NCBI RefSeq assembly: GCF_003233655.1
Contig: NZ_CP029829.1
Coordinates: forward strand, 1,436,978-1,500,977
Length of the DNA stretch: 64,000 nucleotides
Direction of reading: 5' to 3'
Origin: Azospirillum ramasamyi
GTDB taxonomy: Bacteria > Pseudomonadota > Alphaproteobacteria > Azospirillales > Azospirillaceae
Shown here: positions 1 through 64,000 of the stretch, piece by piece
Layout: every line of letters starts with the position of its first letter
How positions within the stretch are numbered: the stretch's first letter is position 1
The notes under the pieces: generated by a model
Told to the model about the DNA's origin: nothing
The model's database searches: none
The model's input: only the letters and a program-made list of their open reading frames with translations
Position numbers and translations under genes: made by a program

Positions 1-1326
1 GATGGCGGACAGCGAGCGGGTGATGGCGCGCAATGCCGCCGGGTGGATGTCGATGTCGTGGATCTGGGCGGTGTGGAACAGGCGGATCATGTCGATCGGC
101 TGTTCCTTGAACTGCTTGTCGCTGCGGGCGTTCAGCCGCTCGCCGTCGACGATGAAGCCGTCCACGTCCTTGCGCCGGGCGACCGAGGCCAGACGCAGCA
201 GGTTGAACTTGGGCGGACGCTTCGATTCGGCCTCCAGCGCCGCGCAGAAGATGCGCGTCAGGTCGCCGACGTCCTTGGCGACCAGGAAATAGTGCTTCAT
301 GAAGCGCTCGACGCCCTTGGTGCCGGCATGGTCGGTGTAGCCCATGGCGGCGCCGATGCTGGTCTGGACGTCGAAGGTCAGGCGGTCTTCCAGCCGGCCG
401 GTCAGGTAATGCAGGTGGCAGCGCGCGGTCCACAGGAAGTTCTGCGCCTTGGCGAAGCGCTGCGCCTCCTCCGGCGTCAGCACCTTCTTGCCGACCAGCT
501 CGTCCACGCTCTCGACGCGGTAGAGATACTTGGCGATCCAGAACAGGGTCTGCAGGTCGCGCAGGCCGCCCTTGCCGTCCTTCAGGTTGGGTTCCAGCAC
601 ATAGCGGCTGTCGCCCATCTTCAGGTGGCGGTTGTCGCGCTCCGCCAGCTTGGCCTCGACGAATTCGGGGCCGGAGCCGGCGACGACCTCCTTGTCGTAG
701 CGCTTGCGCAACTCGGCGAACAGCTTGCCGGGGCCCCAGAGATAGCGCGATTCGAGGATGGCGGTGCGGATGGTGACGTCGGCCTTGGACTGGCGGATGC
801 AGTCGTCGACACTGCGCACGGCATGTCCGACCTTCAGCCCCAGATCCCACAGGATGTAGAGCATGTATTCGACCACCTGCTCCACCCGCGGCGTGCGCTT
901 GTAGGGAAGCAGGAACAGCAGGTCGATGTCGGAGAAGGGCGCCAGCTCGCCACGGCCATAGCCGCCGGTCGCCGCCACGTCGAACACCTCGCCGGAGGTC
1001 GGGTTGGCGGTGGGGAAGATGAAGCGGACGGTGAAGTCGGCCAGCGTGCCCACCACCCGGTCGGCGAGGTAGCAGTTCTCCCGCACGCATTGCTCGCCCG
1101 ACCCGCCGTCGTCGAAGCGCCGCCGCACCTCCGCCCGGCCGTCGGCCAGCGCCTTGCGCAGGCAGGCGATCAGCGCCGGGCGCAGCTTGTCGCCGGTGCC
1201 GTGCTCGGCGACCAGATCCTCAAGTTCTCCCGACAGCTTGCGGCGGGAGATGATGGCGCGCTTGTTGGGAATGGCCAGCGCGGCGGGTTCGGGCGGCGTC
1301 GGCGTCTTGGAGCGGGCGGACAGCAT
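1..1326 (-). CDS. glnD: GlnD, [PII] uridylyltransferase/uridylyl-removing enzyme (3' part missing)
   Basis: GlnD senses glutamine and uridylylates or deuridylylates PII signal proteins, controlling glutamine synthetase and nitrogen fixation in this group. Translation from the ATG at 1326 gives about 442 of the usual 900 or more residues; the gene runs out of the window at base 1. Around residue 120 the nucleotidyltransferase signature GGYGRGELAPFSDIDLL is present, with the paired aspartates that bind metal. Further on comes the family block DGKGGLRDLQTLFWIAKY. The HD (uridylyl-removing) and ACT domains would lie beyond the window. A long plus-strand frame over the same bases is only its shadow. 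Confidence 0.95.
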   Translation of the reverse strand, partial: MLSARSKTPTPPEPAALAIPNKRAIISRRKLSGELEDLVAEHGTGDKLRPALIACLRKALADGRAEVRRRFDDGGSGEQCVRENCYLADRVVGTLADFTVRFIFPTANPTSGEVFDVAATGGYGRGELAPFSDIDLLFLLPYKRTPRVEQVVEYMLYILWDLGLKVGHAVRSVDDCIRQSKADVTIRTAILESRYLWGPGKLFAELRKRYDKEVVAGSGPEFVEAKLAERDNRHLKMGDSRYVLEPNLKDGKGGLRDLQTLFWIAKYLYRVESVDELVGKKVLTPEEAQRFAKAQNFLWTARCHLHYLTGRLEDRLTFDVQTSIGAAMGYTDHAGTKGVERFMKHYFLVAKDVGDLTRIFCAALEAESKRPPKFNLLRLASVARRKDVDGFIVDGERLNARSDKQFKEQPIDMIRLFHTAQIHDIDIHPAALRAITRSLSAI

Positions 1327-1440
1327 CGGTCGGGGAAAACCTCGGGCGTTCTGGCGGCTTTCGGGCGGTCCGGAACGGCCGCGGCGGACACTATAGCGGT
1401 AAAGCCTCCAGGTAGCACGCCCGCACTCGAAAACCAGCCC

Positions 1441-1476
1441 CGCCGCCATGTGGCAGTGACGGCCGTCACAGCGGCG
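1441..1476. promoter_or_regulatory. Palindromic site between glnD and the next gene
   Basis: A perfect 14-bp palindrome, GTGACGGCCGTCAC (1456-1469), is nested inside outer arms CGCCGC and GCGGCG (1441-1446 and 1471-1476). It lies about 115 bp upstream of glnD and 55 bp upstream of the plus-strand gene at 1531. It could be an operator or an RNA hairpin; I do not recognise a cognate regulator. Confidence 0.3.
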
Positions 1477-1530
1477 CACGGATTGCGCTGACAGACTGTC
1501 CCGCATGGATCGGAACAGGGGAGACGGACC

Positions 1531-1878
1531 ATGACCGGCGGGAAGAGCGTGGCGCGCGCTGCGAGAGAGCCCTCGGCCAAGGCGCGGCGGGAGTTGGCGG
1601 CGCTGAACGATGCGCTGACGCTGGCCGAGCGGGGGCTGGGCCGCAACTCGACGGCGGCGCTGATGGCGCGGCTGCTGAGGGTGGCGGCGATGCATCCGCG
1701 CTCTGTGGACGACACGCTGATGTGGCAGGTCACCGATCTCGTCACCGGCGACGACGTGTCGGACGCCGTGAAGCTGACGATGATCCGCATGGGCTGGGCG
1801 TCCATCGTCCAGGCGCAGTACCGGGCGCATGGCCTGCGGATGGTGGAGCGGCAGGCGGCGGTGAAGGCGGCGGCGTGA
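1531..1878 (+). CDS. Hypothetical protein, 115 residues
   Basis: I do not recognise this protein. It is a soluble-looking, helix-prone sequence with no signal peptide or membrane segment. The first 20 residues are basic and alanine-rich, followed by a middle part (about residues 25-95) rich in Leu, Ala and Met with the segment DDTLMWQVTDLVTGDDVSDA. The start ATG is preceded by GGGGAGACGG, a reasonable ribosome binding site. It stands alone between glnD (opposite strand) and the ydcF-like gene. Codon use is strongly GC3-biased like its neighbours, which supports coding. Confidence 0.65.
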   Translation: MTGGKSVARAAREPSAKARRELAALNDALTLAERGLGRNSTAALMARLLRVAAMHPRSVDDTLMWQVTDLVTGDDVSDAVKLTMIRMGWASIVQAQYRAHGLRMVERQAAVKAAA

Positions 1879-1995
1879 GGTAAAGCCGCTGTCGAAGCGT
1901 TCCACGGCGACCGCCCTCTCCCGCTCCGGGAAAGGAATTGAGCCCGGTTGCCCATGGGCGACCGCCGCGCTTATGCTGGCCTCCCCTTCACGGCC

Positions 1996-2802
1996 ATGGA
2001 CCATCCGGTGCTGTCCTTCATCCTGTCGAAGCTGTTCTGGGCCGTGGCGGCGCCGGGCAATGCGCTGGTTCTGACGGTGGCGCTGGGGGCGATTTTGCTG
2101 TGGACGCGACGCTGGCGGCGGGCGGGCAAGCGGATGGTGACGCTGGCGGCGGTCCTGCTGGCGCTGGTCACCTACACCGGGTTGGGCGCGCTGGTGGCGC
2201 TGCCGCTGGAGAACCGCTTTCCGAGGGCCGAGCCGGAGGGGCGCATCGACGGCATCATCATGCTGGGCGGCGCGCTCAACCCGCCGATCACCGTCGACCG
2301 CGGCGATCCCTCCCTCAACGACGCGGCGGAACGGATCCTGGGCTTTGCGGACCTCGTCCGCCGCCATCCCGAGGCGAAGGCCGTCTTCACCGGCGGATCG
2401 GGCCGGCTGCTGGGGCAGGAATACAAGGAGGACGCGACCGCCCGCGCCGCGCTGGCGCAGGCCGGCATCCCCGAGGACCGCGTGATCTACGAGGCGCAAT
2501 CCCGAAACACCTGGGAAAACGCCGTGCTGAGCAAGGAACTGGTGAAGCCGGCCCCGGGAGAACGCTGGGTGCTCGTCACCTCCGCCATGCACATGCCGCG
2601 GTCGGTCGGCATCTTCCGCGCCGTCGGCTGGGAGGTGATCCCCTACCCCGTCGATTACCGCACCCGGACCGGCGCCAAGCCCTATCTGCGCTTCGAGTTC
2701 GGGCAGAATCTGGTGATCCTCGACGATGCGGTGCGGGAATGGATCGGCCTGACCGCCTATCGGCTGATGGGCCGCACCACGGCGCTGTTCCCGGCCCCCT
2801 GA
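1996..2802 (+). CDS. YdcF/ElyC/SanA family (DUF218) membrane-anchored protein
   Basis: DUF218 proteins of the YdcF/SanA/ElyC type are inner-membrane-anchored Rossmann-like proteins linked to envelope and peptidoglycan precursor integrity; the reaction is not firmly known. The 268-residue protein begins with two hydrophobic segments (about residues 5-30 and 45-65). The DUF218 core follows with family blocks DGIIMLGGAL, KAVFTGGSGRL, the E-S-R-N-T-W-E-N motif and TSAMHMPRSVGIF. An in-frame ATG exists 16 codons upstream at 1948, but the sequence from 1996 (MDHPVLSF) looks like the family N-terminus. The stop codon lies inside the first copy of a 23-bp tandem repeat. Confidence 0.85.
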   Translation: MDHPVLSFILSKLFWAVAAPGNALVLTVALGAILLWTRRWRRAGKRMVTLAAVLLALVTYTGLGALVALPLENRFPRAEPEGRIDGIIMLGGALNPPITVDRGDPSLNDAAERILGFADLVRRHPEAKAVFTGGSGRLLGQEYKEDATARAALAQAGIPEDRVIYEAQSRNTWENAVLSKELVKPAPGERWVLVTSAMHMPRSVGIFRAVGWEVIPYPVDYRTRTGAKPYLRFEFGQNLVILDDAVREWIGLTAYRLMGRTTALFPAP

Positions 2803-2865
2803 TCCGCGGGATCATGGCTCCCTGATCCGCGGGATCATGGCTCCCTGATCCGCGGGATCATGGCC
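2797..2865. repeat. Three tandem copies of a 23-bp hairpin-forming unit
   Basis: The unit CCCTGATCCGCGGGATCATG plus GCT occurs at 2797-2819, 2820-2842 and 2843-2865; the third copy ends in GCC. Each unit holds a small inverted repeat TGATCC-GCG-GGATCA. The first copy supplies the stop codon of the ydcF-like gene and the array ends about 115 bp before rlpA. It may act as a weak terminator or protein-binding array. Confidence 0.85.
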
Positions 2866-2980
2866 GGCCCTGTGTCATCGTGCTTCCCCGCATTTGCAGG
2901 CATTGGCGTGGCCGTGCCACTCGGCTAGAGTGCCGCCGCCTTGGCGGTTCGAGGCGACCGGGAATCGAGGGGTTTGGCGG

Positions 2981-3982
2981 ATGCGTCGCTGGCGCGGGGT
3001 GGGCAGGATCGTCGTGCTGGTCGGCGTGGCAACGCTCGCCGCCTGCGCGCAGAAGCCCGCCGGCAGCGGCTCCGGCCTGCCGACCAGCGGCGTCTACAAG
3101 CTGGGCAAGCCCTATCAGATCGCCGGCGTCTGGTATTATCCCAAGGAAGACTACGGCTACGACGAGACGGGCATCGCCTCGTGGTACGGGCCGGGCTTCC
3201 ACGCGAAGAACACCGCCAACGGCGAGATCTACGACCAGGACGAGCTGACCGCCGCCCACAGGACGCTGCCGATGCCGAGCCTGGTGCGCGTCACCAACCT
3301 GGACAACGGCCGCTCCATCGTGGTGCGGGTGAACGACCGCGGCCCTTTCGCCAACGGCCGGATCATCGACATGTCGCGCCGCGGCGCCCAGCTGCTGGGT
3401 TTCGACGGTCCCGGCACGGCCAAGGTCCGCGTCCAGATCCTGGCGGAGGAGAGCCGGGCCATCGCCGCCGCCGCGCGGCTGGGAACCCCGGCCCCGCTGC
3501 TGGCGGAGGTCGACGGCCCGCCGCCCAAGGCCGCCCCGCGCGGCCGGATCGAACAGGCCGGGCCGTCGGGTCCGGCGACGGCGGTGTCGGCGGCCGGCCA
3601 GTGGGCGGCCGGCCAGTCGGCCTCGACCGGCGCGCCGCGTCCGGCGGTGGTCGGCGCCCCGGTGCCGCCGCCCGCCACCGTCTCCGGCAGCATGTCGGAA
3701 GGCCGGTTCGTGCCGGCGCCGGTGGTGGCGCAGATGCCGGTGAAGCCGCAGGAGGCGATCTATGTGCAGGTCGGCGCCTTCGGCAGCGAGGAGAATGTGG
3801 CGAAGGCCCGCGCCCGGCTGTCCGCCATGGGCCAGCGCGCCGACGTCAGCCTGACGCGGTCGGGCGGCCTGTCCCTGCATCGCGTCAGGGTCGGGCCGCT
3901 GGACAGCGTCGATCGTGCCGACACCCTGCTCAACCAGATCTTACAGGCCGGCCTTACGGAGGCCAAAATCGTGGTGGATTGA
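2981..3982 (+). CDS. rlpA: RlpA-like septal ring lytic transglycosylase lipoprotein with SPOR domain
   Basis: RlpA cleaves peptidoglycan glycan strands that lack stem peptides, at division sites. The 333-residue product starts with a lipoprotein signal (VGVATLAAC, lipobox Cys about residue 22). The double-psi beta-barrel follows (about residues 60-155) with GIASWYGPGFHAKNTANGE and RVNDRGPFANGRIIDMS, which carry the family's catalytic Asp and conserved residues. A Pro/Ala-rich linker leads to a C-terminal SPOR domain (about residues 255-333, YVQVGAFGSEENVAKAR) that binds denuded septal glycans. The start at 2981 is chosen for the lipoprotein signal and the upstream GAGGGG. The adjacent carboxypeptidase fits a cell-wall remodelling pair. 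Confidence 0.95.
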   Translation: MRRWRGVGRIVVLVGVATLAACAQKPAGSGSGLPTSGVYKLGKPYQIAGVWYYPKEDYGYDETGIASWYGPGFHAKNTANGEIYDQDELTAAHRTLPMPSLVRVTNLDNGRSIVVRVNDRGPFANGRIIDMSRRGAQLLGFDGPGTAKVRVQILAEESRAIAAAARLGTPAPLLAEVDGPPPKAAPRGRIEQAGPSGPATAVSAAGQWAAGQSASTGAPRPAVVGAPVPPPATVSGSMSEGRFVPAPVVAQMPVKPQEAIYVQVGAFGSEENVAKARARLSAMGQRADVSLTRSGGLSLHRVRVGPLDSVDRADTLLNQILQAGLTEAKIVVD

Positions 3983-4055
3983 TCCGGCCGACCGAAACCC
4001 ACCGCGATCGCTCTGCCGAGCGCCTGTGACCGAGTGCCCTTGGAGGATTGTTGCC

Positions 4056-5246
4056 ATGAACGCTGTTGTCGTCCGCCTCTGCGCCGTTTTCGGCCGTTCC
4101 GCCGCCCTCGCGGCCGGAATCGCGATGGCCGGGGCCACGATAGGCGCCGGCATGACCGCGGTGTCCGTGCAGGCCGCGACCATCGACACCATCGCCAAGC
4201 AGGCGATCCTGATCGACCTGACCTCGAACACCGTGCTGTTCGAGAAGAACGCCGACGAGCGCATGGCTCCGTCGTCGATGAGCAAGATCATGACCGCCTA
4301 CCTGACCTTCGAGGCGATCAAGGCCGGCCGCCTGACGCTGGAGAGCACGCTGCCGGTCAGCGAGCGGGCGTGGCGGATGCAGGGCTCCAAGATGTTCGTG
4401 GAGCTTCACAACAACATCAAGGTCGACGATCTGGTCAAGGGCATGATCGTCCAGTCCGGCAACGACGCCTGCATCGTGCTGGCCGAGGGGCTGGCCGGGT
4501 CGGAAGGGGCCTTCGCGGAGCAGGCGAACCGCAAGGCGCGCGAGCTGGGGCTGAAGAACACCAACCTCGTCAACTCCACCGGCTGGCCCGACCCGAACCA
4601 CTACATGACCGCCCGCGATCTGGCGCTGCTGGCCGAGCACCTGATCAAGGATTTCCCGGAATACTACCACTACTATTCGATCCGGGAGTTCAAGTACCAC
4701 AACATCAACCAGGGCAACCGCAACCCGCTGCTCTATCGCGGCATGGACGTGGACGGCATGAAGACCGGCCACACCGAAGCCGGCGGATACGGCCTGACCG
4801 CGTCGGGCGAGCGCGAGGGGCGCCGCCTGCTGCTGGTGGTCAACGGCCTGCCCAACATGCAGGCGCGCGCCGACGAATCGGCCCGCCTGATCGAATGGGG
4901 CTTCCGTGAATTCGCCTCCTACACGCTCTACAAGGGCGGCGAGACGATCGAGCAGGTGCCGGTCTGGCTGGGCGAGCAGGAAACCGTTCCGGTCACCGTG
5001 CCGCAGAACCTGAGCGTCACCATGGGCCGCGCCGACCGTCCCGGCATGAAGGTGTCGCTGGTCACCAACGCGCCCGTGTCCGCGCCGATCAAGAAGGGCG
5101 ACACGGTGGGCAAGCTGGTGATCTCCGCCCCCGGCTTCCCGGGCAAGGAGGTGCCGGTGGTGGCCGCCCAGGACGTGCCGAAGGCCGGCTTCGTCGGCCG
5201 CGCCTTCGCCGCCGCCAAGTATCTCGTCTTCGGCAACAGCCTGTGA
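4056..5246 (+). CDS. D-alanyl-D-alanine carboxypeptidase (PBP5/6-type, DacC/DacF family)
   Basis: This serine peptidase removes the terminal D-Ala from peptidoglycan pentapeptides in the periplasm. The 396-residue protein has a signal peptide (cleavage expected after VQA, near residue 40). The three active-site motifs of peptidase S11 are visible: SxxK as APSSMSKIMTAY, SxN as QSGNDACIVLAEG, and KTG as GMKTGHTEAGGYG. The C-terminal 90 residues form the PBP5 beta domain. GGAGG at 4042 precedes the ATG by about 9 bases. It lies 73 bp after rlpA and overlaps tmk by 4 bp (GTGA), so the two are probably cotranscribed. Confidence 0.95.
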   Translation: MNAVVVRLCAVFGRSAALAAGIAMAGATIGAGMTAVSVQAATIDTIAKQAILIDLTSNTVLFEKNADERMAPSSMSKIMTAYLTFEAIKAGRLTLESTLPVSERAWRMQGSKMFVELHNNIKVDDLVKGMIVQSGNDACIVLAEGLAGSEGAFAEQANRKARELGLKNTNLVNSTGWPDPNHYMTARDLALLAEHLIKDFPEYYHYYSIREFKYHNINQGNRNPLLYRGMDVDGMKTGHTEAGGYGLTASGEREGRRLLLVVNGLPNMQARADESARLIEWGFREFASYTLYKGGETIEQVPVWLGEQETVPVTVPQNLSVTMGRADRPGMKVSLVTNAPVSAPIKKGDTVGKLVISAPGFPGKEVPVVAAQDVPKAGFVGRAFAAAKYLVFGNSL

Positions 5247-5917
5247 CCGTGACGACCATGCCGACCTCTCCACAACGCGGGCGTTTCATCACGCTGGAAG
5301 GCGGCGAAGGGGCCGGCAAGTCGACGCAGCTGCGCCGGCTGGCCGACACCCTGCGGGAAACCCTGCGCGCCCGCGGCGCCGAGCTGGTGACGACGCGCGA
5401 GCCGGGCGGGTCGCCGGGGGCGGAGGAGATCCGCGCCCTGCTGGTGACCGGCGAGACCGGCCGCTGGAGCCCGGTGACGGAGGCGCTGCTGCACACCGCC
5501 GCCCGCCGCGACCATCTGGAACGCACGGTGTGGCCGGCCTTGGAGGCCGGGAACTGGGTGCTGTGCGACCGCTTCTTCGACAGCACCATGGCCTATCAGG
5601 GCTATGGGCTGGGGCTGGGGCGCGGGTCGGTGGAGACCTTGCAGACCGCTGCGCTGGGCGGCTTCCGCCCCGACCTGACCCTGATCCTCGACATCGACGT
5701 CGAGACGGGGCTGCGCCGCGCGGTGGCGCGCCATGGCGGCGAGGACCGCTATGAGCGGATGGACATCGGCTTTCACCAGCGGCTGCGCGACGGCTTCCTC
5801 GACATCGCCCGGCGGGAGCCGGAGCGCTGCGCGGTGGTCGATGCCGACGCCGACCCCGACACCGTGCAGGCGCGCATCTGGAGCGCAGTATCCAGCCGTC
5901 TGGGGTTGCCGTCGTGA
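5243..5917 (+). CDS. tmk: Thymidylate kinase
   Basis: Tmk phosphorylates dTMP to dTDP in the cytoplasm. The P-loop FITLEGGEGAGKSTQ lies at about residues 14-28. The thymidine-binding segment REPGGSPGAEEIR and the LID-region signature DRFFDSTMAYQGYG follow, as in bacterial Tmk of about 205-215 residues. A GTG at 5243 overlaps the carboxypeptidase stop; an ATG five codons later (5258) is an alternative start. The stop overlaps holB by 4 bp. The tmk-holB order is a widely conserved arrangement. Confidence 0.97.
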   Translation: MTVTTMPTSPQRGRFITLEGGEGAGKSTQLRRLADTLRETLRARGAELVTTREPGGSPGAEEIRALLVTGETGRWSPVTEALLHTAARRDHLERTVWPALEAGNWVLCDRFFDSTMAYQGYGLGLGRGSVETLQTAALGGFRPDLTLILDIDVETGLRRAVARHGGEDRYERMDIGFHQRLRDGFLDIARREPERCAVVDADADPDTVQARIWSAVSSRLGLPS

Positions 5918-7029
5918 GCAAGGCGCGCACCCCGGCATCCGCCGCCCCTGCGGAAGACGCGCTCGCTCCCCGGCGCAACCCGGACCTCGTCGGTCATGAG
6001 GAGGCCGAGCGGCTGCTGCTGGAGGCGTGGAATTCCGGCCGGCTGCCGCATGCCTGGCTGATCGGCGGGACGCCGGGAATCGGCAAGGCGACGCTGGCCT
6101 TCCGCTTCGCCCGCTTCGTCCTGGCGCAGGATGCGCCGGGGGACAGCCTGTTCGGCGGAAACGCTCCGGTCACCTCGCTGCATATCGGCCCCGACCATCC
6201 GGTGTTCCGCCGGGTGGCGTCGGGCGGCCATGCCGACCTGCTGACCATCGAGCGCCAGCGCGACGAGAAGAAGGACCGGCTGAAGCGCGACATCGCGGTG
6301 GACGACGTGCGCAAGATCGGCCCCTTCCTGCGCCGCACCTCGGCGGAAGGCGGCTGGCGCGTCGCGGTGATCGACGGCGCCGACCGCATGAACCTGAGCG
6401 GCCTGAACGCCATCCTGAAGATCCTGGAGGAGCCGCCGCCCGGCGCCCTGCTGCTGCTGGTCAGCGACAATCCCGGCGGCATGCTGCCGACAATCCGCTC
6501 GCGCTGCCGCAAGCTGACGCTGAAGCCGCTAGCCGAAGAGACGGTGATCGAACTGCTGGGACGGCACCGGCCGGACATCGCCGCCGACGACCGCCCGGCG
6601 CTGGCCCGCCTGTCGGAGGGCAGCGTCGGCCGCGCCATCGACCTTGCCGATGCGGGCGGGCTGGCGCTCTACCGCGAGATGATCGGGCTGCTGTCCGACC
6701 TGCCGCGCATCGACATCGTCGCCGCCCACGCCTTCGCCGACAAGCTGACCCGCAAACAGGACGACGGGATGTTCGAGACGGCGACCGAGCTGCTGGTCTG
6801 GTGGCTCGCCCGCTTCGCCCGCTCGCTCGCCCGCGGATGCTGGCCGGCGGAGGTGGTGCCGGGCGAGGCCGCCCTGATGACCCGATTGGCGAATGCCCGC
6901 GGTCTTGAACGTTGGGTGGAGGTGTGGGAAAAGGTTCAGCGTCTTTTCGCGCGCGCGGAATCCGCAAACCTGGACCGCAAGCAGGTGGTCCTGAACGCCC
7001 TGTCGGCGCTGGAAACGGCCGCCGCCTAG
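5914..7029 (+). CDS. holB: DNA polymerase III delta' subunit
   Basis: HolB is a clamp-loader subunit that helps place the beta clamp on DNA. The 371-residue protein carries an AAA+ fold: the Walker A-like WLIGGTPGIGKATLAF at about residues 48-63, the Walker B/sensor region WRVAVIDGADRMNLSGLNAI and the clamp-loader motif ILKILEEPPPGALLLLVSDN. The SRC motif (IRSRCRKL) is present. The zinc-module cysteines of classical delta'/gamma are not evident, which is common in alphaproteobacterial HolB. The start is GTG, overlapping the tmk stop. Confidence 0.95.
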   Translation: MSKARTPASAAPAEDALAPRRNPDLVGHEEAERLLLEAWNSGRLPHAWLIGGTPGIGKATLAFRFARFVLAQDAPGDSLFGGNAPVTSLHIGPDHPVFRRVASGGHADLLTIERQRDEKKDRLKRDIAVDDVRKIGPFLRRTSAEGGWRVAVIDGADRMNLSGLNAILKILEEPPPGALLLLVSDNPGGMLPTIRSRCRKLTLKPLAEETVIELLGRHRPDIAADDRPALARLSEGSVGRAIDLADAGGLALYREMIGLLSDLPRIDIVAAHAFADKLTRKQDDGMFETATELLVWWLARFARSLARGCWPAEVVPGEAALMTRLANARGLERWVEVWEKVQRLFARAESANLDRKQVVLNALSALETAAA

Positions 7030-7080
7030 CGTTATCTGAGAACCTGCTCGTTGACCCTGACCTGAAAGAAAGTGCCGCAA

Positions 7081-8631
7081 ATGGCCGGGCCGAAGACCTT
7101 CTACCTGACGACGCCGATCTATTACGTGAACGACGTGCCGCACATCGGCCACGCCTACACGACGCTTGCCTGCGACGTCCTCGCCCGGTTCATGCGGCTC
7201 GACGGCTATGACGTGAAGTTCCTGACCGGCACCGACGAGCACGGCCAGAAGGTGGAGAAGTCGGCGGAGAAGGCCGGCATCCCGCCGCAGGACTTCACCG
7301 ACCGGGTATCGCGGAACTTCCGCGATCTCGTGTCGCTGATGAACTATTCCAACGACGACTTCATCCGCACCACCGAGCCGCGCCACGTCAAGTCGGCGCA
7401 GGCGCTGTGGACGGTGCTGAAGGAGAAGGGCGAGATTTATCTCGGCTCCTACGCCGGCTGGTATTCGGTTCGCGACGAGGCCTTCTATGGCGAGGACGAA
7501 CTGACCACCAATGCCGAGGGCAAGAAGATCGCACCGACCGGCGCCGAATGCGAATGGGTCGAGGAGCCGTCCTACTTCTTCAAGCTCTCGGCCTGGCAGG
7601 ACCGGCTGATCGAGTTCTATGAGCGCAACCCGGACTTCATCGCGCCGGCCGGCAAGCGCAACGAGGTGATGGCCTTCGTCAAGTCGGGGCTGAAGGATCT
7701 GTCGGTCAGCCGCACCACCTTCAAGTGGGGCATCCCGGTGCCGGGCGACGACGCCCACATCATGTATGTCTGGCTCGACGCGCTGGCGAACTACATCACC
7801 GCCGTCGGCTATCCCGACACCACGGGCGAGTACGCCAAGTACTGGCCGGCCGACCTGCACATGGTCGGCAAGGACATCCTGCGCTTCCACGCCGTCTATT
7901 GGCCGGCCTTCCTGATGGCCGCCGGTCTGGAGCCGCCCCGCCGCGTGTTCGCCCATGGCTGGTGGACCATCGAAGGCCAGAAGATGTCCAAGTCCCTCGG
8001 CAACGTCATCGCGCCGGAGACGCTGGTCAACACCTACGGCCTCGACCAGACCCGCTATTTCCTGCTGCGCGAAGTGCCGTTCGGCAATGACGGCGACTTC
8101 TCGCACAAGCAGATGGTCAACCGGATCAACGGCAACCTCGCCAACGACTACGGCAATCTGGTGCAGCGCGTCCTGTCGATGATCGGCAAGAACTGCGGCG
8201 CCGCGGTGCCGACGCCGGGCGCGTTCACCGAGGCAGACAACGCGCTGCTCGGCTCGGCCTACGGCATGCTGGACATCGTGCGGGCGGAGATCAGGGCGCA
8301 GGCCTTCCACAAGGCGCTGGACGCCATCTGGGCCGTGGTCGGCGACGCCAACCGCTATGTCGACGAACAGGCCCCCTGGGCGCTGAAGAAGACCGACCCG
8401 GCGCGCATGGCGACCGTGCTGTATGTGCTGGCCGAGACGATCCGCCATCTCGCCATCCTGACCCAGCCGGTGATGCCGGATTCCTCCGCCAAGATCCTCG
8501 ACCTGCTGGCTCTGGGGCCGGACGCGCGCGGCTTCGGCACGCTGGGGCCGTCGGGGGCGCTGGCCGCCGGCACGCCGCTGCCGACGCCGCAGGGCGTCTT
8601 CCCGCGTTACGTCGAAGAACCGAAGGCCTGA
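7081..8631 (+). CDS. metG: Methionyl-tRNA synthetase
   Basis: MetG charges tRNA-Met with methionine. The class I signature HIGH is seen in NDVPHIGHAYTT near the N-terminus and KMSKS in EGQKMSKSLGNVI at about residue 300. At 516 residues it is the short form lacking the C-terminal tRNA-binding/dimerisation domain, and the zinc-knuckle cysteines are absent. A GTG three codons upstream (7072) is possible, but AAGAAAG just before it is better placed for the ATG at 7081. It is followed 10 bp later by tatD. Confidence 0.97.
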   Translation: MAGPKTFYLTTPIYYVNDVPHIGHAYTTLACDVLARFMRLDGYDVKFLTGTDEHGQKVEKSAEKAGIPPQDFTDRVSRNFRDLVSLMNYSNDDFIRTTEPRHVKSAQALWTVLKEKGEIYLGSYAGWYSVRDEAFYGEDELTTNAEGKKIAPTGAECEWVEEPSYFFKLSAWQDRLIEFYERNPDFIAPAGKRNEVMAFVKSGLKDLSVSRTTFKWGIPVPGDDAHIMYVWLDALANYITAVGYPDTTGEYAKYWPADLHMVGKDILRFHAVYWPAFLMAAGLEPPRRVFAHGWWTIEGQKMSKSLGNVIAPETLVNTYGLDQTRYFLLREVPFGNDGDFSHKQMVNRINGNLANDYGNLVQRVLSMIGKNCGAAVPTPGAFTEADNALLGSAYGMLDIVRAEIRAQAFHKALDAIWAVVGDANRYVDEQAPWALKKTDPARMATVLYVLAETIRHLAILTQPVMPDSSAKILDLLALGPDARGFGTLGPSGALAAGTPLPTPQGVFPRYVEEPKA

Positions 8632-8641
8632 GTTTTCCCTG

Positions 8642-9436
8642 ATGCTCGTCGACAGCCATTGCCATCTGGACTTTCCCGATTTCGCCGAAGAGCTGGACGC
8701 GGTCGTCGACCGCGCCCGGCAGGCCGGCGTCGGGCGGATGGTCACCATCTGCACCTACATCAGCCGTTTCGACCGCATCCTGGCGGTGGCCGAGCGCTAT
8801 GACGACATCCTCTGCTCGGTGGGGGTCCATCCCCATCAGGCGCAGGAGGAGTTCGCCATCACCACGACCGAGACGCTGGTGGAGCTGTCGCGCCATCCCA
8901 AAGTGATCGGTCTGGGCGAGACCGGGCTCGACTATTTCTACGACAAGAGCCCGCGCGACCAGCAGCAGGAATGCTTCCGCCGGCATATCCGCGCCAGCCT
9001 GGAAACCGGCCTGCCGCTGATCATCCACACCCGCGACGCCGACGCCGACACCATGCGCATCGTCAAGGAGGAAGCGGCGGGACAGACGGTGAAGGGGCTG
9101 CTGCACTGCTTCAGCTCCGGCCGGGCGCTGGCGGAAGAGGCGGTGGACTACGGCTTCAGCCTGTCGCTGTCGGGGATCGTCACCTTCAAGAAGTCGGAAG
9201 ACCTGCGCGCCATCGTCAAGGACGTGCCGATCGACCGCATCCTGGTGGAGACCGACGCGCCCTACCTGGCGCCGATCCCCTTCCGCGGCAAGCGCAACGA
9301 GCCGGCCTATGTCGCCCACACCGCGGCCTGCGTGGCCGAGGTGAAGGGGGTGTCGGCCGAGGAGCTGGCCCGCGTCACCACCGACAACTTCTTCCGCCTG
9401 TTCGACAAGGCCGCCCAGGGCAAGGCGGCCGCATGA
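8642..9436 (+). CDS. tatD: TatD family metal-dependent deoxyribonuclease
   Basis: TatD proteins are TIM-barrel metal hydrolases with 3'-5' exonuclease activity on DNA. Metal-ligand motifs appear in order: DSHCHLDFPDF at residues 4-14, CSVGVHPHQ, the Glu in GLGETGLDYFYDKSP, HTRDADAD, LLHCFSSG and ETDAPYLAP. Length (264 residues) is normal. Placement directly after metG and before the metallo-beta-lactamase gene is the common metG-tatD-MBL order of Alphaproteobacteria. The stop overlaps the next ATG by 4 bp. Confidence 0.96.
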   Translation: MLVDSHCHLDFPDFAEELDAVVDRARQAGVGRMVTICTYISRFDRILAVAERYDDILCSVGVHPHQAQEEFAITTTETLVELSRHPKVIGLGETGLDYFYDKSPRDQQQECFRRHIRASLETGLPLIIHTRDADADTMRIVKEEAAGQTVKGLLHCFSSGRALAEEAVDYGFSLSLSGIVTFKKSEDLRAIVKDVPIDRILVETDAPYLAPIPFRGKRNEPAYVAHTAACVAEVKGVSAEELARVTTDNFFRLFDKAAQGKAAA

Positions 9437-10254
9437 CCGCGGACGGCGCATCAACCGGCATTGCACCGGGCAGGATGCGCGTGACCGTCCTCGGCTGCGG
9501 CGGGTCGCGCGGCGTTCCGGTGATCGCCGGGGTGCCGGGCGGCCATTGGGGCCGCTGCGATCCCGCCAATCCGAAGAACCGCCGCATGCGCCCCTCGGTG
9601 CTGGTGGAGCATGGCGCCGTGTCGGTTCTGGTCGACACCTCGCCCGACCTGCGGCAGCAGTTGCTGGACAGCGGCTGTGCGCGGCTGGACGCCGTGCTGT
9701 GGACGCACCAGCATGCCGACCACTGCCACGGCATCGACGAACTGCGCGAGATCTGCCGGCAGATGCATGCGCCGATCGACGCCTATGGCTGGGACGAGCA
9801 TCTGCGCGACATCGAAGCCCGCTTCCCCTACTGCTTCGATCCGCTGCCGGAAGGCTATCCCTTCTACCGCCCGGTGCTGAAGACGCATCGGATCGACGGC
9901 CCGTTCAGCGTGAAGGGGCTGGAAGTGACGCCGTTCGAGCAGGATCACGGCTATATGCGGACGGTGGGCTACCGCTTCGGCGGCTTCGCCTATTCGACCG
10001 ACGTGGTGCGGCTGGACGAGCGCGCCTTCGCGGCGCTGGCGGGAGTGGATACCTGGGTGGTCGATTGCGGACGGCTAGAGCCGCCGCATCCGGTGCACGC
10101 CCATCTGGCGCTGACGCTGGAATGGATCGAGCGGGTGCAGCCGCGGCGGGCCTATCTGACCCACATGGACAACAGCATGGACTACGACAGCCTGCGGCGG
10201 ATTTTGCCGGAGGGGGTCGAGCCGGCTTACGATGGGTTGACGATCAAGGTGTGA
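9433..10254 (+). CDS. Metallo-beta-lactamase-fold hydrolase (PhnP-like)
   Basis: This 273-residue protein belongs to the MBL-fold group that includes PhnP cyclic-phosphate phosphodiesterases and PqqB-like proteins. Visible motifs are LGCGGSRGVPV near the N-terminus, the metal-binding HxHxDH as THQHADHCHGID at about residue 97, and C-terminal YLTHMDNSMDYD. The ATG at 9433 overlaps the tatD stop, giving a likely three-gene operon. The substrate in this conserved metG-tatD context is not known, so I leave the symbol blank. The IS630 element begins one TA dinucleotide after its stop codon. Confidence 0.88.
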   Translation: MTADGASTGIAPGRMRVTVLGCGGSRGVPVIAGVPGGHWGRCDPANPKNRRMRPSVLVEHGAVSVLVDTSPDLRQQLLDSGCARLDAVLWTHQHADHCHGIDELREICRQMHAPIDAYGWDEHLRDIEARFPYCFDPLPEGYPFYRPVLKTHRIDGPFSVKGLEVTPFEQDHGYMRTVGYRFGGFAYSTDVVRLDERAFAALAGVDTWVVDCGRLEPPHPVHAHLALTLEWIERVQPRRAYLTHMDNSMDYDSLRRILPEGVEPAYDGLTIKV

Positions 10255-10256
10255 TA

Positions 10257-11420
10257 CCGCCGCGCCTAAGTATTGACACATGGGAGCCACGGGTAGCTTG
10301 TGAGGGAGCGTAGGCGCTCCGGTGTGGCGGTGAGGGCGTTCCAGGCGTCACAGCAGGCCTGGACGACGGCGTCGTAATCGTCCAGGAGCCGGTGGGACAG
10401 AAAGCGCTCGCGCAGGTACAGCCAGACGCGCTCGACCGGGTTCAGTTCGGGGCTATAGGGCGGCAGCGACACCAGCGTGATGTTGTCCGGCACGACCAGC
10501 GCCCGCGATCCATGCCAGCCGGCCTGGTCGAGCACGAGCACCGCCTGGACGTCCGGTTCCAGGCTCCGGGAGAAGCCGTCCAGGAACAGGCTCATGGCGG
10601 TGGTGGAGACGGTCGGCATGACCAGCGCGAAGTCGGCGCCGCTGGCCGGGCAGACGGCGGCGTAGAGGTAGACCGAGGTGAAGCGCTTGTCGCACAGCCC
10701 GGCGGGACGCTGCCCGCGCTCCCACCAGCGATGCGCGGTGCGGCCCTTTTGGCCGATGCGCGCTTCGTCCTGGAACCAGAGTTGGAGGCGCCGCCCAGGG
10801 TGCGCGGCCGCCGCAGCCTTCAGCGCTTCGCGCAGCCCCTTTTTTGGAAGGCGGCCTGGGCCTTGGCGTCGGACTGCGGGTGACGGGGCCGCGTCTTCTG
10901 CTTCGACAGGTTCAGCCGGCGCACGATGCGCGACAGGCTGGCCGGATGCAGCGTCTTGGCGAAGCGTTCGGCGATCACCTCGCACAGGATCGGCAAGGTC
11001 CACTCCACGCAGCCGTGCCGTTTGGGATCGGGGCCGGCGAGGATGATGGCCTTGAGCGTTGCCTGCTCCCCCTCGCTCAGCCATTCCGGTCGCCCGGGCA
11101 GCGGGCGATCATACAGCCCGGCGACGCCCTCGGCGTTGTAGCGCACCACCGCATCGCGCAACGCCTGACGGTCCATGCCGGCCAGCCGCGCCGCTTCCGC
11201 CCGGCTCACCCCGTCGAGCGCATGGGCGATGGCGAACATCCGCGCCGCCACCCGCCCTTTGCTCTCCCGCCGCGCCAAGGCGCGCAACTCGCCGGCACTC
11301 AAGTCTTCCCGGATCGGCAAGGCCGCTGGCATTCGCTCCTCCCCATCGCGATGGGGAATCGAATCACGGATCGCCGGCCTTGGGAATCCCTCTCAATGAG
11401 TCAGCCGCTCCGCTCGACGG
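10257..11420 (-). mobile_element. IS630-type insertion sequence, 1164 bp, TA duplication
   Basis: The element is bounded by TA at 10255-10256 and 11421-11422, the target duplication of IS630/Tc1-mariner elements. Reading inward from each TA, the left end and the reverse complement of the right end align without gaps: 17 of 27 positions agree, including TACCG, CG, GC and TGAC-x-CAT. The element carries a split transposase on the minus strand. The outer sequence also resembles the adjacent palindrome at 11426 and, more loosely, the hairpin of the 98-bp repeat. Confidence 0.88.
10266..11332 (-). CDS. IS630 family transposase, two frames joined by a -1 frameshift
   Basis: The upstream frame (11332 down to 10820) encodes the helix-turn-helix part (SRAEAARLAGMDRQALRDAV). 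The downstream frame, ending at 10266, encodes the DDE catalytic domain: FQDEARIGQKG, LVLDQAGWHGS and the terminal SLPPYSPELNPVERVW, which holds the catalytic Glu. The frames join at a run of six A followed by four G (minus strand, about 10836-10845); a -1 slip converts F-Q-K-R-G to F-Q-K-K-G-L-R, restoring the family sequence. This can be programmed frameshifting or transcriptional slippage, or a decay mutation. All three catalytic acidic motifs are intact. Confidence 0.88.
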
Positions 11421-11451
11421 TATGATACCGCCGAGCGTAAGTCCTGACTTA

Positions 11452-12303
11452 GAGTGCGTAACAAAACCGGCCAGGAACGGTTGGTAGGGGCATGGCAGCC
11501 CCTCTTGTTTCCGACGCCTTGTGGGCGATCATCGAACCGCTGATCCCGCCGGAGCCGCCCAAGCCAAAAGGCGGACGGCCCCGGTTGGACGATCGTGCGG
11601 CGCTGACCGGCATCCTATTCGTGCTGCGCACGGGTATTCCTTGGGAGCTTCTGCCGGTGGAGATGGGCTGCGGCTCGGGGATGACCTGCTGGCGGCGTCT
11701 GCACGAGTGGCATCGGGCTGGCGTGTGGGAACGGCTGCATCGTGTGCTGCTCGACCGGCTCGGCTATGCCAACGCCATCAACTGGGATCGTGCAGCGGTG
11801 GACAGCGCCAGCGTCCCGGCAAAAAGGGGGGTGAGGAGACCGGCCCGAACCCGACGGATCGCGGCAAGCCGGGCTCCAAGCGCCACATCCTCGTCGATGC
11901 TAACGGCATCCCGCTCGCCCTGAGGATCTCGCCAGCCAACCGGCACGACAGCAAGCTGCTGGAGGCGCTGGTCGATGCCGTGCCGGCGATCCGCCAGTGT
12001 GCGGGCCGGCCCCGGCGCCGCCCGGCCAAGCTGCACGCCGACAAGGGCTACGACTTTGCACACTGCCGGCAGGCGCTGCGCCAACGAGCGATCATTCCGC
12101 GGATCGCCCGGCGTGGCGTCGAGAGCAGCGAGCGTCTTGGCCGACACCGATGGGTGGTCGAGCGTACGCTCGCTTGGTTTGCCCGCTTCCGCCGCATCGC
12201 CGTCCGCTACGAACGGCGCGCCGACATCTTCACTGCCTTTCACCATATCGCGGCCAGCCTCATCTGCTGGCGCTTCGTCCAGAGATGGTTCTGTTAGGCG
12301 CTC
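11452..12303 (+). mobile_element. IS5 family (IS427-like) insertion sequence, 852 bp, TTA duplication
   Basis: Terminal inverted repeats are GAGTGCGTAACAAAACC at the left end (11452-11468) and GGTTCTGTTAGGCGCTC at the right end (12287-12303), with three mismatches. Both sides are flanked by TTA (11449-11451 and 12304-12306), the expected target duplication. Size and the two-frame transposase match the IS427 subgroup. It has inserted into the right arm of the palindrome described at 11426. Confidence 0.93.
11492..12297 (+). CDS. IS5 family transposase, two frames joined by a -1 frameshift
   Basis: The first frame (11492-11923) gives the N-terminal DUF4096-type domain, starting MAAPLVSDALWAIIEPLIPP, and the first catalytic Asp in RAAVDSASV. 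The second frame, ending at 12297, continues with KKGGEETGPNPTDRGKPGSK, the second Asp in HADKGYD and the Glu in HRWVVERTLAWF. They join at a run of five A and six G at 11821-11831, where a -1 slip restores the family sequence. Frameshifting at such a tract is normal in the IS427 group, so the element may be active. Confidence 0.92.
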
Positions 12304-12341
12304 TTATGCTCGGAGGTAAAGGCCGCGACTGCGGCCCCGCA

Positions 12342-12439
12342 GGCCCATGCCTGCGAAGGCAAGCGGCCGGACGGCCGCGCCCGCCGTCTGAGGGCGAGCG
12401 TAAAGTCTGATGTGTCAGAATTTACGCTCGATGATATGA
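12342..12439. repeat. 98-bp dispersed repeat, copy A
   Basis: This segment matches the reverse complement of 39342-39439 at 94 of 98 positions. It contains a GC-rich stretch (AAGCGGCCGGACGGCCGCGC) followed by a hairpin GAGCGTAAAGTCTGA-TGTG-TCAGAATTTACGCTC with one mismatch. It lies just downstream of the IS5 element and the split palindrome. No gene is encoded here. Confidence 0.92.
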
Positions 12440-12494
12440 GGGGGAGGTTCTCGGCTTCGATTGCGCCTTAACCTCCCCCGTCTAAACCCTTGTC

Positions 12495-12519
12495 CCCTCC
12501 CCCGCTCGGCGGGGGAGGG
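12495..12519 (-). terminator. GC-rich hairpin downstream of the TRAP-binding gene
   Basis: CCCTCCCCCGC, loop TCG, then GCGGGGGAGGG form an 11-bp perfect stem about 25 bp past the dctP stop on the minus strand. There is no U-tract, so it is either a weak terminator or an mRNA 3'-end stabiliser. Confidence 0.5.
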
Positions 12520-12543
12520 TCGGGGTGGGGGGCCGACGTCCCC

Positions 12544-14301
<1,758 letters not shown>

Positions 14302-15477
14302 ATGAGAGATGTGAGTATGGCGGAGCGTGGGGCGGAGTCTGCCGCGGCGCGTGACCTGCGGCTGGATTTCTTCCGCGGGCTGGCCTTGTGGTTCATCTTC
14401 GTCAACCATATCCCGGCCAACCAGATTTCCTGGCTGACGCCGCGCAATTTCGGCCTGAGCGACGCCACGGAGATCTTCGTCTTCATCTCCGGCTATACCG
14501 CGGCCCTGGTCTATGGCCGGACCCTGGACCGGCAGGGCACGCCGATGGCGGCGGCACAGGTGCTGCACCGCTGCTGGACGCTGTACGCCACCTACATCAT
14601 CCTTTTCTTCGCCTTCACCGCCCAGATCGCCTACACCGCCCGCGCCTTCGACAGCCCGCTGTTCACCGAGGAGATGGGCATCACCAGCTATTTCCAGGAT
14701 CCCGTCTCCGCCCTGACCCAGGCCCTGCTGCTGAAGTTCAGGCCGGCGAACCTGGACGTTCTGCCGCTCTACATCGTGCTTCTGCTGGTCTTTCCCCTGC
14801 TGCTGCCGGCGCTGCGCCGCCGGCCGCTGACGGTCCTGGCCGGTTCCGCCGCGGTCTATCTGGCCGCGAGGCAGTGGGGATGGAACCTGCCCACCCACCC
14901 CGACGGCGGCGTCTGGTACTTCAACCCCTTCACCTGGCAGTTCCTGTTCGTGACCGGCGCGGCGCTGCAGTTCCGGCCGGATGTGCGCGCCGTGCTGACC
15001 CGCTTCAGCCTGCCGGCGATGGCCGCGGCGGTGGCGATCCTGCTGGCCAGCCTGTACCTGACGCTGTCCTGGAAGTTCGCCCCGCTGCACGCGATGATCC
15101 CCGACGCGGTGACGGAGTTCCTCTACCCCATCAGCAAGACCGATCTCGATCCGCTGCGCCTGCTTCATTTCTTCGCGCTGGCATATGTCGTCCTCCGGCT
15201 GGTGCCGCCGGGCGCATCCTGGCTGAACGGACCGCTGGCCGCGCCCGTGCTCGACTGCGGGCGGCAGTCGCTGCAGGTGTTCTGCCTGGGCGTGCTGCTG
15301 TCCTTCGCCGGTCAGACCGTGCTGGTCCATGTCAGCGGCTCGCTTTCCGCACAGTTCCTTGTTACCGTGCTCGGCATCGCCATGATGGTGCTGCTCGCCC
15401 GTTTCCTCGGCTGGTACCAGTCGGCCGAGCGGGCGCGCCGCCACAGGGTCGCGGCCAGCAGGAATGTGGGTGCATGA
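14302..15477 (+). CDS. OpgC-like membrane acyltransferase
   Basis: OpgC-family proteins are polytopic inner-membrane acyltransferases; OpgC adds succinyl groups to osmoregulated periplasmic glucans. The family N-terminus RDLRLDFFRGLALWFIFVNH and the block ATEIFVFISGYTAALVYGR are clear, and about ten hydrophobic segments span the 391 residues. The C-terminus is WYQSAERARRH. An ATG at 14317 with GAGAG upstream is an alternative start. The stop overlaps the next gene by 4 bp (ATGA), and that gene overlaps a third, so the three form one unit that probably modifies a periplasmic or exported glycan. Confidence 0.88.
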   Translation: MRDVSMAERGAESAAARDLRLDFFRGLALWFIFVNHIPANQISWLTPRNFGLSDATEIFVFISGYTAALVYGRTLDRQGTPMAAAQVLHRCWTLYATYIILFFAFTAQIAYTARAFDSPLFTEEMGITSYFQDPVSALTQALLLKFRPANLDVLPLYIVLLLVFPLLLPALRRRPLTVLAGSAAVYLAARQWGWNLPTHPDGGVWYFNPFTWQFLFVTGAALQFRPDVRAVLTRFSLPAMAAAVAILLASLYLTLSWKFAPLHAMIPDAVTEFLYPISKTDLDPLRLLHFFALAYVVLRLVPPGASWLNGPLAAPVLDCGRQSLQVFCLGVLLSFAGQTVLVHVSGSLSAQFLVTVLGIAMMVLLARFLGWYQSAERARRHRVAASRNVGA

Positions 15478-16283
15478 ACGGACGAGGGTTCAGACGGTTG
15501 CTGACGGCCACGGCCATCGCGCTGGCGGCTCTCTCATTTCCCGGATCGGGCCATGCGGCGAAGGCCGGCGGGGGCGTCGATCCCGCCTGCTCCGTGCCGG
15601 ACGCCGTGCTTTCTCCCGGCGAAGGGTTGCCACGGCTGTCGGCGCGTCTCGCCGCCGGCCGGCCGCTGTCTGTCCTCATCGTCAATTCCGCCAAGCAGGC
15701 GTCCAAGCCCGGCATCGTCGGCTATCCCGCCCGGCTGGAGGAGGAGTTGAAGCGCCGCCTGCCCGGCCGCGCCGTGCGGACCAGCGTGCTGAGCCTGCCC
15801 GGCGAGCCGGCGCCGGCCATGGTGGCACCGCTTGCCCAGGCGGTCGAAGACCAGCGCCCGGCGCTGGTGGTCTGGCAGACCGGCACGGTCGACGCCATGC
15901 GCAATCTGGATCCAGAAGGCTTCGGCATGGCGCTGCAGGCCGGCATCGCCGCAGTCCAGAGCCGCGGCGCCGACATCGTCATCATGGACATGCAGTACAG
16001 CATGCACACGGCGCAGCTGATCGACTTCGCCCCCTACCTGTCCTACATCACCTGGCTGGCCCAGGGCTCCGACGTCTTCCACTTCCCGCGCTACGACATC
16101 ATGCGGCATTGGGTGGAGGACGGCCGGGTCGATTTCGCCGACGAGGGGGACGAGGCGAAGCGGCGGTCTTATGATTTCGTTCACCGTTGCATCGGACAAT
16201 TGCTGGCGGAAAGCATCGCCACGATGATCGCACCCGCGGTCATTCCCCCGGCAGTGGCGCGAAGCAACGGAACGAGCCCTTGA
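15474..16283 (+). CDS. Degenerate SGNH-hydrolase-like secreted protein
   Basis: This 269-residue protein has a signal peptide (about residues 1-29, ending in SGHAA). It is recognisably a paralog of the next gene: compare IVIMDMQYSMHTAQ with VVLMDLQYAPRMLD, and FPRYDIMRHWVED with FHRFDVMRSLVES. The catalytic blocks are lost. The GDS-like block IGSSSTAG of the partner is IVNSAKQAS here, the GxN block is TGTVDAM, and the terminal Asp-x-x-His is missing (DEGDEAKRRSYDFVH). It probably has no esterase activity and may bind or present a substrate to its partner. Confidence 0.75.
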   Translation: MNGRGFRRLLTATAIALAALSFPGSGHAAKAGGGVDPACSVPDAVLSPGEGLPRLSARLAAGRPLSVLIVNSAKQASKPGIVGYPARLEEELKRRLPGRAVRTSVLSLPGEPAPAMVAPLAQAVEDQRPALVVWQTGTVDAMRNLDPEGFGMALQAGIAAVQSRGADIVIMDMQYSMHTAQLIDFAPYLSYITWLAQGSDVFHFPRYDIMRHWVEDGRVDFADEGDEAKRRSYDFVHRCIGQLLAESIATMIAPAVIPPAVARSNGTSP

Positions 16284-17068
16284 ACACGCCCTTCAGCCTG
16301 CATCTCGCCGCCCGCCTCCTGACGCTGATCTCCGTCATCGCCATATCCGCTCCCGCGCTGGCCGCCGAACCCGCGGCCTCGGCGCAGTGCCTGCTTCCCC
16401 GTGGGGACGCAGCGCTTTCGGCCCCCCTGCCGCAGATGTCCCGGCGCATCGCCACCGGCGCGCCGATACGGATCGTCGCAATCGGTTCCTCCTCCACCGC
16501 CGGAGCGGGGGCGAGCGCGCCCGACCGGACCTATCCCGCCCGCCTCGCCCATTACCTGGCCGAGCGCTTCGGCAACGCGGACATCGCGGTGTTGAATCGC
16601 GGCATCAACGGCGAGACCGACGACCAGACCGAAAAGCGGATCGACGCCGACGCCCTGGGCGCCAAACCCGATCTGGTGATCTGGCAGGTCGGCGCCAACA
16701 CGGTGCTGCGCGACGGCGACCAGGGCCTGAGCGAGCGTTCGGTCCGCCAGGGGGTGGAACGGCTGCGCGCCGCCGGGGTGGACGTGGTGCTGATGGACCT
16801 GCAATACGCGCCCAGGATGCTGGACAAGACCGGCGTGGCGCCGATGCTGTCGCGCATAGCGGGGATCGCGGCCGACCAGCACGTCGGCCTGTTCCACCGC
16901 TTCGACGTGATGCGGTCGCTGGTGGAGAGCCGGCGGATGGCCGTCACCGACCTGATCGGGCCGGATGGCGTTCACCAGAACGACGGCGGCTACGACTGTG
17001 TCGCCCGCATGCTGGCGATGGGGATCGAGGACGCGGTGCGCGTCCATGAGAGTGGGGTGAGGCGGTAG
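16280..17068 (+). CDS. Secreted SGNH/GDSL-type esterase
   Basis: This 262-residue protein keeps the SGNH blocks: Ser in RIVAIGSSSTAGAG, Gly in NRGINGETDDQ, Asn in WQVGANTVLRDG, and the Asp/His pair in GPDGVHQNDGGY. A signal peptide (LLTLISVIAISAPALAAE) indicates a periplasmic or outer site. I chose the TTG at 16280, which overlaps the previous stop (TTGA) and places the signal peptide at the N-terminus; an ATG at 16187 in the overlapping region would add 31 hydrophilic residues. With the OpgC-like protein it may add and remove acyl groups on a glycan. Confidence 0.85.
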   Translation: MNTPFSLHLAARLLTLISVIAISAPALAAEPAASAQCLLPRGDAALSAPLPQMSRRIATGAPIRIVAIGSSSTAGAGASAPDRTYPARLAHYLAERFGNADIAVLNRGINGETDDQTEKRIDADALGAKPDLVIWQVGANTVLRDGDQGLSERSVRQGVERLRAAGVDVVLMDLQYAPRMLDKTGVAPMLSRIAGIAADQHVGLFHRFDVMRSLVESRRMAVTDLIGPDGVHQNDGGYDCVARMLAMGIEDAVRVHESGVRR

Positions 17069-17077
17069 GAGAGAGGG

Positions 17078-17109
17078 GCATCCGAAGCGGAAAGCGCCGC
17101 CCCGGATGC
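17078..17109. terminator. Hairpin between convergent genes
   Basis: GCATCCG (17078-17084) pairs with CGGATGC (17103-17109) in the 63-bp gap between the SGNH gene and the convergent Cys-cluster gene. No U-tract is present; it is a possible bidirectional terminator. Confidence 0.35.
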
Positions 17110-17131
17110 GGAATTCGATCCCCAGCCGCAC

Positions 17132-17515
17132 TCACCGCTGCATCATCGCGCTTTCCTTGCCGCAGAGGAAAAACACCTTCGAATAGACCTTCAGCAGCGC
17201 GTCGGTCAGCGCCTGGACCTCCGGGCTGCCCATGGCGCGCGGCTTGGCGGGGTCGACGTGCAGGACGCAGCTGTCCTTCACGTCGTTGAAGGCGGCCAGC
17301 GCGTGGATGCGGTCGGGACGGAACTCGTCGGGGAAATTCTCGTCCATCAGCCAGAAGCACTGGAAGTTCCGGCAGGATTGCGGCCGCTCCTCATAGATCG
17401 AGCAGCCCTTGCCCTGGTCGCAGGACGCGCACCATTTGGCCGCAGGCTTCTTGAGCTCCGGCACCCCCATCAGCTTGCAGCAGAGGGTGCATTCACCGCA
17501 GTTGCGGTCCGACAT
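17132..17515 (-). CDS. YkgJ family cysteine cluster protein
   Basis: The 127-residue protein has the Cys-x2-Cys-x2-Cys-Cys start (CGECTLCCKLMGVPEL), then WCASCDQGKGCSIYEERPQS with CRNFQCFWL. These form the family's CxxCxxCC-type metal or zinc-binding cluster. The biochemical role of YkgJ proteins is not established. It is encoded upstream of, and on the opposite strand to, the OpgC/SGNH unit. Confidence 0.85.
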   Translation of the reverse strand: MSDRNCGECTLCCKLMGVPELKKPAAKWCASCDQGKGCSIYEERPQSCRNFQCFWLMDENFPDEFRPDRIHALAAFNDVKDSCVLHVDPAKPRAMGSPEVQALTDALLKVYSKVFFLCGKESAMMQR

Positions 17516-17549
17516 CAGGCAAACTCCAAATCAACGGCTCGCAGCGGCC

Positions 17550-19688
17550 TTAGGCCGATGCTGGCAGGGCGATGTGCTCGTCTTCGGCGGCCAGCAGCCG
17601 CTCCACCGCTTCCGGCGGGGCCGGGCGGGCGAAGTGATAGCCCTGGGCGTACTTGCACAGACCGCGCAGATACACCGCTTCGTCCGCCGTTTCCACCCCT
17701 TCCGCCACGGCGTCGAGCCGCAAAATGGTGGCAAGGCCGGCGATGACCTGGACGATGGCGGCGTTGCCCTCCCCCGTCGACAGCGCGCGGACGAAGCTGC
17801 GGTCGATCTTCAGCACATCCACCGGCAGCTTGTGCAGGTAGGCCAGCGAGGAATAGCCGGTGCCGAAATCGTCGATCGACAGCCGGACGTCCATGTCGCG
17901 GATGCTCTGCATCAGCATCCGGCATTCGTCCGGATCCTTCATCAGCAGGCTTTCGGTCAGCTCCAGCTTCAGGCTGGACGGCGGGATCGGCACGGCGTCG
18001 AGCAGGTCGCGCACCGCCGCGACCAGATCGTCGTCGCGGAACTGGCGGGTGGAGACGTTGACGCTCATGAACAGCGGCACCGGCCGGGGAAAACGGGCCT
18101 GCCAGAGCGCCAGCTGCCGCACCGCCTCGCGGAGAGCCCAGCGGCCCATCGGCGCGATCAGGCCGGTCTCCTCGGCCAGCGGGATGAACTCCGCCGGCGG
18201 AACCAGCCCGCGGTCGGGGTGGTTCCAGCGCATCAGCGCCTCGAAGCCGGCGATGGCCCCGGTCTCCAGCAGGACGATGGGCTGGTAGTGCAGGCAGAGC
18301 TGCTCCTGCTCCAGGGCGGCGCGCAGGTCGGCCTCCATCCGCATGGCGGCCATCGCCTGCCGGCGGAGGTTGGCGTCGAAGACGTCGATGCGCGCCCGCC
18401 CGCCGCTCTTGGCGCGGTACATGGACAGGCTGGCGTCGCGCAGCATGTCCTCCGCCCGGTCGTAGCCGGTCTGGCTCAGTGCCACGCCGATGGAGGCGGT
18501 GAGCACGAGGTCGCGCCCCTCCTCCAGCGTGATGGGGCGGGAGATGGCGCGCGCCATGCGCTCCGCCGCCTCCAGCGCGTCGCCGGCATCGTCCAGCTCG
18601 TCCACCAGCACGGCGAACTCGTCGGCGGACAGGCGGGCCAGCGTGTCGCCGACGCGGCGGCTGGTGTCGAGCCGCTTGGCGATGATGCGCAGCACGCGGT
18701 CGCCGGCGCTGCTGCCCAGCGCGTCGTTGATCGCCTTGAAGCGGTCCAGGTCGATGATGATCACCGCGAAGGGCCGCGCCGCGGCCCGGCGGTTGCGGTC
18801 CAGCGCCTGCCCGACGCGGTCGAGCAGAAGCGTGCGGTTGGGCAGCCCGGTCATGCCGTCGTGGACGGCGTCGAACAGGATCTGCTGCTCGGCCTTCTTG
18901 CGCGCGGTGATGTCGGTCATCGAGCCGGCCATGCGGACGGCGCAGCCCTTCTCATTGCGCACCGCCAAGCCGCGCACCAGCATCCACATCTCCTGCCCGG
19001 CCTTGTCGCGGAGGCGGAATTCGTGCTGGAGGTGCGAACGCTCGCCGGTCAGGTGCAGGTTGATCGCGGTCCGCAGGCCATCCAGGTCGCCGGGCTGGAC
19101 GCGCTTGAACCACTCGTCGATGGTGTCGCCGATCTCGGCGTCCTCATGGCCCAGCATCGCCTTCCAGCGCGGGGAGTAATAGACCTCGCCGCTGTCGATG
19201 TGCCAGTCCCACAACCCGTCGGCCGCCCCGGCGGCGGCGAGCGCATAGCGCTCCTCGCTCCGGCGCAGGCGCTGCTCGGCGAGCTTGCGGTCGGTGATGT
19301 CGGCGACCGAGCCGACCATGCGGACCGGGTTTCCGGTATCGTCCATCACCGCCATGCCGCGGCAGACCAGCCAGCGCCACCGCGGCTTGCCGGTCGGGTC
19401 GGCGGGCGCATCGGCGCGGCGGACGCGGTGTTCGATCTGGAAGGGGACCGTCAGGCCGACCATCTGCGCCTCGAACGAGGCATGCAGCCAGTCGACGTCC
19501 TCCGGGTGGACCAGCGACAGCCAGTCGTTCGGCCGGTTGGCCTCGCGGCCGGGATCGCCGGGAGGCAGGCCGAGAAAGTCCTTGAAGCGCGGGGAGAGGT
19601 ACAGCGTGTCGCTGCGCAGATCCCAATCCCAGACGCCTTCGGAGCCCGCCTTTTCGGCCAGCAGATATCGGTCGATGTTGGTGTTCAA
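17550..19688 (-). CDS. PAS-PAS-GGDEF-EAL protein, probable cyclic-di-GMP phosphodiesterase
   Basis: Two PAS/PAC sensor domains (about residues 10-135 and 140-265), a GGDEF domain (about 270-435) and an EAL domain (about 450-700) are seen. The GGDEF motif is degenerate: LARLSADEFAVLVDEL has Ser-Ala in place of Gly-Gly, so cyclase activity is unlikely. The EAL domain keeps FEALMRWNHP, SVNVSTRQF and DDFGTGYSSLAYLHKLP, so it should hydrolyse c-di-GMP. No membrane segment is seen. I chose a TTG start at 19688 with GAGGGG upstream because the PAS fold starts there; an ATG at 19826 would add 46 unrelated residues. Placement near flagellar genes suggests motility control. Confidence 0.85.
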   Translation of the reverse strand: MNTNIDRYLLAEKAGSEGVWDWDLRSDTLYLSPRFKDFLGLPPGDPGREANRPNDWLSLVHPEDVDWLHASFEAQMVGLTVPFQIEHRVRRADAPADPTGKPRWRWLVCRGMAVMDDTGNPVRMVGSVADITDRKLAEQRLRRSEERYALAAAGAADGLWDWHIDSGEVYYSPRWKAMLGHEDAEIGDTIDEWFKRVQPGDLDGLRTAINLHLTGERSHLQHEFRLRDKAGQEMWMLVRGLAVRNEKGCAVRMAGSMTDITARKKAEQQILFDAVHDGMTGLPNRTLLLDRVGQALDRNRRAAARPFAVIIIDLDRFKAINDALGSSAGDRVLRIIAKRLDTSRRVGDTLARLSADEFAVLVDELDDAGDALEAAERMARAISRPITLEEGRDLVLTASIGVALSQTGYDRAEDMLRDASLSMYRAKSGGRARIDVFDANLRRQAMAAMRMEADLRAALEQEQLCLHYQPIVLLETGAIAGFEALMRWNHPDRGLVPPAEFIPLAEETGLIAPMGRWALREAVRQLALWQARFPRPVPLFMSVNVSTRQFRDDDLVAAVRDLLDAVPIPPSSLKLELTESLLMKDPDECRMLMQSIRDMDVRLSIDDFGTGYSSLAYLHKLPVDVLKIDRSFVRALSTGEGNAAIVQVIAGLATILRLDAVAEGVETADEAVYLRGLCKYAQGYHFARPAPPEAVERLLAAEDEHIALPASA

Positions 19689-20067
19689 GACCCCTCGCCG
19701 AACCCGTTGGCGGCCTGCGAATGGTGGGGGCCTCCCACCGCTCAGGTCACGATTGTAGGGGCGGATTGGTGAAGAATCGGTGAATGTCCTCGGCACGAGT
19801 GGCTCTATTCCTGATGCCCTTACCACCCCTACATATGCCAGGGGTATGTAACATACCGGAATACTACCACTTCTTCGGCCGGCATTCGCATGAAGACGCC
19901 TTGCCGATCTGCGCGGGGATGACGCGAAGCGCTTTGATCGCAGCGGCTTGCCGGCGGATCGCGCCGTGTGGACGGCATTGCGACGTGGCCGGTTCCCTTG
20001 GGGAGTTTTTTTCCTATACTAGGATAGCCCGCCACTTCCCCTGCCACCTCATCTGCGAACGGCACCG
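19689..20067. other. Intergenic region upstream of recO and the EAL gene
   Basis: This 379-bp divergent region holds an odd palindrome GGTATGT-A-ACATACC (19843-19857), overlapped by CCCCT...AGGGG arms (about 19826-19844). Near recO, TATACT (20015-20020) lies within CCTATACTAGG, with TTCCCT about 16 bp upstream, a possible promoter for recO. No gene is evident. Confidence 0.4.
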
Positions 20068-20790
20068 ATGGATTGGTCCGATCAGGGAATCGTTCTGTCC
20101 GCCCGCCCCCAGGGGGAGGGATCCGCCGTCGCGACCCTGCTGACGCGCGGGCACGGCCGCCATGCCGGCATGGTGATGGGCGGCCGTTCGGCGCGCCAGC
20201 GCGGCACGCTGGAGCCGGGAACCCTGCTCCATGTCCGCTGGCGCGGCCGCCTGCCGGAGCATCTCGGCCATTTCACGCTGGAGCCGGTGAAGGGCTATGC
20301 CGCCAATTTCTTCGACGACGCCCAGGCGCTGGCCGCGCTGATCAGCGCCTGCGCCCTGGTCGAGGCGGCCTTGCCGGAGCGGGAGGCCCACCCCGCCCTG
20401 TTCGACGGGCTGCTCGCCCTGTTCGAGCTGCTGGAAAGCCCGGCCTGGGCGGAAAGCTATGTGCGGTGGGAGATCGGGCTGCTGGCGGAGCTTGGATTCG
20501 GCCTCGACCTCGACCGCTGTGCCGTGTCGGGGGCGAACGACTATCTCGCCTATGTCAGCCCGCGCACCGGCCGCGCGGTGACCGCGTCGGTGGGCGAGCC
20601 CTATCGCGACCGGCTGCTTCCCCTGCCCGATTTCCTGGCCGGGCGCGGCGGCGGCGGGCCGGCGGCGGTGTCCGACGGGCTGCGGCTGACCGCGCATTTC
20701 CTGGAGCGCCATGTGCTGAACGGGCCGCTGCCGCCCGCGCGCGAACGGCTGAGGGAACGTTACGCGAACGCGGTGGCGCGTTCCGCCTGA
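20068..20790 (+). CDS. recO: DNA repair protein RecO
   Basis: RecO helps load RecA onto SSB-coated single-stranded DNA in the RecFOR pathway. The 240-residue protein begins [20 protein letters not shown], typical of the N-terminal OB fold, with [16 protein letters not shown] as the conserved basic loop. The helical C-terminal part carries LPDFLAG and a run of basic residues. The zinc cysteines of some RecO proteins are absent, as usual in Alphaproteobacteria. It lies 20 bp upstream of parC and is probably cotranscribed with it. Confidence 0.95.
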
Positions 20791-20810
20791 AACTGCTAGA
20801 CCCCATCATC

Positions 20811-23036
20811 ATGAAGCCGCAAAACCCCGCCTCCGAAATTCTGGAAAAGCCGCTGGCCGACGCGCTCGGCGAGCGGTATCTCAGCTACGCGCTGTCCACC
20901 ATCATGTCCCGTTCGCTGCCCGACGTGCGCGACGGGCTGAAGCCGGTGCACCGACGGCTGCTGTTCGCCATGAGCCAGCTCCGCCTGGAGCCGACGACCC
21001 CGCCCAAGAAGTCGGCCCGTGTCGTCGGCGACGTGATCGGCAAATTCCACCCGCACGGCGACAGCTCGGTCTACGACGCGCTGGTGCGATTGGCGCAGGA
21101 TTTCTCCGTCCGCTACCCGCTGGTCGACGGACAGGGCAATTTCGGCAACATCGACGGCGATAACGCCGCGGCGATGCGCTACACCGAAGCCCGCCTGACC
21201 GAGGTCGCCAAGGCCCTGCTGGAAGGCATCGACGAGGACGCCGTCGATTTCCGCCCGACCTATGACGGCGACGGCGACGAGCCGGCGGTCCTGCCCTCCA
21301 ACTTCCCCAATCTGCTGGCCAACGGGTCCAGCGGCATCGCGGTGGGCATGGCGACCAACATCCCGCCGCACAATGTCGGCGAGATCTGCGACGCGCTGCG
21401 CCACCTGATCAAGCACCGCGACGCCTCGATCGAGACGCTGGTCAACTTCATGCCCGGTCCCGATTTCCCCACCGGCGGCGTGCTGGTCGAGTCGCGGGAG
21501 AATGTGATCGAGGCCTACCGCACCGGCCGCGGCGCCTTCCGCCTGCGCGCCCGCTGGGAGGTGGAGAAGCTGGGCCAGGGCACCTGGCAGATCGTCGTCA
21601 CCGAGGTGCCCTATCAGGTGCAGAAGGCCCGGCTGGTCGAGAAGATCGCCGAGCTGCTGCTGGCCAAGAAGCTGATCCTGCTGGAGGACGTCCGCGACGA
21701 GTCGGCGGAGGACGTCCGCCTCGTCCTGGTGCCGAAGAGCCGGAACGTGGATCCCGAGGTGCTGATGGCCTCGCTGTTCCAGGCGACCGACCTGGAGATC
21801 CGCTTCTCGCTGAACATGAACGTGCTGGGCGCCGACCATGTGCCGCGGGTGATGAACCTGCGCGAGGTGCTGCAGGCCTTCCTCGACCACCGGCACGAGG
21901 TGCTGGTCCGCCGGTCCAACCACCGGCTGAAGCAGATCGACCACCGGCTGGAGGTTCTCGGCGGCTATCTCGCCGCGTATCTGAACCTGGACGAGGTCAT
22001 CCGCATCATCCGCGAGGAGGACGAGCCGAAGCAGGAGCTGATCCGCGCCTTCACCCTGACCGACGTTCAGGCCGACGCCATCCTCAACATGCGGCTGCGC
22101 AACCTGCGCAAGCTGGAGGAGATGGAAATCCGGCGCGAGCACGACACGCTGACCGCCGAGAAGAACGGCCTGCTGGAACTGCTGGGCGACGAGACGCTGC
22201 GCTGGAAGCGCATCGCCGAGGGCGTGGCCGAGATCAAGAAGAAGTTCGGCGGCGGCGCGCTGGGCAAGCGGCGCACCGACGTGGCCGACGCCCCGGCGGT
22301 GATCGAGGTGCCGCTCGACGCGCTGGTGGAGCGGGAACCGGTGACGGTCATCTGCTCCGCCAAGGGCTGGATCCGCACGGTGCGCGGCCATCTGACCGAC
22401 GCGGAAGCCGAGGACGTGAAGTACAAGGACGGCGACGCCCGCGGCTTCATCGAACGGTGCGAGACGACCGACAGGCTGCTGGTCTTCGCCAGCAACGGCA
22501 AGTTCTTCACCATCGGTGTCGACAAGCTGCCGCGCGGCCGCGGCTTCGGCGAGCCGGTGCGGCTGATGATCGATCTCGGCAACGACGTCGACATCGTCGA
22601 CCTGTTCCGCCACCAGCCCGGCCGCACGCTGCTGGTGGTGTCGGAGGATGGCCGCGGCTTCCGCGTCGACGAGGCGGAGGTGCTGGCCCAGACCCGCGCC
22701 GGCAAGCAGGTGCTGAACCTGGAGGACGGCAGGTCCGCCCGCATCTGCCATCCGGTGAGCGGCGACACCGTCGCCATCATCGGCAACAACCGCAAGATGC
22801 TGGTCTTCCCGCTGGAGCAGGTGCCGGTGATGACCCGCGGCAAGGGCGTCCAGCTTCAGAAATACAAGGACGCCAGCGTCGCCGACGTGAAGACCTTCAC
22901 GCTGGCCGAAGGGCTGAGCTGGAGGAACGGCGAGCGGAACTTCACCGTCACCGACCTGACCGGCTGGATGGGCGACCGCGCCGGCCAGGGCAAGATGCCG
23001 CCGAACGGGTTCCCGAAGAACAACCGGTTCATGTGA
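20811..23036 (+). CDS. parC: DNA topoisomerase IV subunit A
   Basis: ParC with ParE decatenates daughter chromosomes. The 741-residue product has the breakage-reunion domain starting [20 protein letters not shown]. The quinolone-region sequence is [18 protein letters not shown], and the catalytic Tyr is in [15 protein letters not shown]. The C-terminal beta-pinwheel blades (from about residue 495) include GWIRTVRGH and [14 protein letters not shown]. The GyrA-box of gyrase A is not seen, supporting ParC. The ATG at 20811 gives a normal N-terminus. A strong hairpin follows the stop. Confidence 0.95.
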
Positions 23037-23058
23037 GAACTGTATTTGGCGATAACTT

Positions 23059-23086
23059 CCCTCTCCCGCCCCGGGAGAGGGAGTTT
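23059..23086 (+). terminator. Rho-independent-type terminator after parC
   Basis: CCCTCTCCC, loop GCCCC, GGGAGAGGG, then AGTTTT form a terminator about 22 bp after the parC stop. The convergent motE-like gene ends at 23091, so the hairpin may serve both strands. Confidence 0.7.
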
Positions 23087-23090
23087 TCCC

Positions 23091-24131
23091 TTACTTCGGC
23101 GTCGTCACCGTCGCCGACAGCGGCACGCGGCGTTCGACCAGGGCGGAGGTGACCTCCTTGGCCTTGACCGGATCCATCGCGGCCAGGATCGGGGCGGTCT
23201 TCTGTTCCTTCATCTTCTGGATGACGCCCAGCAGGACCGGCATGTCGAGTTCCTCGAAGATGCGGGCCGCTTCCTTCGGCTTCATCGTCTCGTAGATCTT
23301 CACCAGGCTTTCCAGCTGGGCCGACTGCTTCTCGTCGCCCTGGGCCATCAGCTTCTGGATGTCGGCGCGGGTCTTCTCCATCTCCGCAACCTTCTGGTCG
23401 ATCCGCTTCTCGGCGGCGGCCAGCAGGGCCTCGCGCTGCTCCATCTCCTTGGTGCGGCGCTCGATCTCGGCGCGGCGCTCGGCGAAATGCTGAAGCAGTT
23501 CCTGGTTGTTGATGGGACCGAGCGGAGCCAGAGGGGTGTTGGCGGCCGGAGCATTCGCCGCACCGCTTGACCCGCCGGGCGCCGGCGGCGCTTCGCCGGG
23601 CTGACCGGCGACCGGCGTGGTGGCGGAGGGGACTTGACCGGCCTGAGCCTGGGCGACCTGAAACTGACCTGCTTGAACCTGGCCTGCTTGAACCTGAACT
23701 GGCGGCGTCGCCGGGGGCGAGCCTTGCGGGCCCTGGGCGAGGCTGACCGGGAAATCCGGCAGGCGGGCGTCGTGGGTGGCGAGGTGCCACAGGTCGCCGA
23801 CCCGCACCCCAAGCATCAGCACCGCGACGAAGATGGTCAGCGGCAGCAGCCGGAAACGGACGCTGCGCAGCCGCGCCCGCAGCCGTTCGCTCAAAGGCAC
23901 GCGCGGCGTCGCCGGCTTGCGCGCCTTGGTCTTGACCTTGCCCTTCTTCGCAGGAGCCTTGCCCACGGCGGGACGCACCGCCGGCAGTTGCGTCTGCCGG
24001 GCCTGCTGGGCCGCCAGCGTGGAGGAGGTGCGGACGCCGGTCGGCGCGGCGCCGGCCGGGCGGATCACGACCTTCTGTTCCTGGGAAGCACCCGCCGCAG
24101 CGGGCTTGCCGTCACTGTTGCGCATGGTCAT
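23091..24131 (-). CDS. MotE-like flagellar protein (MgtE-N/FliG-like C-terminus)
   Basis: The 346-residue protein has a basic N-terminal region, one membrane segment (RLLPLTIFVAVLMLGVRVGD, about residues 93-112) and a Pro/Gln-rich periplasmic linker with repeated QAGQVQAGQ-type units. A coiled coil (about residues 215-285, RRAEIERRTKEMEQREALLA) follows. The C-terminal domain PKEAARIFEELDMPVLLGVI is the MgtE-N-like fold seen in MotE, a chaperone for the periplasmic motility protein MotC in rhizobia. It overlaps the DUF6468 gene by 4 bp and closes the fliL-fliM operon, so a motor or basal-body role is likely. Confidence 0.8.
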   Translation of the reverse strand: MTMRNSDGKPAAAGASQEQKVVIRPAGAAPTGVRTSSTLAAQQARQTQLPAVRPAVGKAPAKKGKVKTKARKPATPRVPLSERLRARLRSVRFRLLPLTIFVAVLMLGVRVGDLWHLATHDARLPDFPVSLAQGPQGSPPATPPVQVQAGQVQAGQFQVAQAQAGQVPSATTPVAGQPGEAPPAPGGSSGAANAPAANTPLAPLGPINNQELLQHFAERRAEIERRTKEMEQREALLAAAEKRIDQKVAEMEKTRADIQKLMAQGDEKQSAQLESLVKIYETMKPKEAARIFEELDMPVLLGVIQKMKEQKTAPILAAMDPVKAKEVTSALVERRVPLSATVTTPK

Positions 24132-24745
24132 CCGAGCCCCTTACCGGCATTCTCGATCGCCTGCAGAAGTTCGCGTTCGGCCCGGGACAGGCTCTCGCCG
24201 TCACGGGTGATCGGATCGCGCGGTTCGGCCTGCGGTTCGGCGCGGGCGACGGCGCGTCGAGGCGGCGCGTCCAGCCGGGCCGGCGGCGGAGCGTGGTCGT
24301 CATGGTCGTGATCGTCCTCGACCGGCAGGCTGCGCAGCGCCGCGCGCGGAGCCACCAGCGGCGCCTTGGCCGGGATGCGCGAGGCGAGCGCCGGCGCCAC
24401 GGCATTGGAGCGCCGGCCGCCGTCACGCTCGCCGACGCTGCCCAGCCGGTTGGCCAGCGCGTCGGCCGCCTCGATCATGAATTCCAGCTCGTCGCGCAGG
24501 GTCTGCGCCTTGTTGACGGTGCGCTGAAGCTCCTCGCCGGTGTCGCCGGCCGCCTTCTTCAGCGTGCGGACGCCGGTCTCCGCCCGCGCCATCGCATCGT
24601 TCAGGCCCTGGATCAGCTCGGCCATCTCGCCGCGGCTCTCGCGCAGCGCGATGATCTGCCGGTTCAGGATGATCGCATAGGCGATGGTCGCGGCCAGCAG
24701 GCCGACCATCACGACGTCGATGATGATGGAGACCAGCGGACTCAT
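24128..24745 (-). CDS. DUF6468 flagellar-operon protein
   Basis: The 205-residue protein has one N-terminal membrane segment (LVSIIIDVVMVGLLAATIAY) followed by a cytoplasmic coiled coil (about residues 28-100, ALRESRGEMAELIQGLNDAM). The C-terminus is a low-complexity tail rich in Pro, His and Asp. The pattern matches DUF6468 proteins found beside fliM in Alphaproteobacteria. It overlaps fliM and motE by 4 bp on each side, so translation is coupled. The function is not known; a structural or positioning role at the motor is an inference from context. Confidence 0.78.
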   Translation of the reverse strand: MSPLVSIIIDVVMVGLLAATIAYAIILNRQIIALRESRGEMAELIQGLNDAMARAETGVRTLKKAAGDTGEELQRTVNKAQTLRDELEFMIEAADALANRLGSVGERDGGRRSNAVAPALASRIPAKAPLVAPRAALRSLPVEDDHDHDDHAPPPARLDAPPRRAVARAEPQAEPRDPITRDGESLSRAERELLQAIENAGKGLG

Positions 24746-25815
24746 AACCTCATGACCTCCTGCTTGGGCAGTTCCTTTTCCAGGCGGACGGCGATGTGCC
24801 CGCCCTTGCGCCCCATCCGTCCCTGGAACATCGACACGTCGCCGCAGCGCAGCTCTATGGCGCCGTCGGGGGTGGCGTTCAGCAGGATGCGGGTGCCGAC
24901 GCGCCAGTTCAGCACGTCGTGCAGGGTCATCGTCACTTCGTCGAGCACGGCGGACAGATCGACGTCGGTCACCATCAGCTCGGACGCCAGATGGGTTTCC
25001 CAGATCGAGTCACGGCCGAACTTCTCGCCCATGAACATCTGGAGCAGCAGTTCGCGCACCGGCTCCAGCGTCGCGTAGGGGATCATCAGCTCCAGCCGGC
25101 CGCCGCGATCCTCCATGTCGATGCGCAGCTTGACCAGCACCGCCGCGTTGGCGGGCCGCGCGATGGTGGCGAAGCGCGGGTTGGTCTCCAGCCGGTCGAA
25201 GCGGAAGGTGACGGGCGACAGCGGATCGAAGGCGGCGGACAGGTCGGACAGCACCACATGGACCATGCGTTCCACGAGGTTTCGTTCGATGGTGGTGTAG
25301 GGACGCCCCTCGATGCGCATCGCCGCGGTGCCGCGCCGGCCGCCCAGCAGCACGTCGACGATCGAATAGATCAGCGCGGAATCGACGACCATCAGGCCGT
25401 AGTTGTCCCACTCCTCCGCCTTGAAGACCGACAGCATCGCCGGCAGCGGGATGGAGTTCAGGTAGTCGCCGAAGCGGACCGAGGAAATCTGGTCGAGGCT
25501 GACCTCGACGTTGTCGGAGGTGAAGTTGCGCAAGGACGTGGACATCATGCGGACGAGGCGGTCGAAGACCACCTCCAGCATGGGCAGGCGTTCGTAGTTG
25601 ACCAGCGCCGAGTTGACCAGCGCCATGATGCCGGAGTTGTCGCCGTCGCCGGCGCCGCCCTGGTCGAAGCCCAGCAGGCTGTCGATCTCGTCCTGGTTCA
25701 GGACGCGCGTCGACCCGCCGCCGCCCATGTCGCCGACATCGCCGCCGTCCTCGGCCAATGCCGCCCATTCGGCGGCAAGCCGTTCTTCCTCGCTCAGTTC
25801 ACCGGTGTCGCTCAT
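24742..25815 (-). CDS. fliM: Flagellar motor switch protein FliM
   Basis: FliM builds the C-ring and binds phosphorylated CheY. The N-terminal CheY-binding motif is seen in LNQDEIDSLLGFDQGG (about residues 39-54). The CheC-like middle domain follows (SLDQISSVRFGDYLNSIPLP, VDVLLGGRRGTAAMRIEGR), and the C-terminal SpoA domain ends with MFQGRMGRKGGHIAVRLEKEL. Length (357 residues) is normal. It lies 28 bp after fliL and overlaps the following DUF6468 gene. Confidence 0.96.
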   Translation of the reverse strand: MSDTGELSEEERLAAEWAALAEDGGDVGDMGGGGSTRVLNQDEIDSLLGFDQGGAGDGDNSGIMALVNSALVNYERLPMLEVVFDRLVRMMSTSLRNFTSDNVEVSLDQISSVRFGDYLNSIPLPAMLSVFKAEEWDNYGLMVVDSALIYSIVDVLLGGRRGTAAMRIEGRPYTTIERNLVERMVHVVLSDLSAAFDPLSPVTFRFDRLETNPRFATIARPANAAVLVKLRIDMEDRGGRLELMIPYATLEPVRELLLQMFMGEKFGRDSIWETHLASELMVTDVDLSAVLDEVTMTLHDVLNWRVGTRILLNATPDGAIELRCGDVSMFQGRMGRKGGHIAVRLEKELPKQEVMRL

Positions 25816-25843
25816 CGGCCCACATCCCCACCTGACCGCGCCC

Positions 25844-26395
25844 TCACTGGACCAGCATTTCCTTGAACAGCACGTCCTTCACCTTCACCGGATAGGCGGC
25901 GGCGGTGATGCGCAGAAGCAGTTCCTGGCGCAGCCGGTACATGCCGGCCGAACCGCGCAGATCCTCCAGCCGCAACTCGCGCAGGTAGACCTGGAAATTG
26001 TCGATGATGCGCGGCAGCACATGCTCCACCGCCCCCACATCCTCCGGCTTCGACAGCTGGATGGAGATCTTGATCTTCAGGAAGGCAGGACGCTTGTTCC
26101 CGGTGTTCAGGTTCACCAGCATGTCCGGCAGGTCGTAGAAGACCGGGGCCGCATTCGGATCGGGCTTGCCGGGTTCGGCCCCATGCTGGCCTTCCGCCGC
26201 GGCATGTTCGCCCTCGACCGCCTGCTCCTCCTTGCCCAGCAGGCCGTCGAGCAGGCCGGAGAAATAGACGCCGGCGCCGGCGCCGATCAGCAGGACCAGG
26301 GGAAGGACGACGAACAGGACCAGCTTCTTGCCGCTGAATTTCTTCCGCGGCAGGCCGTCGGTCGAAAGTTCGCCGGCGTCGGTTTCGGCAGCCAT
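25844..26395 (-). CDS. fliL: Flagellar basal body-associated protein FliL
   Basis: FliL surrounds the stator at the basal body and supports torque. The 183-residue protein has a short cytoplasmic segment, one membrane span (KLVLFVVLPLVLLIGAGAGV), a charged linker, and a periplasmic FliL domain (about residues 98-183: FYDLPDMLVNLNTGNKRPAF, LKIKISIQL). It is the first gene of the fliL-fliM-DUF6468-motE unit, whose promoter must lie in the 528-bp region shared with flgF. Confidence 0.93.
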   Translation of the reverse strand: MAAETDAGELSTDGLPRKKFSGKKLVLFVVLPLVLLIGAGAGVYFSGLLDGLLGKEEQAVEGEHAAAEGQHGAEPGKPDPNAAPVFYDLPDMLVNLNTGNKRPAFLKIKISIQLSKPEDVGAVEHVLPRIIDNFQVYLRELRLEDLRGSAGMYRLRQELLLRITAAAYPVKVKDVLFKEMLVQ

Positions 26396-26923
26396 GACAT
26401 CCTGGTTCGTTCGAGGTGCGCAACAGGTGCAGGCATCCGTCGCCCGCCCTACCGTCTGTCCATGTCAAAGCTACTTTTAGGATAGTTAATAACTCCTTTC
26501 GAGTGGCTGGCGAGACACCCCGGACGAGCAGGTTTCATCAGGTTGTGGCCGTTTCGGCACGGTTCTTGATTGGGGCTGCCCGGCAGTCCGCCCCGCCCCG
26601 GCCGTACAGGCCCCGGCCATGCCCGGACTCCATCCGCCGCGATCCGCCGTCCCCTTGGACCGGCCGGGCCGCCGCCCATCGCCCCGCCGCCATACCCTTG
26701 CGGCGGGAACGGGAGAGTCTTGCCCGGCGGAACCCGGCAAGCTTCGCCCCCGTCCCGGCAGATTCTGCCCGGCATCCCCTGCCCCATCCGGCGGGATCGC
26801 CCCCTGCTTGCCCGGTTTCGGCGGCTTTCCAGGCTTCCGCGAAGTTGGCACGGTGCCTGCAATACCCCTTTCGCCGGTCGGACGCTGTCGCCCGATCAGT
26901 TCGCAAGGTGAAGAGGCCGCAAG
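26396..26923. other. Divergent intergenic region fliL/flgF
   Basis: This 528-bp region separates two flagellar operons. The part nearest fliL includes the AT-rich sequence TTTTAGGATAGTTAATAAC (26475-26493), loosely similar to a CtrA box (TTAA-N7-TTAA). The flgF side carries the sigma-54 site. Frames over the GC-rich middle do not resemble proteins. Confidence 0.45.
26845..26861 (+). promoter_or_regulatory. Sigma-54-type promoter upstream of flgF
   Basis: TTGGCACGGTGCCTGCA matches the sigma-54 consensus TTGGCACG-N4-TTGCA except for one base. The invariant GG (26847-26848) and GC (26859-26860) are separated by exactly 10 bases. Transcription would start near 26873, about 50 bp before flgF. Confidence 0.75.
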
Positions 26924-27646
26924 ATGGAAAATTCGATCTACGTCGCCCTGTCGCATCAGATGGCCCTGCGGCGCCAGCTGGACGTGACGTCGAACAACAT
27001 CGCGAACATGAACACGACCGGCTACAAGAACCAGCGGATGCTGTTCACCGAATTCCTGACGAGGCCCGGCCTGCACGAGAAGGTCAGCTTCGTCCAGGAC
27101 CGCGCGGTGGTGCGCGACCTGTCCAACGGCGCCATGACCCAGACCGGCAATCCGCTGGATCTGGCGCTGACCGGCCAGGGCTACTTCACCGTCGATACCG
27201 CCAGCGGCCCCCGCTATACCCGCGCCGGCAATTTCCGCCTGAACGACCAGCGCCAGCTGGTGGATGCCGGCGGCCTGCCGGTCCTGGCCAACAACGGCCA
27301 GCCCATCACCATCCCGGCCGGCACCACCGACGTGAAGGTCAGCGGCGACGGCACCGTCGCCACCGAGCTGGGCCCGGTCGCGAAGCTGAACATCGTCACC
27401 TTCAAGAATGAGCAGCTGATGACCGAGGTCGGCAGCGGCCTGTACGTCAGCGACGAGCAGCCCGAGCCCGCCCCGGTCGAAACCAAAGTGGCACAGGGCT
27501 TGCTAGAAGGTTCGAACGTGAAGCCAGTGGTCGAGATGACGCAGATGATCACACTCCAGCGTCAGTACATGTCCGCCCAGCGGATGATGGACACCGAACA
27601 CGAGCGCGTCCGCACGATGCTTCAGCGGCTGGGCCGCAGCGTCTGA
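26924..27646 (+). CDS. flgF: Flagellar proximal rod protein FlgF
   Basis: FlgF is a proximal rod subunit exported by the flagellar type III system. The N-terminal rod motif is seen in MALRRQLDVTSNNIANMNTT. The block ALTGQGYFTVDTASGPRYTR is typical of FlgF/FlgG, and the C-terminal VVEMTQMITLQRQYMSAQR helix packs into the rod. At 240 residues it is a normal FlgF. It starts the operon flgF-flgG-flgA-flgH behind a sigma-54-like promoter. Confidence 0.95.
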   Translation: MENSIYVALSHQMALRRQLDVTSNNIANMNTTGYKNQRMLFTEFLTRPGLHEKVSFVQDRAVVRDLSNGAMTQTGNPLDLALTGQGYFTVDTASGPRYTRAGNFRLNDQRQLVDAGGLPVLANNGQPITIPAGTTDVKVSGDGTVATELGPVAKLNIVTFKNEQLMTEVGSGLYVSDEQPEPAPVETKVAQGLLEGSNVKPVVEMTQMITLQRQYMSAQRMMDTEHERVRTMLQRLGRSV

Positions 27647-27677
27647 ACCAGATCGACGACGAGAGGAGAAGACCACC

Positions 27678-28463
27678 ATGCGCAGCCTCGCCATCGGCGC
27701 CACCGGCATGATCGCCCAGCAGCTCAACGTCGAGACGATCTCCAACAACATCGCCAACTCGACCACCACCGGCTACAAGAAGCAGCGGGCGGAATTCCAG
27801 GACCTGCTGTACCAGAACTTCCGCCGCATCGGCTCGACCTCGTCGGACGCCGGCACCATCGTGCCGACCGGCGTGCAGGTGGGCGCCGGCGTGCGCGTCG
27901 CCGCGGTGGCCCGCGTGCTGGAACAGGGCAACCTGAACATCACCGACAACAAGCTGGACGTGGCGATCAACGGGTCGGGCTATTTCCAGGTGACGCTGCC
28001 CAGCGGCGACACCGCCTACAGCCGCGCCGGCAACTTCAAGCTGTCGCCCGAAGGCATGATCGTCACCGCCGACGGCTATCCGATCCAGCCGAACATCACC
28101 ATCCCGGCCAATGCGGTGGACATCTCCATCAACTCGTCGGGCGAGGTGCTGATCAAGCTGGACGGCCAGACCGCCACGCAGAATGTCGGCCAGATCCAGC
28201 TCGCCACCTTCGCCAACGCCGCCGGCCTGGAAGCCACCGGCGACAACCTGTTCATGGAATCCGGCGCCTCCGGCCAGGCCGTGACCGGCAACCCCGGCGC
28301 CCCCGGCTTCGGCCGCGTCACCCAGGGCGCCCTGGAGACCTCCAACGTCAACGTCGTGCAGGAGATCACCACCCTGATCACCGCGCAGCGCGCCTACGAG
28401 ATGAACTCCAAGGTCATCAAGACCACCGACGAGATGATGCAGCAGGCCAGCCAGATGAGGTAA
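27678..28463 (+). CDS. flgG: Flagellar distal rod protein FlgG
   Basis: FlgG forms the distal rod crossing peptidoglycan. The 261-residue protein starts MRSLAIGATGMIAQQLNVET with the rod signature ISNNIANSTTTGYKKQRAEF. It carries the FlgG-specific stretch QDLLYQNFRRIGSTSSDAG and ends with TLITAQRAYEMNSKVIKTTD. GAGGAG lies about 10 bases upstream of the ATG. It lies 31 bp after flgF. Confidence 0.97.
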   Translation: MRSLAIGATGMIAQQLNVETISNNIANSTTTGYKKQRAEFQDLLYQNFRRIGSTSSDAGTIVPTGVQVGAGVRVAAVARVLEQGNLNITDNKLDVAINGSGYFQVTLPSGDTAYSRAGNFKLSPEGMIVTADGYPIQPNITIPANAVDISINSSGEVLIKLDGQTATQNVGQIQLATFANAAGLEATGDNLFMESGASGQAVTGNPGAPGFGRVTQGALETSNVNVVQEITTLITAQRAYEMNSKVIKTTDEMMQQASQMR

Positions 28464-28514
28464 CGGCGGCACCGCCGGCGCCTCGCCTCAGCCTCGAAAC
28501 CGGGAACCACCGCC

Positions 28515-29282
28515 ATGATCCGCCACCTCGCCACCCGCCGCCTGCCCGCCCTGATCCTCGGCGCCGCCCTGCTGACCGTCCCGGTCGCGGCGATCGCCTC
28601 GACGGCTCCGGGCGCGGGCGTGACGGCACCGGCCCCGGACGTCGTCTACGGCATGCCGCATGTCGAGGCGGTGCTGTCGGACGCGCTGTCGCGGGTCGTC
28701 ACGGTCGGCCGGCTCCAGATGGAGCTGGACAGCCGCGCGGTGGAATTGCGGGCGCCCCAGGGCGCCGGCGGGCTGGCGGTGGAGAACCTCTATTACAGCC
28801 CGGTCCAGGGCCGCTTCGCCGCCGAGATCGTGGTGACGGGCAGCCAGATCCGCCTGCCGGTGTCGGGCCGCGCCTTCGGCGTGGTGCAGATCCCGGTGCT
28901 GTCGCGCCGCGTCATCCCCGGCGACGTCATCGGCCCCGGCGACATCGACTGGCAGGACGTGCGCGCCGACCAGACCACCAGCGACACCGCCGCCTCCGAC
29001 GCCCAGCTGATCGGCATGACGCCGAAGCGCGGGGTGTCCACCAACCAGCCCGTCCGCCTGCGCGACCTGCAATCGCCGCGCGTGATCGACAAGGGCGCCA
29101 TGGTCACCATCACCCTGTCGACGCCGTCCATGACGCTGACCACCCAGGGCAAGGCCCTGCAGGACGGCGGCAAGGGCGAGGTCATCCGCGTCGTGAACAC
29201 CCAATCCAACCGCATCGTCGAAGCGACGGTCGCAGGCCCCAACGTCGTCGCCGTGGCAAAGCCCGGCATCATCGCGCAGTGA
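28515..29282 (+). CDS. flgA: Flagellar P-ring assembly chaperone FlgA
   Basis: FlgA is a periplasmic chaperone for P-ring assembly by FlgI. The 255-residue protein has a signal peptide (LPALILGAALLTVPVAAIAS). The SAF-like core from about residue 125 reads IPVLSRRVIPGDVIGPGDID, and the C-terminal ChapFlgA region has PKRGVSTNQPVRLRDLQSPR and IRVVNTQSNRIVEATVAGPN. It sits between flgG and flgH, a typical alphaproteobacterial order. Confidence 0.95.
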   Translation: MIRHLATRRLPALILGAALLTVPVAAIASTAPGAGVTAPAPDVVYGMPHVEAVLSDALSRVVTVGRLQMELDSRAVELRAPQGAGGLAVENLYYSPVQGRFAAEIVVTGSQIRLPVSGRAFGVVQIPVLSRRVIPGDVIGPGDIDWQDVRADQTTSDTAASDAQLIGMTPKRGVSTNQPVRLRDLQSPRVIDKGAMVTITLSTPSMTLTTQGKALQDGGKGEVIRVVNTQSNRIVEATVAGPNVVAVAKPGIIAQ

Positions 29283-29295
29283 GGAGAAAGCTCCA

Positions 29296-30060
29296 ATGTC
29301 CGCCACCAAGACCACCCGCCTGATCCGCTTCGCGATGATCGCCGCCGCCGCCACCTCGCTGACCGCCTGCGGCGCCGCCTCGCGCATCGCCGACATCGGC
29401 AAGGCGCCGGAACTGTCCACCATCCAGGATCCGCAGGCCCGCCCCGGCTACCAGCCGGTCAGCCTGCCGATGCCGACCCCGCTGCCGACGGAGCGCAACC
29501 CGAACTCGCTGTGGCGCAACGGTTCGAAGGCCTTCTTCAAGGACCAGCGCGCCAACAAGGTGGGCGACATCCTGACCATCAACATTTCGATCGACGACAG
29601 CGCCAAGGTCGCGAACTCCAGCAGGCGGTCGCGCGCCAACAGCGAGAAGGCCGGCATGCCGAGCCTGTTCGGGCTGGAGGGCGCCACCCTCAGCCGCGTC
29701 CTCCCGGCCGGCGCCTCGCCCACCAATTTGGTTGATCTGTCGAGCGACACGTCGAACGACGGCAAGGGCTCGGTCGACCGCAACGAGCAGATCGACCTGA
29801 AGGTCGCGGCCCTGGTGACGCAATCCCTGCCCAACGGCAACCTCGTCATCCAGGGCCGTCAGGAAGTCCGGGTGAATTTCGAGGTCCGCGACCTGCAGAT
29901 CCACGGCGTGATCCGTCCCGAGGACATCACCGCCCAGAACACCATCAGCTACGAGAAGATCGCGGAGGCCCGCATCTCCTACGGCGGCCGCGGCCAGATC
30001 ACCGACGTCCAGCAGCCGCGCTACGGCCAGCAGCTGTACGACATCATCATGCCGTTCTGA
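29296..30060 (+). CDS. flgH: Flagellar L-ring protein FlgH
   Basis: FlgH is the outer-membrane lipoprotein of the L-ring. The signal peptide ends in the lipobox LTAC (Cys near residue 25). Family blocks include SLWRNGSKAFFKDQRANKVG, GDILTINISIDDSAKVANSS and VNFEVRDLQIHGVIRPEDI. The C-terminus YGGRGQITDVQQPRYGQQLY is characteristic. At 254 residues it is of normal length. It lies 13 bp after flgA and ends the operon; a strong hairpin follows. Confidence 0.96.
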   Translation: MSATKTTRLIRFAMIAAAATSLTACGAASRIADIGKAPELSTIQDPQARPGYQPVSLPMPTPLPTERNPNSLWRNGSKAFFKDQRANKVGDILTINISIDDSAKVANSSRRSRANSEKAGMPSLFGLEGATLSRVLPAGASPTNLVDLSSDTSNDGKGSVDRNEQIDLKVAALVTQSLPNGNLVIQGRQEVRVNFEVRDLQIHGVIRPEDITAQNTISYEKIAEARISYGGRGQITDVQQPRYGQQLYDIIMPF

Positions 30061-30107
30061 GGACGGTTCCGGGATCTTCGCCGGCAGGAGATCGCCTGAA
30101 TGGACGG

Positions 30108-30146
30108 GGCGGATGGGGCCACCCACACGGGATGGCCCCATCCGCC
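30108..30146 (+). terminator. Strong hairpin after flgH
   Basis: GGCGGATGGGGCCA pairs with TGGCCCCATCCGCC across an 11-base loop, about 47 bp after the flgH stop. The 14-bp perfect stem is followed by TGCCGG, not U residues. Confidence 0.6.
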
Positions 30147-30286
30147 TGCCGGCCGTCGGGCCGGGCTCCCATGTCCGGGAAAAGTTTGCCGCGCGGCGGG
30201 TTGTGCCGGGGCGATGTTGCCCGGCCGTGAAAACCCGGTCGGGATAAAAAGCACACACTCCCCGCTCGGCAGCCGGGGCCATGCCC

Positions 30287-30454
30287 TTACTGGTAGCCGC
30301 CTTCGCGGGCGCGGTCCTTCGCCGCCTCTTCCTGGGCTTTTTCGGTGCGGCTGTCGATCTTGCCGGTGTCGCCGGCCGGCTTCTGGGGCGGCTCGTCGCG
30401 CTTGGCATTGTCCGGCTGCTGCGGGTCCGGCTGCTGGGTTGGTTCGTCCGTCAT
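30287..30454 (-). CDS. Small hydrophilic protein, 55 residues
   Basis: Translation from the ATG at 30454, preceded by GAGGAG, gives a 55-residue highly charged protein beginning MTDEPTQQPDPQQPDNAKRD and ending AKDRAREGGYQ. It is rich in Gln, Pro, Asp and Lys, with no hydrophobic core, so probably disordered. I do not recognise a family, though similar short acidic/basic proteins are common in Azospirillum-type genomes. The good ribosome binding site and composition support a real gene. Confidence 0.6.
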   Translation of the reverse strand: MTDEPTQQPDPQQPDNAKRDEPPQKPAGDTGKIDSRTEKAQEEAAKDRAREGGYQ

Positions 30455-30522
30455 CGGGATGCTCCTCGATCGCCTGTGGTGTGACGAGGAAACAGCCGGA
30501 ATACGGGATCATCCCCGGCCGG

Positions 30523-30663
30523 TCAGCCGGCGCGGCTCTCCGTCTCGGAGTCGGTGTCGGCACGGTCCAGGGCGGCGTTGATCTGGTCCAGCGTGCGGCC
30601 GCAGCCGGTGCAGATGTCGCCGTCGATGGCGCACATGCCCAGGCAATCGGGATCGTCGCTCAT
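30523..30663 (-). CDS. DUF1289-type small Cys-rich protein, 46 residues
   Basis: Translation from the ATG at 30663 gives MSDDPDCLGMCAIDGDICTG followed by CGRTLDQINAALDRAD. The four cysteines in the pattern C-x3-C-x6-C-x2-C, followed by GRT, fit the DUF1289 family, small probable metal- or Fe-S-binding proteins. It is shorter than most members. It lies 68 bp upstream of the 55-residue gene on the same strand. Confidence 0.72.
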   Translation of the reverse strand: MSDDPDCLGMCAIDGDICTGCGRTLDQINAALDRADTDSETESRAG

Positions 30664-30869
30664 GCGGTCAGGCCCTTCCGGCGGATGATGAAGCGGCTTC
30701 ATCCCTAGCCGAAAGCCGCCCTCCCCTCAAGATGCAGGGCCGCATGACCCCCGCCTTGAGGAAGCATATCACTATACACATAACCGCCCTTCGGCAGGCC
30801 GTTCAGGATTGCGGTATAGACGCAATGTAGGTATTCCTTCCGTACTGCCATCCGCATTTCGGAGTATGA
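30664..30869. promoter_or_regulatory. AT-richer divergent region before the ATP-grasp gene
   Basis: This 206-bp region has lower GC than its surroundings and contains an inverted repeat ATTGCG-GTATAGA-CGCAAT (30808-30826), about 45 bp before the ATP-grasp start. It probably holds divergent promoters. Confidence 0.35.
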
Positions 30870-32015
30870 ATGCCTACGGCGTTGCTCATATCTTGCGCGA
30901 TGTTTCGTCACGGCACCGCCCGGATGCCGGCGGCCCTGAAGGCTGCGGGTTTTCGCGTCTTCGCCATCTGTCCGAAAAGCTCCCTGCTGGAATTCAGCGA
31001 CTGCATCGACGGCAGGCACGCCTTCGCTCCGGGATTGGCGCCCGACGACCTGACGGTGATGGCGGCGAGGGCGGCGGTGCAGCTGCGGGCCGACATCGTG
31101 ATCGCCTGCGAGGAAAGCGCGGCCACGGTGCTGGGCTCCGCCGGGCGGCTGCTGGAACAGGTACCGGAGGACAGCGCCGATGCCCGCTGCCTGCGCAAGC
31201 TCGCGACCTGGTACGGCGGCCAGCGCTGGGAGACGGCGCGGTCGCAATGCGTGGAGCGCGCCTCCGCCGCCGGAATCCGCACGCCGCGGCAGGTCATCGT
31301 CGATCCGGGGCGGACCGGCGCGGCCGATCTGGCGGAGCTGGGTGCGCCCCTGCTGGTGAAATGCGACTACAGCTCGGCCGGACGGGGGGTTCAGCTGGCT
31401 CGCGACGCACAGGAGGCGCTCGATCTCGCGGCGCGTGCCAAGTCGGGCAAACGGCAGAACGGGCAGCCGATGCCCGCCGATGCCGGCATCGTCGCGCAGG
31501 AATTCGTGCAAGGGCACGCGGCATCGGTGTCGTTCAGCGCGCTGCGGGGCCGGATGCTGGAAGGATTCGCCTACACGACGCTGCACCGCCAATCGGAACC
31601 CTTTGGTCCGTCCTCCGTCATCGAGGCGGCGGATCACCCGGCGCTGATCGGCATGGCCCGCAGCATCGTGGAGTTGACGGACTATTCCGGCTTCGGCGGC
31701 ATCGATGCGATCCTGCCTGAGGACGGCAGCCCGCCTGTCTTCCTGGAGTTCAACGCCCGCCCGACCCAGACCACCCATCTCGGCGGTCTGGTGGGAGCGG
31801 ATCTGTGCCGGGCGATGGCCTGCGCCCTGGACGGCCGTCCGCATGACGCCAGCTTCGGCCGCGCCGCCGCCATGCCGGTCGCCCTGTTCCCGGCGGAATG
31901 GATGCGCGATCCCGGCAGCCGCTATCTGACGGCGGCCCACCATGACGTGCCGTGGACCGAACGCCGGATGACCGCGGCGATACTCGCCATCACCCCGCAG
32001 CTCCACCCGGCCTGA
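30870..32015 (+). CDS. ATP-grasp domain protein
   Basis: The 381-residue protein is a predicted ATP-dependent carboxylate-amine/thiol ligase. An N-terminal Rossmann-like part (residues 1-110) ends in ADIVIACEESAATVLGSAGR. The ATP-grasp core has the Lys strand APLLVKCDYSSAGRGVQLA, the adenine-binding region VAQEFVQGHAASVSF, and the metal-binding GGIDAILPEDGSPPVFLEFN with ARPTQTTHLGG. The substrate is unknown. The gene stands alone, flanked by unrelated small genes, and converges with the DUF6494 gene, overlapping it by 26 bp. Confidence 0.85.
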   Translation: MPTALLISCAMFRHGTARMPAALKAAGFRVFAICPKSSLLEFSDCIDGRHAFAPGLAPDDLTVMAARAAVQLRADIVIACEESAATVLGSAGRLLEQVPEDSADARCLRKLATWYGGQRWETARSQCVERASAAGIRTPRQVIVDPGRTGAADLAELGAPLLVKCDYSSAGRGVQLARDAQEALDLAARAKSGKRQNGQPMPADAGIVAQEFVQGHAASVSFSALRGRMLEGFAYTTLHRQSEPFGPSSVIEAADHPALIGMARSIVELTDYSGFGGIDAILPEDGSPPVFLEFNARPTQTTHLGGLVGADLCRAMACALDGRPHDASFGRAAAMPVALFPAEWMRDPGSRYLTAAHHDVPWTERRMTAAILAITPQLHPA

Positions 32016-32256
32016 CCGCCTGATCCGCCGCCTGATCCCCTCCCTGCGATGCCTCCAGCAAGAGAGTCCCGGGGACCTCATGCGTCAGGCCGATCGCGTC
32101 CACCGTCAGGACGACGCGGACGGGCAAGGACGCAAGCCCGTCGAGCCGCCCCTCCGCCAGGGCGCGGCCGACGGCCAGTTCGATTTCCCGCTGGGAGGTG
32201 ACGCCGACCTGCTTCAGGAACTTGCGCAGGTCGAGGTTGAAGGTCTCGTTGTCCAT
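31990..32256 (-). CDS. DUF6494 family small protein
   Basis: The 88-residue protein starts MDNETFNLDLRKFLKQVGVT and continues SQREIELAVGRALAEGRLDG, the conserved pattern of DUF6494 proteins. The C-terminal 15 residues are Gly/Ala/Gln-rich and lie over the 3' end of the convergent ATP-grasp gene. The function is unknown. The start is supported by the family-like N-terminus. Confidence 0.75.
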   Translation of the reverse strand: MDNETFNLDLRKFLKQVGVTSQREIELAVGRALAEGRLDGLASLPVRVVLTVDAIGLTHEVPGTLLLEASQGGDQAADQAVRPGGAAG

Positions 32257-32342
32257 GGATCATTCCCCGGTGTCGGAACCGCTTTATGCCGTTCCGAACC
32301 GAGGAGAGCGGAATTTGGTTCCGCGCGACGGCGCACATGACG

Positions 32343-32371
32343 AAGGCACCGCTCGGGACGAACGGTGCCTT
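32343..32371 (-). terminator. Hairpin downstream of dksA
   Basis: AAGGCACCG pairs with CGGTGCCTT across an 11-base loop, in the 244-bp gap between dksA and the DUF6494 gene. It lies about 130 bp past the dksA stop and has no U-tract. The rest of this gap shows two copies of GCGAAAAGACG but no gene. Confidence 0.35.
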
Positions 32372-32500
32372 ACGTCGGAACTGCATGGCGCCAGCCGGAA
32401 AACGACGGCCGCGAAAAGACGTGCGCGAAAAGACGGCCGCAAAAGCGCAGGGCCAGGGCTCCGGCGACCGGGGCCGGCTGTCCCCTTCGCCTGCGGGACG

Positions 32501-32920
32501 TCAGTCGTCGCGCTGGGTCCGTTCCATCCGCTCGTGCCGTTCCTGGGCTTCCAGGCTCAGCGTCGCGATCGGACGGGCATCCAGCCGGCGGACGGAGATG
32601 GGGTCGCCCGTCTCCTCGCAGTAGCCGTAGGTTCCGTCGACGAGGCGCTCCAGCGCCGCGTCGATCTTGGAGATCAGCTTGCGTTCCCGGTCACGGGTGC
32701 GCAGTTCCAGCGCGCGGTCGGTCTCCGCCGAGGCGCGGTCGGCGATATCCGGTTCCTGGATACCGCCTTCCTGGAGGCTGTTCAGCGTGCCGGTGGATTC
32801 CGCCAGCAGTTCCGCGCGCCAGCGCAGCAGCTTCTGGCGGAAATACTCCCGCATGATCGGATTCATGAACTCCTCGTCTTCCGACGGGGAATAGTTCTGG
32901 GGCAGAAGCGGCGACGTCAT
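32501..32920 (-). CDS. dksA: DksA-type RNA polymerase-binding transcription factor
   Basis: DksA inserts into the RNA polymerase secondary channel and works with ppGpp. From the ATG at 32920 the product is 139 residues. It has the N-terminal NPIMREYFRQKLLRWRAELL and a coiled coil with the tip region around DRASAETDRALELRTRDRER. The C-terminal zinc-finger-like segment is YGYCEETGDPISVRRLDARP followed by IATLSLEAQERHE. Only one of the four zinc cysteines remains, a variant seen in alphaproteobacterial DksA proteins. Longer upstream starts are not supported. Confidence 0.92.
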   Translation of the reverse strand: MTSPLLPQNYSPSEDEEFMNPIMREYFRQKLLRWRAELLAESTGTLNSLQEGGIQEPDIADRASAETDRALELRTRDRERKLISKIDAALERLVDGTYGYCEETGDPISVRRLDARPIATLSLEAQERHERMERTQRDD

Positions 32921-33109
32921 CCGAAAGCATCCAGCGAAAAAGGGGTGATCCGGGCGGCGCGGAGTATAGGCACGCCACGTCAGGACCGCAACCCTATGGT
33001 TCGCTTCCGCAACGACCAAACAAGCCTTTGGAATAAAAAAGATTTGTGACCGTGGCGAATCCGCCGCCCCAACCCGCGCGCGCATGGCGGCGGGACGGCC
33101 TCCGACCTG

Positions 33110-33535
33110 TCAGGAGGTGAGCTTCGCCAGTTCGACCTGGGCGCGCAGGTCGATCTCGTCCAGGATCTCGGCCAGTCCGGGGTCGTCGACCTGGGCGCGG
33201 CGGGACTGGACCACCTTGGCGAGATCCACCAGCTTCTGGACCGACAGGGTGCCCGACAGCAGGCCGTGCTGGATTTCCTCCAGCCGGTCGAGCATTTCCT
33301 CCGCCCGCATCTTGCCGCGCGACGCGCGCGCGGTGGCGTCGTCGGTCGCATCGACCTCCTGGATGGCGAGCACGCCCGCAATCCCGGACGTGGCGGCGGT
33401 GCCGCTGACCCCGTGGGCGGAGCCGGCCTCTCCCACAAGCTGCTTGGAGAACGCGGCGCCGGACGAGCCTTCGGCCTTCCCGGTGCGGCGAACCGAACCG
33501 CTGCCGCGTATGTTTCCGGTGCCTTCGACTTTCAT
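33110..33535 (-). CDS. fliX: Flagellar assembly regulator FliX
   Basis: FliX, known from Caulobacter, links flagellar basal-body assembly to the sigma-54 activator FlbD. The 141-residue protein begins MKVEGTGNIRGSGSVRRTGK and has the conserved C-terminal half with EEMLDRLEEIQHGLLSGTLS and DPGLAEILDEIDLRAQVELA. It is divergent from flgI, the usual alphaproteobacterial arrangement. Its presence implies FliX/FlbD-style control of the sigma-54 promoters in this window. Confidence 0.9.
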   Translation of the reverse strand: MKVEGTGNIRGSGSVRRTGKAEGSSGAAFSKQLVGEAGSAHGVSGTAATSGIAGVLAIQEVDATDDATARASRGKMRAEEMLDRLEEIQHGLLSGTLSVQKLVDLAKVVQSRRAQVDDPGLAEILDEIDLRAQVELAKLTS

Positions 33536-33713
33536 GACCGTGCAACCGTTTGCAGTAAAGGATGCGTAAACGCGCGCACTGTAGATGGATCAACCTTAAC
33601 ATCCGGTCAAGGCTTGCCGCAATCGGGCAAAAATTGCCGGGCGGCTGTGACCGAAACGCGCCATATCGCGGGTGTTTTTCAGGTCAAGGACCGAAAGCCG
33701 CCGCCCGCCGCCT

Positions 33714-33730
33714 CTGGCACGGTGTTTGTA
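33714..33730 (+). promoter_or_regulatory. Sigma-54-type promoter upstream of flgI
   Basis: CTGGCACGGTGTTTGTA matches TTGGCACG-N4-TTGCA closely. GG at 33716-33717 is followed after 10 bases by GT where GC is usual. It ends 34 bp before the flgI start. Confidence 0.6.
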
Positions 33731-33764
33731 TAGGACCGGACACGAGTTCAGGAGTGTCCGCGTC

Positions 33765-34907
33765 ATGATCCCCACCACCCTTCGCCTTCTGCGCCGCCGC
33801 ACCGTTCTGGTCGTGCTGACCGCCCTGCTGGCGTTCGGTGTCCAGGCGGCGCCGGCATTCGCCGCCTCCGCCCGCATCAAGGACATCGTCGATGTGGAGG
33901 GCGTGCGCGACAACATGCTGATCGGCTATGGGCTGGTGGTCGGCCTGAACGGCACCGGCGACAGCCTGAACAACTCGCCCTTCACCGAGCAGAGCCTGAC
34001 CGGCATGCTGGAGCGGATGGGCGTCAACACCCGCGGCACCAACCTGCGCACCAAGAACGTGGCGGCGGTGATGGTGACGGCGACGCTGGGCGCCTACGCG
34101 GCCCAGGGCACGCGCATCGACGTCACCGTGTCGGCGATGGGCGACGCCAAGAGCCTGCTGGGCGGCACCCTGCTGGTCACCCCGATGATCGGCGCCGACG
34201 GCGAGGTCTATGCCGTGGCGCAGGGGCCGATCGCGGTGTCGGGCTTCACCGCCCAGGGCCAGGGCGCCAGCGTGACGCGGGGCGTGCCGACCTCCGGCCG
34301 CATCTCCTCCGGCGCCATCGTCGAGCGGGAAATCCAGTTCTCGCTGGCCGAGCTGCCGGTCCTGCGCCTCAGCTTGCGCAACCCCGACTTCACCACCGCC
34401 CAGCGCGTGGCGACCGCCATCAACATCCAGCTGCGCGGCAACCGCGCCCAGGCGACCGACCCGGCCTCCGTGCTGATCAACGTGCCGGAAACGCGGCGCG
34501 GCGACGTGGTGGGGCTGGTGACCGAGATCGAGCAGCTTCGCATCACCCCCGATCAGGTCGCCCGCGTGATCGTGGACGAGAAGTCCGGGGTGATCGTGAT
34601 GGGCGAGAATGTCCGCATCTCCACCGTCGCCATCGCCCAGGGCAACCTGACCATCCGCATCACCGAAACCCCGCAGGTCAGCCAGCCCGGCCCGTTCAGC
34701 CAGGGCCAGACCGCGGTGGTGCCGCGCACCGACATCCAGGTCGACGACCAGTCCGACAACCGTCTCGCCGTGATGAATTCCGGGGTGACCCTACAGGAGT
34801 TGGTACAGTCCTTGAATGCGCTCGGGGTGGGACCGCGGGACATGATCGCCATTCTCCAGTCGATCAAGGCCGCCGGAGCCCTGCAAGCCGAGATCGAGGT
34901 GATCTGA
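33765..34907 (+). CDS. flgI: Flagellar P-ring protein FlgI
   Basis: FlgI forms the periplasmic P-ring around the rod. The 380-residue protein has a signal peptide (TVLVVLTALLAFGVQAAPAF) followed by the mature start ARIKDIVDVEGVRDNMLIGY. Other family blocks are GLVVGLNGTGDSLNNSPFTE, NVAAVMVTATLGAYAAQGTR and the C-terminal LQELVQSLNALGVGPRDMIA. The ATG at 33765 is chosen for the signal peptide and the upstream AGGAG. It overlaps flgJ by one base. Confidence 0.97.
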   Translation: MIPTTLRLLRRRTVLVVLTALLAFGVQAAPAFAASARIKDIVDVEGVRDNMLIGYGLVVGLNGTGDSLNNSPFTEQSLTGMLERMGVNTRGTNLRTKNVAAVMVTATLGAYAAQGTRIDVTVSAMGDAKSLLGGTLLVTPMIGADGEVYAVAQGPIAVSGFTAQGQGASVTRGVPTSGRISSGAIVEREIQFSLAELPVLRLSLRNPDFTTAQRVATAINIQLRGNRAQATDPASVLINVPETRRGDVVGLVTEIEQLRITPDQVARVIVDEKSGVIVMGENVRISTVAIAQGNLTIRITETPQVSQPGPFSQGQTAVVPRTDIQVDDQSDNRLAVMNSGVTLQELVQSLNALGVGPRDMIAILQSIKAAGALQAEIEVI

Positions 34908-35236
34908 TGTCCGTGAGCTCCGCCCTTTCCGCCGGTTTCGGCGTGCGCACCCAGGCAAGGATTTCCGATCTGGAGGCCAAGGTCGACCCGGCAAAGCTTA
35001 CCCAGCTGCGCAAATCCGCCAACGAGTTCGAGAGCCAGTTCATCTCGCAGATGCTGGGCCCGATGTTCGAGGGGATCGGCACCGACGAGACCTTCGGCGG
35101 CGGGCGCGGCGAGGAGATGTTCCGCCCGATGCTGATCGAACAGTTCGGCAAGCAGATCAGCCAGCGCGGCGGCTTCGGCATCGCCAATCAGGTTTACGGA
35201 GAGCTTCTTCGCGCCCAGGAGGCCAGCCATGGATAA
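34907..35236 (+). CDS. flgJ: Rod-binding protein FlgJ (rod-cap domain only)
   Basis: This 109-residue protein holds the FlgJ rod-binding domain: KSANEFESQFISQMLGPMFE, then GGGRGEEMFRPMLIEQFGKQ and ISQRGGFGIANQVYGELLRA. It lacks the peptidoglycan hydrolase domain of enterobacterial FlgJ, as is usual in Alphaproteobacteria, so rod passage must use a separate enzyme. Start and stop overlap flgI and the next gene, indicating one transcript. Confidence 0.92.
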   Translation: MSVSSALSAGFGVRTQARISDLEAKVDPAKLTQLRKSANEFESQFISQMLGPMFEGIGTDETFGGGRGEEMFRPMLIEQFGKQISQRGGFGIANQVYGELLRAQEASHG

Positions 35237-35738
35237 GGTCGACGTCCGTTTCCCCCAGCAGTCCAAGCCGGCCGCCAACCTGCCGAAGAACGCGCAGGAG
35301 CGCGCGGTGGCCCTGGTCGATCTGATGGGCCGCCTGACCGCCCTGCTGGAGCGCGAGGCCGCCGCCGTCCGCGCCCGCCGCCCGGCGAAGGAGCTGGCCC
35401 AGATCGTCAAGGACAAGCAGCCGATGACGCTGGTCTATGAAGAGGTCAGCCGCCTGCTGCGCGTCGACCGCGAGGGACTGATCGGCCTGGCGCCGGAGCT
35501 GAAGACGGCGCTCAAGGATGCGACCGCCCGGCTCTATGCCGCCACCGCCGACAATGCCGAGGCCCTGCGCATCGGCGGCGAGGCGCAGAAGGTGATGGTC
35601 GATACCGTGATCACCGTGATCACCCGCCAGCAGAAGGCGCCCGCGACCGCCTATGCCCCGCATATGGGAGGCGGCCGCGGCTATTCCCCGCCGCCCAGCG
35701 GCCCGCGCACCTCGGCGGCGCTCAACACCCGGCTTTGA
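35229..35738 (+). CDS. FlgN/FlbY-like flagellar protein
   Basis: The 169-residue helical protein resembles FlgN-type export chaperones. The N-terminal part NAQERAVALVDLMGRLTALL and the middle LVYEEVSRLLRVDREGLIGL form long amphipathic helices, and the C-terminal 35 residues are Pro/Gly/Ser-rich. In Caulobacter the gene after flgI-flgJ is flbY, of this size and character; homology to it is inferred from position and pattern. It overlaps flgJ by 8 bp and is followed by a clear terminator. Confidence 0.75.
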   Translation: MDKVDVRFPQQSKPAANLPKNAQERAVALVDLMGRLTALLEREAAAVRARRPAKELAQIVKDKQPMTLVYEEVSRLLRVDREGLIGLAPELKTALKDATARLYAATADNAEALRIGGEAQKVMVDTVITVITRQQKAPATAYAPHMGGGRGYSPPPSGPRTSAALNTRL

Positions 35739-35787
35739 GCGGCGCCCGCCGGCAGCCTTCATCCATGACCGTCGAGTTGTTTCGGAC

Positions 35788-35820
35788 GGCCGCCTCCCGA
35801 TCGGAGGCGGCCTTTTTCTT
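35788..35820 (+). terminator. Rho-independent terminator after flgI-flgJ-flbY
   Basis: GGCCGCCTCC, loop CGATC, GGAGGCGGCC, then TTTTTCTT: a 10-bp perfect GC stem with a U-tract, 50 bp after the stop. It separates this operon from fliK. Confidence 0.92.
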
Positions 35821-35983
35821 TGCGCGGTCGGGTTCGCGGGCACTATCCGGCCGCCACGGCAAGAAAGACCCCAAGGCAAGAAAGGCCCCCGAAAGTGGGA
35901 CGATTTTGCCGGTCGCGGCCCTGTCACCGGGCCGGAACTGCCGCCCTGCCCCGCTCCGGGCCCACGGCGCCCCCGTCCGGCGA

Positions 35984-36000
35984 TTGGCCCGTCCGTTGCA
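35984..36000 (+). promoter_or_regulatory. Sigma-54-type promoter upstream of fliK
   Basis: TTGGCCCGTCCGTTGCA fits TTGGCACG-N4-TTGCA with one change. GG (35986-35987) and GC (35998-35999) have the exact 10-base spacing. It ends 53 bp before the fliK ATG, so transcription would start around 36012. Confidence 0.75.
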
Positions 36001-36053
36001 TTGATCCCGCCGCATCGCCGTCGGTGCGCTTTGCCGTCCTGAGAGGCCGTTCC

Positions 36054-37916
36054 ATGGATATCCAATCGAACAACATCGCCGCATCCTTGTTCGACGGTCT
36101 CGGCCAGTCCCAGCAGACTCAGGGGACGGCGGCGAAGAACGACCTGTTTTCCAAGATGATGGACCGCATGCTGGCCGACGCCGCCGCGCGCAAGCGCGAG
36201 CAGGCCGCCGATGCCGCCCGCGACGCCGCCAACGAGGCGAAGGAGGCTCGCGACGCCCGCGCGGCCGACGCGCAGCGCAAGACTCCGGTCCGGGCCGAGC
36301 CGAAGTCCGATTTCGGCCGCGATACCCATGCCCAGGCCGCCCGCCGGAGCGATGCGGATGCCGAGCCCGCGCGGAAGCAGGAACCGAAGGCCGCCAGGAC
36401 GGACGGCGACCGCGAGGTCCGGGCCGGTCAGGACGACCGCAAGCCGGTCAAGAGCGACGAGCCCAAGGATACCGCCAAGGCCGATACTGCCAAGTCCAAT
36501 GCGGCGAAGTCAGATGCGGCGAAGACGGGCTCGGAAACCGGCGGCGCCGATCAGGCACAGGCGGGCGCCGGGACGGATGCGGCGCCTGCGGATGCCGGGA
36601 CAGCACGGGCGGACATCGACGCGGCGATGGCCGAGGGGGGTGGGACCGGCGACGCGCCCGCCGAGGATGCCGGGGCGGAAGAGCAGAGCGCCGAGCAGCC
36701 CCCGACCGCCAGCGCCGAAGCGGCGTTGCAGCAGTCGGTGCCGCAGCCGAGCGACCTGATCCTCGCCGGATTGACGGCGCCCGGCCGGTCCGCCGCCGGT
36801 GCGGCCGGCGATGAAGGCCAGGGCGGCGATGCGGTGGCCGTTGCGGCCGCAGGTGGCGCGACGGCCGGTGCCGCCGATCCCGCCGCCCAATTGGCCGCCC
36901 AGGCAGCCCAGGCACAAGCCGCGGCCGGCACACAGGGCGCGGCACAGGCCGGTGCGGATGCCGCGGCGAAGAGCCCCGCCGATGCCTCGGCCGTGGACGG
37001 AGACGGCACCCGGCGGGCCCAGGCCGCGGCCATGGCCGGGGTCGATGGCGGCGCCAGGAACGGCGAGGACGCGGCGGAGGCTCTGCCGGACGATGATGCC
37101 GCCCTGCCCGACCGCTTCGCCGATCTTCTCGCCGCCGCCAAGGCGAAGGCCGGCGAGGCCAAGCAGGGGGGCAAGCAGGCCGGCGCCGATGGCGGCAGCC
37201 GGAACGACGCCCAATCCCAGGCCATGCCGCAGCCGACCACCAGCGCTCCGACGCCCACTCCGGCCGCGGAAACGGTTGCCGCGTCGTCCGCCGCCAAGGC
37301 CTTCGGCATGCTGGAGGGGATCGAGGGCGCAGCCGCCGCCTCGAGCCATGCCGCCGGCGTCCACACCCATCCGGCGCTGGCCGCCATGGAGGGGATGCAT
37401 GGCGGTGTTCCGGGCGGCATTCCCGGCATCGACCAGCCGCAGGCGACCGCAACGCTGCGCCCGTCGCGCGGCAGCGCCGGCATGCCGATGGGCGTCCATG
37501 ACCAGATCGCCGTCCACATCAAGAAGCAGGTCGCCGACGAGGTAGACCAGTTGACCATCAACCTGCACCCGGCTGAACTGGGGCGGATCGACATCAGGCT
37601 GGACATCGGCGCGGATGGCCGGGTCAGCGCGATGGTCGCGGTGGAAAGGGCGCAGACCCTCGAACTTCTGCAGCGCGACAGCCGCGGTTTGGAACGGGCC
37701 TTGCAAGAAGCTGGACTGCAGACGGACTCCAACAGCCTGAACTTCAGCCTGCGCGGTGAAGGCAACCCCTTCGGCAATGACGGGCGGGGCGACGGCAAGG
37801 GGAACGAAGCGGGCCGGCGCGGCCGCGGCCTCGACGGCAGCGACGACCAGGACGCGTCCGACACCGCCGTCTACACCGCGACGCTCGGCAACGGACGTCT
37901 CGACATCCGCGCCTGA
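36054..37916 (+). CDS. fliK: Flagellar hook-length control protein FliK
   Basis: FliK measures hook length and switches export specificity. The 620-residue product has a long, low-complexity Ala/Asp/Lys/Gln-rich region (about residues 40-460) with repeated AKSDAAK-like units. The folded Flg_hook domain follows at the C-terminus: IKKQVADEVDQLTINLHPAE, LGRIDIRLDIGADGRVSAMV and LELLQRDSRGLERALQEAGL. The start at 36054 is supported by GAGAGG upstream and the sigma-54 site. It is followed 62 bp later by flgD, with which it is probably cotranscribed. Confidence 0.92.
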   Translation: MDIQSNNIAASLFDGLGQSQQTQGTAAKNDLFSKMMDRMLADAAARKREQAADAARDAANEAKEARDARAADAQRKTPVRAEPKSDFGRDTHAQAARRSDADAEPARKQEPKAARTDGDREVRAGQDDRKPVKSDEPKDTAKADTAKSNAAKSDAAKTGSETGGADQAQAGAGTDAAPADAGTARADIDAAMAEGGGTGDAPAEDAGAEEQSAEQPPTASAEAALQQSVPQPSDLILAGLTAPGRSAAGAAGDEGQGGDAVAVAAAGGATAGAADPAAQLAAQAAQAQAAAGTQGAAQAGADAAAKSPADASAVDGDGTRRAQAAAMAGVDGGARNGEDAAEALPDDDAALPDRFADLLAAAKAKAGEAKQGGKQAGADGGSRNDAQSQAMPQPTTSAPTPTPAAETVAASSAAKAFGMLEGIEGAAAASSHAAGVHTHPALAAMEGMHGGVPGGIPGIDQPQATATLRPSRGSAGMPMGVHDQIAVHIKKQVADEVDQLTINLHPAELGRIDIRLDIGADGRVSAMVAVERAQTLELLQRDSRGLERALQEAGLQTDSNSLNFSLRGEGNPFGNDGRGDGKGNEAGRRGRGLDGSDDQDASDTAVYTATLGNGRLDIRA

Positions 37917-37978
37917 CCCCGGCAGCACGCCCGCCGCACTCAAGATCCCGGCCGCAAGAGCCACGAAGGACGACCGCC

Positions 37979-38728
37979 ATGACCACGACCAACACCATCA
38001 CCGCCCCGACCGTGAACCGGTACGGCACCTATTCGGGCGGCTTGTCGACCGGGTCGAAGTCGGCGGCCGAGACGGCCACGGCTCCGCAGACCGACGCCGA
38101 CAAGACGGCGTCGGCGACCAAGGGGCTGGGCGACAATTTCCAGACCTTCCTCACCATGCTGACCACGCAGATGAGGAACCAGGATCCGCTGAAGCCGCTG
38201 GACACCAACGACATGACCAAGCAGCTGGTCGATTTCGCCAATGTCGAGCAGAACATCGGCACCAACAGCCGCCTGGACAAGCTGGTGCAACTGCAGTCCG
38301 CCGGCACCGCCTCCACCAATCTCGCCTATCTCGGCCGCATGGTCGCCTTCGAGGGCGACAGCTTCCAGTACACCCAGGGCATGACCCAGGCCCCGCTGGG
38401 CTACGAGCTGGCGACCTCCGCCAAGTCGGTGCGCGTCGACATCCTGGACGACAAGGGCAACATCATCCGCTCCATGCCCGGCGAGACCAGCGCCGGGACC
38501 AAGCATGCGGTCAACTGGGACTTCAAGGACAACAACGGTCGTGACGTGCAGCCGGGCGCCTACCGCATGAACATCGCCCCGGTGTCCGAGAACAAGGACA
38601 CCACCATCAAGACCACCAGCTACACCTTCGGCACCGTCGCCGGCATCGGCAACAACAAGGAAGGCGAGACGGTGCTGAACATCGGCGCCCGCGAAATCCC
38701 CCTGTCCAAGCTGACCACGGTTTACTGA
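37979..38728 (+). CDS. flgD: Flagellar hook assembly (cap) protein FlgD
   Basis: FlgD caps the growing hook. The 249-residue protein shows the N-terminal FlgD block NFQTFLTMLTTQMRNQDPLK with PLDTNDMTKQLVDFANVEQN. The Tudor/FNIII-like C-terminal parts follow, with VRVDILDDKGNIIRSMPGET and WDFKDNNGRDVQPGAYRMNI. It follows fliK, matching the usual fliK-flgD pairing. A hairpin follows the gene. Confidence 0.95.
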   Translation: MTTTNTITAPTVNRYGTYSGGLSTGSKSAAETATAPQTDADKTASATKGLGDNFQTFLTMLTTQMRNQDPLKPLDTNDMTKQLVDFANVEQNIGTNSRLDKLVQLQSAGTASTNLAYLGRMVAFEGDSFQYTQGMTQAPLGYELATSAKSVRVDILDDKGNIIRSMPGETSAGTKHAVNWDFKDNNGRDVQPGAYRMNIAPVSENKDTTIKTTSYTFGTVAGIGNNKEGETVLNIGAREIPLSKLTTVY

Positions 38729-38797
38729 CGGGCGTCGCGTCCGGGCGTTTCCGATGGGGCGGCCGGCCATCTCCGGCCGCCGGAGGGGCGCGCCGCA

Positions 38798-38821
38798 CCC
38801 TTAGCCCGTTCGGGCTAAGGG
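38798..38821 (+). terminator. Perfect hairpin after flgD
   Basis: CCCTTAGCCCG, TT, CGGGCTAAGGG form an 11-bp perfect stem 70 bp after the flgD stop. The following bases are ATAATCC, so the U-tract is weak. Confidence 0.6.
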
Positions 38822-38852
38822 ATAATCCGGGATAAAAAGTTAACTCTATCGT

Positions 38853-38867
38853 TTAGGCATTTGTTAA
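38853..38867 (+). promoter_or_regulatory. Possible CtrA-type site upstream of sciP
   Basis: TTAGGCATTTGTTAA fits the CtrA box TTAA-N7-TTAA with one mismatch, about 63 bp before sciP, in an AT-rich stretch that also contains TTAACTC. In related bacteria sciP is under CtrA control; the match here is short, so it is tentative. Confidence 0.4.
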
Positions 38868-38929
38868 GTGCCGGCGCCTAAAGTACCCCGAAATCGTGGA
38901 ATCCACAGTTTGGGTTGGAGCGTCCGCGC

Positions 38930-39256
38930 ATGGCACTCATAGAACTCGACGCCGCCGACGATTCTGCGGCCGGTGCATCGGTCATTGGTCCTGAGGGGCG
39001 TCCCATGACCGAAAACGATCTTCCCCCACCCGACACCAAGCGTTGGGTGATGCGCCGCAAGGCGGAAGTGGTCGCTGGCGTCCGATCAGGCCTGATCAGC
39101 CTGGAGGAAGCTTGTCGCCGCTATACCCTGTCGGTGGAGGAATTCCTGTCCTGGCAGCGGCTGATCGACAGCCACGGCATGCGTGGTCTGCGCGCCACCC
39201 GCCTGCAGGAGTACCGTCCCGGCCAGCCCGTCCGCGACCGCATCGGCGCCGACTGA
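38930..39256 (+). CDS. sciP: SciP family (DUF1153) CtrA inhibitor
   Basis: SciP binds CtrA (and DNA) and blocks its activation of target promoters, including flagellar genes, in the Alphaproteobacteria studied. The 108-residue product has the complete DUF1153 block: PPPDTKRWVMRRKAEVVAGV, RSGLISLEEACRRYTLSVEE, and FLSWQRLIDSHGMRGLRATR, a helix-turn-helix-like fold. The first 40 residues form an acidic extension. The ATG at 38930 has TTGGAG as ribosome binding site; the TTG at 38915 lies inside it. A terminator follows 22 bp after the stop. Confidence 0.92.
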   Translation: MALIELDAADDSAAGASVIGPEGRPMTENDLPPPDTKRWVMRRKAEVVAGVRSGLISLEEACRRYTLSVEEFLSWQRLIDSHGMRGLRATRLQEYRPGQPVRDRIGAD

Positions 39257-39277
39257 CGCAACCGGTGGAATTGAAGA

Positions 39278-39309
39278 AGCGCCGCGGCTACGGCCTGCGG
39301 CGCTTTTTT
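39278..39309 (+). terminator. Rho-independent terminator after sciP
   Basis: AGCGCCGC, loop GGCTACGGCCT, GCGGCGCT, followed by TTTTT: a canonical terminator 22 bp after the sciP stop. Confidence 0.9.
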
Positions 39310-39341
39310 GCGTTTCGGGCGACGGCGCTCGGACGGGTGCG

Positions 39342-39439
39342 TCATGTCATCGAGCGTAAAGTCTGACACATCAGACTTTACGCTCGCCCCCAGACGGCGG
39401 GCGCGGCCGTCCGGCCGCTTGCCTTCGCAGGAATGGGCC
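39342..39439. repeat. 98-bp dispersed repeat, copy B
   Basis: This is the reverse-complement match (94 of 98 bases) to 12342-12439. Its hairpin GAGCGTAAAGTCTGA-CACA-TCAGACTTTACGCTC is a perfect 15-bp stem at 39352-39385. Read on the minus strand, the repeat supplies the last 20 or so codons and the stop of the tetR gene; the stop TGA lies in the hairpin. Confidence 0.93.
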
Positions 39440-40030
39440 GGCGACTCTTCCACCGCAGGCCCCGTCGATCAGCGCCGCCGCCGCACTCGCCACCGCCCCA
39501 TTGCCCGGCCCCAGATCCAGCGCGCGGCCGGCGGCATAGGCGCCCTCCATCAGCAATTGCAGTTGCCCGGTCAGCCGGTCCGGATCCTCCGCGCCGGCGG
39601 CGGTTGCCAGCGCGCGCAGGCGGTCGCGGACCATGCGCTTATGGGTCATCGCCAGCGCGTGGGCGGGGTTGGCCGGATCGCGCAGTTCGGCGGCTGCGGT
39701 GGTGAAGGGGCAGCCCTGGAATTTGGGGTGGTCGATCCAGTGGCCGAGCGCCACGAACAGCGCCTTCATCTGCGCCCGCGGGTCGCCGGGATGGCGGGCG
39801 GTCACCCGGTCCCACCACGCCGCATGCTGGGCGATGTTGCGCTCCAGATAGGCGCAGACCAGCTCGTCCTTGGACGCGAAGTTGCGGTACAGGCTCATCT
39901 TCGCGACGCCGGAATTGGCGATGATCGTGTCGATGCCGACCGCGCGGATGCCCTCGCGGTAGAACAGTTCCGCCGCCGTATCGAGAATCCGCTCCCGCGC
40001 CGGCCGCCTGACCGTTGCCGTCTCCGTCAT
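39371..40030 (-). CDS. TetR/AcrR family transcriptional regulator with a repeat-derived C-terminal tail
   Basis: The 219-residue protein has an N-terminal TetR helix-turn-helix (residues 10-57: RERILDTAAELFYREGIRAV, IANSGVAKMSLYRNFASKDE). Its ligand-binding helices follow, with WWDRVTARHPGDPRAQMKAL and FQGCPFTTAAAELRDPANPA. The last residues, FLRRQAAGRPRPPSGGERKV, are encoded by the 98-bp repeat and are unlike TetR sequence, so the original end was probably lost or extended near residue 198. It probably represses itself and the divergent maoC gene through the palindromic operator between them. The ligand is unknown. Confidence 0.88.
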   Translation of the reverse strand: MTETATVRRPARERILDTAAELFYREGIRAVGIDTIIANSGVAKMSLYRNFASKDELVCAYLERNIAQHAAWWDRVTARHPGDPRAQMKALFVALGHWIDHPKFQGCPFTTAAAELRDPANPAHALAMTHKRMVRDRLRALATAAGAEDPDRLTGQLQLLMEGAYAAGRALDLGPGNGAVASAAAALIDGACGGRVAGPFLRRQAAGRPRPPSGGERKV

Positions 40031-40081
40031 CCGACTCCACCCGTTCAGGACGGCCCCGCTGCAAGCTTGGCCGTTGACAAT

Positions 40082-40127
40082 GATACAGACCTGTCTCTAC
40101 CATCGAAAAAAGAGACAGGTCTGTATC
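40082..40127. promoter_or_regulatory. Twin-arm operator and promoter between tetR and maoC
   Basis: GATACAGACCTGTCTC (40082-40097) and its perfect inverse GAGACAGGTCTGTATC (40112-40127) flank a 14-base A-rich spacer. Each arm contains the dyad ACAG-N2-CTGT, as expected for TetR dimers, so two dimers could bind. TTGACA (40075-40080) just upstream is a good -35 element for maoC, putting its core promoter across the operator. Confidence 0.8.
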
Positions 40128-40177
40128 TTAGCCGGCCAATCCGGTCCTGACCACCACAACGAACGGAGTTCCGGGGG

Positions 40178-40621
40178 ATGCGCTATTTCGACGATTTCAC
40201 GGTGGGCGACCGCTTCACCGGCGGGCCGCTGATGGTCGAGGAGACGGAGATCGTCGCCTATGCCGAGAAGTTCGACCCCCAACCCTTCCACCTGGATCCG
40301 GGCGCGGCGAAGGACACGCTGTTCCGAGGGCTGGCGGCGAGCGGCTGGCACACCGCCGGGATGACGATGCGCATGATCGTCGGCAGCAACGCGGAGTCGG
40401 CAGGCGGTTACATCGGCATGGGCGTCGACCAGATCGGCTGGCCCCGCCCGACCCGTCCCGGCGACGTGCTGCGCATCGAGATGGAGGTGCTGGAGGCCCG
40501 GCGCTCCGCCAAGCGCCCCGACCAGGGCGTGCTGCGGGTGAAGACCACCACCTTCAATCAGAACAACGAGGTGGTGCAGACCATGATCGCCAACCTGCTG
40601 GCGCCCGGACGCCCGGCCTGA
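40178..40621 (+). CDS. MaoC-like (R)-specific hydratase
   Basis: The 147-residue hot-dog-fold protein belongs to the MaoC/FkbR2-like dehydratases that hydrate enoyl-CoA-type substrates. The catalytic hydratase motif region reads YAEKFDPQPFHLDPGAAKDT, with the Asp/His pair, then LFRGLAASGWHTAGMTMRMI. It starts 51 bp from the operator and GGAGTTCCGGGGG precedes the ATG. Control by the divergent TetR protein is likely. The acyl substrate cannot be told from sequence. Confidence 0.88.
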   Translation: MRYFDDFTVGDRFTGGPLMVEETEIVAYAEKFDPQPFHLDPGAAKDTLFRGLAASGWHTAGMTMRMIVGSNAESAGGYIGMGVDQIGWPRPTRPGDVLRIEMEVLEARRSAKRPDQGVLRVKTTTFNQNNEVVQTMIANLLAPGRPA

Positions 40622-40632
40622 GCAAGAAAAAA

Positions 40633-40668
40633 GCCCCCGCGACCGGGCGGGTCGCGGGGGCCTTGCTT
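40633..40668. terminator. Bidirectional terminator between maoC and dctP paralog
   Basis: GCCCCCGCGACC, loop GGGCG, GGTCGCGGGGGC, then CTTGCTTT; on the other strand the hairpin is followed by TTTTTTC. It separates maoC from the convergent TRAP-binding gene. Confidence 0.88.
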
Positions 40669-40692
40669 TACTAAGCCTTCCTCCTTCAGCCG

Positions 40693-42369
<1,677 letters not shown>

Positions 42370-42588
42370 ATGAACCAGTTCCTCGCTCTCCTGATCCTGC
42401 TGTCGCAGATACTCAAGCTGGAGCTTGAGTATCTGAACCGCCCACCCGGAAATACTGCGTTTTCACGCCGTCGGCAACGGTTCAGCCCGCCCCGACTCAG
42501 CCCGCCCCGTCTTGGCCAAGCGTGCGCTTCACGATCAGCGACAGCTTTTCCAGCATCGCCGGGTCGCGGTGCGATGGGGCGGTCATGA
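42370..42588 (+). CDS. Candidate small protein with hydrophobic N-terminus
   Basis: An ATG at 42370 is preceded at ideal distance by GGAGGG (42357-42362). The product begins MNQFLALLILLSQILKLELE, a hydrophobic to amphipathic helix, and then becomes Arg/Pro-rich. The last 92 bases overlap the 3' end of mtnP on the other strand, and codon quality there is poor, so only the first 42 residues are persuasive. It contains a perfect 28-bp palindrome. It may be a leader peptide or small membrane protein, or chance. Confidence 0.35.
   Translation: MNQFLALLILLSQILKLELEYLNRPPGNTAFSRRRQRFSPPRLSPPRLGQACASRSATAFPASPGRGAMGRS
42407..42434. repeat. Perfect 28-bp palindrome inside the small frame
   Basis: AGATACTCAAGCT-GG-AGCTTGAGTATCT has 13-bp perfect arms around GG. 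No U-tract follows on the plus strand. It lies 63 bp past the mtnP stop on the minus strand and could be an mRNA end or attenuator for either gene. Confidence 0.7.
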
Positions 42589-43387
42589 TGGCGTTGTCGA
42601 GCGCGGTGTGGCAGCCCTGGGCGCACGGCCCCTCGCGCCGCGCCACCTTCGGCGCCAGGGCCGACACCAGCGAGCGCGCCTTGCCGGCATTGGCGACCAC
42701 CACCTTGATCACCGCATCGACCGAGACATGGTCGTGCCCCTCGTGCCAGCAGTCGTAATCGGTGACCATGGCGATGGTCGCGTAGCACATCTCCGCCTCG
42801 CGGGCGAGCTTGGCCTCCGGCATGTTGGTCATGCCGATGACGTCGCAGCCCCAGCTGCGGTACAGGTTCGACTCGGCGACGGTGGAGAATTGCGGCCCCT
42901 CCATCACCATGTAGGTGCCGCGCCGCTGGTGCGGGATGTCCAGTTCGGCCAAAGCCTGTTCGATCAGGTCGCCCAGCCGCCCGCAGACCGGATGGCCCAG
43001 CGCCACATGGGCGACCAGCCCGCTGCCGAAGAAGGTCTTGTCACGGGCGAAGGTACGGTCGATGAACTGGTCGATCACCACGAAGGTGCCCGGCGGCAGA
43101 TGCTCCTTCAGCGAGCCGACCGCGGAGACCGACAGGATATCGGTCACGCCCAGCTGTTTCAGCGCGTGGATGTTGGCGCGGAAATTCAGCTCCGAGGGCG
43201 GAATCCGGTGGCCGCGGCCGTGGCGCGGCAGGAAGACCAGCTTCTGGCCATCCAGTTCGCCGGTCAGCAGGTCGTCGGACGGGTCGCCGAACGGTGTCGT
43301 CACCTTGACCCAGCGGGTGTTCTCCAGACCGTCGATGTCGTACAGGCCGCTGCCGCCGATCACGCCCAGAACCGCGTCGTTCCCCAT
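42497..43387 (-). CDS. mtnP: S-methyl-5'-thioadenosine phosphorylase
   Basis: MtnP cleaves methylthioadenosine, a by-product of polyamine and quorum-signal synthesis, to adenine and methylthioribose-1-phosphate. The 296-residue protein shows VLGVIGGSGLYDIDGLENTR at the N-terminus and the phosphate-binding LPRHGRGHRIPPSELNFRAN. The PNP/MTAP signature is MEGPQFSTVAESNLYRSWGC, followed by DVIGMTNMPEAKLAREAEMC. The ATG at 43387 gives the normal start; upstream extension is not supported. Confidence 0.95.
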   Translation of the reverse strand: MGNDAVLGVIGGSGLYDIDGLENTRWVKVTTPFGDPSDDLLTGELDGQKLVFLPRHGRGHRIPPSELNFRANIHALKQLGVTDILSVSAVGSLKEHLPPGTFVVIDQFIDRTFARDKTFFGSGLVAHVALGHPVCGRLGDLIEQALAELDIPHQRRGTYMVMEGPQFSTVAESNLYRSWGCDVIGMTNMPEAKLAREAEMCYATIAMVTDYDCWHEGHDHVSVDAVIKVVVANAGKARSLVSALAPKVARREGPCAQGCHTALDNAIMTAPSHRDPAMLEKLSLIVKRTLGQDGAG

Positions 43388-43488
43388 GGTCCGCTTTCTC
43401 CCGCTGACGATGGCGCGAGTATTTCGGGCATGGGGACGGATTGCAACCGCCCTGGAGACACAGTACCGCACTTCGCTACCGGACTCCG

Positions 43489-44190
43489 CTACCCGATGGT
43501 TGCCGGCCGCCGGGGTCCGGCCAGACACAGCAGCGCCCCCAGCAGCAATCCGGCAGACAACCCGCCGGCATGGGCGCCCCATCCGACTTCCGCCAGCGGA
43601 GAGCCGGCGGGCGGCGGCACCAGCGTCATCGCCGCGTTGAGCAGCGCGAAAATGACGATCACTCCCTGCACCAGCCGCCGGGGAACCCGCCGCGACAGCA
43701 GCCCGAAGCGCGGATGCATCCACAGGAAGGCGCCCATCAGCGCGCAGATCGCTCCGCTCGCCCCGATCAGCGGCGCCATCCGGTCGGCCGCCAGCAGCCC
43801 CTCGGTCAGCGCCGCCGCCACGGTGCCGGCGAGGAACAGCAGCAGGAAGCGCAAATGCCCAGCCTCACGCTCCACCACGTCGCCCAGCAGCCACAGCACC
43901 GCGATGTTTGAGGTCAGGTGCGTCAGGTCGCCATGGATCAGCACATGCCCGAACAATCCGCGCCATAAGGCGGCGGTGGGCAGCGGTCCGGCCAGCTCGA
44001 CCGTCCCGAAAAAATAGGCTGGGACGAAGGCGAAGGACTCGGGCGGCAGCCGCAGCACGAAGGCGAGGACGCACACCATGATTATGGTGCGGTTGGCGTA
44101 GGGCGGCACGGCCACGGCGGCGACCGGCCGTTTCCCGCCACCCCCGCCCTTCCCCTGGCGAACCTCGCGGCCATCCCGAGCCAGCACCAT
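43489..44190 (-). CDS. Rhomboid family intramembrane serine protease
   Basis: Rhomboids cleave transmembrane proteins within the membrane. The 233-residue protein has about six membrane segments. The catalytic Ser is in LIGASGAICALMGAFLW and the His in WGAHAGGLSAGLLLG; the L1-loop-like region FGHVLIHGDLTHLTSNIAVL also fits the family. The first 30 residues are basic and Gly-rich. It lies 102 bp upstream of mtnP on the same strand; the substrate is unknown. Confidence 0.92.
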   Translation of the reverse strand: MVLARDGREVRQGKGGGGGKRPVAAVAVPPYANRTIIMVCVLAFVLRLPPESFAFVPAYFFGTVELAGPLPTAALWRGLFGHVLIHGDLTHLTSNIAVLWLLGDVVEREAGHLRFLLLFLAGTVAAALTEGLLAADRMAPLIGASGAICALMGAFLWMHPRFGLLSRRVPRRLVQGVIVIFALLNAAMTLVPPPAGSPLAEVGWGAHAGGLSAGLLLGALLCLAGPRRPATIG

Positions 44191-44424
44191 CCCCCGCCTC
44201 CGCCGTCGGCCATGCCATGCCGGCCCGCCAAAGCGCCGCCGCGGCGATCGGCCTCACCCCAATGTAGGAGGGGGTATTGTGCAGGAACAGGCGTAATCCG
44301 CGAGGTCCGGCTCCTTCCTATACCGGTCGTACGGATTGGAGCGGTGCCCTCCCGCTGTCAAAGTGGTTCTACCATCCGGCGAGGATCCTTCCGCCGGACA
44401 AGCACAACCGGGGAAGAAACGACC

Positions 44425-45222
44425 ATGAACGAACGTCAGGATACCGGCAGCATGACGGTGGAACGCCAGGGCCGCGTCATGGTGCTGACCATGAGCGACT
44501 CCGACACCCGCAACGCGCTCGGCCTGCGGATGATGGCAGCCGGCCGCGATGCGCTGGACGAGGCGGCGCATGATCCCCACATCGGCGCCATCGTGCTGAC
44601 CGGGGCCGGCGGTGCCTTCAGCTCGGGCGGGCATCTGAACAACCTCTATCATCACGGCAGCCGCTCGCGGTCGGAGAACCGGGACGGGATCGAGCGCTTC
44701 CACGGCTGGGTCCGCGCCATGCGCGAATGCCCGAAACCGATCGTCGCCGCGGTGGAAGGACCGGCCGCCGGCGCCGGATTCTCGCTGGCGCTGGCCTGCG
44801 ACCTGATCGTCGCGGCGGAGAACGCGCAGTTCCTGACCGCCTACGTCAAGGTCGGGCTGACGGCGGACGGCGGCGCCTCGGCCTCGCTGGCCCGCGCCCT
44901 GCCGCCGCAGCTTTATGCGGAGCTGATGCTGACCGGCGGCCCGGTGAATGCCGCCCGCTTGCATGCCGCCGGCGTCGTCAACCGCGTCACGGCGCCGGGA
45001 CAGGCGCTGTCGGAGGCGGTCGCCTGGGCACAAACCATCGCCGAGGGTCCGAGCGGCGCCATGGGCCGCGCCAAGAAGCTGATGGAACTGGCCTATGGCA
45101 GCTTCGCCACCCAGCTTGCCCGCGAAAGCGACCTGTTCGTCGAAGCCCTGCATCATGGCGAAGCGAAGGAAGGCATCACCGCCTTCTTCGAAAAGCGCCC
45201 GCCGGTGTTCCACAGGCGCTGA
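44425..45222 (+). CDS. Enoyl-CoA hydratase/isomerase family protein
   Basis: The 265-residue crotonase-fold protein acts on acyl-CoA thioesters. The oxyanion-hole segments are GAGGAFSSGGHLNNLY and AAVEGPAAGAGFSLALACDL. The family position for the first catalytic Glu is not clearly kept (ASASLARALPPQ), so hydration versus isomerisation cannot be told. The ATG at 44425 is chosen because GGGGAAG precedes it and the crotonase fold starts at once; a longer frame from 44212 runs over the divergent rhomboid gene's promoter. Confidence 0.88.
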   Translation: MNERQDTGSMTVERQGRVMVLTMSDSDTRNALGLRMMAAGRDALDEAAHDPHIGAIVLTGAGGAFSSGGHLNNLYHHGSRSRSENRDGIERFHGWVRAMRECPKPIVAAVEGPAAGAGFSLALACDLIVAAENAQFLTAYVKVGLTADGGASASLARALPPQLYAELMLTGGPVNAARLHAAGVVNRVTAPGQALSEAVAWAQTIAEGPSGAMGRAKKLMELAYGSFATQLARESDLFVEALHHGEAKEGITAFFEKRPPVFHRR

Positions 45223-45244
45223 CGGGGCCGGCTGGCCGGCGTTG

Positions 45245-46723
45245 TCAGCGGACCAGGACGTGCGCCGCCTCCTTTGTCCGTTCGACCGCTCCGGCCACCT
45301 GATTGACCGCTGTCGAGATCGCCGCGATGTTCGACGTCACCGTCGCCACGGCGGCCGACGCGGTCTGCATGTTGGCCGACATGTTCCGGGTGACGGCGCT
45401 CTGCTCCTCGACCGCAGAGGCGGTGCCGGTCACATGCTCCCGCACGACAGCCACGGCCTCGCGGATGGCGTTCAGCGCGCTGGCGACTTCGGTCGAGGTC
45501 GACTGGATACCCTCGATCTCCGCCGATATCTGCTCGGTCGCCTTGCCGGCTTGGTTGGCAAGGTTCTTCACCTCCGACGCCACGACGGCGAAGCCCTTGC
45601 CGGCTTCTCCAGCGCGTGCCGCTTCGATGGTGGCGTTCAGCGCAAGCAGGTTGATCTGGCCGGCGATGGAGTTGATCAGCCCGACGATGCCGTTCATCGC
45701 CTGGGCGGCGGCAGCCAACCGGTCGGTGCTTTCCCCCACCGCGACGGTACGGTCGAAGGCGCCGTCGGTTGCGGTACGGGCGCGGGTCATACTCTGCGAA
45801 ATCTCGCCGATCGAGGCGACGAGTTCTTCCGCGCTGGCGGCCACCGCCTGGACGCTGGCGGACGTCGAACCGGCGGCGGCATTGGCGGAGCCCGCCTCCC
45901 CCAGCGACAGGTGAAGCGCCTGATCGACCTCGCTGAAATTCTTGTCGATCATCACCTTCAGATTGTTCAGGAGGGCAACCTGGGCAGTGACGTCCACCGC
46001 GAACTTCACGATCTTCGTCACCTGCCCCTTTCCGTCGAAGATCGGGTTGTAGGCTCCTTCGATCCAGACCGGATTGCCGGACTTGCCGACGCGCTTGTAT
46101 TGCGCAGCCTGGAACTCGCCGCGGCGAAGCGTATCCCAGAAGCGGGCATAGTCGGCGCTGTTACGCTGGGCAGGTTCGACGAACATGCTGTGATGCTTGC
46201 CGACCACCTCATCCCGGCTATAGCCCATCACCTTCAGGAAATTGTCGTTGGCCTTGGTGATAGTGCCATCCGTGGTGAACTCGATCACCGCCTGCGATCG
46301 GCTGATCGCCACCATCTGCGCCGCATAGTCGAGATTCTCCAGCCGCTCCTTGGCGTCAGCCCATTCGACGACGAAGCCGATGCGCTGCCCGTTTTCGGTC
46401 AGTGGCGTGACCAGCAGGTCGAACTGATGGCCGCCGACCTTGATGGTGGCGCTGTACGGCTTCGTCAGGGTGGCCAGCAACCGGCGCTGGTGGTCGGGGT
46501 TCTTGTGGAACACGTCGATGTTGCTGCCGATCAGCCGGTTCACGTCCAGCCGGGGCAAATCCTTGCGCAGGTCGCCTTCCGCTTCGCGCAGGAGCGAGAC
46601 CACGGCGGGATTGACGTGAACGATCGTCAGATCCACGTCGGCCACCATCACTTTCGCCCGCAGAGCATCGAGCGCCGACAACCTCCGCGCCAGACTCCGG
46701 TTGATTTTCCCCCGTCCGAACAT
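45245..46723 (-). CDS. Soluble PAS-PAS methyl-accepting chemotaxis protein
   Basis: The 492-residue protein has two N-terminal PAS domains (about residues 18-125 and 135-250; [40 protein letters not shown]). A methyl-accepting signalling domain follows, with the conserved hairpin tip [20 protein letters not shown] and [20 protein letters not shown]. No membrane segment is seen, so it senses an intracellular cue such as redox state. The domain order is common in Azospirillum chemoreceptors for energy taxis. Its gene converges with the enoyl-CoA hydratase gene. Confidence 0.93.
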
Positions 46724-47077
46724 CGACCGCCCCAGTTCAGTTCAACTATCCGGAGCCAATGATACATACCAATGGATATGGCTCTATTAGGGAAACCCCG
46801 AAACAGGTCACTATTCTGTAAAGACCATAAACCAATGTTTCGATGAACTCCCATGGACTTTGACTGGAAACGCCCTTCAACGTTGCACGCTTTGACGGAG
46901 GACTACCGTTGCAAGCGAACGCCAGCGAACTATGAATTTCTTACTTTGCAAACGGCGCTTCATTGCTTTGAGCGGCAACGCAGCCACGCGATACCCCGCC
47001 ACAATAGGCACAAGCTCAGGTTCCGCTTGGTGTTGCCGGGCCGGCAGGGAAATGTTCCGAACGGCGCCCGAAAGGAG
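46724..47077. other. AT-richer intergenic region before the 32-residue candidate gene
   Basis: The sequence is noticeably lower in GC than the window average. A 107-residue frame starts at 46853, but its first 75 residues do not look protein-like. Promoters for the chemoreceptor gene and for the downstream small gene probably lie here. Confidence 0.4.
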
Positions 47078-47176
47078 GTGACGCGAGTAAGGAAGTTCCT
47101 GAAGTGGCTCGACCGCTTCTGGTTCAAGTTGAAGATCGAGTTGGAAACCGGCTTCAACAAGCACCGGGATCGCTAG
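47078..47176 (+). CDS. Candidate 32-residue amphipathic peptide
   Basis: From the GTG at 47078 the product is VTRVRKFLKWLDRFWFKLKI followed by ELETGFNKHRDR, a strongly amphipathic basic/aromatic helix. The exact anti-Shine-Dalgarno complement AAAGGAGGTGA (47071-47081) overlaps the start, and a strong hairpin lies 10 bp past the stop. Codon third positions shift to G/C here, unlike upstream. The overlap of SD and GTG is unusual, so translation may start further upstream in the same frame. No family is recognised. Confidence 0.4.
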   Translation: MTRVRKFLKWLDRFWFKLKIELETGFNKHRDR

Positions 47177-47185
47177 GAGCCGACG

Positions 47186-47211
47186 GGCGGGGCCGGAAAA
47201 CCGGCTCCGCC
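47186..47211 (+). terminator. GC-rich hairpin after the 32-residue frame
   Basis: GGCGGGGCCGG, loop AAAA, CCGGCTCCGCC: an 11-bp stem with one G-U pair and a stable loop, 10 bp after the TAG. No U-tract, but the position suggests a transcript end. Confidence 0.55.
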
Positions 47212-47377
47212 TTCAGGATGGAAACTCGCGTCACCTCCCGCCCACAAAGCTACCATGCCCGCCGTGGAGTCCAAGGAGACAGAAGGACGGCGCGCCACCC
47301 CCCGGATTGCAGCGGCGTCGGATAAAGCCACCGGAAAGGGATGTTCCCGGACGAAGCCGTCGTCATGCGTTCGTGTG

Positions 47378-47407
47378 TTGATGTCCGGTATGGCAAGGTT
47401 GTATAAA
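47378..47407 (+). promoter_or_regulatory. Sigma-70-type promoter of dprA with flanking inverted repeat
   Basis: TTGATG (47378-47383) and TATAAA (47402-47407) are separated by 18 bp. Transcription would begin near 47414, only about 2 bases before the dprA ATG at 47416. CCGGTA (47385-47390) and TACCGG (47409-47414) form an inverted repeat across the -10 region. Confidence 0.5.
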
Positions 47408-47415
47408 CTACCGGA

Positions 47416-48552
47416 ATGACACAACCGCGCCGCACCTTGTCCGATGCCGAACGGCTCGACTGGATCCGCCTCATCCGCACCGAGAATGTGGGGCCGATCA
47501 CCTTTCACCGCCTGCTGGAGCAGTTCGGCAGTGCCCGTGCGGCGCTTGACGCCCTACCCGATCTGGCGCGGCGCGGCGGGCGGACCAAGCCGTTGCGCGT
47601 CGCCTCCAAGGCGGAGGCGGAGCGGGAAATGCAGGCGAACCGCCGCTTCGGCGCCCGCCTGATCTGCGCCTGCGAGCCGGACTACCCGGAACCGCTGGCC
47701 GCGGTCGACGACGCGCCGCCGGTGGTGTCGGTGGCGGGTCATGCCCATCTGCTGACGCGGCGCGCGGTCGCCATCGTGGGCGCCCTCAACGCCTCGCTGA
47801 ACGCCAAGAAATTCGCCGAGTCGCTGGCGCGGGAGCTTGGTGCGGCCGGGCTGCTGGTCGTTTCCGGCCTTGCCCGCGGCATCGACACCGCGGCCCATGC
47901 CGGGTCGATCGCCAGCGGCACCGCCGCGGTGCTGGCGGGCGGCATCGACGTGGTGTATCCGCCGGAGAATGAGGGACTCTATCGCGACATCGTGGCACAG
48001 GGCGTGGTGGTGGCGGAAAGCGCCATCGGCACCCAGCCGCAGGCTCGCCATTTTCCCCGCCGCAACCGCCTGATCTCCGGCCTGTCGCTGGGCGTGCTGG
48101 TGGTGGAGGCGGCGTTGCGCTCCGGCTCGCTCATCACCGCGCGGATGGCGCTGGAACAGGGGCGGGAGGTGATGGCGGTTCCCGGCTCCCCGCTCGACCC
48201 GCGCTGCCACGGCACCAACAATCTGCTGCGCCAGGGGGCGACACTGGTGGAACGGGCCGACGACGTGCTGCGCGCCATCGAGAACCTGCGTCCGCCGACG
48301 CTGGCGGAACGGCCGCGCGACCTGTTCAGCGCCGCCGGACCGGTCCCCGGCCCCAGAGCGGAAGCGGAGGAATCCGACCTTGCCGAGGCACGCGCCCTGG
48401 TGCTGGAAAACTTGGCCCCCTCTCCCGTCACCATTGACGAACTGGTCCGCGGGTGCCAATTGTCCGCTCCGGTGGTGCTGACCGTGGTTCTGGAGCTTGA
48501 GCTTGCCGGCCGAGTCCAGCGTCTTCCCGGTCATCAGGTTTCTCTCGCCTGA
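47416..48552 (+). CDS. dprA: DNA-processing protein DprA
   Basis: DprA binds incoming single-stranded DNA and loads RecA during natural transformation, and is conserved in non-competent bacteria too. The 378-residue protein has an N-terminal SAM-like part (WIRLIRTENVGPITFHRLLE), the Rossmann core with VSGLARGIDTAAHAGSI and VLAGGIDVVYPPENEGLYRD, then SGLSLGVLVVEAALRSGSLI, and a C-terminal winged helix (APVVLTVVLELELAGRVQRL). The usual G-S-R sequence in the first glycine motif is AIVGALNAS. It is followed 46 bp later by topA, a common pair in Alphaproteobacteria. Confidence 0.95.
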   Translation: MTQPRRTLSDAERLDWIRLIRTENVGPITFHRLLEQFGSARAALDALPDLARRGGRTKPLRVASKAEAEREMQANRRFGARLICACEPDYPEPLAAVDDAPPVVSVAGHAHLLTRRAVAIVGALNASLNAKKFAESLARELGAAGLLVVSGLARGIDTAAHAGSIASGTAAVLAGGIDVVYPPENEGLYRDIVAQGVVVAESAIGTQPQARHFPRRNRLISGLSLGVLVVEAALRSGSLITARMALEQGREVMAVPGSPLDPRCHGTNNLLRQGATLVERADDVLRAIENLRPPTLAERPRDLFSAAGPVPGPRAEAEESDLAEARALVLENLAPSPVTIDELVRGCQLSAPVVLTVVLELELAGRVQRLPGHQVSLA

Positions 48553-48598
48553 TCGGCATCGCCGTGATTTGGGTGGGCATACGCGAAGGGCTGGTTTC

Positions 48599-51397
48599 TT
48601 GCCGGGCAGCAACGTCGTCATCGTCGAATCGCCGGCCAAGGCGAAGACCATCAACAAGTATCTGGGTGATGACTACACCGTCATCGCCAGCTTCGGCCAT
48701 GTCCGCGACCTTCCGGCGCGGGACGGTTCGGTGCGCCCGGATGAAGACTTCGCGATGGAATGGGAGCTGGGCGACCGCTCAAAGCGCCACATCGACGAGA
48801 TCGCCAAGGCTGTGAAGTCGGCCGACCGCGTCTATCTCGCAACCGACCCGGATCGCGAGGGGGAAGCCATCGCCTGGCACCTGTCAGAACTGCTGCGCGA
48901 AAAGCACCTGACCGACAACCGCGACGTCCAGCGCATCACCTTCAACGAGATCACCAAGAGCGCGGTGCAGGCCGCCATCGCCAACCCGCGCGATGTGTCC
49001 CGCGAACTGGTCGACGCCTATCTGGCGCGCCGGGCGCTGGACTATCTGGTCGGCTTCACCCTGTCGCCGGTGCTGTGGCGCAAGCTGCCGGGCTCCAAGT
49101 CGGCCGGCCGCGTGCAGTCGGTGGCGCTGCGCCTGATCTGCGAGCGCGAGTCGGAGATCGAGGTCTTCAAGCCGCAGGAATACTGGTCGATCGCGGTGGG
49201 CTTCACCACGCCGGCCGGCTCCTCCTTCACCGCGTCGCTGACCCAGCTGGACGGCAAGCGGCTCGACAAGTTCGGCCTGCCCAACCGCGAGGCGGCCGAA
49301 GCCGCCGTGGCGAAGATCCGCCCGCAGGCCTTCACCGTCTCGACGGTGGAGCGCAAGCAGAGCCGCCGCAACCCGTCGCCGCCCTTCACCACCTCCACCC
49401 TGCAGCAGGAGGCCTCGCGCAAGCTGGGCTTCGGCGCCACCCGCACCATGCGCACGGCGCAGCGGCTGTATGAGGGCGTGGACATCGGCGGCGAGACGGT
49501 CGGCCTCATCACCTATATGCGAACCGACGGCGTCAGCCTGTCGCAGGAGGCCATCGACGGCGCCCGCAGCCTGATCGGCAGCCAGTATGGCGAGCGCTAC
49601 GTCCCGGCCCAGCCGCGGGTCTACAAGACCGCCGCCAAGAACGCCCAGGAGGCCCACGAGGCCATCCGGCCGACCGACCTGCAGCGCCGGCCGGATACGG
49701 TCTCCGCCTATCTGGAAGGCGACGAGCTGCGGCTCTATGAGCTGATCTGGAAGCGTACGCTGGCGAGCCAGATGGAAAGCGCCGTGCTGGATCAGGTGGC
49801 GGTGGACATCGCCAGCCCGTCGAAGGACGTGGTTCTGCGCGCCACCGGCTCCATCGTCGTGTTCGACGGCTTCCTGAAGGTCTACCAGGAAGACCGCGAC
49901 GACGCGGCCGAGGACGACCAGCAGGAGCGCCGCCTGCCCGCCATGGACCAGGGCGACGCCCTCGACCGCGGCGACATCAACCCGGAACAGCATTTCACCC
50001 AGCCGCCGCCGCGCTATTCCGAAGCCAGCCTCGTCAAGAAGCTGGAGGAGCTGGGGATCGGCCGGCCGTCGACCTATGCGTCGATCCTCCAGGTTCTGCA
50101 GGACCGCAATTACGTCCGGCTGGACAAGCGGCGCTTCATCCCGGAGGACCGCGGCCGGCTGGTGACCGCATTCCTGGAGAACTTCTTCCACCGCTATGTG
50201 GAGTACAACTTCACGGCGGAGCTGGAGAACCAGCTGGACGAGATCTCCGACGGCAAGATCGACTGGAAGACCGTCCTGCGCGATTTCTGGACCGCCTTCG
50301 ACGCGGCGGTGAACGGCACCAAGGATCTGACGATCACCCAGGTGCTGACCACGCTCGACAACGAGTTGGGCGCCCATTTCTTCCCCGCCGCCACCGCCGA
50401 CGGCCATGACCCGCGCGTCTGCCCGGTCTGCCGCGAGGGCCGGCTGGGGCTGAAGCTGGGCAAGATGGGCGCCTTCATCGGCTGCTCGCGCTATCCCGAC
50501 TGCCGCTACACCCGGCCGCTGGCCGTCGCCAACGACGAGAACGGCGAGGCGCAGGACGGCCCGCGCGAGTTGGGCAACGACCCGGAGACCGGTCTGCCGG
50601 TGACGGTGCGCCGCGGCCCCTTCGGCGCCTACATCCAGCTGGGCCCGGCGCCGGCCGCCGCCGCCCCGCCGGAGGAGCCGCCCGCCGAGGAGCCCGCCGT
50701 CGACGGCAAGAAGCCGAAGGCGAAGAAAAAGAAGAAGGACGACACGCCGAAGCCCAAGCGGGTGTCGCTGCCCAAGGGCATGGCCGCGGCCGACGTCGAT
50801 CTCGACACCGCGCTGAAACTGCTGGCCCTGCCCCGCGCCATCGGCAACCACCCGGAAACCGGCGAGGAGATCAGCGCCGGCATCGGCCGCTTCGGTCCCT
50901 ACCTGAAGCATGGCAGCGTCTACAAGTCGCTGACGCCCGATGACGACGTGCTGACCATCGGCATCAACCGCGCCGTCGATCTGCTGGCCGGCGCGGCCAA
51001 GAAGGCGTCGGCCCCGGCCAAGACCCTGGGCGACCATCCGAAGACCGGCAAGCCGATCACCATGGGCTCCGGCCGCTTCGGTCCCTATGTGAAGCATGGC
51101 AGCGTCTATGCCTCGATCCCGAAGGGCACAGAGCCGGACAGCGTCACGCTGGAACAGGCGCTGGAACTGATCGAGGCCAAGGTCGCCAAGGACGCCGCCA
51201 AGAAGGGCAAGGCCCCGAAGGAGGCCGAGCCCGCCAAGGCCGAGGGCGCGGAGGCGGAGAAGCCCGCCAAGGCGAAAACCGCGGCAAAGACCGCGGCGAA
51301 GAAGCCCGCTGCCAAGAAGGCGACCAAGGCCAAGGCCGCCAAGGACGCTCCGGCGGAGGACGCCGCGCCGAAGAAGAAGACCGCCAAGGCATCGTGA
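48599..51397 (+). CDS. topA: DNA topoisomerase I
   Basis: TopA relaxes negative supercoils. The 932-residue protein starts with the Toprim domain (NVVIVESPAKAKTINKYLGD; DRVYLATDPDREGEAIAWHL) and has the active-site Tyr in VGLITYMRTDGVSLS. One Cys4 zinc motif is visible (CPVCREGRLGLKLGKMGAFI, GCSRYPDC). C-terminal repeats follow (GIGRFGPYLKHGSVYKSL and GSGRFGPYVKHGSVYASI), then a Lys/Ala-rich basic tail of about 75 residues. I chose a TTG start at 48599 with GAAGGG upstream because the Toprim fold begins at once. Confidence 0.95.
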   Translation: MPGSNVVIVESPAKAKTINKYLGDDYTVIASFGHVRDLPARDGSVRPDEDFAMEWELGDRSKRHIDEIAKAVKSADRVYLATDPDREGEAIAWHLSELLREKHLTDNRDVQRITFNEITKSAVQAAIANPRDVSRELVDAYLARRALDYLVGFTLSPVLWRKLPGSKSAGRVQSVALRLICERESEIEVFKPQEYWSIAVGFTTPAGSSFTASLTQLDGKRLDKFGLPNREAAEAAVAKIRPQAFTVSTVERKQSRRNPSPPFTTSTLQQEASRKLGFGATRTMRTAQRLYEGVDIGGETVGLITYMRTDGVSLSQEAIDGARSLIGSQYGERYVPAQPRVYKTAAKNAQEAHEAIRPTDLQRRPDTVSAYLEGDELRLYELIWKRTLASQMESAVLDQVAVDIASPSKDVVLRATGSIVVFDGFLKVYQEDRDDAAEDDQQERRLPAMDQGDALDRGDINPEQHFTQPPPRYSEASLVKKLEELGIGRPSTYASILQVLQDRNYVRLDKRRFIPEDRGRLVTAFLENFFHRYVEYNFTAELENQLDEISDGKIDWKTVLRDFWTAFDAAVNGTKDLTITQVLTTLDNELGAHFFPAATADGHDPRVCPVCREGRLGLKLGKMGAFIGCSRYPDCRYTRPLAVANDENGEAQDGPRELGNDPETGLPVTVRRGPFGAYIQLGPAPAAAAPPEEPPAEEPAVDGKKPKAKKKKKDDTPKPKRVSLPKGMAAADVDLDTALKLLALPRAIGNHPETGEEISAGIGRFGPYLKHGSVYKSLTPDDDVLTIGINRAVDLLAGAAKKASAPAKTLGDHPKTGKPITMGSGRFGPYVKHGSVYASIPKGTEPDSVTLEQALELIEAKVAKDAAKKGKAPKEAEPAKAEGAEAEKPAKAKTAAKTAAKKPAAKKATKAKAAKDAPAEDAAPKKKTAKAS

Positions 51398-51432
51398 CCG
51401 AGCGGAAGGCGCCGTGTGGCGGGGGCTGAGCA

Positions 51433-53247
51433 ATGGCGACCATCCGTGAAGCATTGCTCGCCGCCCTCGACCATCACGCCGCCGGCCGGCTCGATGCGGC
51501 GGCGACGCTCTACAGCCGCATCATCGAGGCGGATCACGGCCAAGCGGATGCCCACCATCTGCTCGGCGTCGCGTTGACGCAGATCGGGCGCGCGAGCGAT
51601 GCCGTCGCGCCCTTCCTGACGGCGATCCGTCTCGCGCCTGAACAGGCCTCCTTCCGGTCGAACGCCGGAAACGCCTTCAAGGCGCTCGGGCGGCAGGAGG
51701 ACGCGCGCGCCTGCTGCCGCATCGCCCTCGCCCTGGAACCCGGCCACCCGGATGCGCTGGGCAATCTCGCCGCCATGACCGCCGATCCGGCGGCGGCGCT
51801 GGCCATCGCCCGCCGCAGCCGCCGTCTGGAGCCTCTGAAGGAAGAGACGCCGTTCAATTGCGGCGTTCTGCTGCGCCGGCTCGGACGCGGGGTCGAGGCG
51901 CTGGACAGCTTTCGTGCCTGCCTGCTGCTTTCGCCCACCAATGCCGCGGCCCTTCACGCGGCAGCCGAACTGATGGAAGCGGAGCACCCGCACGAGGCGG
52001 CCCGCCTGTTCCGGCGGGTCGCCCGCCTGATTCCAGACTCCTTCGGAGCGGTCCTTCGCGCCGCGATGGCGCTGTCGCGATCCGGCGCGGTGGACGGCGC
52101 CATCGCCCTCCTCGACGGGTTGATCCGCGAAGTCCCGGATCTGGCGGAAGCCCACTTCAACCGCGCCGGCCTTCATCACGAATCGGGCAGCCTGGAGGCC
52201 GCGTCCGCAGGCTACCGCCGGACCCTCGCGCTGACACCGGGCGATGCCGAGGCATGGTACAGCCTCGCCTCCGTGGAAAAGGACCGGCACCGGATGGAGA
52301 CCGCGACCGGGGGATACCGCCGGGCGCTGGCCGTCGACCCGTCCCTCCAGGCGGCCCAACTCGATCTGCGCGCTGTGCTCGGCCGGCAGTTTCCCGCCTG
52401 GCATTTCACCATGCTGGCGGATCAGGCGCGCAATGCCGCCTATCTGCGCGCGATCGACGCGGCGGTGAAGCCCGGCATGATCGTTCTGGAGATCGGCACC
52501 GGTGCGGGGCTGCTCGCCCTGATGGCCGCGAGGGCCGGCGCCGCCCATGTCTACAGCTGCGAACTGTCGCGGCCGCTGGCGGAGCTGGCGCGCGCAATCG
52601 TCTCCGACAACGGCTTGTCGGACCGGATCACCATCATCAACAAGCGGTCGTCGGAACTGCGCGTCGGGGTCGATCTTCCCGAACCGGCCGATCTGCTGAT
52701 CTCCGAAATCCTCGACGCCGGACTGCTGGGCGAAGGAGCGGCGGCAAGCGTGGCCAAGGCCGCGCGCGCCCTGGTGAAGCCCGGCGCCGTGATCCTGCCG
52801 CGAGGCGCGGTCATCAAGGCGATGCCGATCGAATGCCCGGCCCTGCGCAGCGTGAACCCGGTCGGCACCATCGCCGGATTCGACCTGTCGCGGCTGGAGG
52901 CGTATCGCACCCTCTCCTACACGGTGCTGGCGTTGAACGATGTGCCGCACCGGCCGTTGGGGCCGCCGACCGATGTCTGCTGGATCGACCTGCGCAATCC
53001 GCCCGCGCATGGGCCGGTCGGGTCGGCCCGCCTCCCGATCGCCGCCGACGGTGCCCTGCACGCCATCGCCTTCTGGTTCGAACTGCACATCGACGACCGC
53101 ACGGTGCTGTCCACCGCCCCGGGAGCGGAGTCGCGGCATTGGCAACAGGCTCTGCAATTCCTGACGGGCGACCGGCCGGTTCGGGCCGGCGACGCGGTCG
53201 AGGCCCGCCTGAGCTACATCGCCGGACGCCTTCACTTCACGGTTTGA
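51433..53247 (+). CDS. TPR protein fused to a protein arginine methyltransferase-like domain
   Basis: The N-terminal half (about residues 1-310) is built of TPR repeats (LYSRIIEADHGQADAHHLLG, GNAFKALGRQEDARACCRIA, FNRAGLHHESGSLEAASAGY). From about residue 325 comes a class I SAM methyltransferase: motif I MIVLEIGTGAGLLALMAARA, the acidic end of strand 2 at YSCELS, and SEILDAGLLGEG, which matches the double-E loop of PRMT enzymes, especially the PRMT7 type. No membrane segment is seen. The target is unknown; TPRs suggest a protein partner. It starts 36 bp after topA. Confidence 0.82.
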   Translation: MATIREALLAALDHHAAGRLDAAATLYSRIIEADHGQADAHHLLGVALTQIGRASDAVAPFLTAIRLAPEQASFRSNAGNAFKALGRQEDARACCRIALALEPGHPDALGNLAAMTADPAAALAIARRSRRLEPLKEETPFNCGVLLRRLGRGVEALDSFRACLLLSPTNAAALHAAAELMEAEHPHEAARLFRRVARLIPDSFGAVLRAAMALSRSGAVDGAIALLDGLIREVPDLAEAHFNRAGLHHESGSLEAASAGYRRTLALTPGDAEAWYSLASVEKDRHRMETATGGYRRALAVDPSLQAAQLDLRAVLGRQFPAWHFTMLADQARNAAYLRAIDAAVKPGMIVLEIGTGAGLLALMAARAGAAHVYSCELSRPLAELARAIVSDNGLSDRITIINKRSSELRVGVDLPEPADLLISEILDAGLLGEGAAASVAKAARALVKPGAVILPRGAVIKAMPIECPALRSVNPVGTIAGFDLSRLEAYRTLSYTVLALNDVPHRPLGPPTDVCWIDLRNPPAHGPVGSARLPIAADGALHAIAFWFELHIDDRTVLSTAPGAESRHWQQALQFLTGDRPVRAGDAVEARLSYIAGRLHFTV

Positions 53248-53475
53248 CCGTGCCCACATGCATAGGACCGGCATCGAACCGGAGCGATTTTTTGCGTCTA
53301 TTTTTCCTATAAATTCGGTAGAGTTTTGATCGGTTATAGCGATTTTAGATGTTGAATTCGCCGGCCATCTGTCGTCTCATTCCCCCCGGCCCGCAGGTTC
53401 CCCGTGTTACCCGCAGGCCGGGCGCGTTAAGCTGCCGGCGCTGCTCAATCCAAGCAATACGGGAGGACAACGACC
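53248..53475. other. AT-rich gap upstream of the enoyl-CoA hydratase operon
   Basis: This 228-bp gap contains an AT-rich patch (53285-53355) including TTTTTGCGTCTATTTTTCC and TATAAATTCG, which fits a promoter for the operon that follows. GGAGGACAACG precedes the ATG at 53476. Confidence 0.45.
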
Positions 53476-54294
53476 ATGAGCGCCGCGGTTTCCACACAAG
53501 ATCCCCATGCCCCGCAGGATGTCCCGCTGGTTCTGCGCGAGGACCGTGATGGGGTCGCCACGCTGACGCTGAACCGGCCCAAGGCGCGCAACGCGCTGTC
53601 GGTGGGGCTGATGGCGGCGTTGCAGGACGCGCTGGACGCCATCCACGAGGACGGCTCCGTGCGTGCCGTGGTGCTGGCCGGGGCCGGCGGCGCCTTCTGC
53701 GCCGGGCATGATCTTAAGGAGATGCGGGCCGCCCCGTCGCGCGAGCTGTACGAGGCGCTGTTCACCCAGTGCTCCCGCCTGATGCTGACGATCAACCGCG
53801 TCCGCCAGCCGGTGATCGCCAAGGTGCGCGGCGTGGCCACCGCCGCCGGCTGCCAGCTGGTCGCCACCTGCGACCTCGCCTATTGCGAGGAGGAGGCGCG
53901 CTTCGCCACGCCGGGCGTCAACATCGGGCTGTTCTGCTCGACGCCGATGGTGGCGCTGACCCGCGCGGTCGGGCGCAAGGCGGCGATGGAGATGCTGCTG
54001 CTGGGCGACCTGATCGACGCGGAGGAAGCGGAGCGCATCGGGCTCGTCAACCGCGCGGTGCCGGCCGAACAGCTGGACGAGGTGGTGGACGGCGTCGCGG
54101 CCAGGATCGCCTCCAAATCGCCGCTGACCCTCGCCACCGGCAAGGAGGCCTTCTATCGCCAGATCGACCTGGACGTGGAAAATGCCTATGCCTATGCGGC
54201 CAGGGTGATGACCGAGAACATGATGGCGCAGGACGCCGCCGAGGGCATCGACGCCTTCCTGGGCAAGCGCACGCCGGTGTGGTGCGGCCGATGA
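53476..54294 (+). CDS. Enoyl-CoA hydratase/isomerase family protein
   Basis: The 272-residue crotonase-fold protein has LTLNRPKARNALSVGLMAAL near the N-terminus, the oxyanion segments GAGGAFCAGHDLKEM and RGVATAAGCQLVATCDLAYC, and EARFATPGVNIGLFCSTPMV. It resembles the ECHDC3-like group, whose members lack one catalytic Glu and may not be typical hydratases. It overlaps the CoA-binding gene by 4 bp, so the two are translationally coupled. Confidence 0.9.
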   Translation: MSAAVSTQDPHAPQDVPLVLREDRDGVATLTLNRPKARNALSVGLMAALQDALDAIHEDGSVRAVVLAGAGGAFCAGHDLKEMRAAPSRELYEALFTQCSRLMLTINRVRQPVIAKVRGVATAAGCQLVATCDLAYCEEEARFATPGVNIGLFCSTPMVALTRAVGRKAAMEMLLLGDLIDAEEAERIGLVNRAVPAEQLDEVVDGVAARIASKSPLTLATGKEAFYRQIDLDVENAYAYAARVMTENMMAQDAAEGIDAFLGKRTPVWCGR

Positions 54295-54827
54295 CCGATC
54301 CGAAGATGACCGACACCAGGATCACCGAGCCGGCCGACTACACCGACGCCTTCCTGCGCGGCGTTCTGGACAATGCGAAGAGCATCGCCGTGGTGGGGGC
54401 CAGCGCCGACCCGGTGAAGGCCAGCTTCTTCGTGATGAAATATCTGCGCGACAAGGGATACACGGTCATCCCGGTCAACCCGAAGATGGCCGGCCAGACC
54501 ATCCTCGGCCTGCCGGTCTACGCCAGCCTCAAGGACCTGCCGGAGCCGCCGGACATGGTGGACGTCTTCCGCAACTCCGCCGCCGCCGGCGGGGTGACGG
54601 ACGAGGCGATCGCCGCCGGGGCCAAGGTGGTGTGGATGCAGCTGGGCGTCCGCAACGACGAGGCGGCGGCGCGGGCCCAGGCCGCCGGGCTGACCGTGGT
54701 GATGGACCGCTGCCCGAAGATGGAAATCCAGCGCCTCTACGGCGAGATCGGCCGGATCGGGGTCAATTCCAACGTTCTGGTGACGCGCCGCATGGCGCCG
54801 ACGAAATCGTTCAAAAAACTGATCTGA
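54291..54827 (+). CDS. CoA-binding domain protein (YccU-like)
   Basis: The 178-residue protein is a single Rossmann-type CoA-binding domain: AKSIAVVGASADPVKASFFV, YLRDKGYTVIPVNPKMAGQT, then VVWMQLGVRNDEAAARAQAA and VVMDRCPKMEIQRLYGEIGR. This resembles the YccU family, which binds CoA but lacks ligase domains. The short hydrophilic N-terminus precedes the fold. It lies between the enoyl-CoA hydratase and metY genes, suggesting a link between CoA thioesters and sulfur amino-acid metabolism. Confidence 0.9.
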   Translation: MTDPKMTDTRITEPADYTDAFLRGVLDNAKSIAVVGASADPVKASFFVMKYLRDKGYTVIPVNPKMAGQTILGLPVYASLKDLPEPPDMVDVFRNSAAAGGVTDEAIAAGAKVVWMQLGVRNDEAAARAQAAGLTVVMDRCPKMEIQRLYGEIGRIGVNSNVLVTRRMAPTKSFKKLI

Positions 54828-54848
54828 CAAACTGGGGGAATCACACAG

Positions 54849-56144
54849 ATGACTGAGCAGAAGAGCTTCGGCTTCGAGACCCGCGCCATCCATGCCGGCG
54901 CGGCGCCCGACCCGGCGACCGGCGCACGCCAGACGCCGATCTACCAGACCACCAGCTTCGTCTTCGAGAATGTCGACGACGCCGCCTCGCTGTTCAACCT
55001 GCAGAAGGTCGGCTTCATCTATTCCCGCCTGACCAACCCGACTGTGGCGGTGCTGGAGGAGCGGCTGGCGAACCTGGAGGGCGGCGCCGGCGCCACCGCG
55101 ACCTCGTCCGGCCATGCGGCGCAGCTGCTGGCCCTGTTCCCGCTGATGGCGCCGGGCGACCACATCGTCGCCTCGAAGAAGCTCTACGGCGGCTCGCTGA
55201 ACCAGCTCGGCATCAGCTTCCCGCGCGCCTTCGGCTGGGAGCCCAGCTTCGTCGACACCGACGACGTGGAGAACGTGAAGGCGGCGATCACCGGGAAGAC
55301 CAAGGCGATCTTCGTCGAGAGCCTCGCCAATCCCGGCGGCGTGGTGACCGACATCGAGGCCATCGCCAGGATCGCCGACGATGCCGGCATCCCGCTGATC
55401 GTCGACAACACGCTGGCGACCCCCTACCTGATCAACCCGATCCAGTGGGGCGCCACGCTGGTGGTGCATTCGACCACCAAGTTCCTGTCCGGCAACGGCA
55501 CCTCGGTCGGCGGCGTGGTGGTGGACAGCGGCAGGTTCGACTGGAGCAAGTCCGGCAAGTTCCCGGCGCTGAGCGAGCCCGATCCCGGCTATCACGGCCT
55601 GCGCTTCCACGAGACCTTCGGCCATCTGGCCTTCACCATCCACGGCCATGCCGTGGGCCTGCGCGACCTGGGGCCGAGCCAGGCGCCGATGAACGCCTTC
55701 CTGACGCTCAACGGCATCGAAACCCTGCCGCTGCGCATGCAGCGCCACGCCGACAGCGCGCTGAAGGTGGCGCGGTTCCTGGAAAGCCATCCGGCGGCCG
55801 GCTGGGTCAGCTATGCCGGGCTGGAATCGTCGAAGTACCATGCGCTGGCCAGGAAGTACCTGCCGCGCGGCGCCGGTGCCGTGCTGACCTTCGGCGTCAA
55901 GGGCGGCTTCGAGGCCGGTGTGAAGGTGGTGGAGAGCGTCGAGCTGTTCAGCCATCTCGCCAACATCGGCGATGCGCGCTCCCTCATCATCCACCCGTCC
56001 TCGACCACCCACCGCCAGCTGTCGGCGGAGGCCCAGGCATCGGCCGGCGCCGGCCCCGACGTGCTCCGCCTGTCCATCGGGCTGGAGACGCCGGAGGACA
56101 TCATCGCCGACCTCGATCAGGCGCTGAACAAGACGCTGGGGTAA
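54849..56144 (+). CDS. metY: O-acetylhomoserine aminocarboxypropyltransferase (sulfhydrylase)
   Basis: This PLP enzyme joins O-acetylhomoserine with sulfide to make homocysteine. The 431-residue protein starts GFETRAIHAGAAPDPATGAR and QTPIYQTTSFVFENVDDAAS. The PLP-contacting Tyr/Arg segment is FIYSRLTNPTVAVLEERLAN, and the Schiff-base Lys lies in VVHSTTKFLSGNGTSVGGVV. The length fits MetY rather than the shorter cystathionine synthases. It follows the CoA-binding gene by 21 bp, which leaves no room for a SAM riboswitch directly upstream. Confidence 0.95.
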   Translation: MTEQKSFGFETRAIHAGAAPDPATGARQTPIYQTTSFVFENVDDAASLFNLQKVGFIYSRLTNPTVAVLEERLANLEGGAGATATSSGHAAQLLALFPLMAPGDHIVASKKLYGGSLNQLGISFPRAFGWEPSFVDTDDVENVKAAITGKTKAIFVESLANPGGVVTDIEAIARIADDAGIPLIVDNTLATPYLINPIQWGATLVVHSTTKFLSGNGTSVGGVVVDSGRFDWSKSGKFPALSEPDPGYHGLRFHETFGHLAFTIHGHAVGLRDLGPSQAPMNAFLTLNGIETLPLRMQRHADSALKVARFLESHPAAGWVSYAGLESSKYHALARKYLPRGAGAVLTFGVKGGFEAGVKVVESVELFSHLANIGDARSLIIHPSSTTHRQLSAEAQASAGAGPDVLRLSIGLETPEDIIADLDQALNKTLG

Positions 56145-56153
56145 GGATTTGCC

Positions 56154-56185
56154 GGGGGCGCGCCGGAACGGCCGGCGCGCTCCCC
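56154..56185. terminator. GC-rich hairpin between convergent metY and hydrolase genes
   Basis: GCGCGCCGG, loop AACGG, CCGGCGCGC, extended by GGGG and CCCC outside. It lies 10 bp past the metY stop and 12 bp past the stop of the convergent hydrolase gene, so it may end transcripts from both sides. Confidence 0.65.
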
Positions 56186-56196
56186 TGCCCTGCCGG

Positions 56197-57360
56197 TCAG
56201 ACCATCACCGCGCTGGCTTCCCGGACGGCGTCCAGACGCTCCCGCAAGGTTTGCGGGGTCACCGGAACCTTGTCGGGCAGTTCGCCATAGGCATAGCGGA
56301 CCACGCCGTCGATCAAGCCGCGATTGCGGAACTCGGCGGCGCCGAGGGCCGGATCGGCGAACAGCTGGCGCAGGAAGGCGCGGTTTCCCGGCTGCATGTA
56401 ATAGCCCCAGTGACGCCCGCGTCCACCGGCACCGTCGGAGGCCAGCGTCGTGTGGAAATTCCCCTGGAACCATTGATCGAAGGACGCACGCCGGTTCGAG
56501 CCGCTGCGGTCGATCTGGATGTCGATCCAGCGATCCGTCTGCTTCATGCCGTCCCGCCCGATCACCCGCGCTTCCGCCGTCTGAACATAGCGGAAGGGGT
56601 GGATCATCTTGGCGGCACCCCATTGCAGAACCTCGTCGTGCCGGTTGACGAGATTGAAGACATCGTAGCCGCCCTTGCCGACGGCATGGAGAGCATCGAC
56701 GCTGAATTCCGCTCCGCCGAGCAGGACCACCCGCCGGACGCAGTCGATGGCGCCATGGTCGGCCAGCAGGCTCAACGTCCGCAGCGTCAGGCGGGTGCCG
56801 AGGCTGTGGGCGAGGAAATCGACCTTCACCCCCTCCTCGCGCAGGGTCTGGACGATCAGTTCCAGGGATTTCGCCGCCTGCACGGCAAGGTCGAGAACCG
56901 CGTACTGGTAGGAATTGCTCCAGCCGGCCTTGGCGTAGTGGGACAGACTGCCGGTGGAGGTCCAGCAGAAGCCAAGCGCGATGTCGTTCAGCGCCTCTCC
57001 GTCCTCGGAGGTTTCCCCGACGATGGGGAGCCAGCTTTCGAGCGGATACCTCTCCACGGCCGGGTTCGCATAGACACGGTTGAAGGCATCGTCGTCCGAA
57101 CCCGGATCGTATTCCGCCGTGGGGTCGTAGGAATAGCCGTGAACCATGATGACCGCGGCGCGCCCCTTCAGTCCGGCACTCCATTGCCGAATGCTGCTTT
57201 TCAGGGCGTCCGATGCCGTCACCCTGCCCCCGGATTTCGGCACCTCCTGAAGCACCGTTTTTCCGCTCCGGTCCATGATGCGGTCGTCCGCCGCACGAAA
57301 CTCCGGCGAGTCCGGAGCCCCGGCATGCGCAGCGATCCAACGCAGTCCAAGCATGTCCAC
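56197..57360 (-). CDS. Alpha/beta hydrolase (DUF900-like)
   Basis: The 387-residue protein is a predicted serine hydrolase of the DUF900/lipase-like group. The oxyanion region is AAVIMVHGYSYDPTAEYDPG and the nucleophile elbow is VDFLAHSLGTRLTLRTLSLL. A probable catalytic Asp lies in the NLVNRHDEVLQWG segment, with His candidates in the C-terminal FHTTLASDGAGGRGRHWGYY. There is no signal peptide, so it is cytoplasmic. The substrate is unknown. It converges on metY and stands alone. Confidence 0.78.
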   Translation of the reverse strand: MDMLGLRWIAAHAGAPDSPEFRAADDRIMDRSGKTVLQEVPKSGGRVTASDALKSSIRQWSAGLKGRAAVIMVHGYSYDPTAEYDPGSDDDAFNRVYANPAVERYPLESWLPIVGETSEDGEALNDIALGFCWTSTGSLSHYAKAGWSNSYQYAVLDLAVQAAKSLELIVQTLREEGVKVDFLAHSLGTRLTLRTLSLLADHGAIDCVRRVVLLGGAEFSVDALHAVGKGGYDVFNLVNRHDEVLQWGAAKMIHPFRYVQTAEARVIGRDGMKQTDRWIDIQIDRSGSNRRASFDQWFQGNFHTTLASDGAGGRGRHWGYYMQPGNRAFLRQLFADPALGAAEFRNRGLIDGVVRYAYGELPDKVPVTPQTLRERLDAVREASAVMV

Positions 57361-57537
57361 CCTCCATGATCGATCGAGCCACGACCGGAATGAGGGTATG
57401 GCGGATAATCAGGAGCGGTAAAACGGGAACATCTACCGGAGCGGGTTATATGACCTTATATTTTCCCGCATGGGTGATCGCTTGCGGCGCCACCATCAAC
57501 TTCCGTCAGCAGTGCAGCGCCTTTTTCCACTCGACCC

Positions 57538-58779
57538 TCACTCCGCCGCAGGCAGCGGGGCGGCTACCGGCTCGGCCTTGCGGCGGTCGTCGGGCAGCAG
57601 CAGGGCGGCGGCGAAGGCCAGGGCGGCCAGCGCCGACAGGGTCATGTAGAGCATGGCGAACTCGCCGGTGCGCTCGTAGACCCAGGCGACCAGTTGGACC
57701 GCCAGCGGGCCGGCGCCGAAGGACAGGATGTATTTGGCGCCGAAGGCCAGACCGCGATGCTTGTCCGGGGTGTAGCGGGCGAGCAGCATGTTCTCCGCCG
57801 GGATCTGCGTCTGCGAGGCGATGACGACCAGCGCGGCGGCGGCCACCAGCGGCAGGCCGGCCAGGACGGCAACCGCGGCCATGATCGGGATCTGGACCAG
57901 CAGGCAGAGCAGATAGACCCGCTTCAGCGAATGGCGGTCGGCCAGCACGCCGCCGATCATCTGCGGCAGGGCCGCGACCAGATAGACCGCCGTCACCAGC
58001 CCGCCGACGCCCAGCGTGCCGGTGCCGAGCCAGCCGCCCAGCCGCGCCTCGAACAGCTTGGGCAGCACCACCTGCATGGCGTTGAAGATCAGGCCGGCGC
58101 AGACCATGGTCAGCGACAGCACGAAGAAGGCGCGCACCACGTCGCCGCGCGACGGCTTGGGTTGCGGCTTCACGTCGGCATGGCGGTCCTGGACGATGCC
58201 GCTCATGATCAGCAGGGCCAGGGCGGCGCCCATCACGAGGCAGATGGCGCCGGGGATGATGAAGGCCATGCGCCAGTTCAGCCATTCCGTCAGGCTGCCG
58301 GCGACCACCGCGGCGGTGGCGACGCCGAAGGTGCCGAACAGGCCGAGCCAGCCCATCGCCTTCCCGCGATTCTCGGCATTCGCCATCATCCAGGCCATGC
58401 CGACGGGGTGGTAGATCGACGCCCCCAGCCCCAGCAGGGCCAGCGACCACATCAGCATTTCCGGCCCGTCCGACAGCCCGGCCAGCACAGCCCCGCCGCC
58501 GGTCATCAGGTAGAACACCGCCATCATGCCGGCCGAACTCCAGCGGTCGCCCAGCCAGCCGGCCAGCGGCGCCCCCAGCCCGATCATGAAGGCGCCCAGC
58601 GTCCACAGCCGGATCAACTCGTCATAGGACAGCTTCCATTCGGTCTCCAGCGCCAGCACGATGGTCAGGAACAGCGCCGACACGATGTGCATCAGCGTGT
58701 GCCCGACCCAGGCGAAACCGACTGAAAGCCGGGCCGAGGTCGGCGACGGCAGGGCGGCGCTGACGGATGGATGACTCAT
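57538..58779 (-). CDS. Major facilitator superfamily transporter
   Basis: The 413-residue protein has twelve predicted membrane segments with the MFS loop motif region GAPLAGWLGDRWSSAGMMAV between helices 2 and 3 and a long central loop (residues about 200-225, IVQDRHADVKPQPKPSRGDV). It begins GFAWVGHTLMHIVSALFLTI. I chose the ATG at 58779, with GGAGAG upstream, over an ATG 24 codons earlier. The substrate is unknown; the protein belongs to the drug/sugar-type exporter group by general appearance. Confidence 0.88.
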   Translation of the reverse strand: MSHPSVSAALPSPTSARLSVGFAWVGHTLMHIVSALFLTIVLALETEWKLSYDELIRLWTLGAFMIGLGAPLAGWLGDRWSSAGMMAVFYLMTGGGAVLAGLSDGPEMLMWSLALLGLGASIYHPVGMAWMMANAENRGKAMGWLGLFGTFGVATAAVVAGSLTEWLNWRMAFIIPGAICLVMGAALALLIMSGIVQDRHADVKPQPKPSRGDVVRAFFVLSLTMVCAGLIFNAMQVVLPKLFEARLGGWLGTGTLGVGGLVTAVYLVAALPQMIGGVLADRHSLKRVYLLCLLVQIPIMAAVAVLAGLPLVAAAALVVIASQTQIPAENMLLARYTPDKHRGLAFGAKYILSFGAGPLAVQLVAWVYERTGEFAMLYMTLSALAALAFAAALLLPDDRRKAEPVAAPLPAAE

Positions 58780-59009
58780 CGAACTCTCCGGCCCCGGATT
58801 TGTCCTTTCCGGGGAATGTTTCATTGGCAAGCGGAGAGTGAAGGCTGGCACGGGATGGTTGAACCGTCCAATGCGCCCACCTCATGGCGGGCATGCTGCA
58901 TGCGTTCGAGCGCCGGTTTCATCAGGCGACCGCAAGGCCGCGGGCAGAGCGATGTGGTATCGCGCCATATGTGGCTTCACCACACCGCAAGGACGTCCTA
59001 TATTGAAGC

Positions 59010-59303
59010 ATGCACAAAGCTGCGCTCCTCCTATCCCGCAAGACCGTCTACGACGACGGGAGCATTGTCCAGGTGCGGGTCTGGTCGGTCGCGGCTCCGG
59101 TGCCGCCGTCGGAACACCGGTACAAATACAGCCTGTATTACGGCAAGGATGGCGAGCGGATCGTCGGATACGACAATGAAAAGGGCAAGGGCGACCACAA
59201 GCATATCCGTGGCCGGGAAATTCCGGTTCGCTTCGAGACCATCGAACGGTTGATCGACCAGTTCTTCACGGAAGTCGCCGCGGCTAGAGAGGGAAGGTTA
59301 TGA
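59010..59303 (+). CDS. TumE-like toxin (DUF6516)
   Basis: The 97-residue protein starts MHKAALLLSRKTVYDDGSIV and continues with EHRYKYSLYYGKDGERIVGY, then DNEKGKGDHKHIRGREIPVR, the conserved core of DUF6516/TumE proteins. Members occur as the first gene of toxin-antitoxin pairs. It overlaps the next gene by 4 bp (ATGA), as in such pairs. An AT-rich stretch (TCCTATATTGAAGC) just upstream may hold the promoter. The toxic activity is not established from sequence. Confidence 0.78.
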   Translation: MHKAALLLSRKTVYDDGSIVQVRVWSVAAPVPPSEHRYKYSLYYGKDGERIVGYDNEKGKGDHKHIRGREIPVRFETIERLIDQFFTEVAAAREGRL

Positions 59304-59644
59304 CCACGCTTCGGATCCACATCGGTGTCGATCTCCAGGCCGAGGCGGCTGCGGTCAAGGATGCACTCCGCCGCCACGAGGCCGGGGAGAGCGTCCGGGA
59401 ACACCACATCACCTTCGAATCCTTCGAAGGCATGAGCCGGATCCTGACACCGAAGCGCCTGGAAATCCTCCGGTATCTGCATCGCAACCCCACGGCGAGC
59501 ATCCGGGCGCTGGCCGGGTCGCTGGGTCGCGATTACCGCAACGTCCATATGGACGTGACCGCATTGGTCGAGGCCGGTCTGATCGACGACCAGGACGGAT
59601 TGCGGGTGGACTATGACGATGTCGAAATGAAGATGGCTCTCTAG
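59300..59644 (+). CDS. TumA-like antitoxin (HVO_A0114 family DNA-binding protein)
   Basis: The 114-residue protein has a winged-helix/MarR-like domain in its C-terminal half: RILTPKRLEILRYLHRNPTA, SIRALAGSLGRDYRNVHMDV, ALVEAGLIDDQDGLRVDYDD. This is the pattern of HVO_A0114-type antitoxins. The N-terminal half probably contacts the toxin. It is translated from an ATG overlapping the toxin stop. It probably represses its own promoter, as most antitoxins do. Confidence 0.8.
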   Translation: MTTLRIHIGVDLQAEAAAVKDALRRHEAGESVREHHITFESFEGMSRILTPKRLEILRYLHRNPTASIRALAGSLGRDYRNVHMDVTALVEAGLIDDQDGLRVDYDDVEMKMAL

Positions 59645-59655
59645 ATTGATAACGC

Positions 59656-60075
59656 TCAGTCCTGAACGTTCCCGCGCATCTTCTTGACCTCCGACCGCTT
59701 GGCCTTGCCCTCCAGCCGCCGCTCCTTGGATCCCTTGGTCGGCTTGGTCGGGCGGCGGGGCGGCGGCGGCGGGGCGGCGGCGTCGCGGATCAGGTCGATC
59801 AGGCGCTCGCGGGCGTCCTCGCGGTTGCGGATCTGCGAGCGGTGGCGGTCGGCCACCAGGATCAGCACGCCGTCCTGGGTCAGGCGCGAGCCGGCCAGCC
59901 GTTCCAGACGGTAGCGCACGGCATCGGGCAGGTTGGGCGAGCGGCGCACGTCGAAGCGCAGCTGGACCGCCGTCTCCGTCTTGTTGACGTGCTGGCCGCC
60001 GGGGCCGGAGGCGCGGACGAACTCCTCCTGCAGCTCGCTTTCGTCCAGGCTGATGCGGGGCGTGACCCGGATCAT
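59656..60075 (-). CDS. arfB: Peptide chain release factor-like ribosome rescue protein ArfB
   Basis: ArfB (YaeJ) rescues ribosomes stalled without a stop codon. The 139-residue protein carries the GGQ motif in [20 protein letters not shown] and the basic C-terminal tail that enters the mRNA channel ([29 protein letters not shown]). It begins [19 protein letters not shown]. It overlaps rsmA by 4 bp, forming an rsmA-arfB unit. Confidence 0.94.
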
Positions 60076-61022
60076 TTCGGCCCCTCCCCCGGCCCCTCCG
60101 CCGGCCCCTCCGCCGGCGGCTCCGCCGGCGGCTCCAGCGGGTGGCGGGCGCGGAAGGCGCGGGCGAGAGCGGCGAAGCCGGCGACGTGGATCTCCTCCGC
60201 CCGCGCGGTCGGGGCGATGCCGGTCTCCTCCAGCAGGGCCTCGGCATTGCCCAGCGACTTCAGGCTCTGGCGCAGCATCTTGCGGCGCTGGCCGAAGGCG
60301 GCGGCGGTGACCTGCTCCAGCGCGCGCCAGTCGGCCGGCTCCGGGTTCACCCGCGGAGTCAGGTGGACGACCGTCGATTCGACCTTCGGCGGCGGGGTGA
60401 AGGCGCGCGGCGGCAGGTTGAACAGCACGCGGGCGTCGGAGCGCCACTGGGTGATGACCGACAGCCGGCCATAGGCCTTGCTGCCCGGCTTCGCCACCAG
60501 CCGGTCGGCGACCTCCTTCTGGAACATCAGCGTCAGGCTGACATAGGCCTCGATCCGCGCCAGCCAGCCGAGCAGAAGCGGCGTCGCCACGTTGTAGGGC
60601 AGGTTGGCGACGATGGCGCGCGGGGCGGGGGCCAAAACCTCCGGGTCGACGGTCAAGGCGTCGGCCTCGACGATCGACAGGCGGCCTTGGGACGCCTCGA
60701 TGACGTCCTGCAGCGCCTCGATGAAGCGGCGGTCGCGTTCGATGGCGATGACCTTCACCGCGTTGGTCGCCAAAAGCGCGCGGGTCAGACCGCCGGGACC
60801 GGGACCGACCTCGATGGCGGTGGTGCCGGCCGGCAGGTTGGCCGAACGGGCGATCCGCCCCGTCAGGTTCAGGTCGAGCAGGAAATTCTGCCCCAGCGCC
60901 TTGCGCGCCTCCAGCCCGAAGCGCGCGATCACGTCGCGCAGCGGCGGCAGGGCGTGCGGGTCGAAAGCAGCCGGGGCGGATGCGGGCGCAAAGGGGGCGG
61001 AGGCGGGGGTCTGGTCGGTCAT
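60072..61022 (-). CDS. rsmA: 16S rRNA (adenine1518/1519-N6,N6)-dimethyltransferase
   Basis: RsmA (KsgA) dimethylates two adjacent adenines near the 3' end of 16S rRNA. The 316-residue product shows the substrate-loop motif [23 protein letters not shown] motif [21 protein letters not shown], and the catalytic [15 protein letters not shown] block. The C-terminal domain has [17 protein letters not shown]. The last 22 residues are a repetitive Pro/Glu/Ala tail encoded by GC-rich imperfect repeats. The ATG at 61022 gives a normal N-terminus. Confidence 0.95.
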
Positions 61023-61090
61023 TCCCGACTTATAGGCATCCCCCGCCCGCTTCACCAGACGGCAGTTTGCGACAACGGCGATGGACGACG

Positions 61091-61399
61091 CTACAGCAGG
61101 CGGCGCAGCAGCACGACGGCGACCACGCCGGCCGCCACCGCCACCACCATCGGCACGCGGCGGGCGATCAGGCAGACCAGGGCGGCGGCCAGCGCGTCGG
61201 ACGGGCGCGACAGGGCGGCGGGCGCCACCAGCGCCACCAGCACCGCGCCCGGCGTGGCCTCCAGCGCCGCACTCGCCGCCGGACCGAGGCGCACCCGCGC
61301 GATCAGCCAAGGCCCGCCGATCCGGGTCATCCAGGTGGCCAGCGCCCCACCCAGCACGATGGCGAGGAAGCTCCAGTCCAGTTGCAGCGACTCAAGCAT
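61091..61399 (-). CDS. azlD: AzlD-like branched-chain amino-acid exporter small subunit
   Basis: AzlD is the small membrane partner of AzlC in branched-chain amino-acid or azaleucine export. The 102-residue protein has three to four hydrophobic segments ([51 protein letters not shown]). The start overlaps azlC by 8 bp. The substrate is by analogy only. Confidence 0.9.
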
Positions 61400-62114
61400 C
61401 GCGCGCCCTCCCCTGCCCCCTGGCCTGCAGGGCGGCGACGGCTCCTCCGGCCAGCGCCCCGGCGATGATGTGCCAGGTGCCGCCGGGCGACAGCGCATGG
61501 ACGGCCAGCGCGGCGGCGCCGCTCGCCAGCCAGGGCGGCAGCGAGCCGACTCCACGCCAGAATCCGGCGAGCAGGCAGAGGAAGACGGCGATGAAGGTGA
61601 AATCCAGCCCCCAGGCGGCGGGGTCGGCGATGAGGGCGCCGGCCAGCGTACCGGCCACGGTGCTGGCGAGCCACGCCAGATACAGCGTCGCCGCCACCCC
61701 GTACCAGTAGGCCAGCGTCAGGTCCGGCCCGCGGCGCAGCGCCAGCGCCCATTGCTCGTCGGTCATGAAGAACAGCGCGAGACCGGCCTTCGCGCGCGGG
61801 ATGCCGCGGAAGCGCGGCTCCAGCGTCGCCCCCATCAGCAGATGGCGCAGATTGACCAGCAGGATGGCGCCGACCACGGCCAGCCCGGCGCTGCCCTTGT
61901 CCAGCAGCTCGACCGCGACGAATTGGGAACTGCCGGCGAAGACCAGCGCGCTCATAAGTCCCATGTCCAGCGCCGACAGCCCGGCCTTGGCGGCGAGGCT
62001 GCCCAGCAGGAACCCGAAGGGCACCGCACCCGCCACGATGGGCAGGCAATGGACGACACCCGCAGCGAACTCCTGTCGGGAGGATGCCGGTGTGATGATG
62101 CTTTCCGTGCTCAT
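61392..62114 (-). CDS. azlC: AzlC family amino-acid permease (large subunit)
   Basis: AzlC/YgaZ proteins export branched-chain amino acids with AzlD. The 240-residue protein has the family start FAAGVVHCLPIVAGAVPFGF, then AGLSALDMGLMSALVFAGSS with QFVAVELLDKGSAGLAVVGA, and several hydrophobic segments through the C-terminus. It lies 33 bp downstream of the AraC-type regulator gene on the same strand, so the regulator and transporter may be cotranscribed. Confidence 0.93.
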   Translation of the reverse strand: MSTESIITPASSRQEFAAGVVHCLPIVAGAVPFGFLLGSLAAKAGLSALDMGLMSALVFAGSSQFVAVELLDKGSAGLAVVGAILLVNLRHLLMGATLEPRFRGIPRAKAGLALFFMTDEQWALALRRGPDLTLAYWYGVAATLYLAWLASTVAGTLAGALIADPAAWGLDFTFIAVFLCLLAGFWRGVGSLPPWLASGAAALAVHALSPGGTWHIIAGALAGGAVAALQARGQGRARDA

Positions 62115-62147
62115 ATGCGTGCTGTTTGCTTGCTCATGGGCGGCAGG

Positions 62148-63032
62148 CTAGGCGGCCGCGGCCTGCGCGTCTTGGACGGGATTGCTGCCGCGCCGGTACT
62201 GGCCCGGCGAGACACCGACCCGCCCCTTGAACACCCGGTTGAAATGCGCCTGGTCGCAGAAGCCGCAGGCCAGCGCCACGTCGGCCAGGGGGAGGAATCC
62301 GGCGAGAAGCCGCTTGGCGAGGGCGACCCGCCGGTCGGTCAGATAGCCGTGCGGCGTCGTCCCCACCGCCTTGCGGAAGACGCGCAGCAGATGGAAGCGG
62401 CTGAGCCCCGCCGCCGCCGCCAGATCGGCCAGTTCCACCGGGCTGTCGAGGTTGGCGTCCAGGTATTCACGCGCCCGGCGGACCGCCGCCGGCTCCTGCC
62501 CCGCCTCGCGCGGGCGGGCGCTCAGGTCGCCATGGCGCAGGGCCAGGGCGGTGAAGGCGCGCAGCGCGTCGGTGTCCGTGCTCAGCGGTTCGCGTTGCGG
62601 CCCCTCCAGCCCATGGTGCAGGCCGCGCAGGGCCTGGAACAGCTCCGGGTCGTCCAGTTCGGTGGCGGCGAAATGCGGCAGGGCGGGACGGCCGAGCGCG
62701 TCGGCCATCGCCTGCCCGAACAGGGCGACCGACGGATAGAACATGCGGTAGGCATAGCCGTCCTCCGCCGGCCGGCCGTCATGCAGAACCTCCGGGTCGA
62801 GCACCACCACCTGCCCGGCCCGCGCCGCCCGCTCGGTCCCGCGGCAGCGGTAAAGCTCGGTCCCGGCGGTGATGACGCCGACCACATAGGTTTCATGCGT
62901 GTGGGGCGCGTAGGCGTGGCGCTGGAAGCGGGCGTTCAGGCATTCCATGCCGTCGAAGCGCGACTCGCGCCACAGCCGCGCGAAATCGCCGCCGGCGGCC
63001 GGAGTTCGAGTCAATGCGGAGTGCTGGTCCAT
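62148..63032 (-). CDS. AraC family transcriptional regulator
   Basis: The 294-residue protein has an N-terminal AraC-type cupin sensor domain (NARFQRHAYAPHTHETYVVG). The C-terminal double helix-turn-helix follows (about residues 190-280): LADLAAAAGLSRFHLLRVFR, LADVALACGFCDQAHFNRVF and KGRVGVSPGQYRR. The AzlC/AzlD genes immediately downstream are its most likely targets. Such AraC-AzlC neighbours occur widely; the inducer is unknown. Confidence 0.93.
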   Translation of the reverse strand: MDQHSALTRTPAAGGDFARLWRESRFDGMECLNARFQRHAYAPHTHETYVVGVITAGTELYRCRGTERAARAGQVVVLDPEVLHDGRPAEDGYAYRMFYPSVALFGQAMADALGRPALPHFAATELDDPELFQALRGLHHGLEGPQREPLSTDTDALRAFTALALRHGDLSARPREAGQEPAAVRRAREYLDANLDSPVELADLAAAAGLSRFHLLRVFRKAVGTTPHGYLTDRRVALAKRLLAGFLPLADVALACGFCDQAHFNRVFKGRVGVSPGQYRRGSNPVQDAQAAAA

Positions 63033-63110
63033 AGGGCAGTCTAACAGGCGGGCCTGGCGGTCGTCTTGAACAGGATTGCGGGGAAAGGGTCGCCGGGACG
63101 GGATCCCGGC

Positions 63111-64000
63111 CTATCTCACGCGCCGGCCGACGGCATGTTCCGCCGCATCGCCGGAATGACCGGGGAATGGAACGCCATGCCCGGGCTGGTGACTGTCATG
63201 GACGAGGCAGGCATCGGCGATCAGCGGCCACAGGTGGGAGCGGAGAAAGCGCTGGTCCTGCCAACGGTCGGCCTCCACCGAGGCGAAGCGTTCGATCAGC
63301 GGTTCCAGCGGCGGCAGCAGCCCGGCGATCCCGCCCCACATGCCGGCCAGCATCAGTTCGCTGTGCAGCGGGTGGTCGCGCATGACGTGGAAGGGCTTGC
63401 CCGAAGCGATCCACGCCTCCACCGCCGCCCGCTCGCGCGGGCCGACCCGCGAATCGCAATCGCGGCAGACGAAGCGCCGGACGGTCGGATCGTCGGAAGG
63501 CAGGAAGCGCCAATAGAGACCGTTGACCGGGCCGCTGCCGGGCGGCATGGCCACCCTCTCCGCCCCCAGCCCGTCCAACTCCGCCAGAATCTCCGGCGGC
63601 ACGCTGTCGTCGTGGTAGATCCGGCAGGTCCAGCCGGGATAGACCGACCGCACCAGCCGGGCATTCTCCACCGCACCGCGGCGGTAGAGGTCGGCCGTCC
63701 CCCACAGGCTGAAGGCCACCACGTCGCGGATGCGTCCTTCCGGGGCGGCCGGGCGGTCGCGAAGCGGCGGCAGGGCGAGCGCCGCGCCTTCCCGCACCGC
63801 GATCCGCCTTTTCATCGTGAGCAGCCTGTCAACCTGGGCCAGTGCCTCCGCCTCCCGATAGGACTGGAAGAGAAGGATGGCGAAGTTCTCGTGCGCCTCG
63901 AGAAAATCGGGCGCCAGCGCCACCGCCCGGCCCAGAATGGCCGCGGCCCGCTCCAGCGCCGCCAGTTCAAGGCCCGCCGCCTGCCGCATCAGGATGCCCA
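63111..64000 (-). CDS. TPR/glycosyltransferase-like protein (5' end outside window)
   Basis: Coding continues through the right edge of the window without a stop, so the true start lies beyond 64000; an internal ATG at 63989 is not necessarily used. The visible N-terminal part is TPR-like (LGRAVALAPDFLEAHENFAI). A domain follows resembling glycosyltransferases with a DxD-type centre: VVAFSLWGTADLYRRGAVEN, VYPGWTCRIYHDDSVPPEIL, and VCRDCDSRVGPRERAAVEAW. It may modify a surface glycan, but the acceptor and donor are unknown. Confidence 0.7.
   Translation of the reverse strand, partial: GILMRQAAGLELAALERAAAILGRAVALAPDFLEAHENFAILLFQSYREAEALAQVDRLLTMKRRIAVREGAALALPPLRDRPAAPEGRIRDVVAFSLWGTADLYRRGAVENARLVRSVYPGWTCRIYHDDSVPPEILAELDGLGAERVAMPPGSGPVNGLYWRFLPSDDPTVRRFVCRDCDSRVGPRERAAVEAWIASGKPFHVMRDHPLHSELMLAGMWGGIAGLLPPLEPLIERFASVEADRWQDQRFLRSHLWPLIADACLVHDSHQPGHGVPFPGHSGDAAEHAVGRRVR

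Follow-up and report, generated by a model that had tools for sequence, protein, structure and literature searches.

The C-terminus of the TetR regulator in the window (the whole stretch of 64,000 nucleotides that was analysed) is translated from a truncated copy of a mobile repeat. Very probably, this repeat is a MITE of Azospirillum which inserts at TNA targets and is moved in trans by an IS630 transposase, and which left the tail in TetR by way of a truncated copy. The repeat has inserted with duplication of its target, has spread in many copies, has ends in common with an IS element and is absent from the orthologous tetR loci. Repeats that donate tails and stop codons to proteins are known already; the family itself, its IS630 partner and the stop codon as duplicated target are new. 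This account of the tail needs no novel type of protein-coding repeat, and it links the MITE to a probable source of its enzyme within the same window.

The tail of TetR and the repeat that encodes it

Two copies of the repeat (I1), inverted relative to each other, 102 nt long and 95% identical, lie in the window at 12338-12439 and 39342-39443. The following features surround the copy at tetR:

39342..39443, minus strand: MITE copy 1, a right-hand remnant with hairpins 3-5 and without hairpins 1 and 2, equivalent to consensus positions 60-162, with no left end
39342-39344: right-hand TNA of MITE copy 1, TCA on the plus strand and TGA on the minus strand
39371..40030, minus strand: tetR, TetR family regulator of 219 aa, with Pfam TetR_N and with TetR_C_13 at 26.2 bits, slightly under the cut-off of 27
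39374..39442, minus strand: the 23 MITE-derived codons of tetR, encoding AGPFLRRQAAGRPRPPSGGERKV; the stop TGA at 39371-39373 lies within hairpin 5
39279..39309, plus strand: terminator-like GC-rich hairpin with a T run, 3' of the DUF1153 gene, between the convergent DUF1153 and tetR genes

The original prediction, that the tetR stop codon lies inside a hairpin of the repeat and that the C-terminal codons come from it, is borne out: in the alignment with the element, the final 23 residues of the ORF are repeat-encoded, the TGA sits at the apex of hairpin 5 (the large hairpin of 16 bp), and tetR coding sequence lies upstream of MITE copy 1. The 16 best relatives of this TetR are from Azospirillum in every case. 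Read to their stop codons (loci L031-L046), 16 of 16 orthologues have neither a match to the repeat in the locus nor the tail; the conserved LIDxAC motif is followed by at most 20 residues to the end, and these short tails are unrelated. Orthologues sharing the C-terminal residues while lacking the repeat, which had been named beforehand as evidence against a repeat origin, thus did not turn up among them. In the AlphaFold model of TetR (24 sequences) the core is confident, and pLDDT is below 50 at residues 195-205, 207-209 and 211-219. A dispensable C-terminus, on which such a tail would be tolerated, is consistent with the variable tails of the orthologues and with this low predicted confidence.

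At the other copy, at 12342, nearly the same peptide (LRRQAAGRPRPPSEGERKV) can indeed be read, as had been predicted, but its use as an argument for a tolerated tail did not survive. The open frame that carries it (11904-12410) overlaps an IS transposase (matched at 11833-12261) in a different frame. The agreement in frame therefore says no more than the 95% identity of the DNA and is no evidence for a tolerated protein tail.

Alignment of the copies with their flanks reveals a longer unit, of which the tetR copy is therefore a truncated remnant. The full unit has 156 bp and five hairpins, two long terminal and three small GC-rich inner ones, in the order hairpin 1 (beginning with TACCGCCGAGCGTAAGT), two small GC-rich hairpins, a third GC-rich palindrome and hairpin 5 (CGAGCGTAAAGTCTGA...TCAGACTTTACGCTCG); the element ends in GATGATA. 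Its insertion can be followed at the stop codon of mmsB in A. argentinense Az39, where the sequence reads CGGCG-TGA-element-TGA-AAGGG. The empty site, CGGCG-TGA-AAGGG, is present in three of the three other strains aligned (MTCC4035, 2020WEIHUA_K and MTCC4038), and occupied and empty sites differ by 159 bp, that is 156 + 3. Insertion therefore duplicates a 3-bp TNA, and together with the number of copies this bears out the mobility that had been proposed for the repeat. Among the 27 copies with two ends in the genome of the window, the TNAs on both sides are equal in 19, with pairs of TAA, TCA and TTA included, and unequal in eight (seven by one base, one by two).

This genome and A. lipoferum 4B share a copy at paaK (L150, L189) that B510 and A. 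oryzae KACC 14407 do not have, which suggests that part of the copies are old and were inherited. The absence from the latter two is consistent with an empty site, but the paaK copy of A. lipoferum 4B was not accepted as a further proof of insertion, because its right TNA is AGA and the gap was misplaced in the alignment.

In the genome, 64 copies were tabulated from searches with the entire element, with either side of it and with a core pattern. The core pattern of 29 bases, with up to three mismatches, gave 49 matches compared with 0 for the reversed control. The profile search gave 138 matches; 59 were retained as primary copies, 79 were excluded as palindrome self-matches, second halves, overlaps or weak matches, and five copies were added later. 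At least six more partial or solo copies (L264, L265, L290, L293, L296, L307) lie outside the tables, and all copy numbers are lower bounds, with 40 candidates scored per search of this genome and 19-20 per genus genome. Several copies on separate replicons are identical over their full length, so the family has recently been active. Across the genus, matches occur in 22 of 45 genomes including this one, with at least one to four in 20 others and at least 12 in one, and 23 have none among the up to 19 candidates scored per genome. Plasmids of A. argentinense, A. brasilense, A. lipoferum 4B and A. oryzae carry matches, and one weak match was found in Niveispirillum. An Rfam search of the window returned no known RNA family at the gathering threshold. 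Short, non-coding and multi-copy, with inverted ends (18 of 24 bases identical between the left and right consensus ends) and a target duplication, the repeat qualifies as a MITE, a non-autonomous DNA transposon.

For tetR, the simplest history would begin with a MITE copy inserting downstream of the gene, between tetR and the convergent DUF1153 gene. A deletion would then have taken the left part of the element together with the original 3' end of tetR and its stop, so that translation would continue into the remnant and terminate 23 codons on, at the TGA of the last hairpin. The resulting tail would be disordered and probably harmless, and we infer its neutrality. A full element next to an intact tetR was found in no genome examined.

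An IS630-family element as candidate mobiliser

The second MITE copy lies next to an IS630-family element and is split by another IS:

9475..10254, plus strand: metallo-beta-lactamase-fold gene, with its stop TGA (10252-10254) forming the IS630 element's target duplication on the left
10255..11422, minus strand: IS630-family IS of 1168 bp, with ends TACCGCCG.../...CGACGGTA and TGA on both sides (10252-10254, 11423-11425)
10820..11332, minus strand: N-terminal ORF of the IS630 transposase, with winged helix-turn-helix domains
10266..11084, minus strand: C-terminal ORF of the IS630 transposase, with DDE_3, overlapping the N-terminal ORF
11426..11451, plus strand: left 26 bases of MITE copy 2, comprising the left end and the first arm of hairpin 1, with TGA 11423-11425 before it
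11452..12303, plus strand: IS5-like IS of 852 bp with a DDE_Tnp_1 transposase, in hairpin 1 of MITE copy 2, with TTA at both junctions
12304..12436, plus strand: remainder of MITE copy 2, beyond the IS5-like element that splits the copy, followed by TGA 12437-12439

The IS630 element and the second MITE copy adjoin each other with one TGA common to both. Against NCBIfam transpos_IS630, the C-terminal ORF scores 138 bits (cut-off 100) and the N-terminal ORF 92 bits, under the cut-off; Pfam finds DDE_3 and winged helix-turn-helix domains on the two ORFs. On four A. argentinense plasmids, the annotation of relatives gives a single CDS of 1067 nt for an IS630 transposase. An A6G run lies within the ORF overlap (10820-11084) and suggests, on sequence grounds, programmed frameshifting of the split transposase.

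When the 24-base left end of the MITE was compared with all 127,954 window positions on both strands, at least 17 of 24 bases agreed at just five places, namely the two IS630 ends (19 and 18 of 24) and the three MITE ends present (23, 19 and 17 of 24). The consensus right end of the MITE fits less well, agreeing at 15-17 of 24 bases with the better-matching IS ends and at 13 with one, and is nearer to the left end of the MITE (18 of 24). MITE and IS630 element also duplicate the same kind of target. The TNAs match in six of the eight IS630 copies with both ends readable (TGA in the window copy, L312, L313 and L314, TAA in L280, TCA in L316) and differ in two (L315, TTA/TGA; L317, TAA/TCA, itself interrupted), a count that leaves out L286, L310 and L318, which have no two readable ends or are too divergent. 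IS630 elements usually duplicate TA, so the 3-bp TNA duplication is a departure for an element of this family.

This genome yielded two long IS630 copies. One is the window copy, the sole full-length one detected; from the other, an IS5-like element has cut off the left 11 bases. It was a degenerate left-end pattern that led to the IS630 element, by matching two genomes with a transposase gene behind a MITE-like end. Searches with the left and the right end at E-value cut-offs gave no transposase-bearing copy among the matches inspected, which for one left-end run were part of the loci. From the like ends and the shared TNA duplication, the IS630 element of the window appears to be the likely source of the transposase that would move the MITE in trans. 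The IS5-like element of the window was rejected as mobiliser, as its ends (GAGTGCG.../...GGCGCTC) are unlike those of the MITE and its junctions are TTA/TAA-like.

Stop codons and convergent gaps

Of the 57 copies with an end preserved, 28 have a TNA that is the exact stop codon of a neighbouring gene, at the left end for genes running into the element and at the right end (TCA or TTA) for genes on the opposite strand. The background sample covers the window and a further 400 kb of this genome; of its TNAs that are intergenic or stops, 339 of 2161 (15.7%) are stop codons, so that the excess is highly significant (p 4e-9). These matches depend on gene calls from a codon-usage model that was trained on the window and applied to every locus; there is one independently annotated case, at mmsB. 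Outside the tables, L290, L293 and L307 also lie on stop codons, and so does L196 when judged by eye, which is not among the 28. Besides, 41 of the 64 copies are located in convergent gaps, compared with 63 of 381 gaps overall (p 3e-14), and three in divergent gaps, compared with 61 of 381 (p 0.02).

Survival after insertion at any TNA may account for this pattern. With TGA or TAA as target, the duplication restores the stop and leaves the protein unchanged, and many copies are kept at such stops and between convergent genes, where neither a protein nor a promoter suffers. This amounts to a simple rule: a mobile element whose duplicated TNA is a stop codon can lie right next to a gene and leave it undamaged.

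Alternatively, the transposase may actively target stop codons or gene ends, using them through its 3-bp TNA target as a docking site at which the duplication regenerates the stop and elements can stack. If so, the transposon would have a class of sites at gene ends where insertion costs the host protein nothing. We consider this rather unlikely. It would agree with the position of the window IS630 copy, itself on a stop codon, and with elements stacked on one TGA (IS630 then MITE; L005 then L029). The share of stop codons is also above background within convergent gaps (22 of 38 copies compared with 37.5%, p 0.008) and in the remaining copies pooled (6 of 19 compared with 12.3%, p 0.02). However, co-directional copies alone have no significant excess (6 of 17 compared with 19.2%, p ~0.1), and TNA specificity by itself permits TGA and TAA. 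Young copies, at least 97% identical to their nearest neighbour, match a stop in 3 of 14 cases, which is near background, whereas older ones do so in 25 of 43 (p 0.03). This contrast depends on the cut-off, with p 0.04, 0.09 and 0.60 at 96, 95 and 93%, and at the laxest of these the young copies, with 14 of 31, are above background. As young copies have little stop bias, survival rather than targeting is weakly favoured.

The position between convergent genes could also mean that the element persists because it serves as a 3' structure, a terminator or mRNA stabiliser whose hairpins are under selection, to which we give a small chance. In an alignment of 20 full copies, standard pairs make up 95.7% of the paired cells, and two-sided changes occur in hairpins 1 and 5 and are confined to them, the three inner hairpins being nearly invariant. 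Ten pairs have such changes compared with 5.5 in shuffles, and 3 of 500 shuffles reach that number, but related sequences may beat shuffles of this kind without selection. Two-sided changes can also arise by template switching in quasi-palindromes or through end recognition. Moreover, the consensus is without a T run after hairpin 5, about half of the genus genomes (23 of 45) have no match, and enrichment between convergent genes is expected of parasites too, as stated in the part of PMC3049150 drawn on here.

A much poorer fit is a coding palindrome of the kind known from Rickettsia as RPE, which would insert in frame in genes with its open frame kept as a tolerated peptide; this likeness, raised in the original prediction, found no support, and we regard it as very improbable. 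TetR does gain 23 residues, and two of the six consensus frames are fully open, which would make in-frame insertion possible, but the other four contain stops. Insertion in frame inside genes was not seen: a single copy (L009, 1 of 64) lies in a called ORF, which scores 0.073 per codon compared with a window median of 0.458 and is thus probably spurious. Genes read at least eight codons, stop included, into 3 of the 64 copies (tetR, and eight codons each at L007 and L160). In the other 61 at most four codons are added, such as two to four including TAA at L133, L016, L157 and L136 and one to three at L023, L021 and L147, and in 28 of the 57 copies with an end the host stop is exactly in place. 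Protein tails are a by-product of the MITE. For annotation this calls for caution, since the C-terminus of TetR, and probably those of two other proteins, is element sequence.

Finally, a REP/RAYT element, for whose spread a tyrosine (Y1) transposase is responsible, would likewise be palindromic, extragenic and at gene ends and might explain solo hairpins of ~40 bp (L148, L196, L296, L307), but is almost certainly not at hand given the composite body of 156 bp, the inverted-repeat ends in common with a DDE-type IS630 and the clean 3-bp target duplication, where REP/RAYT elements have none.

Related repeats and further observations

To our knowledge, GTAG REPs are likewise without target duplication. 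According to the sections of PMC3733652 used here, their termini often provide a stop to flanking genes, and they lie mainly between convergent or unidirectional genes. They have 20-40 bp and a GTAG tag and are, in these sections, not tied to IS630, whereas the Azospirillum MITE has 156 bp and IS630-like ends.

One parallel concerns the mobiliser. The RUP repeats of S. pneumoniae have ends like those of IS630-Spn1, and repeats of that genome are enriched between convergent genes (excerpts of PMC3049150 and PMC2229807); RUP has 107 bp and inserts at TA (PMC2229807, in excerpt). The Azospirillum MITE is also short and non-autonomous, has ends in common with an IS630-family IS resident in the same genome and is enriched in convergent gaps. 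In contrast to RUP, it is 156 bp long and GC-rich, with five hairpins, and the TA duplication is replaced by a 3-bp TNA, often a stop codon, in the MITE and in six of eight IS copies.

Gene ends are also shaped by BOX of S. pneumoniae, which is enriched between convergent genes and, of the 58 CDSs that it overlaps, supplies the stop of 36 from a position at their very 3' end (PMC3049150, in excerpt). There the stop comes from the repeat itself, whereas at the Azospirillum MITE it is often the duplicated target, and truncated copies are the main donors of codons. At the amidase gene ECA3499, an ERIC/RU-1 MITE removed the stop and gave a C-terminal tail past the conserved domain (Delihas 2007; PMC2759123, in excerpt). 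That enterobacterial repeat is full-length and downstream, whereas the TetR tail comes from a truncated remnant of another repeat. RPE is described in frame inside genes, in 19 reading frames (PMC2229807, in excerpt). Like the MITE it is a palindromic mobile repeat that adds protein residues, but the Azospirillum MITE avoids gene interiors. Further sources on such repeats, likewise used in excerpt, are PMC2817692 and the review PMC10969869. Among the papers listed in searches of an open-access library, none dealt with this Azospirillum element, with an IS630 that duplicates TNA or with a duplicated target in use as stop codon.

Several solo hairpins of ~40 bp (L148, L196, L296, L307, L290, L194) comprise barely more than the MITE ends and are mostly TNA-flanked on both sides; perhaps they are the smallest mobile unit. 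At two loci of one genome (L288 and L279 in G002) a different short element has nearly the same left end (TACCGCCGAGC), and at L288 the right end also matches, which makes a second MITE family of the same IS630 element possible.

The IS5-like element of 852 bp is present in 15 full copies among the fetched loci, two of them inside MITE copies and one within 9 bases of a MITE fragment (L254, L257, L265; p 2e-6 under random placement), and it may insert preferentially in MITE hairpins. The window also contains a direct repeat, 12568-12867 and 40708-41007, which is 79% identical and lies within two minus-strand genes; the product of the gene at 40693-41781 (minus strand) resembles what we take to be a periplasmic substrate-binding protein.
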